This document shows positions 1-64,000 of a stretch of 64,000 bases of DNA, in pieces; the stretch's first letter is position 1; each line of letters begins with the position of its first letter. Made by a program: the position numbers and the translations under genes. The notes beneath the pieces are model-generated. The model did not search any database. It saw only the letters and a program-made list of their open reading frames with translations, and was not told where the DNA came from. The stretch is from an uncultured Ectothiorhodospiraceae bacterium (GTDB lineage Bacteria; Pseudomonadota; Gammaproteobacteria; Nevskiales; Oceanococcaceae), in contig CAKZQS010000005.1 of NCBI GenBank assembly GCA_937141935.1, positions 62,001 through 126,000 on the forward strand. Reading direction: 5' to 3'.

Positions 1-438
1 ATTGACCGCGAGTCCGATGCGCGCGTTCTGCGGCTCGGCCAGCGCCTCGCGCGGCAACACGGGTGCGATGGGGCAGGCGCCGGGGAAGGCCTTGCTGACC
101 TCCCAGGGGTAGCCCTGCTCGCGCAGGTCGTTCTGCACCGCGCGCAGCGTCAGGTCCAGCGCCAGCGCATAGCCGGCCACCGCGTCCATGCCGGCCTGGG
201 CCGGGTCGCGCAGCCGGCGGCCAATGACCAGCGCCAGCTCGATCTCGTGGTGCACCGGCCCGCGGCCGGTGGGCAGCGCCAGCGGCCCGGCAAAGTCGCA
301 CAGGCAGGAGTTGGGCTTGATGAAGAAGGTCGGCTGCGTGGGCACCGACGAGGCCAGCTCGGCGGCGTGGGCGGCGTAGTTCTTGGCCACGCAGACGATC
401 TTGCTCGGGGCGAAGGGCCCGCGTCCGCCGTCGGCCAT
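1..438 (-). CDS. Fumarylacetoacetate hydrolase family protein (truncated at window edge)
   Basis: Minus-strand translation from ATG at 438: MADGGRGPFAPSKIVCVAKNYAAHAAELASSVPTQPTFFIKPNSCLCDF..., typical FAH-family N-terminus; runs off the window start. Not in the supplied ORF track because it is open-ended. Confidence 0.85.
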   Translation of the reverse strand, partial: MADGGRGPFAPSKIVCVAKNYAAHAAELASSVPTQPTFFIKPNSCLCDFAGPLALPTGRGPVHHEIELALVIGRRLRDPAQAGMDAVAGYALALDLTLRAVQNDLREQGYPWEVSKAFPGACPIAPVLPREALAEPQNARIGLAVN

Positions 439-445
439 GACGAGG

Positions 446-1939
446 TTAGTCAGCATTATCGAGCATCGTATTCAACGATTCGATCACCGTCACGCGGGCG
501 TGCCGCTTGTTGTTGGCGCCGACCAGCACCCAGGGCGCCTGCGGCGCATGGCAGCGCTGCAGCATGGTGTTCGCCGCCAGCGCGTAATCCTCCCAGCGCT
601 GACGGTTGCGCCAATCCTCATCGGTCAGCTTCCAGCGCTTCAGCGGGTCCTCGCGCCGCGCCTCGAAGCGCGCCAGCTGCTCGTCCGGCGTGATGTGCAG
701 CCAGAACTTCAGCAGCCGGTTGCCGGCCGCCGTCCAGGCCTGCTCGAAGCGGTTGATCTCGGCATAGGCGGCCTGCCAGCGCGCCGGCGGCGCCAGGCCC
801 TCGACCCGCTCGACCAGCACGCGGCCGTACCAGCTGCGGTCAAAGATCGCGATGTGACCCGGGGCCGGCATGCGCGTGGCAAAGCGCCACAGGTAGTGGT
901 GGGCGCGTTCGCGGGCGTCCGGCGCGCCGATGCGGTGCACGCGCAGCATGCGCGCGTCCAGCGCCTGCAGCATGCGCCGAATGGCGCCGCCCTTGCCGCC
1001 GGCGTCCCAGCCCTCGAAGACCAGCACCAGGCCGCGTTGCTGCAGCCGCAGCCGCTGGCTGTGCCGGTGCAGCGCCGCCTGCGCCGCGTGCAGCCGCTCG
1101 CGGTACTCGCCCTTGTCCAGGGCCGGCTGGGCCACCTCGGCCAGCCGGTCCGGCACCGCCGCCTGGCGCCCGCGCCCACGCTTGGCCGCCGTGGTGGTCG
1201 GCGCGGCCGCCAGCCGCGCCTCCAGCGCGTCGGCCAGGGCCTCGGTGACGGCCAGGCTGCGCGCCCGCGGGTGGCGGCCGTCGATGGGCTGCCAGGGCAG
1301 GCCCGCCTCGCGCGACTGCGCGATCAGCGGCTCGGTGGCCGCCATGAATTCCTCGTACAGGTGCAGATGCCCCCAGTCGCGCGGCTGCACCTGCCAGGCC
1401 TGGGCCGGGTCGGCCAGCAGGCTGCGCAGGCGCTCGCGCTGGGCCTTGGCATCCAGGTGCATCCACACCTTCAGCAACAGCGCGCCATCGGCGACGAGAT
1501 CGCGCTCGAATTCGGCGATGGCGGCCAGGCGCTGCGCCCACTGCTCCGCGTCGATCTCGCCGCGGGCGCGGGCCAGCAGGCCCGGCGTGTACCAGCCGGA
1601 CAGCACGATGGCGAGCTTGCCGCGGGCCGGCAGGTCACGCCAGTGGGGCAGCAGCGGCGGCTCGCGCGGGGACAGCTGGCGCTGCTGCAGGTAGGCCAGC
1701 GTGCGGATGTCGCGCGGGTCCAGCCACTCGGTCAGCAGGTTGGCCAGCTCGTGCTTGCCGGCGCCGTCGACACCGCCGAATACCAGCAACACCGGGAAGT
1801 CGGCCTCACGCAGACGCCGCTGCAGCTCCAGCAGCCGCGCGCGCAGTTCGCCGGCGCGGCGCTTGTAGCTGCGCTTGTCCGGCTCCTTGAGCGGCGGCGG
1901 CGGCCAGTCCACCCGGGTGCATTCCTCCGGCTCGGGCAC
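446..1939 (-). CDS. pap: Polyphosphate:AMP phosphotransferase, two-domain PPK2 family
   Basis: 497 aa with two PPK2-like halves (FGGVDGAGKHELANLLTEWLDPRD and FEGWDAGGKGGAIRRMLQALDAR); IFDRSWYGRVLVERVEG motif. Confidence 0.9.
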   Translation of the reverse strand: MPEPEECTRVDWPPPPLKEPDKRSYKRRAGELRARLLELQRRLREADFPVLLVFGGVDGAGKHELANLLTEWLDPRDIRTLAYLQQRQLSPREPPLLPHWRDLPARGKLAIVLSGWYTPGLLARARGEIDAEQWAQRLAAIAEFERDLVADGALLLKVWMHLDAKAQRERLRSLLADPAQAWQVQPRDWGHLHLYEEFMAATEPLIAQSREAGLPWQPIDGRHPRARSLAVTEALADALEARLAAAPTTTAAKRGRGRQAAVPDRLAEVAQPALDKGEYRERLHAAQAALHRHSQRLRLQQRGLVLVFEGWDAGGKGGAIRRMLQALDARMLRVHRIGAPDARERAHHYLWRFATRMPAPGHIAIFDRSWYGRVLVERVEGLAPPARWQAAYAEINRFEQAWTAAGNRLLKFWLHITPDEQLARFEARREDPLKRWKLTDEDWRNRQRWEDYALAANTMLQRCHAPQAPWVLVGANNKRHARVTVIESLNTMLDNAD

Positions 1940-2034
1940 GAAAGCCCAGTCTAGCGCCGCAAGCCCCCGCGATGTCCGGCCGCGGCCGCGAATTGCGTAT
2001 TCCCCCCCAGACTCATACCTACCGGAGCCCTGCC

Positions 2035-2328
2035 ATGCGTGCCTGGCTGCTCTGTCTGCTGCTGCTCGGCGGTCTCGCCAATCTGACGCTGGCGCCGGCC
2101 GCCGAGGCCACCGTGGCCACGCCGCAACGCGCGGCCATCAACATCAACACGGCCACGGCCGCCGAGCTGGATGCCGGCCTGCACCTGATCGGGCCGAATC
2201 GGGCGCAGCGCATCATTGCCTACCGCCGCGCCCACGGCCCCTTTCGCGAGCCCGAGCAGATCATGGAAGTGCCCTACATCGGCCGGCGCATCTACGAGGC
2301 CAACCGCGCGGCCATCCGCGTCGACTAG
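2035..2328 (+). CDS. Secreted helix-hairpin-helix (ComEA-like) DNA-binding protein
   Basis: Signal peptide MRAWLLCLLLLGGLANLTLAPAAEA followed by ININTATAAELDAGLHLIGPNRAQRIIAYRRAHGPFREPEQIMEVPYIG HhH motif. Confidence 0.8.
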   Translation: MRAWLLCLLLLGGLANLTLAPAAEATVATPQRAAININTATAAELDAGLHLIGPNRAQRIIAYRRAHGPFREPEQIMEVPYIGRRIYEANRAAIRVD

Positions 2329-2404
2329 CCGGCCGACCCGGCCCTGTGCGCGCGCCGCCACGGCACGCTCCCCCGCCCGCTCCGGCGCGGCCTACACTGG
2401 CCGC

Positions 2405-2848
2405 ATGGATGCCGCCGACTACCCGATCCGCTGGCCCAGCCGCGTGCGCTATGCCGAATGCGACCCGCAGGGCGTGGCCTTCAATGCGCATTACCTGAGC
2501 TGGTTTGACTGCACGCTGAACGAGGCCTTTCGCGACAGCGGCATCGACTGGGTGGCGCAGATGCGCGAATCCGGCTGCGACGTGCAGCTCGTGAAGTCGC
2601 TGGTCGAATACCGCCGCCCCCTGCGCTTTGACGAGCCCTTCGTGGGCGCCGCCGGCGTGGCCCGGCTGGGCCGCAGCAGCATCCAGTGGCGGCTGGCGCT
2701 GTGGGGCGAATCGCCGGCCGACCTGCGCGCGACCGGCGAAATCGTCTGGGTCTATGCCGACCTGGCCGCCGGCCGGGCGCAGGCGCTGCCGGACTGGCTG
2801 CGCGAGCAGCTGCGCCCCCTGGCGGGCGCCGGCGCCGGCGAGACCTAG
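2405..2848 (+). CDS. Acyl-CoA thioesterase, hot-dog (4HBT) family
   Basis: MDAADYPIRWPSRVRYAECDPQGVAFNAHYLSWFD... matches 4HBT active-site pattern; true start inside ORF 2216..2848. Confidence 0.8.
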   Translation: MDAADYPIRWPSRVRYAECDPQGVAFNAHYLSWFDCTLNEAFRDSGIDWVAQMRESGCDVQLVKSLVEYRRPLRFDEPFVGAAGVARLGRSSIQWRLALWGESPADLRATGEIVWVYADLAAGRAQALPDWLREQLRPLAGAGAGET

Positions 2849-2906
2849 CGCCGCCCAGGGCAGGCGGGGGCACCCCGGTGAACGCCGGCCGCTATCATCG
2901 GCGCCC

Positions 2907-3641
2907 ATGAGCAAAACCGCCCCCGAACTGCCGACGATCGACGTCGAAGAATTCCGCAAGGTGGTGCACACGCGCCGCTCGATCCGCCGCTTTACCCCCG
3001 AGCCGATTCCCGCGGCCGTGCTGCAGGACTGCCTGGACCTGGCGCTGCTGTCGCCAAACTCCTCCAACCTGCAGCCCTGGGAGTTCCACCGCGTCGTGGA
3101 CCCCGAGCGCCGAGCGAATGTCGTGCGTGCCTGCCTGAACCAGAACGCGGCCAAGACCGCCGCCGAGCTGCTGATCGTCGTGGCCCGCACCGACACCTGG
3201 CAGCGCCACTGCGAGGAGAACATCGCCCGCTGGCCCGAGCCCAGCGTGCCGCGCATCGTCGAGAACTATTACCGGCGCGCGGCCAAGGTGCACTACGGGC
3301 GGCTGCCGCTGGACCCCTTTGGCGTGGTCAAGAAAACACTGCGCAAGCTCTCCGGCCTGCGCCGGCCCATGCCGCGCTGGCCCAACTCCGACGCGGACAT
3401 GGACCTGTGGGCCACCAAGACCGCGGCGCTGGGCGCGCAGACGCTGATGCTGGCCCTGCGCGCGCACGGCTATGACAGCTGCCCGATGGAGGGCTTTGAC
3501 GAGGCCCGTTTGCGCCGCGCCGTGCCGCTGCCGCGCAAGGGCGTGATCGTCATGGTGATCGGCGCCGGACGGCGCGCCGAGAACGGCGTTTACCACGAGC
3601 GCTATCGCTTCCCGCGCGAGCGCTTCATCCACGAGCACTAG
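2907..3641 (+). CDS. Nitroreductase family protein
   Basis: FRKVVHTRRSIRRFTPEPIPAAVLQDCLDLALLSPNSSNLQPWEF, FMN-binding nitroreductase hallmark. Confidence 0.85.
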   Translation: MSKTAPELPTIDVEEFRKVVHTRRSIRRFTPEPIPAAVLQDCLDLALLSPNSSNLQPWEFHRVVDPERRANVVRACLNQNAAKTAAELLIVVARTDTWQRHCEENIARWPEPSVPRIVENYYRRAAKVHYGRLPLDPFGVVKKTLRKLSGLRRPMPRWPNSDADMDLWATKTAALGAQTLMLALRAHGYDSCPMEGFDEARLRRAVPLPRKGVIVMVIGAGRRAENGVYHERYRFPRERFIHEH

Positions 3642-3731
3642 GCCGCGCGCGCGACAGGCCTGCGGGACCCATCGCGCCGGGCTACAGCCCGCCGGCGGGT
3701 CTGTCCCCACCGTGTTCAGGTCCCGCCGGCC

Positions 3732-4247
3732 TCAGGCCCCGCTATCGAGCAGTTCCTCGTACAGCGCCAGGTCGGCCGCCGAGTAGCAGCAGAACAGCAC
3801 CTGCTGGATTTGCGGCGTCTGCGCCAGCACGTCGCGCACGACGCCGACGGCCAGCGTGGCCGCCGGGCGCTTGGGGTACCCGTAGACGCCGGTGCTGATG
3901 CAGGGGAAGGCGATGCGCGCCAAGCCTTCGCCCGCGGCCAGATCCAGGCAGGCGCGGTAGCACTGCGCCAGCTTTTCCGGCTCGCGTTCCAGCCCGCCGC
4001 TCCAGACCGGCCCGACGGTATGAATGATGGCCCGCGCCGGCAGCTGATAGCCCGGCGTCAGCTTGGCCTCGCCGACCTCGCAGCCGCCCAGCGTGCGGCA
4101 TTGCGCCAGCAGCTCGGGCCCGGCGGCCCGGTGGATCGCGCCGTCCACGCCGCCCCCGCCCAGCAGGCTGCTGTTGGCGGCGTTGACGATGGCGTCGACC
4201 TCCAGGGTGGTGATATCGCCCTGCAGGGCCTGAATGCGTGCGGCCAT
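3732..4247 (-). CDS. Macro domain protein (O-acetyl-ADP-ribose deacetylase-like)
   Basis: [42 protein letters not shown]...[10 protein letters not shown]. Confidence 0.92.
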
Positions 4248-4362
4248 GCGCCCCTACGCGAAAAACCAGCCCGCAGTGTGCCAGCCATACCGACGCCGGG
4301 GCCCCGTGAAAATCGGGGTTTGCCAGCCGCCGGCGGCCCGCTTGGGGGCCGGCGCGCGGCGC

Positions 4363-4863
4363 TCAGCGCTTGCGCTCGAGCCAGTCCTGGATCGACTGCA
4401 TGCTCTTGGCAAAGCCCTCTTCGGCGCGCTCGACCAGCAGCTTTTCGATCTGCCGTCCCAGCAGCGGCACGCGCACCTCGACGCCGCCCTCGGCCTGCAT
4501 CTGGCTGCTGACCTCGGTGTGGTCGGCCAGCCCCATCGTGCCCTCGATGTGGCCGGGCACGCCGGCCACTTCCAGGCGCATCTCGCCCTGGTACTGCGGG
4601 CCCTGGCGGTTCCAGCGCTGGGTCTGGATCAGCTCCAGCTGGTCGCCCAGCATCTTGCGCGCCATGCGCGGCACCTTGTCGGTGCCGTACACCCGCACGA
4701 TGCGCACCGCGTGCTCCTCGGGCGTGTCGGTCAGGATCTGCATCTCGAAGCCCAGCTGCGTGGGCTCCTTGTAGCGAAACAGCAGGTAGTCCTCGCTGGT
4801 GATGTGCTCCAGCACGGTGGCGGCCGGCGCGGGCAGGATCTGGGCGTGACGAAAGCTCTGCAT
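4363..4863 (-). CDS. DUF2505 domain-containing protein
   Basis: 166 aa; lipid/START-like fold suggested by pattern FRHAQILPAPAATVLEHITSEDYLLFRYKE... GEMRLEVAGVPGHIEGTMGL. Confidence 0.65.
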   Translation of the reverse strand: MQSFRHAQILPAPAATVLEHITSEDYLLFRYKEPTQLGFEMQILTDTPEEHAVRIVRVYGTDKVPRMARKMLGDQLELIQTQRWNRQGPQYQGEMRLEVAGVPGHIEGTMGLADHTEVSSQMQAEGGVEVRVPLLGRQIEKLLVERAEEGFAKSMQSIQDWLERKR

Positions 4864-4997
4864 CGAAGGCGTTAGCGGCAGTCCAAGGATGGCCGCAGCC
4901 TAGCAGGCCACCGGGCCGGCCGGCAGCCCCGCCGACACCGTGGCCCGCGCCCTGATCGGCCACCCGCGGCCAGGGCTCCGGCCGGCGCGCCGCCCGC

Positions 4998-5315
4998 TCA
5001 GGCGGTCGGCGTGCCTGCGCGCGACTCGCGCATGGCCAGATAGGCCGGCAGGCCGGCGCACAGTCCCACAATCAGCGTGATCGGCAGAATCAGCCAGGGG
5101 TAGCCGCGCCCGGCGCGGCGGCTGTCCACCCCGGCCCAGATCAGGAACACGCCGATGGCCCAGAGCACGTCGATGGTCGCCGTGGCCGCCGCGCGGTTGG
5201 CAAAAAAGCCCTGCAGGGGGCTTTGCGTGGCCGGGTAGTTGCCGATCAGGCCGAAAAAGGTGCCCAGCGCGAGCGCGCCGCCCAGTACGGCCAGAGCCCA
5301 GTACAGCTTTGCCAT
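4998..5315 (-). CDS. Small membrane protein, DUF2834-like
   Basis: 105 aa, three hydrophobic segments: MAKLYWALAVLGGALALGTFFGLIGNYP...FFANRAAATATIDVLWAIGVFLIWAG. Confidence 0.65.
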   Translation of the reverse strand: MAKLYWALAVLGGALALGTFFGLIGNYPATQSPLQGFFANRAAATATIDVLWAIGVFLIWAGVDSRRAGRGYPWLILPITLIVGLCAGLPAYLAMRESRAGTPTA

Positions 5316-5351
5316 GGTGTCCTCCTGCGGGCCGCGGCGCGGCCGGGACGC

Positions 5352-7274
5352 TCAGGCTACCGCAGAGCGGCCCGGCGCGGCCCCGCGGGCGCGCTTGAGG
5401 TGCACGCTGAGCAGCGACACGGCGGCCGGGGTCAAGCCCTCCAGGCGCCCCGCCTGGCCCAGCGTCGAGGGGCGGGCGGCGGCCAGCTTGGCCTGTACCT
5501 CGGCCGACAAGCCACGCACGCTGGCGTAGTCCAGGTCGGCCGGGATGGCCACGTCTTCCAGCGTCTTCAGCCGCGCGATCTCGGCCTCCTGGCGCTCGAT
5601 GTAGCCGGCGTACTGGGCCTGGATTTCGACCTGCTCGGCCACGGCCGGGTCGGCATGGCCCGCGCCCAGGCTGGGGATGCGGTGCAGCGCCGCGTAGCTC
5701 ACGTCCGGGCGACGCAGCAGATCCATCGCGTGGAATTCCTTGCGCAGCGGCTCGCCAAAGATGTCGCCGGCCAGCGCCTCCGGCACGTCCGCCGGCTGCA
5801 CCACGCTGCGGCGCAGGCGCTCGCTTTCGGCCGCCACCGCGTCGCGCTTGGCGGCAAAGGCCAGCCAGCGGGCATCGTCGACCAGGCCCAGTTCGCGCCC
5901 GGCCGGGGTCAGCCGCAGGTCGGCGTTGTCCTCGCGCAGCCGCAGCCGGTATTCGGCGCGGCTGGTAAACATGCGGTAGGGCTCGGCCACGCCGCGGGTG
6001 CACAGGTCATCGACCAGCACGCCGATATAGGCCTCGCTGCGTTGCGGCCACCAGGCCGGCTCCTCGCGGGCCGCGCGGGCGGCATTGATGCCGGCCAGCA
6101 GGCCCTGCGCCGCCGCCTCCTCGTAGCCGGTGGTGCCGTTGATCTGCCCGGCCAGGTACAGCCCGGGCAGCACCTGCGACTCCAGCGAGGGGGCGAGGTC
6201 GCGCGGGTCGAAATAGTCGTATTCGATGGCATAGCCGGGGCGCGTGATGTGCGCCTGCGCAAAGCCGGGGATCGAGCGCACCAGCGCCAGCTGCACGTCA
6301 TAGGGCAGGCTGGTGGAAATGCCGTTGGGGTACACCTCGTGGGTCGTCAGCCCCTCGGGCTCGATGAAGATCTGGTGGCGATCCTTGTCGGCAAAGCGCA
6401 CCACCTTGTCCTCGACCGATGGGCAATAGCGCGGGCCTACCCCCTCGATGACGCCGGAATACATCGGCGAGCGATCCAGGCCGCCGCGGATGATCTCGTG
6501 CGTTTCCGGCGTGGTCCAGGTGATGTGGCAGGGCACCTGCGCCGGGTGGTCGGCCGGGCTGCCAAGAAAGGAGAACACCGGCCGCGGGTCGTCGCCGGGC
6601 TGCGGCTCGCACTGGGTGTAATCGATGCTGCGGCCGTCGATGCGCGGCGGCGTGCCGGTCTTCAGCCGGCCCACGCGCAGCGGCAGCGCCCGCAGCCGTT
6701 GCGCCAGCGTGATGCTGGGTGGGTCGCCGGCGCGGCCACCGGCGGATTGCTCCAGGCCGATATGGATGCGGCCGCCCAGGAAGGTGCCGGTGGACAGCAC
6801 CACGGCGCGGGCCCGGATCGACAGCCCCATGGCCGTGACCACGCCGCAGACCCGGCCCTGCTCGACGATCAGGTCATCGACGGGCTGCTGGAAGATCCAC
6901 AGATTGGGCGCGTTTTCCAGCGCCTGGCGCACGAAGGCGCGGTACAGGGCGCGGTCGGCCTGGCAACGCGTGGCGCGCACCGCCGGGCCCTTGCTCGCAT
7001 TCAGCCGCCGCCACTGGATGCCCGCGGCGTCGGCCGCGCGGCCCATCAAGCCGCCCAGCGCGTCAATCTCGCGCACCAGGTGGCCCTTGCCGATGCCGCC
7101 GATGGCCGGGTTGCAGCTCATCTGCCCCAGCGTTTCGATGGCGTGGGTCAGCAGCAGCGTGCGCGCGCCGCTGCGCGCGGCGGCCAGGGCCGCCTCGGCG
7201 CCGGCGTGGCCACCGCCGATGACGATGACGTCATAAGGCTGTTCAACGATCGGGCGCTGCGGGGTGTCGGTCAT
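5352..7274 (-). CDS. mnmG: tRNA uridine-5-carboxymethylaminomethyl(34) synthesis enzyme MnmG
   Basis: 640 aa; [62 protein letters not shown], diagnostic GidA/MnmG. Confidence 0.98.
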
Positions 7275-7354
7275 GGGCTGCGCATTCCTTGGCCGGCGGC
7301 CAATGCGGGGGGCAACGCCCGGCCAGACCGGCCAGGGCGCGTCTAAACCTTTGA

Positions 7355-7384
7355 ATTATATGTGGCCCAACGGTGGCGAGCCAA
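7355..7384 (-). promoter_or_regulatory. Candidate sigma70 promoter of mnmG (TTGGCT-N18-TATAAT)
   Basis: Minus strand: -35-like TTGGCT (7379-7384) and perfect -10 TATAAT (7355-7360), 81 bp upstream of the mnmG ATG, in a local AT-rich patch. Confidence 0.55.
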
Positions 7385-7549
7385 GCCGCCGCCGGGCGGA
7401 ACATCATTGTCCGGCGCTATGGCGGCCATCAAAACGCCAGCATTGCCGCCCCTGCGGCGCGGGCTTAATGTCATGGGCGTATGCGGCCCGGCCGCCAGCG
7501 CAGGCAGGCTGCGGGCTGTTTGTTCCCTTCCCCGCACAGGAGTTCCACG

Positions 7550-8017
7550 ATGTCGATGAACATGGGTTTGTCCGCCGAGCAACGCCAGGTCATGGCCGAG
7601 GCGGTCACGCGCCTGCTGGCCGACACCTACGCGCTGTACTTCAAGACGCATGCCTATCACTGGAACGTGACCGGCCCGCGCTTTCACGACCTGCACGCGA
7701 TGTTCGAGGAGCACTACAACGAGATGTGGACGGCCACCGACGACATCGCCGAGCGCGTGCGCGCGCTGGGCCACCTGGCGCCGATCTCCTATGAGCAGAT
7801 GATGGGCTCGGCCACGATCCAGGCCGACAGCGACACGCCCAAGGCCGACACGATGATCGCCAACCTCGTCGCCGGCCACGAGCAGGTGGTGCGCACCGCC
7901 CGCGAAGTGCTGGCCCTGGCCGGCGAGCACGACGACGAGGGCACGAACGACATCGTTGCCCCGCGCATCAGCGCGCACGAAAAAATGGCCTGGATGCTGC
8001 GCTCGACGCTGGGCTGA
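7550..8017 (+). CDS. dps: Dps-family DNA protection / ferritin-like protein
   Basis: LLADTYALYFKTHAYHWNVTGPRFHDLHAMFEEHYNEMWTATDDIAERVRALG, Dps ferroxidase motif. Confidence 0.9.
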   Translation: MSMNMGLSAEQRQVMAEAVTRLLADTYALYFKTHAYHWNVTGPRFHDLHAMFEEHYNEMWTATDDIAERVRALGHLAPISYEQMMGSATIQADSDTPKADTMIANLVAGHEQVVRTAREVLALAGEHDDEGTNDIVAPRISAHEKMAWMLRSTLG

Positions 8018-8056
8018 GCGGGCGGACGCCAGGCTGTGTGCTGGCGGTCGCGCGGC

Positions 8057-9619
8057 TTAAGCCGGCGTGGCCGCCAGCCGCGGCTCCGGCAGGCCGCCCG
8101 CCCAGGGCGCACGCAGCCGCCGCGAGGCCGCATCGACCAGCACATTGAGCAGCACCGTGGCCCCGAGCAGCAGCGGCAGGCGGTCCAGCCGCAACTCGGC
8201 CAGCGCCGAGTCGACAAAGAAGCCCAGCGTGTACACGCCCAGCAGGCCCACCACGGCCGACTCGCGCAGGATGATTTCCCAGCGGTAGAGCAGGTAGGCC
8301 AGGTAGGGCCCGTGCAGCCGTGGCAGCAGCTCCCACAGGTACAGATTCAGCCCGCGGGGGTGATCGGCACGCAAGGGCAGCCGGTCGGCGCTGCGCGCCA
8401 GCAAGAAGGCGATGATGGCCGCGTTGTGCAGCATCAAGGCCACGATGGCCGGCAGCATCGACGGCCCCCAGAGCAGGATCAACAGGTAGGCCAGCAGGTA
8501 CTCCGGCGTCGAGCGCAGCAGCAGCAATAGCGCATGCCCGCCGGCCAGCCCGCCCCAGCCGGCCACCCGGCGGCAGGCCAGCGGCCACAGCAGCAAGGTG
8601 GCCAGCGCCGTGGCCAGCAGCGCCAGGATGCTCAGCAACAGCGTATTGCCCAAGCCGGGCAGCAGCGCCTGCCACCACAGGTTGGCCACCCACTCGGCCA
8701 GCGCCGGCCAGTCGCCGGCGCGCAGCGGTGCCGGCCACAGCTCCACCGTCAGCAGGCGCAGCAGCGCCGTGCTGTTCAGGGACCAGTCGCCCGGCAACAG
8801 CCAGGGCAGCAACAGCAGCCACAAGGGCCAGCTGCGCGGCGGCAGCAGCAGGCGAAAGCCGGCGATCAGCGCCACCAGCGCATACAGCCAGGCGGCCGCC
8901 TCGGCGTAGGCGCCATAAGCCAGCGCGCCGTCGAGGTGGTAGCCCAGCGTCGGCAGGCCCACAAAACCCAGGACGGCGCTGGCGCGCAGCCCGCATTCGG
9001 CGCGGGTGTAGAAATAGCTGCGCAGCTGCGGCCAGGCCGCGGGCAGCCGCACCAGCAACCAGCGGCGCAGCGGCGGCGTTTCCGGCGGCAGCGCGCGCAG
9101 TGCGGCGTCGGGCTGTTCGGCCAGAATCTCGGCGGCGACCTTGGCGAAGATGCCGGCATAGGGGATGGCCAGCGCCAGCAGCCCCGTCCACGGCGACAAG
9201 CCAAACACCTGCAGCAGCAACAGCGCCCAGAACAGCTCGTGAATCGCGCGCACCGCGGCACAGCCGGCGCGCACCAGCCGGTGCTGCCAGAGCAGCGCCA
9301 GCAGCAGCCCCAGCGGCGTCGCCAGCAGCGTGCCCAGCACGCCAAAGGCAAAGGTCAGGCCCAGCGCCTGGGCGAACAGCGCCCAATCAGCCACCTGCGG
9401 GTTGAGCAGGCCGGCGCCAAAGCGGGCGAACTCGGCCGCCGGCTCGGCGGCATGCAGCTGCAGATCGGCCAGCGGCAACAGCAGCAGCCCCAGCAGCGCC
9501 GCGCCCAGGCTGAGCCGGCGCAGCGTCATCGCCACGGCCCCGTCGGCGGCCGCCTCAGCCGCGGAGGCATCGGCAGCGCGCCCCGCCGCAACGTCGCCAG
9601 ACGCAAAGCCCCGGGGCAC
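8057..9619 (-). CDS. PhnE-like ABC transporter permease (two fused permease modules)
   Basis: 520 aa membrane protein; both halves carry PhnE/BPD-type segments (IHELFWALLLLQVFGLSPWTGLLALAIPYAGIFAKVAAE and LRSTPEYLLAYLLILLWGPSMLPAIVALMLHNAAIIAFL). ATG at 9529 (MTLRRLSLG) is an alternative start. Confidence 0.8.
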   Translation of the reverse strand: MPRGFASGDVAAGRAADASAAEAAADGAVAMTLRRLSLGAALLGLLLLPLADLQLHAAEPAAEFARFGAGLLNPQVADWALFAQALGLTFAFGVLGTLLATPLGLLLALLWQHRLVRAGCAAVRAIHELFWALLLLQVFGLSPWTGLLALAIPYAGIFAKVAAEILAEQPDAALRALPPETPPLRRWLLVRLPAAWPQLRSYFYTRAECGLRASAVLGFVGLPTLGYHLDGALAYGAYAEAAAWLYALVALIAGFRLLLPPRSWPLWLLLLPWLLPGDWSLNSTALLRLLTVELWPAPLRAGDWPALAEWVANLWWQALLPGLGNTLLLSILALLATALATLLLWPLACRRVAGWGGLAGGHALLLLLRSTPEYLLAYLLILLWGPSMLPAIVALMLHNAAIIAFLLARSADRLPLRADHPRGLNLYLWELLPRLHGPYLAYLLYRWEIILRESAVVGLLGVYTLGFFVDSALAELRLDRLPLLLGATVLLNVLVDAASRRLRAPWAGGLPEPRLAATPA

Positions 9620-9655
9620 AGCGTCCCTGGGCGCGGCGACGGGGGCGCGGGCCGC

Positions 9656-10363
9656 CTACTGGCAGCCACGCGGCAGGCGCAGCGGCGGCTCGATATCCAC
9701 GCCGCCAGGCGCCGGTGCGGCGGCGTAAAGGGCGGCGATCTGCTCGGCCGATACGGCATCGGGGGCGGCATCAAACAGCACCCGGCCCTCGCGCAGGCCG
9801 ACCAGCCGGGTGGCCAGCTCGCGCGCCGCGGCCACGTCGTGCAGGCTGCAAACCAGGGTGTCGAAGTCGCGCAGCACCTCCAGCACCAGGGCCACGCGGC
9901 GCGGGTCCAGCGCGCTGGCCGGCTCGTCGGCAATCAGCAGCGGCCCGCCGCGATACAGCGCCCGCGCCAGCGCCACGCGGCTCTGCTGCCCACCGGAGAG
10001 CGTATCGACCCGCTGCTCCAGTAAGGCCTCCAGCTCCAGGCGGCGAGCGACCGTGGCGATGTCGGCACGCTCGCGCGCGGACATGGCCAGCAACGCCCGC
10101 AGGTTGCTCCACAGTGAGCGCCGGTCGATGCGCCCCAGCGCGATGTTGTGCCGTGCCGGCAAGGGCCCCACCAGACCCTGCGGCTGCGGCAGGTAGGCCG
10201 CGCCGGCGCCGGCCTGCCGGTACAGGGCGTTGAGCAGCGTGGTCTTGCCGGCGCCGCTGGGCCCCAGCAGCAGTACCCGCTCGCCGGCTTCGACCCGCAG
10301 GTCGATGTCATGCAGGATCGGCTGAGCCGCGGTGCCGATGCGCCCCGCCTGCAGGCGCAGCAT
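9656..10363 (-). CDS. PhnC-like ABC transporter ATP-binding protein
   Basis: Walker A LLGPSGAGKTTLLNALYR, signature LSGGQQSRVALARAL, Walker B LLIADEP. Confidence 0.9.
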   Translation of the reverse strand: MLRLQAGRIGTAAQPILHDIDLRVEAGERVLLLGPSGAGKTTLLNALYRQAGAGAAYLPQPQGLVGPLPARHNIALGRIDRRSLWSNLRALLAMSARERADIATVARRLELEALLEQRVDTLSGGQQSRVALARALYRGGPLLIADEPASALDPRRVALVLEVLRDFDTLVCSLHDVAAARELATRLVGLREGRVLFDAAPDAVSAEQIAALYAAAPAPGGVDIEPPLRLPRGCQ

Positions 10364-10426
10364 CAGGCGCGCGGCAGCGCCGGGCCGCCGCGGGGGCGGC
10401 CGGGCCCGGCAGGCTGCCGGCCTGCG

Positions 10427-10885
10427 CTAGTAAAGCGGAACGACCTCGTCATCCACAAAGGTGTAGCGCGGCTGCTTGTACCAGCCGTAGATCCAGGAGC
10501 GGCGCGGCTCCTTGTGGATGCGCTCCTCGTATACGGCCAGCCGGCCGTCCTCGGGCCGCAACCAGAAATCCAGGTCATAGAGCTGCTTGGGCGCACCCAC
10601 CACGTGGAAGTCGGTGCAGGCGAAGTAGGTCTGGCCGTCGATCTGCCGTACCGGGTCGTGCACCTTGACGAAGCGCAGCGCCAGTTCTTCGCCGGTCTTG
10701 TCGTCCACGATCCGGAAAATGCCCTGCGCATCCGCCCGCGCCTGGATGTGCGCCTGCGTGGCCGCCTGGATGTCCTCGGCGTAGAACTCGGTGGCCAGCA
10801 GCGGCGCGGACAGCGCGCACAGCCATGCCAGGGCGAGGGCCCGAAGCCCCCGCCGCAGCCCGCGACGGGGCTCAGTAAAAATCAT
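10427..10885 (-). CDS. Exported protein of unknown function (152 aa)
   Basis: MIFTEPRRGLRRGLRALALAWLCALSAPLLA signal peptide then TEFYAEDIQAATQAHIQARADAQGIFRIVDDKTGEELALRFVKVHDPVRQIDGQTYFACTDF; starts inside the upstream gene end (14-nt overlap). Confidence 0.7.
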   Translation of the reverse strand: MIFTEPRRGLRRGLRALALAWLCALSAPLLATEFYAEDIQAATQAHIQARADAQGIFRIVDDKTGEELALRFVKVHDPVRQIDGQTYFACTDFHVVGAPKQLYDLDFWLRPEDGRLAVYEERIHKEPRRSWIYGWYKQPRYTFVDDEVVPLY

Positions 10886-11237
10886 CCGGCTTGCGCGGGG
10901 CGGGGGTGCCGCCGTGTTCGCTGGGCGCGGCGTCGCCGGCGTGCTCATCGCCCTCGCGCGATTTGGCCTCTTTGCCGCCATGCTCGGAGTGCTCTTCCTC
11001 CGCACGCGATTTGGCCTTGGTGCCGCCATGCTCGGAGTGGCCCGAATGCTCGCGCGACTCGGCCGCCTTGCCGCCATGCTCGGAATGCCGACGCGATTTG
11101 GCTGCCGCGCCGCCATGCTCGGATTCGGCCCGCGATTTGGCCGCGTCGCCCCCGTGTTCGCGGGCCGGCTGGCCGGCGTGTTCGGCGGCCAGCACCAGCA
11201 TGGGCAGCGCTGCCAGCAACAGGATCAATCGGGTCAT
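10872..11237 (-). CDS. Secreted low-complexity protein with six EHGG repeats
   Basis: MTRLILLLAALPMLVLA signal peptide followed by (R/S)EHGGxxAKSR repeats; ATG overlaps the upstream stop codon (TGATG). Confidence 0.7.
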   Translation of the reverse strand: MTRLILLLAALPMLVLAAEHAGQPAREHGGDAAKSRAESEHGGAAAKSRRHSEHGGKAAESREHSGHSEHGGTKAKSRAEEEHSEHGGKEAKSREGDEHAGDAAPSEHGGTPAPRKPDDFY

Positions 11238-12106
11238 CACAGTTCTCCGTCGGGGATGGGGGTGGCCGGTCGGCGGGCGGCCGCCGCACCCGGCAGCCGC
11301 AGGTTGCGCCCGCGCGCCGGTTCGATCAAGCACTGCCAGAAGGAAAAGGCATGCTGCCGCCCCTCCGGCAGGCCCAGCGCATCGACGCCCCGCGTCGTGG
11401 CGCCGCCCGGCGCCGGCGCCGCGTAGCTGCGAAACAGCCGATCCCAGCAGGAGAGAATGGTCGCGAAGTTCGCATCGCCGTAGCGGCGGTCCACGGCGTG
11501 GTGCGCGGCGTGGTAGCGCGGCGTGACCAGCACGGCCGCCAGCGGCCGCTCGACGCGGTCGGGAAAGTCGATGTTGCTGTGGTGGAACTGCGCGCACAGG
11601 CTGACCAGGGCCTCAAACACGAACCAGGCCACGGCGCTGGGGCCCCACAGCAGCAGCCAGCCGGCCTTGACCAGCCCGGACAGCAGCAGCTCAGCGGGGT
11701 GAAAGCGCAGCGCGGTACTGACGTCCATCTCGGTGTCGGCGTGGTGCGCCTTGTGCAGCCGCCACAGCGGACCAACGCGGTGATTGGCGCGATGCCACAG
11801 GTAATCCAGGCCGTCGAGCACGACGATCGATACGGCGATCTCCAGCAGCGTGTGTGCGTGCAGCCCAAGCAGCCGCGACAGCCCCCAGCCCTGCTCTTCC
11901 AGCCACACGGCCCAGAGCAGCAGCGGCACATAGATCAGCATGCGCACGGTGACGGTGTTCAGCGCCGCCAGCACGCCGTGAAAGCCCAGCCGGCGCCAGC
12001 GCCCACGGCGCCAGGGCCGGGCCGGTGCCAGGGTTTCGATCAGCAAAAACAGCAGCAGCCCGCCGAGAAAGACGAGCAGCCGCCCGCTGTCCAGATCCAG
12101 TTCCAT
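11237..12106 (-). CDS. Sterol desaturase / fatty acid hydroxylase family protein
   Basis: His-box pattern LDGLDYLWHRANHRVGPLWRLHKAHHADTEMDVSTALRFHPAE...HHSNIDFP...YHAAHHAVDRRYGDANF. Confidence 0.9.
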   Translation of the reverse strand: MELDLDSGRLLVFLGGLLLFLLIETLAPARPWRRGRWRRLGFHGVLAALNTVTVRMLIYVPLLLWAVWLEEQGWGLSRLLGLHAHTLLEIAVSIVVLDGLDYLWHRANHRVGPLWRLHKAHHADTEMDVSTALRFHPAELLLSGLVKAGWLLLWGPSAVAWFVFEALVSLCAQFHHSNIDFPDRVERPLAAVLVTPRYHAAHHAVDRRYGDANFATILSCWDRLFRSYAAPAPGGATTRGVDALGLPEGRQHAFSFWQCLIEPARGRNLRLPGAAAARRPATPIPDGEL

Positions 12107-12174
12107 TGCGGGCCCAGCATAGCGCCGACGCGTGGCCGGCGGCCCGTGGCCCGCGACTTGCAAGCCTTCGGATA

Positions 12175-12261
12175 GAGGCCTCTCCCTCCGGTGCTTCGTG
12201 GGTCGAACCAGACGAAGCCGCGCGCATGGATGGGCGTCAAGTCCCCCGGGGGGAGAGCCTC
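12175..12261 (-). other. Long inverted repeat with nested hairpin (candidate structured leader RNA or REP/MITE-like element)
   Basis: Outer arms GAGGCCTCTCCCTCCGG (12175-12191) and CCGGGGGGAGAGCCTC (12246-12261) are near-perfect reverse complements; inner hairpin GCTTCGT (12193-12199) / ACGAAGC (12212-12218). Confidence 0.6.
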
Positions 12262-12300
12262 GCTTATTTGCGTCGCGCCGGCGAGCCGGCGGCGCGCCCG

Positions 12301-12333
12301 GGCCGCGTCAGAACGCAGGCCGCGTCAGAACGC
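12301..12333. repeat. Tandem direct duplication GGCCGCGTCAGAACGC(A) x2
   Basis: Identical 16-mers at 12301-12316 and 12318-12333, separated by one base. Confidence 0.9.
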
Positions 12334-12630
12334 GATCTTGCCCGTCAGCATGTCCTTCCACATCACCCAGTCGCCCTTGAAGCTCATCCAGGGGTACTTG
12401 AAGGTGGCGGGCTTGTTGTGCTCAAAGAAGAAATGCCCGACCCAGGCCCAGGCATAGCCCTGCACAAAGGCCACCGGAATCAGCCACCAGGTGGCCGTGA
12501 CCACGGCGGCCAGCAACAGCGCCAAGCCGAAGCTGCTGCCAATGAAATGCAGCCGCCGGCAGGTGCGGTCGGAATGCTCGGCCAGGTAATAGGGGTAGAA
12601 CTCGGCAAAGTTGTCGAAACGCTCGGCCAT
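12325..12630 (-). CDS. DUF962 / Mpo1-like membrane protein
   Basis: MAERFDNFAEFYPYYLAEHSDRTCRRLHFIGSSFGLALL...WVGHFFFEHNKPATFKYPWMSFKGDWVMW. Confidence 0.88.
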   Translation of the reverse strand: MAERFDNFAEFYPYYLAEHSDRTCRRLHFIGSSFGLALLLAAVVTATWWLIPVAFVQGYAWAWVGHFFFEHNKPATFKYPWMSFKGDWVMWKDMLTGKIAF

Positions 12631-12700
12631 GATTCTCCTCCGTGACAAGGTGTGCACCTATTGTAAGCCGCTGAGCCGACGTGGCTTTAGCAAATATTGC

Positions 12701-13594
12701 TCAGGTCGCGACCGGCGGCGGCTGCGGGGGCTGCGGCGCCTGCCACGCAAGGTCGGGCGCCAGGCAGCCCGGCAGCGCCGCGCGCAGGTCGGGATATTGC
12801 GGCGCCCAGCCCAGCTCGCGGTGCAGGCGGCCGGCGTCGATGCGCCGCGACTCCTGCAGGTAGCTGGCCAGGCCCGGCGGCAGCTGCGCCAGCGAATCGA
12901 CTTCGGGCGGCGGCGGCAAACCGGCGGCCTGCGCCACGGCGCGAAAGTAGTCGCCCATGGTGCCGGGGCTGCCATCGGCAACGTTGTAGATGCCCTCCCC
13001 CGCGCGCAGGATCGCCCACAGCGCCGCCGCGAGATCGTCCGCGTGCACGCGGTTGGACCAGCCCGGCAGCGTGGGCGCCGGCCCCGGCCGCCGCTCGCGC
13101 AGTCGCTGCAAGGGCAGGCGCCCGGGGCCGTAGATGCCCGGCACGCGGGCGATCGCCCAGGGGCAGCCCGCGGCCTCCGCCCAGGCCTGCAGCGCGCGCT
13201 CGGCGGCCAGCCGGCGGCGGGCGCGGTCCGTGCCGGGGGCCGGCGGGCGGCTCTCGTTCACCCAGGCCCCGCCGCAGTCGCCATACACGCCGCTGGTCGA
13301 CAGGTATACGAATTTGGCGGGCGCCGGCAGGCCGTCCAGCGCCGCCTCCAGCGTGGCGTCACCCGGCCCCTGCGCCGGTGGCGGGGCCAACCACAGAATG
13401 TGGCTGCCCGGCGCGGCGAGTTTGCCGAGCGCCGCCAGGTCGGCGCGGATGAGCGTCACCGCCTGCGGCAGGCCCAGGCATTCCCGCCCGCTGCGGTTGA
13501 CGGCCTGCACGGCCACGCCCGCCGGCAGCAACCGCGCAACGCGGGCGCCGATGTCGCCATAACCGGCAATCAGCAGCCGCGTCGGCGCGGGCAC
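12701..13594 (-). CDS. NAD(P)-dependent epimerase/dehydratase (YeeZ-like SDR)
   Basis: RLLIAGYGDIGARVARLL nucleotide-binding motif, YLSTSGVYGDCGG, WSNRVHADDLAAAL. Start uncertain; GTG at 13594 proposed. Confidence 0.8.
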   Translation of the reverse strand: MPAPTRLLIAGYGDIGARVARLLPAGVAVQAVNRSGRECLGLPQAVTLIRADLAALGKLAAPGSHILWLAPPPAQGPGDATLEAALDGLPAPAKFVYLSTSGVYGDCGGAWVNESRPPAPGTDRARRRLAAERALQAWAEAAGCPWAIARVPGIYGPGRLPLQRLRERRPGPAPTLPGWSNRVHADDLAAALWAILRAGEGIYNVADGSPGTMGDYFRAVAQAAGLPPPPEVDSLAQLPPGLASYLQESRRIDAGRLHRELGWAPQYPDLRAALPGCLAPDLAWQAPQPPQPPPVAT

Positions 13595-13617
13595 GGGCGC
13601 GGCGCCGGCCGCTGGCT

Positions 13618-14892
13618 TCAGCGCGGCTCCTCGCCGGTCTGCGGCGCAGGCAGGCCCGGCGTTCCGGCCGGCGGCGTGGTCGCCGCAGGCGCCGCGGGCA
13701 GCTTGCGCGGCGGCTCCAGCGCCAGCTCCAGGCCCTGCTGGTAGGCGCGCAGCGCGCCCAGCTCGTCCTTCTCCTGCGCGCGCAGGCGGCCCAGCTCCAG
13801 CGCCACCTCGGCACTGGGCGCCTGCTTCTGGCAGGCCTCCAGGTAGCTGCGCGCCCGCCCCCAGAGCCGGGCATGGATACACAGCCGACCGGCAATCAGC
13901 AGCAGTTCGGGCTTTTCGCCATAGCGGTTCAGCCAGTCCTCGACGGCCGCCAGCTGGGCGATGCGGTCTTCGGCATGCAGCCGGCCGTAGAGCAGCACCA
14001 GCTCGGCATGCCATTGCTTCTTGACCGCCGGCGGGATCAGCCGCAGCGCCTCGGAATCGGCACCCAGGCGATGCAGCATCGTGCAATACAGGGCCAGCAT
14101 GTCGGCATCGGCGCGCAACGAACGCGGCAGCGCCAGCCACTGCGTGCGCAGGCCCTCCAGGTCGCCGCGCTCGCCGGCCTGTTGCAGCAGCGCGCGCTCG
14201 GTGCGCGCCGTCAGCGCGTCGAGCTGCGGTCGCGGCAAGGCCCCCAGCGCCTTGGGCAGGGTGTCGCGCAGCTCCTGCCAGCGGCCGGCGTGCTCCAGCA
14301 CGTCCAGGCGCAGCGCCTGCACTTCGCGGGCGCCGGCGCCGCGGTGCTTCTGCACCTCCTCCAGCGCCGCCAGGGCCTGGGCCCAGTCAGCCGAGTCGGC
14401 CGCCCAGCGCGCCCGCGCCATGGCCACGGTGCCGGCGACCTCGGCCTCGGTCTGTTCGGCCAGCGACAGATAATGTTCACGCCGCTCGACGGCGCCCTGG
14501 CGGTGCGCGGCCTCGGCCGCACCCAGGTAGTTCAGCGCCGGCACCGGCGCATCGCTGACGTAACGCAGCAGCGCCAGCTCGGCCGCCTGCCAGCGCTCGG
14601 CGTGCAGCGCCAGCATGCCGCGCTCGAACTGCGCGCGGGCCCGGTTGACGCGCTTGCGCTCCAGCACGGCCGCCACCTGCCGTGGCATGACCAGCAGGCC
14701 GCGCAGCGCGCGCAGCAGCAACAACAGCAGGGAGCCGCCGACCGCCAGCAGCAGGGCCAGCGCCGCCAGCGTGGTCTCGAGCTGCCAGCCGCCGAACTCG
14801 ATCCGCACGTAGCCGGGGTTGTCGCGCAGCGCCAGCGCGGCCATCCCGCCCAGCAGCAGCGCCAGGCCCAGCAGCAAAAAGACGCGGACCAT
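13618..14892 (-). CDS. hemY: Heme biosynthesis protein HemY
   Basis: MVRVFLLLGLALLLGGMAALALRDNPGYVRIEFGGWQLETTLAALALLL and TPR-like region; adjacent to hemX. Confidence 0.9.
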   Translation of the reverse strand: MVRVFLLLGLALLLGGMAALALRDNPGYVRIEFGGWQLETTLAALALLLAVGGSLLLLLLRALRGLLVMPRQVAAVLERKRVNRARAQFERGMLALHAERWQAAELALLRYVSDAPVPALNYLGAAEAAHRQGAVERREHYLSLAEQTEAEVAGTVAMARARWAADSADWAQALAALEEVQKHRGAGAREVQALRLDVLEHAGRWQELRDTLPKALGALPRPQLDALTARTERALLQQAGERGDLEGLRTQWLALPRSLRADADMLALYCTMLHRLGADSEALRLIPPAVKKQWHAELVLLYGRLHAEDRIAQLAAVEDWLNRYGEKPELLLIAGRLCIHARLWGRARSYLEACQKQAPSAEVALELGRLRAQEKDELGALRAYQQGLELALEPPRKLPAAPAATTPPAGTPGLPAPQTGEEPR

Positions 14893-16433
14893 CAGTTGTC
14901 CTGCGCCCGCAAGCGGCGCAGCTGGCGCAGCGTGCCGGCCAGTTCGGGCAGCGTCGGCGCCACGTCCACCGCGGTCAACTCGTTCAGCGTGCTCAGCGCC
15001 GCCTCGACGGCCGGGTCTTCGGTGGCCAGGTAGCGCCGCACCCAATCGGCGGCCGCGGTCAGCGCGGCCTCGTAATGCGCGGCGTCGCCCAGCAGCAGCG
15101 CGGTGCGGGCGGCCTGCAGCTGCAGCCGCAGGTTCTGCACCAGCAGGCCGTGCAGGTCCGGTGGCAGCAGCGGCGTGGTGGGCGTGGTGTTCTGGCGGAT
15201 CGTCACCAGCGCCAGCACCGCCTCCTGCACCCGCCGCCAGGCTTGCTCGTACCAGGCGGCCGCGGCGTCGCTGGCCGGTGCCTGCAGGGCTGGGCCCTCG
15301 GCCTCCAGCGCACGGCGTACCGCGCCATCCAGCGGCAGGCTGGACACCCGCGCCGACAGCGCCTGCAGCTTCAGGCTGATGGCCGTGGTGTCGATCTGCG
15401 GGATGGCGCGCAGCGCGGCGATGTCGTCGGCGATCTGCCGCCGCAGCGGCAGCCAGCCCGGGTCGGCGATGGCCTGCAGGCGGGCATCGGCCAGCTCCAG
15501 CGCGGTGATGGCGCTGGGCACGTCGCGGGCCAGCTGCAGGCGCTCGCTGGCGGTCAGCAGCAGTTGCTCGACCGCGTCGATGCGCCAGGCCAGCGCGCCG
15601 CCCTCGACCTTCTCCCGCAGGTTGGCGACGGCCGTGTTGAGGCTGTCGGCCTGCGCGCCGAGCTGCTCGATGCGGGTCTGCCGCGCGGCCAGCTGCGTGC
15701 GCAGCTCCTGCTCGCGGCTGCGCAGCTGCTGGGCCAGCGCGTCCAGCTCGCCGGCGGTGGCGGTTTGCGCGGTGTCGACGCGATCCAGCCGCTCGGCCTG
15801 GCCCTCCAGGGCGCTGAGGGTTTGGGCCTGCTCGCTGCCGCTCTGATACAGCCACCACAGCGCCGCCGTGTTGCCCAGCGCCAGCAGCAGGATCAGCAGC
15901 AGGAAGACGCCCAGCGTCTTCGAGGGCCCCGTCGTGGCGGGGGCGGCGGGCGTGGGACCGGCCGGGCCGGCTGATGCGGGCCCGGGTGATGCGGTGCCGG
16001 CTGATGCAGAACCGGGCGCGCCAGCGGCCTGCGCACCGTGGCCGGGCGACTGCGCGGGCGCCGTGGCCGCCGTTGTCGGCGCGGCCGTCGGGGTCTTGGC
16101 GGCCGCCGCGGATTCGGGCCTCTGCGCCGACGCAGGCGCCGCGCCCTGGCTGGCGGCCGACTCGCCCGGGGTGGCGCCCGCGCCGGTTGCGGCGTCGCTG
16201 CCGGCGCTGGATCCCGCAGCGGGACCCGCCGCGCTTTCGGGCTTCGCGGCCTTGGCCTGCGACTTGCCCCGCGCCTTGGCTTTGGGCTTGGCCTGTGCCT
16301 TTGACTTTTCTGGCGTTGCCGTCGAAGTCGAAGGCGAAGGCGATTGGGAGCCCGCAGCCGCAGCCGTCTCGGAGGCGGCTTCCAGGCTGGCGTCGGGCTG
16401 GTCTTCGGCGGGGCGATCCGGAGACGAACTCAT
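14892..16433 (-). CDS. hemX: HemX-like uroporphyrinogen-III C-methyltransferase family protein
   Basis: Ala/Pro/Lys-rich N-terminus, single TM (LGVFLLLILLLALGNTAALWWLYQSG), coiled-coil; between hemD and hemY; stop/start overlap TGATG. Confidence 0.88.
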   Translation of the reverse strand: MSSSPDRPAEDQPDASLEAASETAAAAGSQSPSPSTSTATPEKSKAQAKPKAKARGKSQAKAAKPESAAGPAAGSSAGSDAATGAGATPGESAASQGAAPASAQRPESAAAAKTPTAAPTTAATAPAQSPGHGAQAAGAPGSASAGTASPGPASAGPAGPTPAAPATTGPSKTLGVFLLLILLLALGNTAALWWLYQSGSEQAQTLSALEGQAERLDRVDTAQTATAGELDALAQQLRSREQELRTQLAARQTRIEQLGAQADSLNTAVANLREKVEGGALAWRIDAVEQLLLTASERLQLARDVPSAITALELADARLQAIADPGWLPLRRQIADDIAALRAIPQIDTTAISLKLQALSARVSSLPLDGAVRRALEAEGPALQAPASDAAAAWYEQAWRRVQEAVLALVTIRQNTTPTTPLLPPDLHGLLVQNLRLQLQAARTALLLGDAAHYEAALTAAADWVRRYLATEDPAVEAALSTLNELTAVDVAPTLPELAGTLRQLRRLRAQDN

Positions 16434-17164
16434 CGGCAATCCTCGACCGCCGCGCGAACCGCGGCGGCAGTGAAGCGGGGAAGAAAAGCCATCCTACCCG
16501 ACCAGCCCAGGCCGCGGGCCACGGCCTCCAGGCGCTCATCGGGCAGCAGCAGCGGCAGCGCGAACAGCGAGCTGCGCGCGCAGTCGATGATGGTCTGGCT
16601 CAGCCCGCGCAACGCCTCGCCGCTGCTGGCCACGATGACTTCGGGCGGCGCGGCGGGCAGCTCGCAGTCGCGCAACTGGCGGCGATACAGCGCGTAGACC
16701 TCGACCTGCACCTGCGCCTGGCGCAGCGGGGCCAGCCACTCGTGGCGGCCGTGCGCGCCGGTCAGCAGCAGCAGGCGCTCGCCGGCCGCGGGGCGGGCCA
16801 TGCCCTCGGCCTGCGCCTCGGCCCACCAGGCCGCGCCGCCGTGGCCACGCCGCGGCGCCTGCACCGCCTGCCCGTAAACCTCGCGGGCGCGCAGCGCGGT
16901 GCGCTCGCCCACGGCATGCATGCGCAGCGCCGGCGGGCGCGCCGGCCAGGCGGCCCGCGCCGCGTCAACGGCGTTGGCCGAGGTCCACAGCACATGCTGG
17001 GCGGCGGCCAGGGCCGCTTGGAGTTGCTGGCGCAGGCTGTCGTCGACCAGGTTGTCGATAGCCAGCACCGGCAGCTCGCGCACCTGCCAGCCGTCGCTGA
17101 GCAGGGCGGTGACAAAGGGGCTCGGCGCGCTGGGAACCGTGCGGGTCAGCCACAGCGTTGCCAC
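16430..17164 (-). CDS. hemD: Uroporphyrinogen-III synthase (GTG start)
   Basis: LWLTRTVPSAPSPFVTALLSDGWQVRELPVLAI...; position between hemC and hemX. Confidence 0.9.
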   Translation of the reverse strand: MATLWLTRTVPSAPSPFVTALLSDGWQVRELPVLAIDNLVDDSLRQQLQAALAAAQHVLWTSANAVDAARAAWPARPPALRMHAVGERTALRAREVYGQAVQAPRRGHGGAAWWAEAQAEGMARPAAGERLLLLTGAHGRHEWLAPLRQAQVQVEVYALYRRQLRDCELPAAPPEVIVASSGEALRGLSQTIIDCARSSLFALPLLLPDERLEAVARGLGWSGRMAFLPRFTAAAVRAAVEDCR

Positions 17165-17173
17165 GCGCGGCGC

Positions 17174-18097
17174 CTAGTCGCTGGCCAGGGCGGCCAGAAT
17201 CGCGGCGCCGCCCTGGGCGCGCAGCGAGTCGGCCAGACGCATGCCCAGCGCCTCGGGCTCGGCGCCAGCGGCCTGGCTGGCCGCGGCCTCGACGACCTCG
17301 CGACCGTCCGGGTAGCCCAGCGCCGCGCGCATCGTCAGCCCGCCGCCGGCGGTGGCCACGCAATAGCCGGCCAGCGGCAGCGCGCAGGAGCCGCCCAGCG
17401 CCCGCGACAGCGCGCGCTCGGCCGCGGACACGCGCGCGGCCTCGGGGTCATTCAGCGCCTCCAGCCGCGTGGCCAGCGCCGCGTCGTCGGCGCGGATCTC
17501 GATGGCCAGCGTGCCCTGCCCCGGCGCCGGAATCATCCATTCCACCGGCAGCCGCTGGCCAATGCGCTCGGCATGCTCCATGCGCTCCAGGCCGGAGACC
17601 GCGAGCACGATGGCGTCGTAGTCGCCGGCGTCGAGCTTGGCCATGCGGGTCTGGATGTTGCCGCGCAGCAGCTTGGTCTGCAGGTCGGGGCGGCGGTGGC
17701 GCAGCAGCATGCTGCGGCGCTGGCTGGCGGTGCCCACCACGGCGCCCTGCGGCAAGGCCTCCAGGCTGCTGGCGCCGACCAGCGCGTCGCCGGGGGCGTG
17801 GCGGCTCAGGAAACAGGGCAGCGCCAGGCCGGGGGGCAGCTCCATCGGCACGTCCTTGAGCGAATGCACGGCGAGGTCGGCGCGGTCCTCCAGCAGCGCG
17901 GCCTCCAGCTCTTTGACGAACAGGCCCTTGCCGCCCAGGCTGGACAGGCGGCCCTCCAGCCAGCGGTCGCCCTTGGTGGTCAGCGGCACCAGCTCGCAGT
18001 GGCAGTCGGGGGTTTCGGCCTCGAGGCGGGCGGCGACGTAGCGGGCCTGCCACAGCGCCAGCGGGCTGCTGCGGGTGGCGATGCGTATGAGATTCAT
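17174..18097 (-). CDS. hemC: Hydroxymethylbilane synthase
   Basis: LIRIATRSSPLALWQARYVAARLE; cofactor-binding Cys in GGSCALPLAGYC. Confidence 0.97.
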   Translation of the reverse strand: MNLIRIATRSSPLALWQARYVAARLEAETPDCHCELVPLTTKGDRWLEGRLSSLGGKGLFVKELEAALLEDRADLAVHSLKDVPMELPPGLALPCFLSRHAPGDALVGASSLEALPQGAVVGTASQRRSMLLRHRRPDLQTKLLRGNIQTRMAKLDAGDYDAIVLAVSGLERMEHAERIGQRLPVEWMIPAPGQGTLAIEIRADDAALATRLEALNDPEAARVSAAERALSRALGGSCALPLAGYCVATAGGGLTMRAALGYPDGREVVEAAASQAAGAEPEALGMRLADSLRAQGGAAILAALASD

Positions 18098-18217
18098 CGG
18101 CGCATTGTAGGCCCGGCCGCGCGCGGGGCTGGGCTGGGCTTGGGGTGAGCTGGGCTGGCGAGATGCGCCGGCGGGGAGGTGCCGGCGTCGATGTGCCGGC
18201 GCGGAGGGCCGGGCTGC

Positions 18218-18943
18218 TTAGTCCGCGCTGGCCGCCGGCGCGTCGCGCAGGGCGGCGCGCACGCTGCCGGCCAGGCGGCGGCTGACCGGCAGCGGCTCGG
18301 CATGTCCTTCCAGGTACAGGTCCAGCCCGCCGCCGCGCGGCTGCAGCGCACGCACGCGCGCCGGGTTGACGAGGATGCCGCGGTGGATGCGCACCAGCGT
18401 GGGGTGCTGCGCCGCGAACTGCGCCAGCGGGCGCTCGGTCAGGTCCATGCCCTCCTCGTGGTGGATTTCGGTGAGCTTTTGCGCCGCGCGCAGGTACAGC
18501 ACGCGCGCCAGCGGGATGCGCCGCAAGCGCCCCTGGCTGCCCACGTCCAGCATCGGCCCGGTCTCGCGCGCCGGGCCCTGCAGGCGATTGGGCGCGCGCA
18601 CTTTGGCCAGCGCATCGCGCAGCTTGGGCCGGGTGATGGGCTTGAGCAGGTAGGCGGTGGCCACGGTCTGGAAGGCGTGGAAGGCGTGCTCGGCGAAGGC
18701 GGTGGAGAAGATCACCGCCGGCGGCGGCTCCAGCGTGGCCACGCGGTCGGCCAGCTCCAGGCCATCCAGGCCCGGCATGCGGATGTCCAGGATCAGCAGG
18801 TCGGGCTCGTGCTGCTGGCACAGCGCCCAGGCCTCCTGGCCATCGGCCGCCTGCGCGCACAGCTCCCAGCCCGGGCACTCGGCCAGCAGCGCGGCCAGGC
18901 GCTCGCGCGCCAGCGGCTCGTCGTCGGCAATCAGCACCTTCAT
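18218..18943 (-). CDS. algR: LytTR-type response regulator (AlgR-like)
   Basis: [22 protein letters not shown]...LLILDIRMPGLDGLELA receiver, then LytTR domain; adjacent to hemC as in pseudomonads. Confidence 0.88.
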   Translation of the reverse strand: MKVLIADDEPLARERLAALLAECPGWELCAQAADGQEAWALCQQHEPDLLILDIRMPGLDGLELADRVATLEPPPAVIFSTAFAEHAFHAFQTVATAYLLKPITRPKLRDALAKVRAPNRLQGPARETGPMLDVGSQGRLRRIPLARVLYLRAAQKLTEIHHEEGMDLTERPLAQFAAQHPTLVRIHRGILVNPARVRALQPRGGGLDLYLEGHAEPLPVSRRLAGSVRAALRDAPAASAD

Positions 18944-20055
18944 GCCGGCAGCTCCAGCCCCACGTGGTAGCTGTGCGCGTCGGCGGTCACGTGCATGCGG
19001 GCCTGGGCGCCATGCAGCAGCGCCAGGCGGTGGCGGATGTTGTCCTGCGCGATCTGCCGGCCCGGCGAGCCGGGGCTGCCGGAGATCGGGTTGCGCACCC
19101 GCAGCTCGACCATGCCCGGCCGGCTGGGCGCCGCGTGAATCTCCACCGTGCCGCCGCCCGCGCATTGCTCGATGCCGTGGTAAATCGCGTTCTCCACCAG
19201 CGGCTGCAGGCTGAGCAGCGGCACCCGCGCCTGCTCGACGCCCGGCGCCACCTGCCAGTCCACGCGCAGGCGCTCGCCGATGCGCAGCTGCTCGATTTCC
19301 AGGTAGGCCCGCGTCAGCTGGATCTCCTCGGCCAGCGTGTGCTGCCCGTCGGGCCGACCCAGCGCCGCACGCAGCAGCTCGGCCAGGTTCTCGACCAGCC
19401 GCTCGGCCTCCGCCGGCCGCTGCGGGATCAAGGCCACCAGGCTGTTCAGGCAATTGAACAGAAAATGCGGGCGAATGCGTGCCTGCAGGGCAAGCAGCTT
19501 GGCCTCGGCCGCCGCCGCCACCTGCTGCTGCCACTGCTGCTGCAGGAAGAAGTAGCGCAGCAGCATCACCCAGACCAGCAGGCCGATGAGCTGGATGCGC
19601 ACCAGAAACAGCAGGTGCTCATGACCGCTGGCGAAGCCCTCCCACTGCAGCCAGGCGCCAATGCGCCAGGCGGCCTCGCTGATCAGCAGCGTCAGCAACT
19701 GCAGGCCGGCCAGGGCCAGCAGCACGGCGCCGCGCAGGCTGCGCCGGGCCAGGAAGGGCCGCGCGGCGCAGAGCAGCGCGCAGCTGCACAGGCTGATCCA
19801 GTGCAAAAACAGCGACAGCAGCACCAGCCGCGGCCCCAGCACCAGGTCGCCGCCGGGGGCCGCAAGCACCAGCAGGCCCGCCAGCATCTGGCTGATCAGC
19901 AGCACGCGCAGCACGGCCGCGCCGTTGCACAAGTCGGGGATCAGCACGCCGGCGGCCGGCGGCTGCGGCGGGGTCGGTGTGCCCTGCGGCGCTGCCGGGC
20001 TGGGCGACGCAGCCGGGGCCGCGGGCGGCGGGGGCGCGGGTTCGGCGGGGGCCAT
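18940..20055 (-). CDS. algZ: LytS/AlgZ (FimS)-type sensor histidine kinase
   Basis: [48 protein letters not shown] overlap with the response regulator. Confidence 0.88.
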
Positions 20056-20089
20056 CTGCTATTCTCGCCGCCCTTTTGCTAACCCGTTG

Positions 20090-21500
<1,411 letters not shown>

Positions 21501-21508
<8 letters not shown>

Positions 21509-22706
21509 CCGGGCCGCCGAAGCCGGCTGGCACATCGGCACCGCCACCACCGCCTCGGCCACCCGGGTGCTGCTCCTGGGCGCGGGTGAGCTGGGCAAGG
21601 AAGTCATCATCGAGCTGCAAAGGCTCGGCGCCGAGGTCATCGCGGTGGATCGCTATGCCAACGCCCCCGGCATGCAGGTGGCCCACCGCCACCATGTGAT
21701 CGACATGCTCGACGGCGCCGCGCTGCGCCAGGTCATCGCCAGCGAACAGCCCGACTTCGTGGTGCCCGAGATCGAGGCCATCCACACGCCAACGCTGGTC
21801 GAGCTGGAAGCCGAGGGGCTGATCGTCATCCCCACCGCGCGCGCCGCCCGGCTGACGATGGACCGCGAGGGCATCCGCCGCCTGGCGGCCGAGGAGCTGG
21901 GCCTGCCCACCTCGCCCTATCGCTTCTGCGACAGCCGCGCGGACTTCGAGGCCGCCGTGGCCGCCATCGGCCGGCCCTGCGTGGTGAAACCGGTGATGTC
22001 CTCCTCCGGCAAGGGCCAGTCGACGATCCGCGACGAGGCCGACATCGGCCCGGCCTGGGACTACGCCCAGCAGGGGGGCCGCGCCGGCGCCGGGCGGGTG
22101 ATTGTCGAGGGCTTCATCGATTTTGATTACGAGATCACGCTGCTGACCGTGCGCCACGCCGGCGGCACCAGCTTTTGCGCCCCCGTGGGCCACCGCCAGG
22201 AGGACGGCGACTACCGCGAGTCCTGGCAGCCGCAGGCGATGAGCGATGCCGCCCGCGCGGCCAGCGAAGCCGTGGCGCGCAAGATCACCGACGCGCTGGG
22301 CGGCCGCGGCCTGTTCGGCGTCGAGCTGTTCATCAAGGGCAACGACGTCTGGTTCTCCGAAGTCTCCCCCCGCCCGCACGACACCGGCCTGGTCACGCTG
22401 ATCTCGCAGGATCTGTCCGAGTTCGCGCTGCACGCCCGCGCCATCCTCGGCCTGCCGGTGCCGCAGCAGATCTCGCTGCACGCCCCCAGCGCCTCCGCCG
22501 CGCTGCTGCTCGAAGGCGACAGCGACGCCCCGCGCTTCGCCATCGACCCCACCCCGCTGCAGGCCCCGGACACCGGCCTGCGGCTCTTCGGCAAGCCCGA
22601 AATCCGCGGCCGTCGCCGCATGGGCGTGGCCCTGGCCCGCGGCGAGAGCGTGGAGCAGGCCCGTGAGAGGGCCCGGGCGATTGCGGCCGGGGTGCGGCTC
22701 GCCTGA
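21501..22706 (+). CDS. purT: Phosphoribosylglycinamide formyltransferase 2
   Basis: [54 protein letters not shown]-grasp [24 protein letters not shown]. Confidence 0.97.
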
Positions 22707-22812
22707 GGCCTTAGGCGGTGCTGCGCCGCACTGCGGCCGCGCCCACGCGCGCCTCTAGGAACGCAGGCATGACTAGTGCAGAATGCATGCACACACCTGT
22801 GCGAGCACGCTG

Positions 22813-23046
22813 ATGCCTACGCTGCAGATTCGTGAACTCCCCGAGGCGGTGTACCAGAGCCTGGCCGCCGAAGCGCGCCGCGAGGGGCGCAGCCTGACCC
22901 AACAGGCCACGATTCGCCTGCGCCAGACGCAGGGGACGGAACGGCGCCAGGAGCGCCTGGATGCGCTCGCCCGCAGTGGGCGCCGGTTGCCTCCGGGGTG
23001 GCCGTCGCCCGAAGACCTGATCCGGGCCGACCGAGAACAGCGCTGA
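22813..23046 (+). CDS. VapB/FitA-like antitoxin
   Basis: MPTLQIRELPEAVYQSLAAEARREGRSLTQQATIRLRQ, RHH-type antitoxin pattern directly upstream of a PIN gene with ATGA-type overlap. Confidence 0.8.
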   Translation: MPTLQIRELPEAVYQSLAAEARREGRSLTQQATIRLRQTQGTERRQERLDALARSGRRLPPGWPSPEDLIRADREQR

Positions 23047-23453
23047 TGGCGCTCACACTGGATGCCTCGGCTGCGGTACGCGTGGTGATGGATGCGGCAC
23101 GCCAGCCCGCCGCCATCGCGCGGCTCCGCGATGCCGACGTCGTCTACGCCCCCAGCCTGCTGCGAATCGAGACGGCAAACGCGCTATGGGAGTACCTGCG
23201 GGCTGGCCACCTCGATGCGGCCCAGGCGCGCGAGCGCCACTGGGAAACGCTGGACCTCGTAGACATTTTCGTCGACGAGGCCGAGCTGTTTCCCGAGGCG
23301 CTGGATTTGGCGCTGCGCCGCGGGCATCCGGTGTACGACTGCGTGTACGCGCTGGTGGCGCGGCGCAACGCCGCCGCGATGCTGAGTTTTGACGCCCGGC
23401 TCAAAACCCTTTGCGCGGAGTCGGACATTGATGTGGTGATCGTCGACGATTAA
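23046..23453 (+). CDS. VapC-like PIN-domain toxin
   Basis: LTLDASAAVRVVMDAARQP...YAPSLLRIETANALWEYLRAG...HPVYDCVYALVARRNAAAMLSFD. Confidence 0.88.
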   Translation: MALTLDASAAVRVVMDAARQPAAIARLRDADVVYAPSLLRIETANALWEYLRAGHLDAAQARERHWETLDLVDIFVDEAELFPEALDLALRRGHPVYDCVYALVARRNAAAMLSFDARLKTLCAESDIDVVIVDD

Positions 23454-23484
23454 ACGCGCACGGATTCCAAGCGGCGCGCCACAC

Positions 23485-23976
23485 TCAGGCCGCCGCGCCC
23501 TTGCCCCCGGCCAGCGGGTGGCCGAGCACTTCGTCGGTGACAAACAGCGGGCCGATCAGCAAGAAGGGCAGCTCATCGACGAAGGAGGGCTTGGCGCCTT
23601 CGACATGGTGGCCAACGAACTGCACCGCCCAGGCGGCGACCCACAGCGCCAGCATCGTGCCCGCGAGCGGCAGGCCCAGCGCCTGCACGCCGAGGATGGT
23701 GGCGACGCTGGCGGCAAACCACAGCGCCATGATGGCGACGGCCGCGGCCGACAGGCGCGCATAGAACAGCATCGCCGGCACGGCGGCCAGCGTGGCGCCG
23801 TTAACCCAGGCGGCCCAGGGGGCCGGCAGGCCCAGCCAGGCGCCGACCGGCAGCGCCCACAGCAGGCCCAGCGTCGCGATGACGATCACCGGCACGCAGG
23901 CCAGGTGAATGACGACGTTGGTGGGGTGGCGGTGGCTCTCGGCGTAGGCGGCGAGATATTCGCGTTGGTTGCGCAT
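23485..23976 (-). CDS. Mpo1/DUF962 family membrane protein
   Basis: MRNQREYLAAYAESHRHPTNVVIHLACVPVIV...QFVGHHVEGAKPSFVDELPFLLIGPLFVTDEVL. Confidence 0.85.
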   Translation of the reverse strand: MRNQREYLAAYAESHRHPTNVVIHLACVPVIVIATLGLLWALPVGAWLGLPAPWAAWVNGATLAAVPAMLFYARLSAAAVAIMALWFAASVATILGVQALGLPLAGTMLALWVAAWAVQFVGHHVEGAKPSFVDELPFLLIGPLFVTDEVLGHPLAGGKGAAA

Positions 23977-24135
23977 GGCGCGACTCCTCGTGGCGGGGCC
24001 GCCGGGCGGCGGCCGGGTGTTTGGGGCGTGGCGCGGGGGCCAGGCTGCCGGCATAGCTTGGCCCAGAGAGGCGGCGCCGGTCTGTCGCCTGCGCGACAAT
24101 CGGCGGGCACGCGCCGAAACTGCCGGAGACACCGG

Positions 24136-24861
24136 ATGCCGCATCGGCTGGTCCGCAACGAATGGTTCGCCGAGCTGCCGCCCGAGGTGGTGGAGCAGCT
24201 GGCGCAGCGTGCGCACCGCCGCAAGCTGGCCGATGGGCAGATGCTCTATGCCCGCGGCGACGCGCCGCAGGGGCTGTACGGCGTGGTGTCGGGGCGCGTC
24301 GAACTGCGCGCCAGCGCGCCGGATGGCCGCGAGATCGTGGCCACCGTGCATGAGCCGGGCAATTGGTTCGGCGAGGTCAGCCTCTTCGACGGCGCGCAGC
24401 GCGTGCACGACGCCTTTGCCGACGGCGCGACCGAGCTGCTGGTGATTCCCACGGCGGACTTTCACCGCTGGCTGGCCACCCACCCCGAGCTGTACCCGCA
24501 CTTCACCCGCATGCTCTGCCGCAAGCTGCGGCTGGCGCTGGGCGTGGTGGAGGCGCTGGTTTTTCTGCCGCTGTCGGCGCGCGTGGCCGCCCGCCTGCTG
24601 ACGCTGGCCGAGGCCTATGGCAGGCCCAGTGCGGACGGCCTGCTGATCGACCGCCACCTGCCGCAGGACCTGCTGGCGCGCATGGTGGCCGCCGGCCGCC
24701 AGGCCGTGAGCCGCGAGCTGAAGGCGCTGGAAGCGGCCGGCGCGATTCGGGTGGCCTACGGCAAGGTAGTCGTCACCGACATGGACCGGCTTCGAGAGCA
24801 GGCCGGCGACGCGCTGCGGCTGGCCGCCCTGCAGGACATCCCCGCGGCGCCCCAGCGCTAG
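24136..24861 (+). CDS. Crp/Fnr family transcriptional regulator
   Basis: cNMP-binding domain (GLYGVVSGRVELRASAPDGREIVATVHEPGNWFGEVSLFDG) plus HTH (LPQDLLARMVAAGRQAVSRELKALEAAGAI). Confidence 0.9.
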   Translation: MPHRLVRNEWFAELPPEVVEQLAQRAHRRKLADGQMLYARGDAPQGLYGVVSGRVELRASAPDGREIVATVHEPGNWFGEVSLFDGAQRVHDAFADGATELLVIPTADFHRWLATHPELYPHFTRMLCRKLRLALGVVEALVFLPLSARVAARLLTLAEAYGRPSADGLLIDRHLPQDLLARMVAAGRQAVSRELKALEAAGAIRVAYGKVVVTDMDRLREQAGDALRLAALQDIPAAPQR

Positions 24862-24933
24862 GCATCGGGCGCCGCGAGACGCGCGTGCGGCGCCAAGCCG
24901 CCCAAGCCGGGCTGGGTTCCTGCTCGGTTTGCG

Positions 24934-24982
24934 TTGGTCTTGCGCAGGTCGAGGTCCCGGGCGGAGCCCTTGAAGCCCATGG
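24934..24982 (-). pseudogene. Short gene relic related to the RetSat/CrtI-like oxidoreductase at 26894-28534
   Basis: 42/48 bases identical to 27501-27548, including a 22-base identical run; minus-strand translation MGFKGSARDLDLRKTN versus MGFKGSAEELKLPKTN. Confidence 0.6.
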
Positions 24983-25134
24983 CCGTGGGACAATAGCGGC
25001 ACCGCGCGGCCATCTCTTGCGCCTGCGCCCTCCCCCCGCCGTTTGCGAGGCATGCCTCAAGGCCTCGCCGTGCACCCCGACTTCACCCCGCGCAGGCGGT
25101 TGCAGGCGGGTTGCGCCTCCCAAGGATCTTTGCC

Positions 25135-26727
25135 GTGCTCGCCGCCAACAACATCACCCAGCAATTTGATGCCAAACCGCTGTTCGAAAACATCTCGCAG
25201 AAATTCGGGGATGGCAACCGCTATGGCCTGATCGGCGCGAACGGCTGCGGCAAGTCCACATTGATGAAGATTCTCGGCGGCGACCTGCAGCAAACCGCCG
25301 GCAATGTGAGCCTGGATCCCGGCGAACGCATCGGCAAGCTGCGGCAGGATCAGTTCGGCTTCGAGAACCACACCGTCATCGACACGGTGGTGATGGGCCA
25401 CACCGAGCTGTGGGCGGTAAAGGAAGAGCGCGACCGCATCTACGCCCAGCCCGAGATGAGCGAGGCGGACGGCATGCGCGCCGGGGAGCTCGAGGCCCAG
25501 TTCATGGAATTCGACGGTTACAGCGTCGAGGCGCGTGCCGGCGACCTGCTGCTGGGCCTGGGCATCCCCGAAGCCCAGCACTACGGCTTGATGAGCGAGA
25601 TTGCGCCGGGCTGGAAGCTGCGCGTGCTGCTGGCGCAGGCGCTGTTTGGCGACCCCGACATCCTGCTGCTCGACGAGCCCACCAACAACCTCGACATCCA
25701 CACCATTCAATGGCTGGAAGACACGCTGAATCAGCGCGACTCCACCATGATCATCATCTCCCACGACCGCCACTTTCTGAACAGCGTCTGCACGCACATG
25801 GCGGACCTCGACTTTGGCGAGCTGCGCGTGTACCCGGGCAACTACGACGACTACATGCTGGCCTCGACCCAGGCCCGCGCCCAGCTGATCGCGGACAATG
25901 CCAAGAAAAAGGCCCAGATCAAGGACCTGCAGGCCTTTGTCGCGCGCTTTTCGGCCAATGCCTCCAAGGCCAAGCAGGCCACCTCGCGCGCCCGGCAGAT
26001 CGACAAGATCGAGCTGGCCGAGGTCAAGGTCTCCAGCCGCTCCCATCCCTACATCCGCTTCGAGATGGAGAAGAAGCTGTATCGCAACGCGCTCGTCGTG
26101 GAGGACGTCAGCAAGCGCTTCGGCGAGGAGCAGATCTTCCAGCGCCTGGGCTTCACCATCGAGGTCGGCGAGCGCGTGGCCGTGATCGGCGAGAACGGCA
26201 TCGGCAAGTCCACCCTGCTGCGCATGCTGATGGGCGAGGCCGAGTACGCGCCCGACGAGGGCAGCGTGAGCTGGTCGGAGAACGCGAACGTCGGCTACTA
26301 CGCGCAGGATCACTCGGCCGAATTCGAATCCGACACGACGCTGTTCGAGTGGATGAGCCAGTGGCGCCAACCCGGCGACGACGACCAGGTTATCCGCGGC
26401 GTGCTCGGGCGACTGCTGTTCTCGGCCGATGCCATCGGCAAGCCGCTGCGGGTGCTCTCCGGCGGCGAACAGGGCCGCATGCTGTTCGGCAAGATCATGC
26501 TGCAGCGGCCGAACATCATCGTGATGGACGAGCCGACCAACCACATGGACATGGAGACCATCGAGTCGCTGAACATGGCCCTGGAACTCTTCGAGGGCAC
26601 GCTGATCTTCGTGAGCCACGACCGCGAGTTCGTCTCCAGCCTGGCCACGCGCGTCATCGAACTCAAAGGCGCGCGCTACGAAGACTTTGGCGGCGGCTAT
26701 GAGGACTACCTGCGCAGCCAGGGCTGA
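25135..26727 (+). CDS. ABC-F family ATPase, YbiT-like (GTG start)
   Basis: Duplicated ATPase ([32 protein letters not shown]), [22 protein letters not shown], YbiT-like architecture. Confidence 0.92.
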
Positions 26728-26809
26728 GCGCCCGCACTGCGGCGACACGCGGGAAGGCGCCACCCGTCGCCTCGGGCGCCCGCGCCGCAGATGCTGAGCC
26801 GATCTCGCT

Positions 26810-26837
26810 CCACCCTTGCCTTTCTCGGTAAGGGTGG
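26810..26837. terminator. Bidirectional stem-loop between convergent genes
   Basis: CCACCCTTGCC-TTTCTC-GGTAAGGGTGG: 11-bp stem (one G-U) with 6-nt loop, between genes ending at 26727 (+) and 26894 (-). Confidence 0.6.
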
Positions 26838-26893
26838 CAAGGAGATTCTGGGGTTTTCCCGGACGGGCTGCTCTGGCTTCGCGCAGTCCTGCC

Positions 26894-28534
26894 TCAGGCC
26901 GGGCTGGGCGCCTGCTCCGCCTGCGGCGGCTGCCACTCCTTGAGCATTTTCTGGACCTTGCCGAACTCGCGCACGCCGACCATGGCACCGGTGGTCAGCA
27001 TGCCGCCGACCAGCGCGCCGCCCACGCCGGCGGTCACCACGTCCTGGCCGGTCAGGTACAGATTCTTCACTGGCGACTGCGGGTGCAGCCAGCTCTGGTC
27101 GAAGCGGCCCGGGTCGTGGTCCAGCCCGTAGATCTCGCCGCGGTCGTAGAGGTGGAACCACTGCGTGGACAGCGGCGTGGCCAGCTCGTAGAAATCCAGC
27201 GCGGCCTCGAGCTGCGGCATCTGCTCGTACAGCGCGGCGATCATGCGCTGCGCGAAGCGCTCCTTGAAGGCCTCGTAGTCCTCGCCGCGCTTCTTCCAGG
27301 TGGTGCCGGACCAGTCGGCAAACCACTCATAGGGCGCCATGGTGATGACCTGCACCGTGCTCTTGCCGGGGTAGTGCTGCTCCCACTCCGGGTCCTTGGC
27401 GGAGGGGAAGGAGACGTAAAGCAGTGGAAACGGCGCATCCGGGTCGTTCTGGAAGGCCGCGACGTTCTGCTCGTGGTGTGGGCTGGGGTAAATCCACAGG
27501 TTGGTCTTGGGCAGCTTGAGCTCCTCGGCGGAGCCCTTGAAGCCCATGAACAGGCACAGGCTGGAGCCGGAGGCCTTCACGGTCTCCAGCTTTTGTTCAT
27601 AGCCATGCTTGCGCCGCTGGTCCTGCGGCAACAGCTGGCCGTAGGTCAGCCTCGCGCCGACGCCGCTGACGATCTGCGCCGCCTTGAGCACATCGCCGCC
27701 GGCCAGGCGCACGCCGGTGGCCACGCCCTGTTCGACCACGATCTCCTCGACCTTGGCATAGGTGAAGACCTCGCCACCGGCGGCCTGGATCACCGGAATG
27801 ATGTGCTCGGCGATCTTCCAGGAGCCGCCCACCGGGTAGTTGCCACCGCCGAAGTAGTGCTTGGCAACCGAGGCGTGCATCAAGAAGGTGGCCTGCTCCG
27901 GCACCATGCCGTAGTCGCCCCACTGGCCGCAGAGCACGCCGATCAGTTCCTGGTTGTCGGTCAGTTCCTCAAGCACCGCGCGCACCGTCATCGTGGCCTC
28001 GCGCGGCACCAAGAAGCGCCGCAGCATGCGGTGCACCCGGCCCGCCGCCGGCGGCACGGCCTGGCCCATGAAGAAGCTGCGCATCGAGCCCGAGCAGCGG
28101 TCCACCAGGCGCACATAGTCGTCAATGGCCTGCGCCTCCTCGGGGAAGCGCTCCTTGAGCATGGCCTTGAAGTTCTCGCGGCCCACGCGGAAGTCATAGC
28201 GGCGGCCGTCGACGATGATGCGGTCGTAGCACTCATCCATCGGCGCCCACTGCAGCTGGCCGTCCGTGATGACATCGAAGATGCGGCGCAGCGGCGAGTG
28301 CGGCTTGTGCACATCGCCGATGTAGTGCACACCCACATCCCACTCGTAGCCGCTGTTTTCATAGGTGTGGGTGAAGCCGCCGGCCGTGTAGTGCTGCTCC
28401 AGCACGCAGACCCGCTTGCCCAGCTTGGCCAGCAGCGCCGCGTTGCACAGCCCGCCAATGCCCGAGCCAATGACGATGACGTCGTAGGACTCGGCCGCCC
28501 GCCCGCTGCGATAGCGCCGTCCGGTACGTTTCAT
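26894..28534 (-). CDS. FAD-dependent oxidoreductase, all-trans-retinol 13,14-reductase / phytoene desaturase-like
   Basis: YDVIVIGSGIGGLCNAALLAKLGKRVCVLEQHYTAGGFTHTY; C-terminal NLYLTGQDVVTAGVGGALVGG. Confidence 0.85.
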   Translation of the reverse strand: MKRTGRRYRSGRAAESYDVIVIGSGIGGLCNAALLAKLGKRVCVLEQHYTAGGFTHTYENSGYEWDVGVHYIGDVHKPHSPLRRIFDVITDGQLQWAPMDECYDRIIVDGRRYDFRVGRENFKAMLKERFPEEAQAIDDYVRLVDRCSGSMRSFFMGQAVPPAAGRVHRMLRRFLVPREATMTVRAVLEELTDNQELIGVLCGQWGDYGMVPEQATFLMHASVAKHYFGGGNYPVGGSWKIAEHIIPVIQAAGGEVFTYAKVEEIVVEQGVATGVRLAGGDVLKAAQIVSGVGARLTYGQLLPQDQRRKHGYEQKLETVKASGSSLCLFMGFKGSAEELKLPKTNLWIYPSPHHEQNVAAFQNDPDAPFPLLYVSFPSAKDPEWEQHYPGKSTVQVITMAPYEWFADWSGTTWKKRGEDYEAFKERFAQRMIAALYEQMPQLEAALDFYELATPLSTQWFHLYDRGEIYGLDHDPGRFDQSWLHPQSPVKNLYLTGQDVVTAGVGGALVGGMLTTGAMVGVREFGKVQKMLKEWQPPQAEQAPSPA

Positions 28535-28545
28535 GTCGTCCACCC

Positions 28546-28563
28546 TATGCAAAAGATTGCATG
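28546..28563. promoter_or_regulatory. Operator copy 1: TATGCAA-AAGA-TTGCATG
   Basis: Near-perfect inverted repeat, 11 bp upstream of the oxidoreductase ATG (28534). Confidence 0.7.
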
Positions 28564-28585
28564 AGTATGCGCCTCGAATGCCGAC

Positions 28586-28603
28586 TATGCAATCGCTTGC
28601 ATA
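28586..28603. promoter_or_regulatory. Operator copy 2: TATGCAA-TCGC-TTGCATA
   Basis: Perfect 7-4-7 inverted repeat, exactly 40 bp from copy 1. Confidence 0.75.
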
Positions 28604-28756
28604 TGTGGCGCTGATCCGCGGTGCTCAGGGGTCTATGGCACCGCCCGCCGCGGGATCACCGCGCGGCCGGCGGCTGCGTCACTGCACGCGCGGCGGCGCG
28701 CTGGGATGGCCGCCCCGCCGCGGGGGCCGGCGGGGCTGGAGCGGGCCGTCCGGCGC

Positions 28757-30436
28757 TCAGCCCCGGCGCCGCACTCCGACGCGCCCCCTTGCACCACGCC
28801 GGCCGGCCGTGCCGGCGAGCCACAGCAGCAGGGCCAGCGCCAGCGGCGACGCGGCGCCGCCGGCGCTTTGGCCCTGGGCGCGCGCGGGCGCCGCGGGGGC
28901 GACCGCGATGGAGCCGTCGAGCTTCGGCCCGCCGACCTGGCGGATATGCAGCGGCAAGGCCACGGCGCCGCCCTGGCGGGTATCGGACACGGCGATGTGC
29001 ACCGAGCCGTCGCCGGCCACTTCCACCGCGAAGTAATCGCCCAGGCGGCGGTCGATCAGCAGCGCCTGGCAGAGCGTGCCGCCCTGGCACACGGTGCCGG
29101 TGTGCGGCGGCTCATCGCTGGCCTGCACGACGTTGAAGGCCGCCAGGCGGGCGGCAGAGGTCTCGCCTTCGCAGCCCAGCCCGCTGCTGGTGTGCGCGGC
29201 CATGACATGCCAGGGCTTGTTGTCGCCGACCTCACCCGGGCTGGGCGAGTTGGTGGCGACGTTGGTCTGCAGCCAGCTGATCACCACCTGCCCCGGCGCG
29301 CCGACGGCGATCCAGGGCCAGAGCTTGTCTTCGGCCGCCGTGTCCACGCGCTGCGGCGTGGACCAGGTCTGGGCCTGATCGGTCGAGTAGGCGTAGTAGA
29401 TGCCGCGCGGCCGCACGCTGCCCTGCTCGGGCCAGGTCGCGTACAGGTTGCCGGCGTCGTCGATGGCGAAGGTCGGCCCGATGGTGCGGTCGCTGCTGGG
29501 AATGCCCGCGGGCACCGCGATGGGCAGGATGTCGACGGTGAAGTTCGAATCCTCCTCGCGGATGTTCGGGAAGCGGGCCATCGACAGCTCGCCGCTGGCA
29601 GCGTGGAGGCTGTACAAAATGCCGCGCTGCTTGTCGATCTGCAGGTCGCCGACGATGGGGTCGATGACGAAGGGCTCGTTGAAGGTGGCGCCGCCGTCGG
29701 TGGACTTGGCGATGAAGTGGCTCAGGTTGCCAACCGGTTCGCCGGGCACCGGGCCGCCGCCAAAGCCGCTGGCCGCCATGTACAGCTCGTTCTCGCGATC
29801 CGCCGCCATCCACTGCCGGTCGGAGATCGAAAAGGCAATGACGTTCTGCAGGCCATAGCTGCGGCCGCCGTCGGTGGACTTGGAGACCGCGATATTGGCC
29901 AGGTTGATCTCCGACACATAGACATTGCCGGCCGCATCAATCGCGAACTCGGGGTCGGAAAAACCCGAGGCCGGCACGCCGGCCAGCGGCGCCACCTCGC
30001 CGGGGCCGGGGCCCAGGCGCGGCACGAAGTTCCAGGTCTCAAAGCCATCGCTGGCCTCGGCGACGTAGTAGTAGGTCTGCCCGGCGTAGTTCTCCAGGAA
30101 GGCCCCGGTGGTCGGGCTGGGCGCCGCCGGCGAGTAGAAGTGCGTGGTGCCGGCATGGCTGCCCCAGAGCAGCTGCCCATCCGGGTGGCGGCGCAAGATG
30201 GGCTCGCCGCCCGCACGCGCGGTGTCGATGTAGTTCTGCTCGAACTGCAGCAGCTCCGCCGGCGGGGCGCAGCTGCTGTCGCCGGCCTTGGCGTGGGCCC
30301 CCTTGTAGCGGGCGGCGGCGGCCGGGTCGGGCCACAGCGCCACGGCCAGCAGCAGGGCGCAGGCGGGCAGCGCGAGGCGGGTGGTCGTGGCCGGTGCCGC
30401 AGCCGAAGTCGGCGGCGTGGCGATGGCGGGGGTCAT
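28757..30436 (-). CDS. Exported BNR/sialidase-like beta-propeller protein with GlyGly-CTERM-like tail
   Basis: Signal peptide; repeated VSKSTDGGRSY / AKSTDGGATF / AYSTDQAQTW BNR-like motifs; C-terminus QSAGGAASPLALALLLWLAGTAGRRGARG. Confidence 0.75.
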   Translation of the reverse strand: MTPAIATPPTSAAAPATTTRLALPACALLLAVALWPDPAAAARYKGAHAKAGDSSCAPPAELLQFEQNYIDTARAGGEPILRRHPDGQLLWGSHAGTTHFYSPAAPSPTTGAFLENYAGQTYYYVAEASDGFETWNFVPRLGPGPGEVAPLAGVPASGFSDPEFAIDAAGNVYVSEINLANIAVSKSTDGGRSYGLQNVIAFSISDRQWMAADRENELYMAASGFGGGPVPGEPVGNLSHFIAKSTDGGATFNEPFVIDPIVGDLQIDKQRGILYSLHAASGELSMARFPNIREEDSNFTVDILPIAVPAGIPSSDRTIGPTFAIDDAGNLYATWPEQGSVRPRGIYYAYSTDQAQTWSTPQRVDTAAEDKLWPWIAVGAPGQVVISWLQTNVATNSPSPGEVGDNKPWHVMAAHTSSGLGCEGETSAARLAAFNVVQASDEPPHTGTVCQGGTLCQALLIDRRLGDYFAVEVAGDGSVHIAVSDTRQGGAVALPLHIRQVGGPKLDGSIAVAPAAPARAQGQSAGGAASPLALALLLWLAGTAGRRGARGRVGVRRRG

Positions 30437-30518
30437 GGCAGTTCTCCTTGCGGCCGTCACAGCGGCCTTGTCCTTATCAATGCCGCGGGCCGTGCCGGCA
30501 CGCGCCGGCCGGCCGTGG

Positions 30519-31940
30519 CTAGTTCAGCGCCAGCACTTCCAGGCCCTTCGACAGATCGCCGGTGATGATCCAGCCGTTGTGGTAGATCGCCTCCCAGGTA
30601 TCGGTGGCATCGGCGTACTGGCTGACAATCGAGGGCAGCGTGGGGTTGGTGAAATCCAGCACCAGCGTGCCCGCGCCATAGGCGCCGATGGCCATCAGGT
30701 CGCGCCCCGCGTCGTTGGGAATCAGCCGGCCAAAATGCACCGTGCAGGACAGCGAGCCCCGGTTCACCGTCAGGTGCGAGGCCGGCGCGATCCAGCCCTG
30801 CAGCAGCGGCTGGGTCTCGCTGCTGACGTCGTAGAAGAACATCGCCCCGCTGGGGAAGGACACGCCGGCGGCCGGCGGCAGCCCCACGTGGGCCACGCAA
30901 CCGGGCGCCGCACCGCCGCCGGTTTCGTCACCCACGTAGAGGATCGTGCCGTCGCTGTTCAGCCCGGCGAAGTGGCTGAAGATCGCCGGCGACACGGCGG
31001 TGGATATCGTGCCCGGAATGCCGTGGTGCACCGGCAGGTTCACGATCATCTCCGGCTGGCGCGGGTCGGCGATATCCCAGAGCTGGGTGAACTCGACGCC
31101 GGCGCAGATGGCCCGGTATTTATCCTGCGCGGCGTCGATCCAGAAGCTGATGTCGTGGCAGCCCCAGCCGTTCAGGAAGGACTCGAGCTGCACCGGGTTA
31201 TCCGGGTCCGACAAATCCCAGATCTCGGTGTAGCCGTTGCCGCCGCCGGGCTGGTTGCCGCCGCCCAGCGAGCCCGCGTTGTACACAATCGGGGTGCCCG
31301 GGACGACCCCGACGTTGTGCTGATCCTGCTGCGGCTGCAGCGTGTACAGCGGCTTGGGCCGGCGCGGGTCGGTGATGTCGACCACCGGCAAGCCATCGCT
31401 TTCGGTCGCGAAGACGGCGAGCAGCCGGCCGTCCGGGTAGGCGATGGTTTCGGCCCCGCGCAGGCGGTTGTTCAGCACCGCGCCCAGAAAGCGCGGCTCG
31501 GCCGGGTTCGAGATGTCGACAATCGTGCCCTCGTCGCCGAAGCCGGACAGAATCGCCAGGCTGCCAAAGACCTCCAGGCCGCCGGACTTGCGCACCTCGC
31601 TCGGCGAGCCGGCCAGAAACTCCAGGCCGAAGTCGCTGGCCGCGGTGGCCGGCCGCGGCGGCGGCGCCCAGAAGGGCGGCAGTTCGGCCACGGCGGGCGG
31701 ATGCGAGGCGGTGGCGAAACCAAAGGCCGGGTGTGGGGCCAGGCGGGGGTCGCGCCACAGTTCGGGGCCGGCCACGAAGGGCCCGACATCCACCAGCGCC
31801 GCACGCGCGGTGGCCGCCGTGCCACCGGCCTCGGCGGCCCGCCCGCCGTTGCAGGCGCTGAGCAGCAGCAGCGCGGCCAGCGGCCATAGCCGTGGGAGCG
31901 GTCGCGCAGCGCGGCCCATGAATTTGGTGCTTTCCATCAT
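30519..31940 (-). CDS. LVIVD-repeat lipoprotein
   Basis: Lipobox LLLLSAC; repeats GTIVDISNPAEPRFLG, LPVVDITDPRRPKPLYT, TEIWDLSDPDNPVQLE, TQLWDIADPRQPEMIV. Confidence 0.8.
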   Translation of the reverse strand: MMESTKFMGRAARPLPRLWPLAALLLLSACNGGRAAEAGGTAATARAALVDVGPFVAGPELWRDPRLAPHPAFGFATASHPPAVAELPPFWAPPPRPATAASDFGLEFLAGSPSEVRKSGGLEVFGSLAILSGFGDEGTIVDISNPAEPRFLGAVLNNRLRGAETIAYPDGRLLAVFATESDGLPVVDITDPRRPKPLYTLQPQQDQHNVGVVPGTPIVYNAGSLGGGNQPGGGNGYTEIWDLSDPDNPVQLESFLNGWGCHDISFWIDAAQDKYRAICAGVEFTQLWDIADPRQPEMIVNLPVHHGIPGTISTAVSPAIFSHFAGLNSDGTILYVGDETGGGAAPGCVAHVGLPPAAGVSFPSGAMFFYDVSSETQPLLQGWIAPASHLTVNRGSLSCTVHFGRLIPNDAGRDLMAIGAYGAGTLVLDFTNPTLPSIVSQYADATDTWEAIYHNGWIITGDLSKGLEVLALN

Positions 31941-32051
31941 GCGTCTGTCCTTGCCGCCACGGGCATCCTGCCGGCCGCTGAGGGCCTGTCAAAGTGCGAA
32001 CCTGGCGCCGGGCCGGCATGCGCGCCGCCCGGCCAGCAGGCCCGCCGAGTG

Positions 32052-34070
32052 TTAGGTCGAGGCCGCGCCCGGGCGTCGCGCTGCTGCCGCTGCCCACCGA
32101 CGCCGCGCCCCGGCCGCGACCGCCAGCAGGAACAGCAGCCCCAGCAGGTTCACCGCGCCGCCGCGACCGCTGGCGCGTTGCGGCTGGGGCTGGGGCAGCG
32201 GCACCGCGCGCGCGGGCGCCTGCACCACCGGCATCGTCTGTTCCGGCGCGGGCAGCGTCACGCTGTAGACATCCACGGCCTCGCGGGTGATATCCGCGGA
32301 GGTGCCCCAGTAGGTATAGCTGCCGTCGCTGTTCTCCTCGAAGGCGAAGATATGCGACACCCACTGCGTGCCGCCTTCGGGCACCCACCAGGCCGTTTCG
32401 CGCCACTCGAAGCTGCCGTCCTCGTGTTCGATGTAATCGACGACCTGCGTGCCCTGCGAATACCAGCCCATGAAGATGCGGTTCTGCCCGGGAATCTGCT
32501 GGAAGACATGCGCGGTGCAGAAGGTGCCGCCGGAAACCCGCGGGGTGGCGCGGTACACGGCCTTGGCACCGTCCGGCGTGCGCGCGTAGGCCGCGTCGGC
32601 CAGCTCCGCCAAGGCTTCGGCCGAGGCCGCTTCGCCGCCGCCGGGATAGCTGCGGAACAGCCGGTCCACCGCGTAGGCATGCACCCCGCCGTTGCCGTTG
32701 TCGTTACCGGCGTTGGTGGTCGGGGTCGGGCAGGTCGCGTCGGGTGGCAGGGCGCCGCCGCCGCGCTCGTCGCTGACCAGCAGGAACTTGCCCGAGTGGG
32801 TCAGCTCGGCCTCGTGCGAGATCGCGACATCCTCGGCCGGCGGGCGGCCGTTGTTGCCGGCGTGGTTGACGAAGCCGATCAGCTCGATGCCCTCGACGGT
32901 GGGCGCGCCGATCTCCAGCCAGCCGCCCATGGTCAGCGGCTGGCCGTTCTGGCCCAGCACGCAGTCCGTGACCAGCGCGCCGGTCGCAAAGGCGCCCAGC
33001 TCGTCCGAGGCGCTGGCGCGCACGCTGCAGGGCAGCGGCTCGCCGCGCACGGTGTCGTCGCTGTAGTCCTCCGGCGTGCCGTTGTCGTCAAAGGCCCCGG
33101 ACATATCCAGCAGCACGGTGCCGGTCAGGCTGGCGCAGGTCAGCCGGTCGTTGGGCTGCAGTTCCAGTTCGTGGCAGGCCCCGGCCGTGCCGCTGGCGTA
33201 GGTGCCGCGCACCCAGTCCGGGTCCGGCCGGTAGCGGTACACCTGCGGGCGGCAGCGCGCGCGCTTGGTGGCCAGGTCGGTGCCCTCGGGGAAATACATG
33301 CAGCTCGACAGGTCGACGATCTCAAAGCCGTCCAGGTCGGTTTGCTCGCTGCGGCTGGGGTCGCGCACATCCGGGCGGTTGGCGATCGACACGGTGTCGG
33401 AGGTCGAGGTGTAGGCGATATGCGGCCGCTGCGGGTCCACGTTGACGGTGTGCGCCTCGCCGATGTGGCTGGTCAGGTGGATCTCGACGGGGTTCTCCAG
33501 GTCGGTGATGTCCACGATCTCCAGCCCGCCCGGCGGCTGCTCGAATCCGGCGGCGGCCAGGGCCACCAGCGGCCCCTGGTCGTGGCAACGGCCCGGGGCG
33601 TCGGTCGCGTCCAGCAGCAGCTGCGGCCGCGCGCGGCTGGCCAGCCCGCGCCAGTCGGTGTTGAAGAGCACATCGCCCTTGGGCGTGACCTCGACGTCGT
33701 GCTGCAGCGCCAGCGCGGCGGAGGGGTCCGTGATGCAGGCCGCGGAACCGTGCGCGGACACGAAGGAGGGGTCGAGCTCGCCGTCGACGGTCAGCCGGTA
33801 AATGACCTGGCCGCCCTCGTTGGGCCCGATCGCCAGCGTGCCGGCGGCCATGTAGTAGTCGCCGTCGACGCGGAAATAATCCAGGTCGGAGTGCGGGTTG
33901 GCGCTGTTGAGCGAGGTGAAGACCTCCCACACCGCGCCCTCACCGCCGGAGATGGTGGTGCTGGCGGTCGGCGCGTTGACCACACCCAGCTCGCCGGGTC
34001 CGTGATCCGCGGACGCGACGCCGCTGGCGAGCAGCGCCAGCAAGAGCGCGATCGGGTGTGGTGCAGGCAT
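32052..34070 (-). CDS. LVIVD-like exported protein with GlyGly-CTERM-like tail
   Basis: Signal peptide MPAPHPIALLLALLASGVASA; GGLEIVDITDLENPVEIHLTSHIGEAHTVNVD; C-terminus SGRGGAVNLLGLLFLLAVAAGARRR. Confidence 0.78.
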   Translation of the reverse strand: MPAPHPIALLLALLASGVASADHGPGELGVVNAPTASTTISGGEGAVWEVFTSLNSANPHSDLDYFRVDGDYYMAAGTLAIGPNEGGQVIYRLTVDGELDPSFVSAHGSAACITDPSAALALQHDVEVTPKGDVLFNTDWRGLASRARPQLLLDATDAPGRCHDQGPLVALAAAGFEQPPGGLEIVDITDLENPVEIHLTSHIGEAHTVNVDPQRPHIAYTSTSDTVSIANRPDVRDPSRSEQTDLDGFEIVDLSSCMYFPEGTDLATKRARCRPQVYRYRPDPDWVRGTYASGTAGACHELELQPNDRLTCASLTGTVLLDMSGAFDDNGTPEDYSDDTVRGEPLPCSVRASASDELGAFATGALVTDCVLGQNGQPLTMGGWLEIGAPTVEGIELIGFVNHAGNNGRPPAEDVAISHEAELTHSGKFLLVSDERGGGALPPDATCPTPTTNAGNDNGNGGVHAYAVDRLFRSYPGGGEAASAEALAELADAAYARTPDGAKAVYRATPRVSGGTFCTAHVFQQIPGQNRIFMGWYSQGTQVVDYIEHEDGSFEWRETAWWVPEGGTQWVSHIFAFEENSDGSYTYWGTSADITREAVDVYSVTLPAPEQTMPVVQAPARAVPLPQPQPQRASGRGGAVNLLGLLFLLAVAAGARRRWAAAAARRPGAAST

Positions 34071-34189
34071 TGTGTTCTCTCTCCAGGCCAGTCTCTGGCA
34101 GCCCGCGGGCGGCAAGCAGCGCGCGCGGACAACATCCCCAAGTTCTTGCAATATTTCAGACTCGCCACGGTGAAGCAAATTTCGAGCCT

Positions 34190-35767
34190 GTTTTGACCAG
34201 CCTCCGCGGCCCGGCCAGGGCCAAGCCCCCGCCGCCAGCGCCCCTGCGGCAGACGCGCGGCCGGCGCCGCGTCTGCCGCCAGCCCCGGGCTGCCACCTGG
34301 CCCGGCGCGGCCGGGCAAGTCGCCGCGCTGCTGCTGGCCGGGGCACCGGGCAGCGTGCAGGCGCACGGCTTTGGCCAGCTGTACACGCTGCCGGTGCCGG
34401 TGTGGCTGTACCTCTATGGCTCCGCGGCCTCGCTGGCACTGTCCTTCGCCATCATCGGGCTGGTGGTCACGCAGCAGCACCTGCGCACCGAGGCCCAGCG
34501 CCGGCCCATCGACCACACCCGCGGCGCCCGGCTGATCCAGCATCGCCGCACGCTGGCGCTGCTGCGCGCGCTGGGGCTGCTGGCGCTGGGGCTGTGCATC
34601 GTCGCGGGCTTCTGGGGCAGCAGCGACCCCTATCGCAACCTGGCGATGACGCTGTTCTGGATCCTGTTCGTGCTGGGCTATGCCTATGCCACCGCGCTCA
34701 CAGGCAACTCCTATGCGCTGCTCAACCCCTGGCGCACCCTGTGCGACGGCCTGGCCCGCGCCCGGCCCGCGGGGCTGGCGGCGCGCCTGCCGGCGCGCCG
34801 GCCGTGGCGCTATGGCTACTGGCCGGCGGTGGGGCTGTATCTGGGCTTTGTCTGGTTCGAGCTCTTCGGCGGCGGCCGACCCGCGGACCTGGCCGCCGCG
34901 CTGCTGGGCTATACGCTGCTGAACATCGCCGGCGCGGCGCTCTGGGGGCGCCGCGACTGGTTTCGCCATGCCGAGTTCTTCAGCGTGATGTTCACGCTGA
35001 TCGGGCGGATGGCCCCGCTGACCCGGCGCACGGACCGCCCCGGCCTGGCGCTGGCCTGGCGCCCACCGCTGCTGGGGCTGCTGCGGCCGCCGGCGGCGCA
35101 ATGGAGCCTGCTGGTCTTCGTGCTCTGCATGCTGGCCGCCACGGCCTTCGACGGCATCAAGTCCACGCTGCCCTATGTGCGGCTCTACTGGGAGGGCCTG
35201 GCCGGCCTGCTCGCGCCCTGGCTGCCGGACAACGCCGTGGCCCGCACCCGCCTGCTGCGCGAGCTGTACCCCTATTGGCAAAGCCTGATGCTGCTGCTGG
35301 CGCCCGCCCTGTACCTGGCCGTATACCTGCTGTTCATCCAGCTCACACGCTGGGTCACGCGCAGCCGCATGGGCCTGGGTGAGATGGCGCTGCGCTTTGC
35401 GCTGACGCTGGTGCCGATCGCCTTTGTGTACAGCGTGAGCCACTACTTCACGCTGATCGTCACCCAGGGCGCGCAGATCTTCAGCCTGCTCTCGGACCCG
35501 CTGGGGCGCGGCTGGGACCTGTTCGGCACGGCGGCCTACAAGCCGCGCTGGCTGCCCGACCCGGGCGCCGTCTGGCACATCCAGGTCGGCCTGATCCTGC
35601 TGGGGCACATCGCCAGCGTGTACCTCGCCCACCTGGAGGCGCTGCGCATATTCGGCAGCCAGCGCCGCGCCGCGCTGAGCCAGTTGCCGATGCTGCTGCT
35701 GATGGTGGCGCTGACCACTGCCGGCCTGTGGATCCTGTCGCTGCCCATCAGCCCGCGCGCCGGCTGA
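34190..35767 (+). CDS. Multispanning membrane protein resembling proteins annotated as fenitrothion hydrolase FdpB
   Basis: AHGFGQLYTLPVPVWLYLYGSAASLALSFAIIGLVV plus many TM segments to the stop at 35767; the start codon could not be assigned (open frame from 34058). Confidence 0.65.
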   Translation, partial: VLTSLRGPARAKPPPPAPLRQTRGRRRVCRQPRAATWPGAAGQVAALLLAGAPGSVQAHGFGQLYTLPVPVWLYLYGSAASLALSFAIIGLVVTQQHLRTEAQRRPIDHTRGARLIQHRRTLALLRALGLLALGLCIVAGFWGSSDPYRNLAMTLFWILFVLGYAYATALTGNSYALLNPWRTLCDGLARARPAGLAARLPARRPWRYGYWPAVGLYLGFVWFELFGGGRPADLAAALLGYTLLNIAGAALWGRRDWFRHAEFFSVMFTLIGRMAPLTRRTDRPGLALAWRPPLLGLLRPPAAQWSLLVFVLCMLAATAFDGIKSTLPYVRLYWEGLAGLLAPWLPDNAVARTRLLRELYPYWQSLMLLLAPALYLAVYLLFIQLTRWVTRSRMGLGEMALRFALTLVPIAFVYSVSHYFTLIVTQGAQIFSLLSDPLGRGWDLFGTAAYKPRWLPDPGAVWHIQVGLILLGHIASVYLAHLEALRIFGSQRRAALSQLPMLLLMVALTTAGLWILSLPISPRAG

Positions 35768-35779
35768 GGCGGCCTGGCT

Positions 35780-37279
35780 TCAGGCCGCCTGCGCGGAGCT
35801 GGCGCCCGGCGCCGCAGGTGCAGCAGTGGGCGTCTGCCAGCGCAGGCTGCGCCCGGTGGCGATGTACCAGGCGGAAATCACCGGGCTGGCCAGGTTGAAG
35901 ATGCAAAAGGGCAGGTAGGCCCAGGTGGCCACGCCCAGCGTGGCGGCCATGAAGGCGCCGCAGGTGTTCCAGGGCACCAGCACCGAGGTCACGGTGCCGA
36001 AGTCCTCGCTGGTGCGCGACAGCGTTTCCGGGCGCAGCCCGCGGCGCTGGACCTCCTCGGCGTACATGCGCGAGGACACCACCAGCGACACGTATTGGTC
36101 CCCGGCCACCACATTGCCCAGCAGGGCGGTGGCGCCCACGCCGTAGAGGATCGACTGCTTCTTGCGGAACCAGCCCAGCACCGCCGCCAGCAGCCGCGCC
36201 ATACAGCCGGAGCGCTCCATCATGCCGCCAAAAAACATCGCCGCGATGATCAGCCACAGCGTCGTCAGCATGCTCTCCATGCCGCCGCGCGACAGCAGAT
36301 CATCGGCCACCTCGCTGCCAGTCTGCGCGGTGTAGCCGGTGGCCGCCGCGGCCCAGTAGTCCTTCAGCGCGCCGGGCAGGCCCGCCTCGCCGGCGCCCTG
36401 CAGCAGCACGCCGAACACGGCACCGATCAGCACCGAGGCCAGGATGGCCACCAGCGCCGGCACGCGGGCGTAGGCCATCGCGAACAGCGCGATGAAGGGC
36501 AGCAGCAGCCACAGTGAGATCGCGTAGTTCGACTGCAGGGCCTGCGTCAACGCGGCCAGGCCATCGGCATCCGCCTGCCCCGCCCCGAGCACGCTGGCGC
36601 CGGTGAAGAACACGATGGCCACGCCCAGCGCCGGCACCGTGGTCCACAGCAGGTAGCGCACATGGCGGAACAGCGGCGTGCCGGCCAGCGCGGCCGCAAG
36701 GTTGGTGGTGTCCGACAGCGGCGAGAGCTTGTCGCCGAAATACACCCCGGAGATGATCGCCCCGGCCGTCATTGGCAGCGACAGCTCGGAGGCCACCGCC
36801 ACGCCCATCAGCGCGATGCCCACCGTGCCGGCCGTGGTCCAGGAACTGCCGACGACCACCGCCACCACCGCGCTGATCAGCAGCGTGGCGAGGTAGAAAT
36901 AGGCCGGGTCCAGCACCTGGCTGCCGTAGACGATCAGCGTCGGGATGATGCCGGCGGCCATCCACACGCCGATCAGCGAGCCGATGGCGAGCAGAATCAT
37001 CATCGGCATCGCCGCGCGCGCCATCGTTTGCGCCACGGCGGTTTCCAGCTGGGCCCAGCGCACGCCGCCGGCCACCCCGACGGCGGCGGCAGCACAGCCG
37101 GCCAGGATCAGGCAGAGCTGTACCGGCCCGCCTATCGCGCCATCGCCGAACAGCCACAGCGCGGCAACCAGCAGCATGACCAGCAGGCCAATGGGCGCCA
37201 GCGCCCAGCCCAGGCTCAGCGCGGGAAGACTCGCGGCGTCGGCCGGCGTGGCCTCGGGCGCTTGGGGCAGGACGGACAT
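35780..37279 (-). CDS. nhaC: Na+/H+ antiporter NhaC family
   Basis: GSSWTTAGTVGIALMGVAVASELSLPMTAGAIISGVYFGDKLSPLSDTTNLAAALAGTPLFRHVRY. Confidence 0.92.
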   Translation of the reverse strand: MSVLPQAPEATPADAASLPALSLGWALAPIGLLVMLLVAALWLFGDGAIGGPVQLCLILAGCAAAAVGVAGGVRWAQLETAVAQTMARAAMPMMILLAIGSLIGVWMAAGIIPTLIVYGSQVLDPAYFYLATLLISAVVAVVVGSSWTTAGTVGIALMGVAVASELSLPMTAGAIISGVYFGDKLSPLSDTTNLAAALAGTPLFRHVRYLLWTTVPALGVAIVFFTGASVLGAGQADADGLAALTQALQSNYAISLWLLLPFIALFAMAYARVPALVAILASVLIGAVFGVLLQGAGEAGLPGALKDYWAAAATGYTAQTGSEVADDLLSRGGMESMLTTLWLIIAAMFFGGMMERSGCMARLLAAVLGWFRKKQSILYGVGATALLGNVVAGDQYVSLVVSSRMYAEEVQRRGLRPETLSRTSEDFGTVTSVLVPWNTCGAFMAATLGVATWAYLPFCIFNLASPVISAWYIATGRSLRWQTPTAAPAAPGASSAQAA

Positions 37280-37286
37280 GGCGGGC

Positions 37287-39410
37287 TCAGCCGCGTGCGG
37301 CCGCGGCCCGGCGCCGCGCCAGCGCGCCCAGCAGCAGGAGCAACAGGCCGGTGCCGCCGACCGCGCCGCCACGGGCCGGGTCGGCGTTCAATCGCGAGGC
37401 GCTGGGGGCGGGGGGCTGGCTTGCGCGGCTTGCCGGCAGCGCCGGCAGCGCGCGGTGCAGCAGCGCGCCGTTCAGGGCGTTGGCAAACACGATGTAGCCG
37501 GTGTCGAGCACGCCGTAGCCGTTCAGGCCAAAACCGATGTTGGGGTCGCTGTTGTCCGGTGTGGGCAAGAGCACGCCGATGATGCGCACGCGGCCCGCGC
37601 CCAGTGCAATCTCGCCCACGGAGGTCTGCCCCGCGCCGGACACCCCGGCGGTCGTGCCCCCGGCGGCCTCCCAGGCGCCCTGCTCCACCCGCCAGGCCGG
37701 CACGTTGGGGTCGCTGCCCTCGACGCGCAGGCCGATGGTGGCCGTCTCGGTGTTCAGCCAGGAGATCTCGCGGATGCCGGCGGCCAGCGGGTGGGCGCGG
37801 TCGTAGCTGACCTTGCCGCCGTTATCCAGCCGCACGCTGACGGCCTCGGCGCCGATCTGCGGCAGCAGCCCGGGCAGCAGCGCCAGCGCGGCATCGGTCA
37901 GCACCAGGTTGCCGCCGGCCCGCACGTAGGCCTCCAGAGCGCCCAGCGCCGCGGCGTCGCCGGCCAGCCCATCGGTGATCAGCACCAGCGAGTCCGGCAT
38001 GCCGGCGGCGATGTCCGCCACGGCACTGCGCGGCGCGGCCGTGAGCTGGCCGTCGAAGTGGGCTTCGAGGTCGCGGAAGAAATCGGCAGCGCTGACCTTC
38101 ACCCCGGTACGCACCGGGTCGGCAATGCGCGGGGCGTCATCGATGTGGACCACCCGCCCGGCGGCCAGGCGTGTCTCGTGCTCGATGACGGCCTGCTCGA
38201 GCATGCCGGCCAGGATGCCGCGCACCGTGTCGCGGTAGTACTGCATGACCTCGGGCCGCGCGGTCAGCGAGTTGACGCCGGGCGAGAGCAAGAAGTTGTA
38301 GAGCTCAATCGTGGACAGCGAGGCCGCGCCGCCGCCCTCGATCTGCGAAATCCAGTCGCCCAGGAAGCCCGTGCCCGAGGAGGTCGATTCCGAGGCGATG
38401 CTGCCGAACTCGGAAGAAGCCGTCAGCACGGTGGGCGCCACACCGCCGGTGACGGTGTTGATCAGGTCGCTGACCACGCTGCCCTCCAGGGCCGCGCGCA
38501 CGGCGTCGTGCACGGCCTCGCCCTGGTAGCGCTGGTTCAGCGCCTGCGCTAGGTCGAACTGACCCGAGCTGAGCATCACCCAGGCCGCCGCGTCGGTGAC
38601 CTCGCCGTGGATGTCGACGGCGACCTGGATGTCACCGGTGGCGGCCAGCTCGCGCACGAAATCCACGAAGGCGATGGACTCGGGCTCGCTGATCGGGCCG
38701 GAGGGGTGCGAGATCCCGCGCCAGGGCGCCTGCCGGTTCAGGTCGGTGCCCAGGCCCAGGTCCGAGGCGCCGGACACCGGGCCCGCACCATTCTGGCGCA
38801 CCCAGAAGTAGGCCCCGCCCCCGGTTTGCACATGGTCGTGGTCGCCGGCCGTCCAGCCGTCGGGGTTGATGAAGGTCTGAATCAGGCGCACGCGGTCCAG
38901 CAGCGCCGCGCGCTCGGGGTCGGCGCCGATGACCAGGTCCTCGACATAGCGCACCGCGCCCTCGCGGCCGCCCGGCTCATTGCCGTGCACCGACTGGTTG
39001 ACCAGCACGATCTTGCGCTCGGCCAGCGGGATCGGCGAATCCGGCGCGGTGACCTCGATGACGTGCAGCGGCAGGCCATCGGCCGAGCCCTGGCCGAACT
39101 CGCGGAAGGTGATCCAGTCCGGGTAGGCGGCGGCCAGGGCCTGCATGCCCAGCACCATCTCCCGGTGGGTCAGCCCGCCGATCGAATTCAGCGGCTCGGC
39201 GAACACCCGCCCGCCACACAGCGCCACCGGCACCGGGGGCGCGCAGACCGGCCCGGCGGCCAGGGCCGCGGGCGCCGGCCCCAGCAGCAGACCCAGCAGC
39301 AGGCCCGCCGGAGCCGCCACGCGGCCCGTCGCAAGCCGCAGGGAATGCCGCGCGGCGGGCCGACGGGCGGCCGTGGGCGCCCGCAAGGCGCGTCGTAGCG
39401 TTGTGATCAT
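37287..39410 (-). CDS. M14-family zinc carboxypeptidase with GlyGly-CTERM-like tail
   Basis: NQSVHGNEPGGREGAVRYVEDL zinc-site region and FINPDGW; C-terminus DPARGGAVGGTGLLLLLLGALARRR. Possible upstream ATG at 39425. Confidence 0.82.
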   Translation of the reverse strand: MITTLRRALRAPTAARRPAARHSLRLATGRVAAPAGLLLGLLLGPAPAALAAGPVCAPPVPVALCGGRVFAEPLNSIGGLTHREMVLGMQALAAAYPDWITFREFGQGSADGLPLHVIEVTAPDSPIPLAERKIVLVNQSVHGNEPGGREGAVRYVEDLVIGADPERAALLDRVRLIQTFINPDGWTAGDHDHVQTGGGAYFWVRQNGAGPVSGASDLGLGTDLNRQAPWRGISHPSGPISEPESIAFVDFVRELAATGDIQVAVDIHGEVTDAAAWVMLSSGQFDLAQALNQRYQGEAVHDAVRAALEGSVVSDLINTVTGGVAPTVLTASSEFGSIASESTSSGTGFLGDWISQIEGGGAASLSTIELYNFLLSPGVNSLTARPEVMQYYRDTVRGILAGMLEQAVIEHETRLAAGRVVHIDDAPRIADPVRTGVKVSAADFFRDLEAHFDGQLTAAPRSAVADIAAGMPDSLVLITDGLAGDAAALGALEAYVRAGGNLVLTDAALALLPGLLPQIGAEAVSVRLDNGGKVSYDRAHPLAAGIREISWLNTETATIGLRVEGSDPNVPAWRVEQGAWEAAGGTTAGVSGAGQTSVGEIALGAGRVRIIGVLLPTPDNSDPNIGFGLNGYGVLDTGYIVFANALNGALLHRALPALPASRASQPPAPSASRLNADPARGGAVGGTGLLLLLLGALARRRAAAARG

Positions 39411-39493
39411 GACCGTCCCTGTCATCCGTCAATGCCGCCCGGAAACCAGCCGGGGGCGAGGGTGCGAAAGCCGTGGCGCCACACGAACCCCGG

Positions 39494-39524
39494 CCGCGAC
39501 CGCGACCGCGACCGCGACCGCGAC
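39494..39524. repeat. Hexanucleotide microsatellite (CCGCGA)5
   Basis: ccgcgaccgcgaccgcgaccgcgaccgcgac read directly. Confidence 0.95.
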
Positions 39525-39546
39525 AGGGGCCCGCGCGACGACCGGC

Positions 39547-42480
39547 TCAGAAGGAGCGCCGCAGGCGCAGGTAGTACTGGCCGCCGTTGAAGCCTAGCGG
39601 CGCGGTGCTGGGGTAGCGCGCCCCGGCCACGCCAGCCACATCGGCCGGCAGGCGATCCGGGTAGTTGTCGAAGATGTTGGCGCCGCCCAGCGAGATTTCG
39701 AGCTGGTTGGGCAGGATCGTCGTGACCTCCAGGTCCACCGTCATCTCGCCGCCCAGGTCCACCGGAATCTCCTCCAGGTGCCCTTCGAAGTAGCCGCTGT
39801 GGTAGTTCAGGCGGGCCAGGCCCTGCCAGGCGCCCTGGGTGTGGTTCAGGCTCAGGTTGCCCTTCCAGGCCGGGATGTTCTCCTCGAGCTGGCGCACGCG
39901 GATATCGCCCAGCGGGCTGAACACGCCGCGCTCGGTGACCTTGGTATCCGTGTAGTTCATCGCCAGCGACAGGTTGCTGAAGCCGCCGATGCGCAGGTCC
40001 ACCGGCATCGAGGCCACGATGTCCACGCCGCGCGTGCGGGTGTCGAAGTTGTTGGTGAAGACGCGGAAGGCCGTCAGATCCTCCGAGCCTTCGAAGTCGT
40101 CCGCATCAAAGCCGTCCACGCCGTCCAGCGCAATGATCAGCTGGCTGGTGGTGCGATCCGGCTCGCCCGGGTCCCGCACGCCGTTGTCGTTGGTGTCCTG
40201 GTAGGTCTGCACGTCGTTTTCTTCGGCGAAGTCCTGCAGCGTGCCCAGGAAATCGATGTCATCCGTGGTGGCGATGCGCCCGTCGACCTCGATCTGGAAG
40301 ATGTCCACCGTCAGCTCCAGCTGCTGCCAGTTGAAGGCCACGCCCAGCGAGACGTTGTCCGACTCCTCCGGCCCCAGCGAGAAGGGCCGCAGGCCGGCCT
40401 CGACCCGCCGCCGGTTGACGAACTGGCCGGCGCCGCTGGTCAGCGGCAGCACGCCCACGTCCTGCAGCACGCCGTCGACGAAGGCCGTGGTGACGTTGAC
40501 CACATTGGCCTGGCCGGCGGTCGGCGCGTGGAAGCCGGTGGACACCGTGCCGCGGAAGCGCAGCAGCGGGTTCAGCACATACAGGCCGCCCAGCTTGTAG
40601 TCGAAGGTGGAGCCAAAGCTGTCGTAATCCTCCAGCCGGCCGGCCGCCTGCAGCGTCAGCCCGGCCAGCACTTCCGATTCGGCTTCGAGGTAGACGGCGG
40701 TGTTGGTCTGCTCGTCCGAGGTGGACACGGTGAAGCCGCCAAAGCCGTTGGAGCTTGAGGCGAAGCCCTGGCCCACCGGGTAGGCCTCCGAGGGCGCGGC
40801 CAGCGGGCCGAGCTGGCGCGAGGGCAGGTCGCCGCGCGTGATCTCGAACTGCTCGCTGCGGTATTCGAAACCGGCGGACAGGAACAGCTCGGAGACAAAG
40901 CGCTCCAGCGGCAGCGCGTAGCTGAAGTCCAGGTTGAGGTTGTTATCGGTTTGCCGGTATGCGCCGGGGTTGAAGCGCAGCGGCGTATCCGGACCCAGGC
41001 TGGCGTTGACCGTGTTCAGGATGAAGAACTCGGTCTTGTTGTCGCCGTAGGTATAGCTGAGGTCGTAATCCAGCCCGCGGCCAAAGTCGAAGGTGCCGCG
41101 CGTGCCGATGACGGCCGAGGCATCGGTGTTCTTGCCCCCGAAGCGCGGCGTGAAGCCGCCGGGGAAGAGCTCGACGAAGGAGAAGCAATTATCGTCCGCG
41201 CTGACCTGAGCCAGGATCTCCGGGTCCGGCTGCAGGCGGTTGGGGCCGGTGAGCGGAATGCCATCCGGGCAGTCGCCATCGTCTTCGCCCGAAAGGTCGC
41301 CCACCAGAATCGACGGTACCCCGTTGGGGTCGGCATCGCCGTTCTCCGGGTTCACCGGCGGCCCGTCATACACGCCGGCGCGGTTGGTCGGGTTGCGGTA
41401 GAAAAAGCCGCCCTCGACCTCGCGGCTGGCGTAGTTGCCAAAGGCGTAGCCCTCGGCCAGCGAGCCAAAGGACATCGCGCTGTTGACGAACATCTTGACG
41501 TCGTCGCGCACCTCGGGCTGGCCCCAGATCTGCACGACGTCGGTGGTCACCGTGTTTACGCGGATGTCCTGCACGGCGTCGTTGCCGGCCGCAATCAGCG
41601 CGGCCGCGTCGTCGCGCTGCACCGAGCGGATCGTGTCCTCGACGTCGGAGAACTCGGCCGAGACGTTGATGAAGCCGGTATCCGCCAGCGGCAGGCCAAA
41701 GTTGCCGCCCAAGCGATAGTTGTCGCCGTCGCCCGCGTAGGTCGAGCCGTAGCGCGCCTCCAGCACGCCGCCTTCGTAGTCATCCTTCAGCACGAAGTTG
41801 ATGACCCCGGCGATGGCATCCGAGCCGTATTGCGAGGAGGCCCCATCGCGCAGCACTTCGACCTGCTTCAGGCCAATGGTCGGGAACACGCTGACATCCG
41901 GGCCGTGCGCGCCGTCCGCGATGCCGCCGCCCAAAAAGCTGATGACCGAGGCGCGGTGGCGGCGCTTGCCGTTGACCAGCACCAGCGTGTTGTCCGGCGA
42001 CAGGCCGCGCAGGTTGGCGGGGCGGATGATCGTCGCCGCGTCGGAGATGGGCTGCGTGTTGACGTTGTAAGAGGGCACCACGATCCGCAGCAAATCGCCG
42101 ATGTCGGTCGGCGCCTGGTCGGAGATGCCGGTGCCGGTGATCACGTCCACCGGTGCGACCGTGTCGGCCGCCGAGCGCGGGTCGCGGCGCGATCCCACGA
42201 CCACCAGCTCGTCGAGCAGCGTGGACTCCTCGTCGATTTCGGGCAGCTCCTCCGCGGGCAGGCGAATGACGCCAAGCTCTTCGGACTGCGCCCCTTCGGC
42301 CTGCGGCTCACCTGTTGCCGACTCACCTTGCGCCGACGCGCCGGACTGTTGCGCGAGCGCGGCGCCAGGCAGGCCCAGACAGACCAGCAACACAGGCGCC
42401 AGCGTGCTGCGCAATACGGCAGCCGGATCGAATACTTTCACGATGCTTTTCCCCAATACATTGTTCTCTCGACCCGGCAT
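39547..42480 (-). CDS. TonB-dependent receptor
   Basis: Plug domain (LRGLSPDNTLVLVNGKRRHRASVISF...QVEVLRDGASSQYGSDAIAGVINFVLK), C-terminal YYLRLRRSF. Confidence 0.92.
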   Translation of the reverse strand: MPGRENNVLGKSIVKVFDPAAVLRSTLAPVLLVCLGLPGAALAQQSGASAQGESATGEPQAEGAQSEELGVIRLPAEELPEIDEESTLLDELVVVGSRRDPRSAADTVAPVDVITGTGISDQAPTDIGDLLRIVVPSYNVNTQPISDAATIIRPANLRGLSPDNTLVLVNGKRRHRASVISFLGGGIADGAHGPDVSVFPTIGLKQVEVLRDGASSQYGSDAIAGVINFVLKDDYEGGVLEARYGSTYAGDGDNYRLGGNFGLPLADTGFINVSAEFSDVEDTIRSVQRDDAAALIAAGNDAVQDIRVNTVTTDVVQIWGQPEVRDDVKMFVNSAMSFGSLAEGYAFGNYASREVEGGFFYRNPTNRAGVYDGPPVNPENGDADPNGVPSILVGDLSGEDDGDCPDGIPLTGPNRLQPDPEILAQVSADDNCFSFVELFPGGFTPRFGGKNTDASAVIGTRGTFDFGRGLDYDLSYTYGDNKTEFFILNTVNASLGPDTPLRFNPGAYRQTDNNLNLDFSYALPLERFVSELFLSAGFEYRSEQFEITRGDLPSRQLGPLAAPSEAYPVGQGFASSSNGFGGFTVSTSDEQTNTAVYLEAESEVLAGLTLQAAGRLEDYDSFGSTFDYKLGGLYVLNPLLRFRGTVSTGFHAPTAGQANVVNVTTAFVDGVLQDVGVLPLTSGAGQFVNRRRVEAGLRPFSLGPEESDNVSLGVAFNWQQLELTVDIFQIEVDGRIATTDDIDFLGTLQDFAEENDVQTYQDTNDNGVRDPGEPDRTTSQLIIALDGVDGFDADDFEGSEDLTAFRVFTNNFDTRTRGVDIVASMPVDLRIGGFSNLSLAMNYTDTKVTERGVFSPLGDIRVRQLEENIPAWKGNLSLNHTQGAWQGLARLNYHSGYFEGHLEEIPVDLGGEMTVDLEVTTILPNQLEISLGGANIFDNYPDRLPADVAGVAGARYPSTAPLGFNGGQYYLRLRRSF

Positions 42481-42753
42481 CGGGTCCCCCAGGCACGCAC
42501 CCGGCGGGGCCAGGCATCGCGCAGAACGCCTCCCCAATTCGGCGCTCAGATGGACATGCTGCTTGTTAGCAAACGTTATGCCAAGCCCTGAGCCTTGGCG
42601 GCCTTGCCGCAAGATCGTGGGAATCGCACCCGCCCGGACGCTGGCGGCGGGGGTGCGGCGACCGGCGGCGCAGGCCGCCAACGCGGCCGCCAGTGCTACC
42701 GCGGCCGCGCAAGCGGCATTGACCCCGCCCACGCCCAGCGGCTAGGGTCCGGG

Positions 42754-42776
42754 CGTGCCATAGGGGTTTTGGCACG
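42754..42776 (+). promoter_or_regulatory. Inverted repeat CGTGCCA-N9-TGGCACG immediately upstream of the ribosome-binding region
   Basis: Perfect 7-bp arms, ends 10 nt before ATG 42787. Confidence 0.55.
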
Positions 42777-42786
42777 TGGGGAAACA

Positions 42787-44421
42787 ATGAACAAGAACAT
42801 CTGGATGGTGGGGGCACTGCTGGCCGCGTGCGGTCTGAGTGCATGTGGCGGCAGTGACGACGGCGGCAGCAACCGCGTGGAGTCCGTGGCCTTTTTAAGC
42901 AAGCTGCAAAGCGCCAAGGGCTTCGTCATTACCGGCGATGTGGCCCCGCAGGCCACGCGCAAAAACGAATGCCTGGACGAGAACGGCGACCCCGGCACGC
43001 TGCTGACGATTGCCGGCGAGTCGGTTTGCCAGGCCGAGCTGCAATCCAACCGCATTTACTCGGTGACCGAAAAAGCCACCTTCGTGCGGGTGCAATACCT
43101 CGACCAGGACGGCAATGAGGTGGCCGGCGAGAATTTGCAGCCGCTGCGGCTGGTGGATCTGGGTCAGGGTTTTGTGCTGACGCAGTTTGTCTCGCCAGGC
43201 TTCAACCGCTCCGAATTCTTTCTGGCGCGTAAGAGCGATGGCGCGGTGTTTTCCCTGTCCGGCGGACCCGCGAACAATTTCGACTCCGAAGCGGACAAGC
43301 TCGGGCTCACCTGGCTGCAGCCGCTGCAGGTGCGCAGCGGCGACATCCTGATCTCGCAGGATTTCAATTCCGGACCCGACGTATCCGACGAAAGCCGGAG
43401 CATCGCCGGGCTGGGCAATCGCACCTTCAACCTCGACAGCGGCAGCAATGACGACACGCCGCTGCGTCTGTTGCGGGCCAGCCGTAACGAGCAAAGCGGC
43501 GCCGATTTGCAGTCCACCGCGGTCAGCCCGGCCTCGCACAACGTCGCGAAATTTCTCGCCGAGGCCGGCAACGGCCTGGTGGTCTACCAAATTGAATCGC
43601 AGTTTGGCGGCGACGACATTCGCAGCAACGAGCGCTTTGTGGCGCTGAATCCGGTCAGCGGCGCCTTTAGCAACGTCGCAGAAAACCTGATTGGCGAGAA
43701 CACCTTCGCGACCATGATGCAGGGCCTGGATGGGGGGCTGTATTTCTTTGCGGCCAGCGAGACTTTCGAATCGCGCTTCAACGAAGCCAGCAACGAAAAC
43801 GAGTTCCGCAAGCGCTGCCAGGCCCGGCTGTGGGAGCTGACTTTCTCCAACCTGCAGGCCTCGGCCGAGCTGGTCGCCACGGCGCAAACCAACGAGGGCT
43901 TTGCGGCCGACGACAACCCCGACTTCTCGACCAGCCGCTACTGCGGCGATGCCCAGTCGCGTCGCTCTGGCACCGCTTTTGACCAGCGCTGGGTCAGCGT
44001 GGTCGAAGGGGCCGTGCTGGAAATCGACTTCGGTGCGGCCACACCGACCATGCGCTACGTCAATCGGCCGGCCCTGGGCACGCCCTTGCGCCCGCGGGAT
44101 CAGTTCAGCGGTTTGGAAATCCCACGGGTGGTGGCCAGCGACAACTTCCTCTATGCGGTGACCGAGGTCGTGGAGCAGGGCCAGGCCCAGCAGCGGGTCC
44201 GCCGCGTGGACGTGGCCAACAATTACGCGCTGGCCACGCTGGAGCTGGCCAACCTGCAGATCGACGGCCTGGAGCCGCTGGCCGGCGACTCGGTGGTGGT
44301 GCGCGCCACCGACCAGAGCAATGGCGACAGCCTGGTGCTGGTGGTCGAGGGCACCAGCGTCGCGCGCGAACTCTCGCGCAACGCGGACGTGGAGTTCGTG
44401 AGCTTCGAGCGCGTGAACTAG
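42787..44421 (+). CDS. Lipoprotein of unknown function (544 aa)
   Basis: MNKNIWMVGALLAACGLSACGGSDDGGS lipobox; no recognisable domain; lower GC than its neighbours. Confidence 0.75.
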   Translation: MNKNIWMVGALLAACGLSACGGSDDGGSNRVESVAFLSKLQSAKGFVITGDVAPQATRKNECLDENGDPGTLLTIAGESVCQAELQSNRIYSVTEKATFVRVQYLDQDGNEVAGENLQPLRLVDLGQGFVLTQFVSPGFNRSEFFLARKSDGAVFSLSGGPANNFDSEADKLGLTWLQPLQVRSGDILISQDFNSGPDVSDESRSIAGLGNRTFNLDSGSNDDTPLRLLRASRNEQSGADLQSTAVSPASHNVAKFLAEAGNGLVVYQIESQFGGDDIRSNERFVALNPVSGAFSNVAENLIGENTFATMMQGLDGGLYFFAASETFESRFNEASNENEFRKRCQARLWELTFSNLQASAELVATAQTNEGFAADDNPDFSTSRYCGDAQSRRSGTAFDQRWVSVVEGAVLEIDFGAATPTMRYVNRPALGTPLRPRDQFSGLEIPRVVASDNFLYAVTEVVEQGQAQQRVRRVDVANNYALATLELANLQIDGLEPLAGDSVVVRATDQSNGDSLVLVVEGTSVARELSRNADVEFVSFERVN

Positions 44422-44435
44422 GCCGGCCCCAGCGT

Positions 44436-45974
44436 ATGCCCATGCTGCCGAATCGCGGCCAGCAGGGCCGGCTCGCGGCCGCCGCAGAGGCGGGCGTTCC
44501 CGGCCGCGGCGGGCGTCTCCTGCTGCTGGCGCTGCTGCCCGCGCTGGTCTTGTCGGCCTGCGCGACGCCACCGTCGGCACCCGCCGGCGGCGCAGCCGCG
44601 ACCGCGGCCGGCACGCCGGCTGCCGACCTGGTCATTGCGCCGGTACATGTCGTGGACACGCGGGCCGGGCGGCTGCTGCCCGACCGCGCCGTGGTGATCC
44701 GCGAGGGGCGGATTGCCGCTGTGGTGGCCGCCGGCGACGCGCCGGCGGCCAGGCAGCGGCACGACGGCGCGCAAGGCTATCTGATGCCCGGCCTGTGGGA
44801 CATGCACGCGCACCTGCGCGCACCGGGCCTGCCGCCGCCGGTAACGACCGAGTGGATGCTGCCGCTGCTGCTCGCCCACGGCGTGACCGGGGTGCGCGAC
44901 ATGAACTCGGCCTGTGCCACGCCGCAGCAGGGCCCGGTCTGCCTGCCGCAGATGCAGGCCTGGCAGGCGCAGGTGGCGCGGGGCGAACGCCTGGGGCCGC
45001 GGCTGCTGGCGCTGAGCTCCTGGCCGCTGCGCAGCCTGCCGGAGCAGGGCGCCGCCGGCCTGGTGGCGCAGCTGGGGGATGCCGGCGTCGACCTGCTCAA
45101 GGTCTATCACGACCTCGACGCCGCCAGCTTCCATGCCCTGGCGGGCGCCGCCCGAGCACGCGGGCTGGACTTTGCCGGCCATGTGCCGCTGGCGATACCG
45201 GTCACGGCGGCGGCCAAGGCCGGCATGCGCAGCATCGAACATGCCCGCGACCTGCTCTATGACTGCCACCCGGGGGGCGCCGCCTTTCGCGCCCGCGCCA
45301 CCGACCCGCGGCCCAGCGTGGCGCAGATGCGCGCGATGGTGGATACGCACGACCCCGCGCGCTGCGCCCGGGTGCTGCACACCCTGGCCGCGACCGACAC
45401 CTGGTACGTGCCCACGCACCTGACCCGGCGCATGGAGGCCTACGCCAACGACGCCGACTTCCGCAATGACCCGCGCAACCGCTATGTGCCGGCGCCGCTG
45501 CTGGCCGGCTGGCAGCGCGACGCGGACGGCGTCGTGGCCGCCGCGCCGACGGCGGCCGGGCGGCAGGCCTTTCGCGACTTCTACGAGGCCGGGCTGGCGA
45601 TCACGGCGGCCGCGCATGCCGCCGGCGTGGGCCTGCTGGTGGGCACCGACGGCGGCGACTCCTATGTGTACCCCGGCTCGGCGGTGCATGACGAGCTGGC
45701 CGAGCTGGTGCGCGCGGGGCTGACGCCGGCCGAGGCGCTGCGGGCGGCCACCTGGAACAGCGCGGTGTTTCTGGGCCGGCAGGCGGAGCATGGCCTGGTG
45801 GCGCCGGGGCAGCGGGCCGACCTGCTGCTGCTGGCCGCCAACCCGCTGGAGGACATCGCGCACACCCGGCAGATCCAGGCCGTGCTGCTCGGCGGCGAGC
45901 TGCTGGATCGCGCGCGGCTGGATGCGCTGCTGGCGCAGGCCGAGGGTTTCGCCGCGGCGCTGGGTCAGCCCTAG
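44436..45974 (+). CDS. Amidohydrolase family lipoprotein
   Basis: ALVLSAC lipobox; LMPGLWDMHAHLRAPG metal-binding HxH; LLVGTDGGDSYVYPG. Confidence 0.85.
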   Translation: MPMLPNRGQQGRLAAAAEAGVPGRGGRLLLLALLPALVLSACATPPSAPAGGAAATAAGTPAADLVIAPVHVVDTRAGRLLPDRAVVIREGRIAAVVAAGDAPAARQRHDGAQGYLMPGLWDMHAHLRAPGLPPPVTTEWMLPLLLAHGVTGVRDMNSACATPQQGPVCLPQMQAWQAQVARGERLGPRLLALSSWPLRSLPEQGAAGLVAQLGDAGVDLLKVYHDLDAASFHALAGAARARGLDFAGHVPLAIPVTAAAKAGMRSIEHARDLLYDCHPGGAAFRARATDPRPSVAQMRAMVDTHDPARCARVLHTLAATDTWYVPTHLTRRMEAYANDADFRNDPRNRYVPAPLLAGWQRDADGVVAAAPTAAGRQAFRDFYEAGLAITAAAHAAGVGLLVGTDGGDSYVYPGSAVHDELAELVRAGLTPAEALRAATWNSAVFLGRQAEHGLVAPGQRADLLLLAANPLEDIAHTRQIQAVLLGGELLDRARLDALLAQAEGFAAALGQP

Positions 45975-46182
45975 CCGGCGGGTCGCGCTGGCCCGAGTCC
46001 GGGGCCGCACTGGCCACGAAGGCGCCAGGCCGGGCAGCGGGACTGAAAAATCACGACAGGCGCGCGGGGCCGCGGGCGCTCTAAACCACCGTCACATCTA
46101 GTAGAATGCGCGCCCCGGCGCTTTCGCTGCGCCCCTTTCCCCCCGCGGCCACACCCGCGCCGCGCGCACGCCCCTTCCCCGA

Positions 46183-48006
46183 ATGAAACTCCGCAACATC
46201 GCCATCATCGCGCACGTCGATCATGGCAAGACCACGCTCGTCGACAAGCTTCTGCACCAGTCCGGCACGCTCGATGAGCGCCGCGACCATGGCGAGCGCA
46301 TCATGGATTCCAACGACCTGGAGCGCGAGCGCGGCATCACGATCCTGGCCAAGAACACCGCGATCCGCTGGGGCGATTACCGCATCAACATCGTCGACAC
46401 CCCCGGCCACGCCGACTTTGGCGGCGAGGTCGAGCGCGTGCTGTCGATGGTGGACAGCGTGCTGCTGCTGGTGGATGCCGTGGACGGGCCGATGCCGCAG
46501 ACCCGCTTCGTGACCCGCAAGGCCTTCGACATGGGCCTGTCGCCAATCGTCGTCATCAACAAGATCGACCGCCCCGGCGCCCGCCCGGACTGGGTCGAGA
46601 ACCAGGTCTTCGACCTGTTTGCCGCCCTGGGCGCCACCGACGAGCAGCTCGACTTCCCCGTGGTTTACGCCTCGGCACTGAACGGCTACGCCGGCATGTC
46701 GGCCGACATCCGCGAAGGCGACATGCAGCCGCTGTTCGAGCTGATCGTGGACCGCGTGCCGCCGCCGCCGGTGGATGTGGATGGCCCGGCCCGGCTGCAG
46801 ATCTCGCAGCTGGATTACTCCAGCTACCTGGGCGTGATTGGCATTGGCCGCATCCAGCGCGGCACGCTGAAGCCGATGATGCCGATCACCGTGGTGGACC
46901 GCGCCGGCAAGCAGCGCCGCGGCCGCATCAACCAGCTCTTTGGCTTTTTGGGCCTGGAGCGGGTGGATGTCGAGTCCGCGCAGGCTGGCGACATCGTCGC
47001 CGTGACCGGCCTGGACCCGCTGGATATCTCCGACACGCTGTGCGCGCCCGAGGCCGTGGAGGCCCTGCCCGCGCTGACGGTCGACGAGCCGACGATGAGC
47101 ATGACCTTCGAGGTCAACAAGAGCCCCTTCGCCGGCCAGGAAGGCAAGTTCATCACCAGCCGCCAGATCGGCGACCGGCTCGAGCGCGAGCTGAAGCACA
47201 ACGTGGCATTGCGCGTGGAGCCCACCGCCGACCCGGATCGCTTCAAGGTCTCCGGCCGCGGCCAGCTGCACCTGGGCGTGCTGATCGAGAACATGCGCCG
47301 CGAAGGCTATGAGCTGGCCGTGTCGCGCCCCGAGGTGATCACCCGGGAAATCGACGGCGAACTGCGCGAGCCCTGGGAGCGGCTGGTGCTGGACGTGGAA
47401 ACCGAGCACCAGGGCAAGGTGATCGAGGAGATCTCCGGCCGCGGTGGGCAGCTTCAGGACATGGTGCCGGACGGCCAGGGCCGCGTGCGCCTGGATTATC
47501 TGATCCCCTCGCGCGGCTTGATCGGCTACCAGACGGACTTCGCCAGCCAGACCTCCGGCACCGGCATCATGGTCCATGTCTTCGACCATTACGGCACCGC
47601 CGTCGAGGCCGATGTGGGCCAACGCCCCAAGGGCGTGCTGATTTCCATCGACACCGGCAAGGTGCTGGGCTTTTCGCTGTTCAACCTGCAGGAGCGCGGG
47701 CGGCTGTTCTGCTCGCACGGCGATCAGGTCTACGAGGGCCAGGTCATCGGCATCCACAGCCGCGACAACGACCTGACCGTGAACCCGCTCAAGGGCAAGA
47801 AGCTGACCAACATGCGCGCCAGCGGCAACGACGAGAACATCGTCCTCACGCCGCCGATCCAGCTGACGCTGGAACGTGCGCTGGAGTTCATCAACGACGA
47901 TGAACTGGTCGAGGTCACACCCGAGTCCATCCGCATCCGCAAGCGCTGGCTCAAGGAGCACGAGCGCAAGCGGGCATCTTCGACCAAGAACGCGCAGAGC
48001 GCCTGA
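46183..48006 (+). CDS. typA: Ribosome-associated GTPase TypA/BipA
   Basis: [29 protein letters not shown]...[43 protein letters not shown]. Confidence 0.98.
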
Positions 48007-48028
48007 GGGCCGACGCCCGCGTCGGTCC
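48007..48028 (+). terminator. Stem-loop directly after the typA stop codon
   Basis: GGGCCGACG-CCCG-CGTCGGTCC, 9-bp stem (one G-U), 4-nt loop; no clear T-run. Confidence 0.4.
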
Positions 48029-48183
48029 GGCCGGCGGCGGGGACCCCGCGGGTTCGACCACGGCCGTCCGAGGCCGGTGCGGGATGCGCGGCCGAGCGGG
48101 CGGGGAGCCCTGCGCCCACCGCGCCGCGCCACGCTCTTCAACGCTGGCCTGAGACGTGCGCGGCGCGGCGGGCGCGGCTCGAC

Positions 48184-48315
48184 TTAGGCGCCCTCGCGCT
48201 TGCGCTTGCGCGCCTCCTTGCGTGCCAGGTGGCGGAACTCGCGAACGGTCAGCAGCACGCCGACCAGCGTCATCGAGAAGCAAAAGGCTCCAAACATCAG
48301 CAGGTAATCACTCAT
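48184..48315 (-). CDS. 43-aa membrane microprotein (not in supplied ORF track)
   Basis: Translation MSDYLLMFGAFCFSMTLVGVLLTVREFRHLARKEARKRKREGA*; ATGAGTGA overlap with the upstream gene. Confidence 0.65.
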   Translation of the reverse strand: MSDYLLMFGAFCFSMTLVGVLLTVREFRHLARKEARKRKREGA

Positions 48316-48490
48316 TGCGGTCCCCCAGCAGCGCGGACACCTTGAAATAGATGCCAAAGCTCAGAATCGAAGGGATCCACATCGCGGTGAACAGGCCCTC
48401 TTCGCGCTGGCCGCTGAACCACAGCAGGCCGGAGATGGCAAAGGCGACGGCCACCGCAGTGAGTATGAAAACGTCGGACAACCTCAACAT
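48308..48490 (-). CDS. 60-aa two-helix membrane protein
   Basis: MLRLSDVFILTAVAVAFAISGLLWFSGQREEGLFTAMWIPSILSFGIYFKVSALLGDRNE; coupled to the 43-aa ORF. Confidence 0.7.
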   Translation of the reverse strand: MLRLSDVFILTAVAVAFAISGLLWFSGQREEGLFTAMWIPSILSFGIYFKVSALLGDRNE

Positions 48491-48523
48491 GGTCTAACCC
48501 CTTGGCTATGACGGTGGTAGATA

Positions 48524-48585
48524 TGTCTAGACAATGTCTAAGACAGGTGTCACTATCTGACCATGTACAGGTTTTGTCAAGGACA
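48524..48585. promoter_or_regulatory. Palindrome cluster over a divergent promoter region
   Basis: TGTCTAGACA (48524-48533), TGTCTAAGACA (48535-48545), TGTACA (48564-48569), TGTC-AAG-GACA (48575-48585); minus-strand promoter TTGACA-N17-GATAGT at 48552-48580. Confidence 0.7.
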
Positions 48586-48597
48586 GGAGCGCAAGGC

Positions 48598-48867
48598 ATG
48601 AGCCCGCGACCACCCGAAGGCCCGTCGGCCCGATCCACCCCCCTGGAAGTGAACCTGCGCCGCCCCGGGCCGCGCCTGCGCCGCGCGATGCGCCTGGCCG
48701 GCTGGGCGGGCGTACTCGTCGGCGTGGGGGCGCTGGGCGCGCTGGGTTACACGGCCTTGCAGTCGCCCGCGCCGCTGGCGGAGGCTGCGTTGAGCGAGTA
48801 CCGCACGCAGGCGCGCTGGCTGATCGGCGGCCTGATGGTTGCCGCGCTGGGCTTCTTCGACCGCTAG
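48598..48867 (+). CDS. 89-aa membrane protein of unknown function
   Basis: MSPRPPEGPSARSTPLEVNLRRPGPRLRRAMRLAGWAGVLVGVGALGALGYTAL...; divergent from the 60-aa gene; GGAG upstream of ATG. Confidence 0.6.
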   Translation: MSPRPPEGPSARSTPLEVNLRRPGPRLRRAMRLAGWAGVLVGVGALGALGYTALQSPAPLAEAALSEYRTQARWLIGGLMVAALGFFDR

Positions 48868-48977
48868 GCGCGGGCCCCGCCCCTCCCCGCCCCTCCCAGG
48901 CCCGCCCCGGGGTCATCGCAGGGCCCCCTTACGCGGGCTCGGGTCGCGGGCTCGCTGCGCGGCCCTACTGCGCGCCC

Positions 48978-50000
48978 CTATTGCGCCGCGGGGGTCTCCA
49001 GCTCATCCGCCCAGCCTTCCTGCGCCGCCAGGCGCAGCAGCGCGGATTCGACGGTGTGCCGCGCGTGCCCGGCCGAGGCCCGCAGCGAGGCGTGCAGCGC
49101 GGCGTCGTTGGCATTGGCGCTCTCGCACTGGGCCGAATAATCCTCGAAGGCGGCCAGCGCCCCAATCAGATCCGCCAGATGGCGAGGGCATTCACAGCTC
49201 AGCGGGCTGGGCCGCTGGCGCACCTGTTCCAGCAGCGGCGCGGCAAAGCGTGCCGCCGGCGCCTGGGCCTCGCCGGCCGCGCCACGCGCGCTGCGCTGCA
49301 GCCGCAGAACGGCGGCCAGTTCCGCGGGCTCGCCCGGCCGCCGCAGGCAAATCACCCCCGCGTCCAGCAAGCCGCGCAGCGCGCTGCGGGGCGCAAAGTC
49401 ATAGATCAGCAGCGCGCCCGTGGCGACGCCGGCCTGCGTCAGCGCCGCCAGCAGGCTGGCGGCGCGTTCGGGGGTCAGTTGCGGGGCGTTCACGACCACG
49501 GCAATGCCATCGACTGCCGCCGCGGCATCGGGGCTCGCGCCCTCGCGCGACTGCGCCGCGCGCCGGAGCCAGTCGGCCAGTTCGGTTTCGTCCGGCAGCT
49601 GCGCACTCAAGGTGAAATCCGCCTGCTCCAGCAGGCCGGACTGCAGGCCGTCCGCCGGCCCCAGCCACAGCAGCTGCTGCGGTACTCCGGCCGCGGCCGC
49701 CGCCGCCGGGGGCGCGGCCCGGGCACCGGACTTGGCGTGGCTCGCCGGCGGCAGGACCTGCAAGCGCGACCGCAGCGCCGCCTCCGGCAGCTGCGCGATG
49801 TCGCCGATGCGCTCGCCAGCGGCCGTCAGCCGTGCCATCAGCTGCAGGCGCTGGATGTCGGCCTCGGCGTACAGGCGGATGTTGCTCGCGTCGCGCCGCG
49901 GGCTGACCGCCGCGTAGCGGCGCTCCCAGATGCGAATGGTGTCGGCCGAAACGCCGGACAGGGCCGCCGCCTGGCGGATGCGGTAGTGGGCCTCGCTCAT
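48978..50000 (-). CDS. MerR-family regulator of the CarH/LitR type with apparently degenerate sensor domain
   Basis: MSEAHYRIRQAAALSGVSADTIRIWERRYAAVSPRRDASNIRLYAEADIQRLQLMARL; C-terminal half lacks an obvious DxHxxG cobalamin-binding motif. Confidence 0.82.
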   Translation of the reverse strand: MSEAHYRIRQAAALSGVSADTIRIWERRYAAVSPRRDASNIRLYAEADIQRLQLMARLTAAGERIGDIAQLPEAALRSRLQVLPPASHAKSGARAAPPAAAAAAGVPQQLLWLGPADGLQSGLLEQADFTLSAQLPDETELADWLRRAAQSREGASPDAAAAVDGIAVVVNAPQLTPERAASLLAALTQAGVATGALLIYDFAPRSALRGLLDAGVICLRRPGEPAELAAVLRLQRSARGAAGEAQAPAARFAAPLLEQVRQRPSPLSCECPRHLADLIGALAAFEDYSAQCESANANDAALHASLRASAGHARHTVESALLRLAAQEGWADELETPAAQ

Positions 50001-50230
50001 GCCGCCAGGCCCAGGCTGCCCGGCGCCAGCCAGGCCAGGCCCGCCAGCAGCAAGGCCAGCGCGAGCGCGCCGCCGCCCAGCCACTGCGCGCGCCGTCGCC
50101 ATTGCCGGCGGCGGCCCTGGCGCAGCAGCGCCTCCAGCTCATCGCGCGACATCACGTCCCAGTCCCAATGGCTGGTCAGCCGCTCCTTGACCTTGCAGTC
50201 GCTTTCTCGCTTGGGGCGCTCTTCGTCCAT
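49997..50230 (-). CDS. 77-aa single-TM protein coupled to the MerR regulator
   Basis: MDEERPKRESDCKVKERLTSHWDWDVMSRDELEALLRQGRRRQWRRRAQWLGGGALALALLLAGLAWLAPG; ATGA overlap with the regulator start. Confidence 0.65.
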   Translation of the reverse strand: MDEERPKRESDCKVKERLTSHWDWDVMSRDELEALLRQGRRRQWRRRAQWLGGGALALALLLAGLAWLAPGSLGLAA

Positions 50231-50397
50231 GGACCCATCCTAGCACCGCGCCGGGGTCGTGACCAGGGTTTGTCCATTCCTTGTCTACCCTCCTAGGCGC
50301 AGCGCGGCGCCATCCGTCCGGGCCGCGCAAACGCTGTGATAATTTGACGCCACGGCGAAGCACCGCCGCTTTGCCGCCGATTCAGGGACCCCCGCCT

Positions 50398-51402
50398 ATG
50401 GAAGCGCTCGCCGACTTCGCGCTGACCTTTGTCGGCCAGTTGCAGAAGCCCACGCTCGCCTTTTTGCTGGGCGGGATGCTGATTGCGGCGCTGGGCAGCA
50501 AGCTGGTCATCCCCGACGCGGTGTACCGCTTCATCGTGTTCATGCTGCTGATGCGCATCGGCCTGGCCGGCGGCATGGAGATCCGCAACGCGGAGCCGGG
50601 CGACATCTTCCTGCCGGCGCTGATCGCCGTGGCGGTGGGCTGCTTGATCGTGATTCTGGGCCGCGCCGTGCTGCCGCGGCTGCCCGGGGTCAAGGTCGAG
50701 GATGGCATTGCCACCGCGGGCCTGTTCGGCGCCGTGTCGGCCTCGACGCTGGCCGCGGCGATGGTGGTGCTGGATGAGGAGGGCGTGGTCTACGAGGCCT
50801 GGGTGCCGGCGCTGTACCCCTTCATGGATATCCCGGCGCTGGTGCTGGCCATCGTGTTTGCGGGCATCCACCAGCAGCGACAAAGCGGCGCGCACAAGCG
50901 CGTGCGGATCTGGCCCATCGTGGCCGACAGCCTGCGCGGCTCGGCGCTCTCGGCGCTGCTGCTGGGCCTGTTGCTGGGCCTGTTCACGCGCCCTGAGAGC
51001 GTGTTCGACAGCTTTTACGACCCGCTCTTCAAGGGTTTGCTGTCGGTGCTGATGCTGATCATGGGCATCGAGGCCTATGCCCGACTGGCCGAGTTGCGCC
51101 GCGTGGCCCACTGGTTCGCGCTGTACGCCTTCGTGGCCCCGCTGGTGCACGGCCTGCTGGCCTTTGGCCTGGGCACGCTGGCGCACTACGCCACCGGGCT
51201 GAGCCCGGGCGGGGTGATCCTGCTGGCGGTCATCGCCTCCTCCAACTCCGACATCTCCGGCCCGCCCACGCTGCGGGCGGCGATCCCGGCGGCCAACCCC
51301 TCCGCCTACATTGGTTCCTCGACCAGCATCGGCACGCCCATGGCCATCGCCGTGGGCATCCCGCTGTATTTGTCGCTGGGCCACTGGGTGTTCGGGCTCT
51401 AG
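50398..51402 (+). CDS. SbtA-like sodium-dependent bicarbonate transport family permease
   Basis: LAVIASSNSDISGPPTLRAAIPAANPSAYIGSSTSIGTPMAIAVGIPLY, SbtA (DUF897) signature. Confidence 0.9.
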   Translation: MEALADFALTFVGQLQKPTLAFLLGGMLIAALGSKLVIPDAVYRFIVFMLLMRIGLAGGMEIRNAEPGDIFLPALIAVAVGCLIVILGRAVLPRLPGVKVEDGIATAGLFGAVSASTLAAAMVVLDEEGVVYEAWVPALYPFMDIPALVLAIVFAGIHQQRQSGAHKRVRIWPIVADSLRGSALSALLLGLLLGLFTRPESVFDSFYDPLFKGLLSVLMLIMGIEAYARLAELRRVAHWFALYAFVAPLVHGLLAFGLGTLAHYATGLSPGGVILLAVIASSNSDISGPPTLRAAIPAANPSAYIGSSTSIGTPMAIAVGIPLYLSLGHWVFGL

Positions 51403-51489
51403 GTCGATGGCCCACCCCGCCCGCCGCCACCCCGCGCCGCCGGCGATGCCCCTGGGCATCGGCGCGCGCCGCCCACCAGGAGCATCGCT

Positions 51490-51813
51490 ATGACGCACAA
51501 GGCGACCGAGGTCACCATCGTGGCCGAGAAGGTGATCCAGGAGCAGATCGTCGAGATCATCGAGCGCGCCGGCGCCACCGGCTACACGATTCTCGAAGGC
51601 AGCGGCAAGGGCCAGCATGCCCGGCGCACGCACGAGCGGCCCTCGGTGGCCGGTGATGCCTTCGACATCGTCAAGATCGAGGCCATCCTGGGTGACCGCG
51701 CCGCCGCCGAGCAGGTGGCCGACGAGGTGGCGAACACCTTGTTCACCCACTACTCGGGCATCGTCTACCTCGAAGAGGTGGAGATCCTGCGTCGCGCGCG
51801 CTTCTGGCGTTAG
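51490..51813 (+). CDS. SbtB-like P-II signalling protein
   Basis: TEVTIVAEKVIQEQIVEIIERAGATGYTILEGSGKGQHARRT...; PII-like fold directly downstream of SbtA-like gene. Confidence 0.85.
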   Translation: MTHKATEVTIVAEKVIQEQIVEIIERAGATGYTILEGSGKGQHARRTHERPSVAGDAFDIVKIEAILGDRAAAEQVADEVANTLFTHYSGIVYLEEVEILRRARFWR

Positions 51814-51825
51814 GCCGGCGCGGCG

Positions 51826-53067
51826 CTAATACAGCGCCACCGGCAGGCGGAAGATCACCGACCAGTTGTACAGCGGCAGCGGCGAACCGCCCGGGCCCTC
51901 CACCGTGGCCGGGTCGCTGTCGCGCAGGTTGCCGCGCTGGCCGCTGTGCGGCCCGGCGGGCGCCCCCAGCGGCTGATCGTAGGCGTAGCGCACGAAGGCT
52001 GGCGGCTGCAGCGCGCGCGCCAGGCTCAGGCGCACCCCGGCATCGCCAACCAGTTGCACCGCATCGATGGGCACGGCGCCCGCGGCGTCGGTGACGGCAA
52101 AGCCGTAATCGCCGGGATTGCTGACGGCCTGCGTGTCGAGCACCAGCGGCGGCACCGGCACGTGGTAGTGCAGCGTCAACGCGGCGGCGCCACCGTCCTG
52201 CCGCGCCGTTGCGGCCAGCGGATGCAGCGGCTGCCAGGGCCGCCCTTCCAGCACGGCCTGGCGGTAGGCCTTGGCGAAATAGCCACCGAGCCAGCGGTAG
52301 CCGGTGTTGCTGGGGTGCAGCCCGTCCACATAGGGCAGGTGGTAGGCCGGGGACACCAGGTGCAGCAGCGGGTTGTCGCGGGACGCGTCCAGCTGCGCCT
52401 GCGCGATGGTGGAAGGCTGGCGCAGCGAGGCCTCGGAACTCGTTTGCATCATCAACAGGGGCACGCTGCCATCGACGCCGGTTACGGCGTAGGCGTGGCG
52501 CTGCACGTCGGCCTGCAGGGTGTGCAAACGCTCCGCATAGGCCGCGCCATCGCCGCCGGCATCGGATTCGCCCTGCAGCCACAGCATCGCGCTGACGCGA
52601 TGGGTCCGCCCCAGCGCCAGCGCGTGCTGGTGGCCCCACCAGGCCTGGGCAATCGCGTTCCAGTACACGCCATGCGGGTCGCCACCGGCGAAGTCCAGCT
52701 CGGCGATGGGCGTGGCTGAACGGCCACTCAGGCTCAGCAACAGCGGGTGCTCGGCCAGCGTACAGGCCGGCGCCTCGAGGCTGGCCTGCAGTTGGCCGGC
52801 AAAGCCCGGCGCGACGGTCTCGGTGCCGTTACTGGCCAGGGGCACCAGCGCGGAGGTGTTCCAGTGATGCAGCCCGCCGGCAAACATCAGCGCATCACCC
52901 GCACCGGGCGGGGCCAGGGCCGGCGCGCCGCTCACGCCCAGGGAAAGGGACTGACCGGAAATCAGCACTTGGTTCAGGGGTTGCGCCAGGGCGAGCGGCG
53001 CAGCGAAAACAAACCACAGCGCCATACTCCACCGCACAGCACCGTGGCGGGCGGGGAAGCAGCGCAT
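51826..53067 (-). CDS. Sialate O-acetylesterase-like (SASA/SGNH) exported esterase
   Basis: NQVLISGQSLSLGVSG block I, MLWLQGESDAGGD block, DGLHPSNTGYRWLG. Confidence 0.8.
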   Translation of the reverse strand: MRCFPARHGAVRWSMALWFVFAAPLALAQPLNQVLISGQSLSLGVSGAPALAPPGAGDALMFAGGLHHWNTSALVPLASNGTETVAPGFAGQLQASLEAPACTLAEHPLLLSLSGRSATPIAELDFAGGDPHGVYWNAIAQAWWGHQHALALGRTHRVSAMLWLQGESDAGGDGAAYAERLHTLQADVQRHAYAVTGVDGSVPLLMMQTSSEASLRQPSTIAQAQLDASRDNPLLHLVSPAYHLPYVDGLHPSNTGYRWLGGYFAKAYRQAVLEGRPWQPLHPLAATARQDGGAAALTLHYHVPVPPLVLDTQAVSNPGDYGFAVTDAAGAVPIDAVQLVGDAGVRLSLARALQPPAFVRYAYDQPLGAPAGPHSGQRGNLRDSDPATVEGPGGSPLPLYNWSVIFRLPVALY

Positions 53068-53198
53068 CCCAAGTCTCCAACAACACGGTTGGCTTCACCC
53101 TGCCGGCCGCGGCGTCAATGCCGCGTCAATGCCCAAGGCTTCGAGCCGCGCAGCCCGGGCTGCTCGAAGTTGCTCCACCGCAGCCGCTTGGCGCCCCC

Positions 53199-53885
53199 CT
53201 AGCGTTCGCTCATGGCCGGGCGCCGGTAGCGCAGCGTATTGCCACGCGGCAGGTAGCTCAGGTCCAGCGTGCGCCCGTCGCTGTGCAGCACGGCGTAGCA
53301 GCGGGACATCTCGTGATCTTCGGGTTCGGTCATCCGTAGCAGCGGCTGGTCGTCACTTACGAGCTCGCCGCAACGCGGCACGATCTGCAAAAACTCATGG
53401 CCGGCGTAGCGGCCGGCGTGCAGCCAGCGCAGCTCGGAGCCGAAAACCTCGAAGGCCGCATCGGGGTCGTCCACCGAGACCCAGGGCCCCTGGAGCTGCT
53501 CGCGCAGCCGCGCGTGCGCGTCGCCCTGAGGGTCCAGGCGCACGCCCGTCAGCGTGATTTCGGCGGTGATGTCACCGATGGTGCCCAGCGCCCCCTCCAG
53601 CAGCAGCGGGAGGTTGGCCGGGAGCCGCTCCAGGGCGGCCAGCAGTCCGGGCGGGGTGTCGCCCTCGTAATAGGCGTAGAACTTCCAGCCGTTGACGTGA
53701 AAGCTGCAGTGCTCCACGCCGTCGATGATGTCGCAGCCCTGCATCAGGCCCGCCCAGGGCCCGCCGGATTCCAGGTCGGCCAGGGCCGGCCCGGTCCAGG
53801 CGCACAGGCCCGCCCACGCCACGCCCAGGACGGCGACGCCCCGACCTGCCCTTCGACCCCACCCCAACTTGGTTTCCTGCCACAT
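53199..53885 (-). CDS. Exported protein of unknown function
   Basis: MWQETKLGWGRRAGRGVAVLGVAWAGLCAWTGPALA signal peptide, no recognised domain. ATG at 53909 also possible. Confidence 0.6.
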   Translation of the reverse strand: MWQETKLGWGRRAGRGVAVLGVAWAGLCAWTGPALADLESGGPWAGLMQGCDIIDGVEHCSFHVNGWKFYAYYEGDTPPGLLAALERLPANLPLLLEGALGTIGDITAEITLTGVRLDPQGDAHARLREQLQGPWVSVDDPDAAFEVFGSELRWLHAGRYAGHEFLQIVPRCGELVSDDQPLLRMTEPEDHEMSRCYAVLHSDGRTLDLSYLPRGNTLRYRRPAMSER

Positions 53886-54026
53886 GTCTCGCCCCCGTTC
53901 TGGCCGCAACGGCCGGCCCGACTATGGCGCCGGCACGGTCCGGCGGCAAGCGCGGGCGGGGCGGCAAGAGCCGCATCCGGTAATCTTGGCGGCCAGCCCC
54001 CGCCCGCGGCTTTGTGCCGCCCCGCC

Positions 54027-55367
54027 GTGGCCGACAACCCAAACGACACCCCCGGCCGCGGGCGCGGCCGGCGCATCCTGGCCGCCGGCGCCCGCACGCT
54101 GGGGCGCAGCGTGGCGCGGCCTTTCACCCGCACCGAGGCCGGCGCCCACTGGGCGCGCGTGGGCGCCGACTGGTTCGCGACGCTGAGCGACCTGAAGGGC
54201 GCGGCGATGAAGATGGGGCAAATGATGTCCCAGTACGCCGACCTGCTGCCGCCCGAACTAGCCGAGCAGCTGGGGCGCCTGCAGGCCAGTGCCGAGCCAC
54301 TGCCATGGGGCGACATCGAGGCGCTGCTGCGCGAGCGCTGGAGCGAGGCGCAATGGGCGCAGCTGGCCCATATCGACCCCACCCCGCTGGCCAGCGCCTC
54401 CATCGGCCAGGTGCACCTGGCGGCGCTGGTTGACGGCCGCGCGGTGGCGGTCAAGGTGCGTTACCCCGGCGTGGCCGACGCCGTGGATGCGGACGTGCGC
54501 AACCTGGGCCGGCTGATGCGGCTGGCCGGCGTGCTGCCGCTGGAGCGCCGCGACCTGGACGCGATGCTGGCCGAGGTCCGCGCGCGGCTGCGCGAAGAGG
54601 TCGACTACGAGCTGGAGCGGCAGCGCCTGGCGCTGTTCAACGACCTGCCGCACAGCGAGGGCGTGATCTACCCCAAGCCAATCAATGCGTTGTGCGCGGA
54701 CGGGGTGCTGGTGACCAGCTACGAGCCCGGCAGCGCCGTGGAGGACGCCCGTCGCTGGCCGCAGCCGCTGCGCGACCAGCTCGCCGCGCGCTATTGCGAC
54801 TGGATCATCGCCTCCCTGCTGGACCACGGCTGGCTGCACGCCGACCCGCACCCGGGCAACTTCGCCTTTCGTGAGGACGGCCGGCTGATCGTGTACGACT
54901 TTGGCTGCGTGAAGCAGGTGGGCCGCCATGAACAGACGGAGATGGTGGCCATCGTGCGCGCCGGCCTGGCCGGTGACTGGGCCGGCGTGCACGCGACACT
55001 GGGCCGCCTGGGCAGCCTGAGCCGCCCGCACGCCCCCCTGACGCCGGAGCTGGAAACGGTCTATCGCCAGCACCACGACGCCCTGGCCGGGCCGCTGCTG
55101 GCCGACCCGCCCTTCGAATTTCGCGACCCCGACTTCATTCCCGAGGCGCGCCGCGCCATCCGCGGCGCGCTGCCGCAGTGGCGCGCCTTCCGCCCGGTGC
55201 CCGAGCTGGCCTTCGTGATGCGCACACTGAGCGGCGGCTACTGGCTGCTGCGCCAGCTGGAGGCCCGGGTGGACCTGGCCAGCCGCCTGGAGGCGATCGC
55301 GGCGCGCCACCCGCACCGCCCGGCCGCAACCGACCGGCAATCCCGACCCGAGGCCGCCCGCCAATGA
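54027..55367 (+). CDS. ABC1/AarF/UbiB-family atypical kinase (GTG start)
   Basis: LKGAAMKMGQMMSQYADLLPPELAEQLGRLQ (KxGQ motif), SASIGQVHLA, HGWLHADPHPGNFAF, DFGCVKQV. Confidence 0.9.
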   Translation: MADNPNDTPGRGRGRRILAAGARTLGRSVARPFTRTEAGAHWARVGADWFATLSDLKGAAMKMGQMMSQYADLLPPELAEQLGRLQASAEPLPWGDIEALLRERWSEAQWAQLAHIDPTPLASASIGQVHLAALVDGRAVAVKVRYPGVADAVDADVRNLGRLMRLAGVLPLERRDLDAMLAEVRARLREEVDYELERQRLALFNDLPHSEGVIYPKPINALCADGVLVTSYEPGSAVEDARRWPQPLRDQLAARYCDWIIASLLDHGWLHADPHPGNFAFREDGRLIVYDFGCVKQVGRHEQTEMVAIVRAGLAGDWAGVHATLGRLGSLSRPHAPLTPELETVYRQHHDALAGPLLADPPFEFRDPDFIPEARRAIRGALPQWRAFRPVPELAFVMRTLSGGYWLLRQLEARVDLASRLEAIAARHPHRPAATDRQSRPEAARQ

Positions 55368-56116
55368 GCCCGACCGACCTCCCTCCCCCTAAGGCCACCG
55401 AGGCCACCGAGGCCAACGGCGGCGGCGAATACACGCTGTACACCTCGCGGCTCACCGACACCCGGCACGTCGAGGCGCGGCTGCGCGCCGCGGGCCGCAG
55501 CTACCGCATCGAAACGATGCCGATGGGCGATGCGCAGATGCGCGCGCGCTTTCATGCACTGTGCGAGCAGGCCGGCCGCGAGCAACTGCCGCTGGTGCGC
55601 CAGGGCGAGCGCTGGGTGGGCGGCGAATACGAGCTGCTGGCCGAGCTGGATGCCGCGGCCGACACCGCCAGCGCCTCGGCGCCGGGCGGCGCACGCCCCT
55701 TCCCGGCCGCGGGCCTGGCCATCGGCTATGCCGGCCTGCTGCCCTTCGTAGCCGGCGCGCTGACGCCGCTGTGGGCGGGCGCCCCGGCCTGGGCCACGGC
55801 GGCCTGGCTGGCCTATGGGCTGATCATCCTGGCCTTCATGGCCGGCAGCCAATGGGGCGCCGCACTGGGCTGGCCCAGCGCGCCGGGCAGCTGGTGGGCG
55901 CGCAGCGTGGCCGCGCCGCTGGTGGCCTGGCCGCTGGCCTTCGCCCAGCCGGTGTTCCAGGCCTATGGCCTGGCGCTGCTGTTTGGCGAGCTGACCATGC
56001 TCGACCGCGAGCTGGCCGCCGCCGGCCGCTACCCGCCGGGCTACCTGCGCCTGCGCTGGCAGCTCAGCAGCGTGGTGATCGTGGCGCTGATCCTGGGCGC
56101 GCTGCTGCGGGGCTGA
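55364..56116 (+). CDS. Glutaredoxin-like N-terminus fused to DUF3429 membrane domain
   Basis: YTLYTSRLTDTRHVEARLRAAGRSYR...LPLVRQGERWVGGEYELLAELDA followed by five or so TM segments; ATGA overlap with upstream kinase gene. Confidence 0.72.
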   Translation: MSPTDLPPPKATEATEANGGGEYTLYTSRLTDTRHVEARLRAAGRSYRIETMPMGDAQMRARFHALCEQAGREQLPLVRQGERWVGGEYELLAELDAAADTASASAPGGARPFPAAGLAIGYAGLLPFVAGALTPLWAGAPAWATAAWLAYGLIILAFMAGSQWGAALGWPSAPGSWWARSVAAPLVAWPLAFAQPVFQAYGLALLFGELTMLDRELAAAGRYPPGYLRLRWQLSSVVIVALILGALLRG

Positions 56117-56135
56117 AGCCGCCCCAGACGGCCGG

Positions 56136-58343
56136 CTAGCGCAGGCCCTCCACCCGCTCCCACATCCGCAGGTAGCCCTCGGCACTGCGGAACAGCATCT
56201 CCATGGCCGTGTCGCGGCCCTCGCCGCCATGGTGCTGCACGTCGGCGACCCAGTCAGCGTACAGGCCGTAGTGCGCGACGCCGTCGGCATTCAGGTCGAA
56301 GACCCGCTCGCCCGTCACCTGCCGGTCGAAGACAACACGGCCGTCGTAGGAGGTGAAGGGGTACTGCAGCGGGTCGGCGTCGGCGCCCGAGCGCACGCCG
56401 GGCAGCGGACCCAGGCCATTGGCGTCGGTGCCTATGCCCAAGTGCAAGAAGGCGCCGGGCGGAGCCGAGGGGATATAGCGGTCGAAGACGCCGCTGACAA
56501 AGCAGTCGGCGGTGCAGGAATAGCGGGCGAAGGCGCCCTCCACTTCCCACACGCGCGGCAACGCGTCCTCGTTGGTCCAGCTATGGGCGGTGACCACCGG
56601 GTAGCCATAGTCGCGGGCGATCTGCAGGATGCGGTCGCGGGTGCGGGCCCCGGTGTGGTCGATCTCGATGATCAGCTTCTGCCGCATCATCTCCGCGATC
56701 ATGAACTCGCCGTGCGGCGTCAGCTCCAGCGCATTGCACCAACGGGTGTCGCCGCCGGCGCCGGACTCGGCGAGCAGCGTGTTGGCCAGGCCATCGAGCA
56801 AACCCGGCGGCGGCTGATCCATCTGGTCCTCACCCAGCGGCGCGCATTCCTCGGTATGCGTCCCCGCCACCGGCTGACGGGCGCCGCCGAAGGCGTTGTC
56901 CTCCTTGTGGATGGGGAACAGGCTGCGCAGGCCCAGCGCCTTGAGTTCGGCCAGCTGTTCGCGGATGTCGGTAATGCTGCAATTGGGCTGGTCGTAGGTC
57001 CGCCCGCAATCAAACAGCCGCGAGACTTCGGCGCCCATGACCACCGCCATCTGGCCATTGGCGATGACTTCGCGGGCCTCGGTCGGGTGGGTCACGATGC
57101 GGAACCAGCCTTCGCCGGGGCCGCCTTCCTGGGCATCGATATAGTCCTGCAGGGCCAGCAACTGCTCGCGCTGGTGGCGGATCGAGGCCATGGGATTGCA
57201 GTCGTTGCGGTTGAAAGCCGCATGCAGCGAGCACAGCAGCTGGCTCTCGACGAAGTGGTTCACCATCAGCTTCTGCCCGGCCAGGAAGGCGCGCTTGAGC
57301 CACAGGTAGTAGGTCTGGTGGTGGGTCAGCTCGGAGGAGCCGGGCCAATCGGCGAAGCGCGGCCAGCCGGTCGTGTCATGGGGGGCCGTGGCGACCACGT
57401 AGCTGACCGGCGACAGCGTGCCTTCCGGGCCGTGGTGCTGCGCGCAGTCCCCCAGCGCCTGGGTGATGCCCAAGGGGTGAAAGGGGTAGCCATAGGTCAC
57501 GCGGCCGCCCAGATACTCGCTGCCGGTGATGTGGTTGTGGCCATCCACCCAGCCAAACACGCTGCCGTCCGCGTTCAGGCGCTTGGGCGCTTGCAGCACC
57601 TGCGCGTTGAGTTCGGCCTCGGGGAACTCCGCGCAGCCCTCGGCCGCCTGCAGGCGGAAACCATCGACGCCCCGCGCCATTGCGATGTCGGCCAGCGCGA
57701 GCGGGCCGGACTGGGTCGCCGCCAGGCGCAGGCCGGTGACCTGGTGCGTCAGCCAAAAAGCCCCGGTCTCGCTGCGGCTCAGGTTCCAGATCGCCAGCTC
57801 GGTCGGTGCCGGCAACGCTGCCAGGGCCGGCTGCACCGGCGTGTCACCCAGATCGCGCGCGCGGTCGCGCAGGTCCAGGCCGGTCTGCCGCAGCACGGAG
57901 CCGACCGGCGTGCGGGTGCCGTCCACCATCTCGACCAGCGCGCCCAGGCCGGCCGCGATGCTGCCGGCGTTGCCGACAAAGTCGCCCGCCTGGCCAATCA
58001 GCTCGCCCAGCGGGTCGCTGACGCCCAGCAGCTGGCCCTGTTCGTCCTGCAGCAGGTAGCTGCCCAGCCCGGTGGCCTTGAAGTAAAAGCGCGAGCCATC
58101 CGCGGCCGCCGCCGCCGTAGCGGCCCAGCCCTCGCCCTCGCGCAGCACCCACTGGCCCGCAGCCTCGGACTGCAGGCTCCAGCAGGCGCTGGCCGGCGCA
58201 TAGATACCGTCGGGGTTGCCGTCGGGCTGCGTGTCCTGCGCAGCGGCGCGGGCGGCGCCGTCCCCGCCCGGTTGCGATTCGCGGCCGCCGCCACAGGCGC
58301 ACAGCAGTAACAGGGCCATGATGGCCAGCGGACGTAAAGGCAC
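56136..58343 (-). CDS. Lipoprotein metal-dependent hydrolase (amidohydrolase/dipeptidase-like)
   Basis: LLLLCACGGG lipobox; VDGHNHITGSEYLGG, IIEIDHTGARTRDRIL, PVVTAHSWTNEDALPR metal-ligand-like motifs. Confidence 0.7.
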   Translation of the reverse strand: MPLRPLAIMALLLLCACGGGRESQPGGDGAARAAAQDTQPDGNPDGIYAPASACWSLQSEAAGQWVLREGEGWAATAAAAADGSRFYFKATGLGSYLLQDEQGQLLGVSDPLGELIGQAGDFVGNAGSIAAGLGALVEMVDGTRTPVGSVLRQTGLDLRDRARDLGDTPVQPALAALPAPTELAIWNLSRSETGAFWLTHQVTGLRLAATQSGPLALADIAMARGVDGFRLQAAEGCAEFPEAELNAQVLQAPKRLNADGSVFGWVDGHNHITGSEYLGGRVTYGYPFHPLGITQALGDCAQHHGPEGTLSPVSYVVATAPHDTTGWPRFADWPGSSELTHHQTYYLWLKRAFLAGQKLMVNHFVESQLLCSLHAAFNRNDCNPMASIRHQREQLLALQDYIDAQEGGPGEGWFRIVTHPTEAREVIANGQMAVVMGAEVSRLFDCGRTYDQPNCSITDIREQLAELKALGLRSLFPIHKEDNAFGGARQPVAGTHTEECAPLGEDQMDQPPPGLLDGLANTLLAESGAGGDTRWCNALELTPHGEFMIAEMMRQKLIIEIDHTGARTRDRILQIARDYGYPVVTAHSWTNEDALPRVWEVEGAFARYSCTADCFVSGVFDRYIPSAPPGAFLHLGIGTDANGLGPLPGVRSGADADPLQYPFTSYDGRVVFDRQVTGERVFDLNADGVAHYGLYADWVADVQHHGGEGRDTAMEMLFRSAEGYLRMWERVEGLR

Positions 58344-58449
58344 TCGATGTCTCCTCGGGGTGCGGGCTGCACCCGCCGCAGTTTATCGGGCGGGCCGCGA
58401 TGCGCGCGCGACGCTCAAGATTCCGGCGGTTAGTATTTCCGACTGTGAG

Positions 58450-58479
58450 CCGCAACATCGCAGCGCGATAATGTTGCGG
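58450..58479 (+). promoter_or_regulatory. Inverted repeat CCGCAACAT-N12-ATGTTGCGG upstream of PhoX-like gene
   Basis: Perfect 9-bp arms with additional CGC/GCG pairing inside; 52 bp before ATG 58532. Confidence 0.6.
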
Positions 58480-58531
58480 TCGCGGCCGGCACCGCCTTGC
58501 CGGTCGCGCGTGAGACCTGCGAGAGAACCCC

Positions 58532-60046
58532 ATGCGCCCCGAAACGCCAACCCGTACGCTCCTGGCCGACGTCCAGGCCCAAGGCCTGAACCGCCGTACC
58601 TTCCTGCGCAACCTGCTGCTGTCCGCCGGCAGCATCAGCACGGCGCAATGGCTCACCGCCTGTGGTGGCGCCGATGGCAGCCCGACGGGCGGCGGCGGGG
58701 GTCTGAACCCCAACTTCAACAGCCGCTTCGCCACGATGGGGCCGTTGCAGGCGCCGGACGACAACGGCGTGCAACTGCCGGAGGGCTTCACCTCGCGGGT
58801 GCTGGCCGTGATCAACGAGCCGCCGATTCCCGAGAACCCCGATTTCTTGTGGCACTCCGACCCGGACGGCGGCGGCGTATTCCGCACCGACGACGGCGGC
58901 TGGATCTATGTGTCGAACTCGGAGGCGCGCGACGCCACCACGCTCTTCGGCCAGATTCCCGCCGTGCCGGTGCTCTCGGACCTGGCCACGCGCGACAGCC
59001 TGGAAACGTTGAACAGCGTGCTTGGCCCCATCACCGGGCTGACGCCGGTGCCGGCGCCGCTGATCACGCCCTTCGCCGGCGGCGTCAGCGCGCTGCGCTT
59101 CGATGCCGATGGCAACCTGGTGGATGCCTACCCGGTGCAGCGCAACACCACCACCAACTGCTCGGGCGGCGTCACGCCCTGGGGCACCTGGATCAATGGC
59201 GAGGAAATCGCCGACGGCTACATGTTCGAATGCAGCCCGCTGCGCGACGGTGGCACGCCGCGCCGGCTGGACCGCTTTGGCCGCAAGGCGCATGAGATGG
59301 CCGCCATTGACGTCGACGGCCGCGCGATCTACCACACCGAGGACGTCACCGGCGAGGACCGCTTCTACCGCACCGTGTTCGAGCGCGCCGACTGGCCGGC
59401 CGGCGGCCCGCCCAACTACGACGCCGGCGTGCTGCAGGTGCTGGCCGTCGACGCGGGCCTGGACGCCGCGCGTCAGGGCCCCACGCCGATCCGCTGGATC
59501 GACGCCATCGACGACGGCCGCCCGCAGCCCGAGGTCTACCTGGACGAGGCCACGATCTTCGCCGGCAACGAGGGCGTGTGGTACCTGCAGGGCTTCGTGT
59601 TCTTCACCACCAAGAGTGACGACAACATCTGGGTCATCGACACCCAGGGCGGCACCATCGAGAGCATTTACAACCCCGAGGACGGCCCCATCGGCTCGCC
59701 GGCGGACCCGAACGAGCCGCCGATGGCCGGCGTCGACAACATCGCGATGACGCTGGACGGCGAAATGGTCGTGGTCGAGGACGGCGGCGACATGCGCGCC
59801 ATGGTGCTGCTGCCCGACCGCCGCACCATCCCCCTGCTGCGCCTGCCCGGCGACCCCGAGGTCACCGAGGTGACCGGCCCGGCCTTCTCGCCGGACGGCC
59901 GCCGCATCTACGTGGCCAACCAGCGCGCCGGGCTCAACGGCTCGCCGGCGGCCTTTGGCACCGGCGGCGTGGTCTACGAGATCACCATGCCCTTCAGCGT
60001 GCGTGTGGATGCACCACTGGCCCGCCGCCTGGACGACGTGGGCTAA
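58532..60046 (+). CDS. PhoX-like (DUF839) protein with Tat-type signal
   Basis: NRRTFLRNLLLSAGSISTAQWLTACGG twin-arginine/lipobox N-terminus; EGFTSRVLAV..., CSGGVTPWGTWINGEE, VVEDGG. Confidence 0.85.
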   Translation: MRPETPTRTLLADVQAQGLNRRTFLRNLLLSAGSISTAQWLTACGGADGSPTGGGGGLNPNFNSRFATMGPLQAPDDNGVQLPEGFTSRVLAVINEPPIPENPDFLWHSDPDGGGVFRTDDGGWIYVSNSEARDATTLFGQIPAVPVLSDLATRDSLETLNSVLGPITGLTPVPAPLITPFAGGVSALRFDADGNLVDAYPVQRNTTTNCSGGVTPWGTWINGEEIADGYMFECSPLRDGGTPRRLDRFGRKAHEMAAIDVDGRAIYHTEDVTGEDRFYRTVFERADWPAGGPPNYDAGVLQVLAVDAGLDAARQGPTPIRWIDAIDDGRPQPEVYLDEATIFAGNEGVWYLQGFVFFTTKSDDNIWVIDTQGGTIESIYNPEDGPIGSPADPNEPPMAGVDNIAMTLDGEMVVVEDGGDMRAMVLLPDRRTIPLLRLPGDPEVTEVTGPAFSPDGRRIYVANQRAGLNGSPAAFGTGGVVYEITMPFSVRVDAPLARRLDDVG

Positions 60047-60050
60047 GGCC

Positions 60051-61361
60051 ATGCTGGCGCTGTGGCGGCGCGCCCGTTTGCGCCTGGCCCTGGCGGCGCT
60101 GGCCGCGCTGCTGGGCGGCTGCGGCGCGCCGGATGATGGCGGGGGCGGATTCGGCCCCGGCGCCGGCCCCGACCTTGGCGGCGGCCCCGGCGGCGCGCAG
60201 GACTGCGACACGGGCAACCTGCGCTGCGCCGCGACCCGCGCCAACTTCTACTGGGGCGCCGCCGGCAACGCCGGCGTGCTGGGCAGCGACGATCCCTACC
60301 GCGACGCGCTGGGCCGCCACTTCACCATCATGACGGCCGAGAACGCGCTGAAGCTGCCGCAGTTGCAGCCGCAGCCCGGCGTGTTCGACTTCAGCGGCGG
60401 CGACCGCCTGGCCGATTTCGCCCGCGCGCAGGGCCTGAAGATGCGTGGCCATGTGCTGATCTGGCGCGAGGATCTGGAGCCCTACCTGGGCCCCGAGCCC
60501 AGCCGCGAGCAGGCCATCGCCTTCATGCGCACGCACATCGAAACCGTGCTCGGCCACTACCGCGCGAACTACCGCGATGTCTTCGTGCAGTGGGATGTGG
60601 TCAACGAGGCTTTCCGCAGCGACGGCTCGCTGCGCGACTCGGGCTGGTACCGCGCCATCGGCCCCGACTTCATCGCCATCGCCTTTCGCATCGCGCACGA
60701 GGTCTGGCCGGAGCTGGAGCTGTACTACAACGACTTCTTCGAGCTGACCTTCAACGCCGGCGGCACCTTCGTCGACGCCAGCGGCGGGATCGACCCCGAC
60801 GCCATCACCCCCGGCAGCGGCATCACCGCCGGGGCCAGCGCCTGCAACGACAGCCACAAGTGCGCGGGCACGGCCGCGCCCCTGTGTACCGACCCGGCGG
60901 GCTGCCCCGGCGCCCGCGCCTTTTTGGCGGACCTGGTCGCCGCGGGCGTGCCCATCGACGGCGTGGGCTTTCAGGCGCACATCGCCACGCCGGCGCTGGC
61001 GCCGGACTGGGCCGAATTCGCCAGCTGGGTCGAGAACCTGAACCTGCGCTGGGCGCTGACCGAACTGGACCGCCCCTGCGAAACCGGCGGCAGCGCCCAG
61101 ACCCGGAGCACCTGCTTCGAATGGCAACGCCAGGCCTTTGGCGACGCCGTGGCCGCCTGCGCGGCCTCGCCCTATTGCAACACCGTGGTGCAGTGGGCCG
61201 TGGCCGACCCTTACAGCTGGTGGCGCGGCCTGAGCGGCGGCGCGCTGGGCAATGCCGTGGCGCTGGACGACGCCTTTGGCTACAAGCCGGCGGCGCAGGC
61301 GGTGCTGCAGGCGCTCAATGCGGCCGGCCCGCCGGCGGCGCCCACCCTTGCCAGCCGATAG
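60051..61361 (+). CDS. GH10 endo-1,4-beta-xylanase-like lipoprotein
   Basis: ALLGGCG lipobox; FTIMTAENALKLPQLQPQPGVFDF, WDVVNEAF (acid/base Glu), ALTELD (nucleophile Glu). Confidence 0.88.
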   Translation: MLALWRRARLRLALAALAALLGGCGAPDDGGGGFGPGAGPDLGGGPGGAQDCDTGNLRCAATRANFYWGAAGNAGVLGSDDPYRDALGRHFTIMTAENALKLPQLQPQPGVFDFSGGDRLADFARAQGLKMRGHVLIWREDLEPYLGPEPSREQAIAFMRTHIETVLGHYRANYRDVFVQWDVVNEAFRSDGSLRDSGWYRAIGPDFIAIAFRIAHEVWPELELYYNDFFELTFNAGGTFVDASGGIDPDAITPGSGITAGASACNDSHKCAGTAAPLCTDPAGCPGARAFLADLVAAGVPIDGVGFQAHIATPALAPDWAEFASWVENLNLRWALTELDRPCETGGSAQTRSTCFEWQRQAFGDAVAACAASPYCNTVVQWAVADPYSWWRGLSGGALGNAVALDDAFGYKPAAQAVLQALNAAGPPAAPTLASR

Positions 61362-61455
61362 AGAGCAAGGCCTAGACGCCACGGGATTCCCGGCAGGCGT
61401 CGCGAACGCTAGGCCCCACGCGGCAACGCGCCGGGGCGCAAAGGGGAGGACCACG

Positions 61456-63786
61456 ATGACTATGGCACGACGACTCCGACACGCAGGCACCGCCCTGCTG
61501 CTCTTTCTGACCGCCCCCTGCGCGATGGCCGCGCAGCAGGAGGGCTACATCGAGCTGCCGGATGGCGTGGGGCTGAAGTACACGGTGCTGCTGCCCGAGG
61601 GGGAAGGGCCGTTCCCCACCGTGCTGCACTATCAGGGCTACGCCGCGGGCTCGGACCCAAACGACAACGGGCTGGTGCTGATCTCGCCGCAACTGCTGGA
61701 GCGGGGCATCGCGGTCCTGGGCGTCAGCCTGCGTGGTACCGGCTGCTCGGAGGGCGATTTCGACCTGTTTGAGCGGCAGTGGGTCGCCGACGGCGTTGAT
61801 GTCATCGACTGGGCCTCCCGGCAGGCCTGGTCCAACGGGGCGATCGCCATGGTGGGCCTGTCCTTCCCGGGCATGACCCAGCTGATGGTCGGGCCCGAGC
61901 GCCCGGCCGCGTTGAAGGCGCTGCTGCCCTGGTCCGCGATGACGGACATTTATCGCGACGTGGCCTACCCCGGCGGGATCTTCAACGCCAGCTTTGCATC
62001 GGCCTGGACCGGCATCCAGAAGCTGGGCTACACCGATGTGCCCAATGAAGTGCTGATTGAGGGCGACGCCCGCTGCGCCGCGGCCGTCGCGCAGCAGAAT
62101 GACCCGCAGCAGATCGTCTTCGTCCAGGGCCAAACCGCCCCCTACGCCGACGCCGACCTCTACGAGCGCTTCGTCCCCGAGGGCACGATCGGGCAGATCA
62201 ACGTGCCCGTGCTCTTTGCGCATGCCTGGCAGGACGAACAGATCGCGTCGCGCACCCTCATCGACTACGAGCAACTCGACCCGCAGCGCACCTGGCATGT
62301 GTATGGCAATGGCGTGCATGGATATGGTCTGGGTTCGGCCCTGGTCGTCGACACGGCGATGGCCTTTCTGGAGCGCTATCTGCTGGGCATCGAGAACGGC
62401 TTCGAGGCCACGCCCCGGGTCCAGATCGAGCATGAGGTCTATTTCGGTGCCGACGGCCGCTGGACCGAAGCCTATGACCGCTTCCCCGTTCCCACCCGCC
62501 TGGCCGAGCTGTACCTGACCGTCGATGGCGGCCTGCAGGCGCAGCGCCCGGACACGGCCGGCAGCGTCGATTACGCCTACCCCCTGCCCGCGCCCAGCAT
62601 GACGGCGGCGCTGGCCGCGCAGACCGAGAACCAGAGCTACGGCCTGCCCATCACGCCGGGCGGCGCGGCGGTCTTCAGCACGGCCCCGCTGAGCCACGAC
62701 CTGCATTGGTTCGGCCCGTCGCGGCTGGATCTGGATTTCTCCTCCACCGCGGTGGATACGGACCTGCAGGTCAGCCTCACCGAGGTGCGGCCGGATGGGC
62801 AGGAGATGTTCATCCAACGCGGCTGGCTGCGGGCCTCCCATCAGGCGCTGGACCTGCGACACACCCGCGCCGACCTGCCCCACCACAGCCATGTCCAGGC
62901 GGACCAGACCTTGCTGACGCCGGGCGAAGCCCGACGCCTCAGCGTGGAGATCTGGCCGGTCGCGCACATCTTTCGCGCGGGCTCGGCGGTCCGCATCCGC
63001 GTGGAAGCGCCGCTGGGCACGACCGGGTTTCGGCAGCTGGAGCTCAACCCCACGCCGGCCATCAACAGTGTGCACCTCGGCGGGGCCGATCCGACGCGGC
63101 TGACCTTTGGGCTGATCCCCGACGCGCAGGCGCCTGTGCCGCTGGGACCCTGCGTGGACCGCATCAACCAACCCTGCCGCGCGGCGGACAGCTCGGTGAT
63201 GCCGGGCTCGCTGAGCCTTCCCGCGGCGCGGGCACAAGCGCCCACGTCGGGCCAGGTGCGGAAGGACGGCGACGAGATCGTGCTGCACAACACGACGAGC
63301 AGCCCGCATTACCTGCGGGCGCTGCGGGTGGCGGTCGAGCCCGGGGTCGAGGTCCTGGAACTGAGGGCGGGCGAATTCCGCCAGAGCATTGCGCAGCCCT
63401 ACGCCGAAGCACGTTTCGAAATCTCGGAGATCGAGTTGGCCCCCGACCAACAGCTGCGCCTCTCCCTGCACGCCGAAGCGGCGGGCGTCGCGCAGGCCAT
63501 CGATCGCCTGTCCAGCACCGCACACGCCCGCGGCCCTGCGGCCGTGACGACGTCGGGCGGGTTGCTGGTGCTGGCCTGGGGGATGTTCGCCCTGTGGGGG
63601 CTGCGCAAGCCCCGCTCGCGAGCCTGGTTGCTGGGCCTGGGCCTCTGCGGCGCCTTGGTGGGCTGCAGTGGCGGGCGCGAAGGGACCGGCCCGCGCAGCG
63701 CCGTGGTGCCAAAGTCCGCCGTGATCGCGGTTGAGGTGGTCGACGCGCGGGGCCAGTTTCTGCACTACGCCGTCGCGCCCGACTGA
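61456..63786 (+). CDS. CocE/NonD family serine hydrolase (X-Pro peptidase-like) with unusual C-terminus
   Basis: VSLRGTGCSEGDFDLFERQWVADGVDVIDWASRQAWSNGAIAMVGLSFPGMTQ nucleophile elbow; C-terminus TSGGLLVLAWGMFALWGLRKPRSRAWLLGLGLCGALVGCSGG. Confidence 0.87.
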   Translation: MTMARRLRHAGTALLLFLTAPCAMAAQQEGYIELPDGVGLKYTVLLPEGEGPFPTVLHYQGYAAGSDPNDNGLVLISPQLLERGIAVLGVSLRGTGCSEGDFDLFERQWVADGVDVIDWASRQAWSNGAIAMVGLSFPGMTQLMVGPERPAALKALLPWSAMTDIYRDVAYPGGIFNASFASAWTGIQKLGYTDVPNEVLIEGDARCAAAVAQQNDPQQIVFVQGQTAPYADADLYERFVPEGTIGQINVPVLFAHAWQDEQIASRTLIDYEQLDPQRTWHVYGNGVHGYGLGSALVVDTAMAFLERYLLGIENGFEATPRVQIEHEVYFGADGRWTEAYDRFPVPTRLAELYLTVDGGLQAQRPDTAGSVDYAYPLPAPSMTAALAAQTENQSYGLPITPGGAAVFSTAPLSHDLHWFGPSRLDLDFSSTAVDTDLQVSLTEVRPDGQEMFIQRGWLRASHQALDLRHTRADLPHHSHVQADQTLLTPGEARRLSVEIWPVAHIFRAGSAVRIRVEAPLGTTGFRQLELNPTPAINSVHLGGADPTRLTFGLIPDAQAPVPLGPCVDRINQPCRAADSSVMPGSLSLPAARAQAPTSGQVRKDGDEIVLHNTTSSPHYLRALRVAVEPGVEVLELRAGEFRQSIAQPYAEARFEISEIELAPDQQLRLSLHAEAAGVAQAIDRLSSTAHARGPAAVTTSGGLLVLAWGMFALWGLRKPRSRAWLLGLGLCGALVGCSGGREGTGPRSAVVPKSAVIAVEVVDARGQFLHYAVAPD

Positions 63787-63902
63787 GGCCGGCGCCGGCG
63801 CCTTCTGCGCGGTCGGCCTTAGGCCGTGCGCAAAGCGCCGCCGGGAACGGCCGCCCGGGCGTGTAGACTGGCCAGGCTTGCCCGCCGCTGCACGGAGCTG
63901 CC

Positions 63903-64000
63903 ATGCCAGCCCCTCCCCGTTCCGTGCTGGACACGAACGACCTCCCCGCCCCGCACCGCTACGCGGCGTGGCGCGAGAGCTTTAGCGTGGGCTTTGGTTA
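63903..64000 (+). CDS. AraC-type transcriptional regulator, N-terminal fragment (truncated by window end)
   Basis: MPAPPRSVLDTNDLPAPHRYAAWRESFSVGFG... resembles the N-terminus of AraC-binding-domain regulators. Confidence 0.55.
   Translation, partial: MPAPPRSVLDTNDLPAPHRYAAWRESFSVGFG

Follow-up and report, generated by a model that had tools for sequence, protein, structure and literature searches.

The window analyzed here, a stretch of DNA of 64,000 nucleotides, contains a short intergenic region crowded with palindromic words, and the question raised by this locus is which regulator reads it and which genes it controls. In agreement with the preliminary description, the region is flanked by small membrane-protein genes: mem2 (48308-48490, minus strand, 60 aa), the predicted target, and mem3 (48184-48315, minus strand, 43 aa), the start of which overlaps the end of mem2, are located on one side, and the divergent gene mem1 (48598-48867, plus strand, 89 aa) on the other. 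The three genes form a conserved trio, and profiles of the relatives of mem1 and mem3 recovered the window proteins with E values of 2.3e-7 and 1.1e-8, respectively. Relatives of mem2 were found 35 times in public genomes (L005-L039), mostly of Gammaproteobacteria, and mem1 is usually located directly upstream of them on the same strand. The trio is common in marine Gammaproteobacteria in this one-strand form, without the operator considered below, and mem2 relatives occur also in Acidobacteria and Planctomycetes.

The four palindromes that had been claimed within about 62 bp are present in the sequence: TGTCTAGACA (48524-48533), TGTCTAAGACA (48535-48545, one base away from the former), TGTACA (48564-48569) and TGTC-AAG-GACA (48575-48585). 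The symmetry of the first two is complete or nearly so. The cluster is real and much denser than expected by chance: it contains eight TGTC, GACA or TGTACA words, whereas other 62-bp stretches of the window reach three at most, and when the intergenic sequence itself was resampled 200,000 times at first order, four such dyads appeared twice. The suggested genome-wide search for TGTCTAGACA-type sites found the exact sequence at a single place in the 3.57-Mb genome and near-matches at about the level of the control, so that a regulon based on this dyad was rejected.

A predicted sigma-70 promoter for mem2-mem3, TTGACA-N17-GATAGT, is present on the minus strand (48552-48580), as had been noted. 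In a consensus scan of region 48100-50450 it was the best sigma-70 match, agreeing with the consensus at 10 of 12 positions; two sigma-70 sites were found in this region versus 0.1 expected. Judged from the position of its -10 box, transcription of mem2 would start near 48545. The TGTACA dyad is indeed located near the middle of the spacer. The same scan revealed no plus-strand promoter for mem1.

What is the functional unit of this region? The minus strand carries two pairs of hexamers at 11-bp spacing (48580-48564 and 48540-48524), and the functional element is probably not a palindrome but a TnnACA hexamer recurring at 11-bp intervals. Predicted operator pair 1 (TTGACA-aaacc-TGTACA, 48564-48580, minus strand) covers the -35 box, which is identical to its first hexamer, and part of the spacer; it is the sole place in the genome with the arrangement TNNACA-N5-TGTACA. 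Predicted pair 2 (TAGACA-ttgtc-TAGACA, 48524-48540, minus strand) is located just beyond the predicted start of mem2. Hexamers of the TGTACA type look palindromic only incidentally. The idea of a multi-site operator gained support, and the palindromes as its unit gave way to an 11-bp direct repeat with a TnnACA core.

Sites from other genomes point in the same direction. We constructed a weight matrix from seven sites located in promoters of related LitR-like MerR genes of seven other genomes, with the own genome excluded, and scanned the window (∼128,000 placements) as well as individual loci of other genomes. Pair 1 and pair 2 ranked first and third in the window (16.5 and 13.4 bits, respectively), and the second rank (15.7 bits) was taken by a predicted operator upstream of the operon encoding the neighboring MerR protein (TAGACA-aggaa-TGGACA, 50271-50287, minus strand), which is extended to 50260 by a third, weaker phased unit; the next other place scored 10.4 bits. 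Resampled 64-kb windows contained 0.06 positions with at least 13.3 bits, and two separate sites of at least 13.3 bits were obtained in the 107-bp region in none of 20,000 local resamplings. Upstream of the relatives' LitR-like MerR genes we counted seven 11-bp-spaced hexamer pairs versus 0.011 expected (maximum of one in 1000 resamplings); the hexamer list for this count, like the R/K alphabet used below, was fixed after inspection of these promoters and of the window. An example is TGTACAAAACCTGTACA, upstream of such a gene in genome G057, which has a spacer identical to that of the window. These TGTACA-like hexamers can be read as TnnACA-N5-TnnACA and then correspond to the core of the 11-bp repeat of CarH. 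CarH operators consist of 11-bp direct repeats, nAnnTnnACAn, that overlap promoters, and CarA and CarH block the promoter (PMC8156234). In the window region, too, 11-bp direct repeats built on TnnACA lie over a predicted promoter of the primary sigma factor.

The pattern TRKACA-N5-TRKACA is present at four places in the own genome versus none for the control: the mem region (pair 2), the MerR operon, a divergent promoter on contig 4 and a place on contig 28. On contig 4, the hexamers TGGACC, TGTACA and TATACA stand in phase (L070:13396-13423) between an operon leading to a cryptochrome-type gene and an opposed gene for a FAD protein. The contig 28 site, an exact TGTACA-N5-TATACA (L098:9235-9251), is found upstream of a gene whose 140-aa product gave a weak match to cupredoxin-like proteins, possibly a further member of the regulon. 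Order-wide the pattern showed no overall excess (55 occurrences versus 76 for the reversed control); what is informative is where the matches are located and how many occur in the own genome, not their abundance across the order.

Comparison of the orthologous intergenic regions, as had been advised, also favors an operator. Among the other 84 genomes of the order, mem2 is present only in G006 and G010, and these two are also the only ones, both of the same order, in which the trio has the divergent layout of the window. The best matrix match of the G006 locus is the mem divergent region, and in 19 kb of G010 the top two matches fall in the mem divergent region and in the promoter of a LitR-type gene; the sites of both genomes are weak, with 10.1 bits and an AT-rich 13.0 bits. 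In more distant bacteria with the same-strand trio, the matrix scan detected no such site nearby. The sole same-genus genome has other genes after typA and no orthologous region. Since mem2 is confined to G006 and G010, and the same-genus genome differs after typA, a close phylogenetic footprint was impossible. Next to the trio, G010 carries genes for a LitR-type MerR protein and a protein with a photolyase FAD domain; the neighbors in G006, recognized by eye, encode a saccharopine dehydrogenase-like dehydrogenase and, apparently, a FAD-dependent oxidoreductase. Linkage of the trio to photolyase or cryptochrome genes is present in G010 and suggestive in G006. In the own genome, a cryptochrome-type gene is located on another contig (contig 4), together with a LitR-type paralogue.

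Taken together, these data make it likely, in our judgment, that the intergenic region is the operator of a LitR/CarH-type MerR repressor that would switch the small membrane-protein genes and would probably be released by light. Which protein would be this repressor? A 340-aa LitR/CarH-like MerR protein is encoded 0.4 kb away (48978-50000, minus strand). It contains a MerR_1 domain (E 3.4e-15), and among solved structures its DNA-binding domain is nearest to those of LitR, CarH and CarA (3whp, 5c8d and 2jml are the top PDB hits of the family profile), the match of the profile to CarH being confined to profile positions 1-64. The likeness to CarH and LitR that had been noticed applies to the DNA-binding domain and does not extend to vitamin B12: the protein has no recognizable B12 domain, no Pfam B12-binding domain being detected at E values up to 5, and the Wx9EH motif was absent from 18 of 18 proteins of the LitR-like group, so that the protein lacks what characterizes class I LitR/CarH proteins (C-terminal B12 domains plus Wx9EH). 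All 18 proteins do contain a CxCPxxL motif. In an alignment with the relatives' LitR-type proteins, C-E-C-P-x-H-L, F-E-x-Y-S and further nearly invariant positions recur in the C-terminal part of the window protein, and the CxCPxxL and FExYS motifs are thereby shared with photolyase-linked LitR-type proteins. In the tree the window protein forms a deep branch beside the relatives' LitR-type proteins, and therefore specificity cannot be transferred from these with certainty.

The MerR gene start is overlapped by a gene (49997-50230, minus strand) whose 77-aa product probably spans the membrane once, and the two genes presumably form one operon; the 77-aa protein could be an anchor or an anti-repressor of the regulator. 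The site at 50271-50287 stands between this operon and an opposite gene pair, encoding an Sbt-family Na+-dependent bicarbonate transporter (50281-51813, plus strand) and a P-II-like protein, and might act on both. A matching site upstream of its own operon argues for the neighboring MerR protein as the likely binder, as had been supposed, and we infer that it would bind the mem operator instead of, or besides, the contig 4 paralogue.

The strongest competing explanation, to which we give a minor but real chance, is that the operator belongs to the contig 4 paralogue and that the neighboring MerR protein is not its regulator. This paralogue adjoins a cryptochrome-type (DPRP) gene, the G010 LitR-type protein groups with it in the tree (87/93 support), and its orthologue group hence adjoins the trio in G010; both paralogues have CarH-like DNA-binding domains, and the TGTACA hexamer of pair 1 is also found at the contig 4 sites. 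The TRGACA hexamers of pair 2, however, recur only upstream of the neighboring MerR operon, whereas the contig 4 and contig 28 sites use TRTACA, and linkage also favors the neighboring protein.

It is improbable that TGTCTAGACA and TGTCTAAGACA are bound by an unrelated dimeric regulator encoded elsewhere, such as a GntR- or TetR-type protein, which would repress mem2 at its start and make the 11-bp spacing incidental. Two (near-)perfect palindromes one base apart, and the uniqueness of TGTCTAGACA in the genome, would suit such a regulator, but it would account neither for the TTGACA-N5-TGTACA pair nor for the matching repeat at the MerR operon, and the similarity to LitR-type promoters of other genomes would be left unexplained; near-matches to the dyad are no more frequent in the genome than the control. 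In the classical mode of MerR proteins a dimer binds in a 19-20-bp spacer and activates by distorting the DNA. We regard as very improbable that a dimer bound to TGTACA in the -35/-10 spacer realigns the promoter elements in this way: the hexamer does lie near the middle of the spacer, but this spacer, with 17 bp, is already optimal, an 11-bp direct repeat is not a classical dyad, and two pairs across ∼57 bp, reaching from the -35 box to beyond the start, fit occlusion better than the spacer action proposed in the preliminary description. Chance clustering in AT-rich intergenic DNA (48% GC versus 71% in the window) is highly improbable, as resampling at local composition gives 1e-5 for the dyads and never produced two matrix sites.

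Under the favored explanation, repression by a LitR/CarH-type protein, each MerR DNA-binding domain would contact one TnnACA hexamer, with hexamers 11 bp apart as for CarH. Because one pair lies over the -35 box and into the spacer and the other just past the start, the bound repressor, which would probably consist of one tetramer or of two dimers acting cooperatively, would occlude and hide the mem2-mem3 promoter, and from its position it could restrain mem1 too. The site at 50271-50287 suggests self-control, by which the window MerR protein would repress its own operon. Both repression and light as the signal are inferred by us from related systems: the repressor would be bound in the dark and released by light, or by a light-linked photo-oxidative signal, as other LitR/CarH proteins are. 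As a 17-bp spacer needs no realignment of the MerR type, and given the parallels with PmlR2, CarA and CarH, dark repression with release appears the most likely mode.

The resemblance to known systems is twofold. With CarH and CarA (class I LitR; Thermus, Bacillus megaterium, Myxococcus) the locus shares several 11-bp TnnACA-core units that overlap a primary-sigma promoter, and theirs are the proteins to which the DNA-binding domain of the window protein is closest. It differs in having two separate pairs instead of three or four tandem units, a regulator without B12-binding domain or Wx9EH, and no carotenoid genes at the operator. Class II LitR proteins recognize T(G/A)TACA-like hexamers with N12 (18-bp) spacing, their regulon includes photolyase, cryptochrome and FolE, and PmlR2 covers the -35 region as well as the region between the start and the coding sequence (PMC9758184). 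The window operator resembles those of PplR1 and PmlR2 of Pseudomonas in its T(G/A)TACA-like hexamers and in the placement of its two sites, of which one overlaps the -35 box and the other follows the start ahead of the coding region; the hexamers are 18 bp apart there and 11 bp apart here, and no T(G/A)TACA-N12-TGTA(C/T)A with this 18-bp spacing was seen in the region. Class III LitR of Burkholderia has a C-terminal part like no known domain and shows a light-dependent absorption change (PMC9758184); the CxCPxxL group may possibly correspond to class III.

Tentatively, and as a possibility that we hold with less than even confidence, the B12-free CxCPxxL group of LitR proteins would use CarH-style 11-bp repeats to control a conserved, uncharacterized trio of small membrane proteins; the CxCPxxL motif may hold a chromophore or metal of its own, and the two paralogues of the genome may have diverged into one that reads TRTACA and one that reads TRGACA. 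The region described here provides a concrete candidate operator for LitR-like regulators that lack B12, and it suggests that the 11-bp binding mode of CarH outlives the loss of B12. It would also be the first regulatory clue for the conserved small-membrane-protein trio, which has been little studied.
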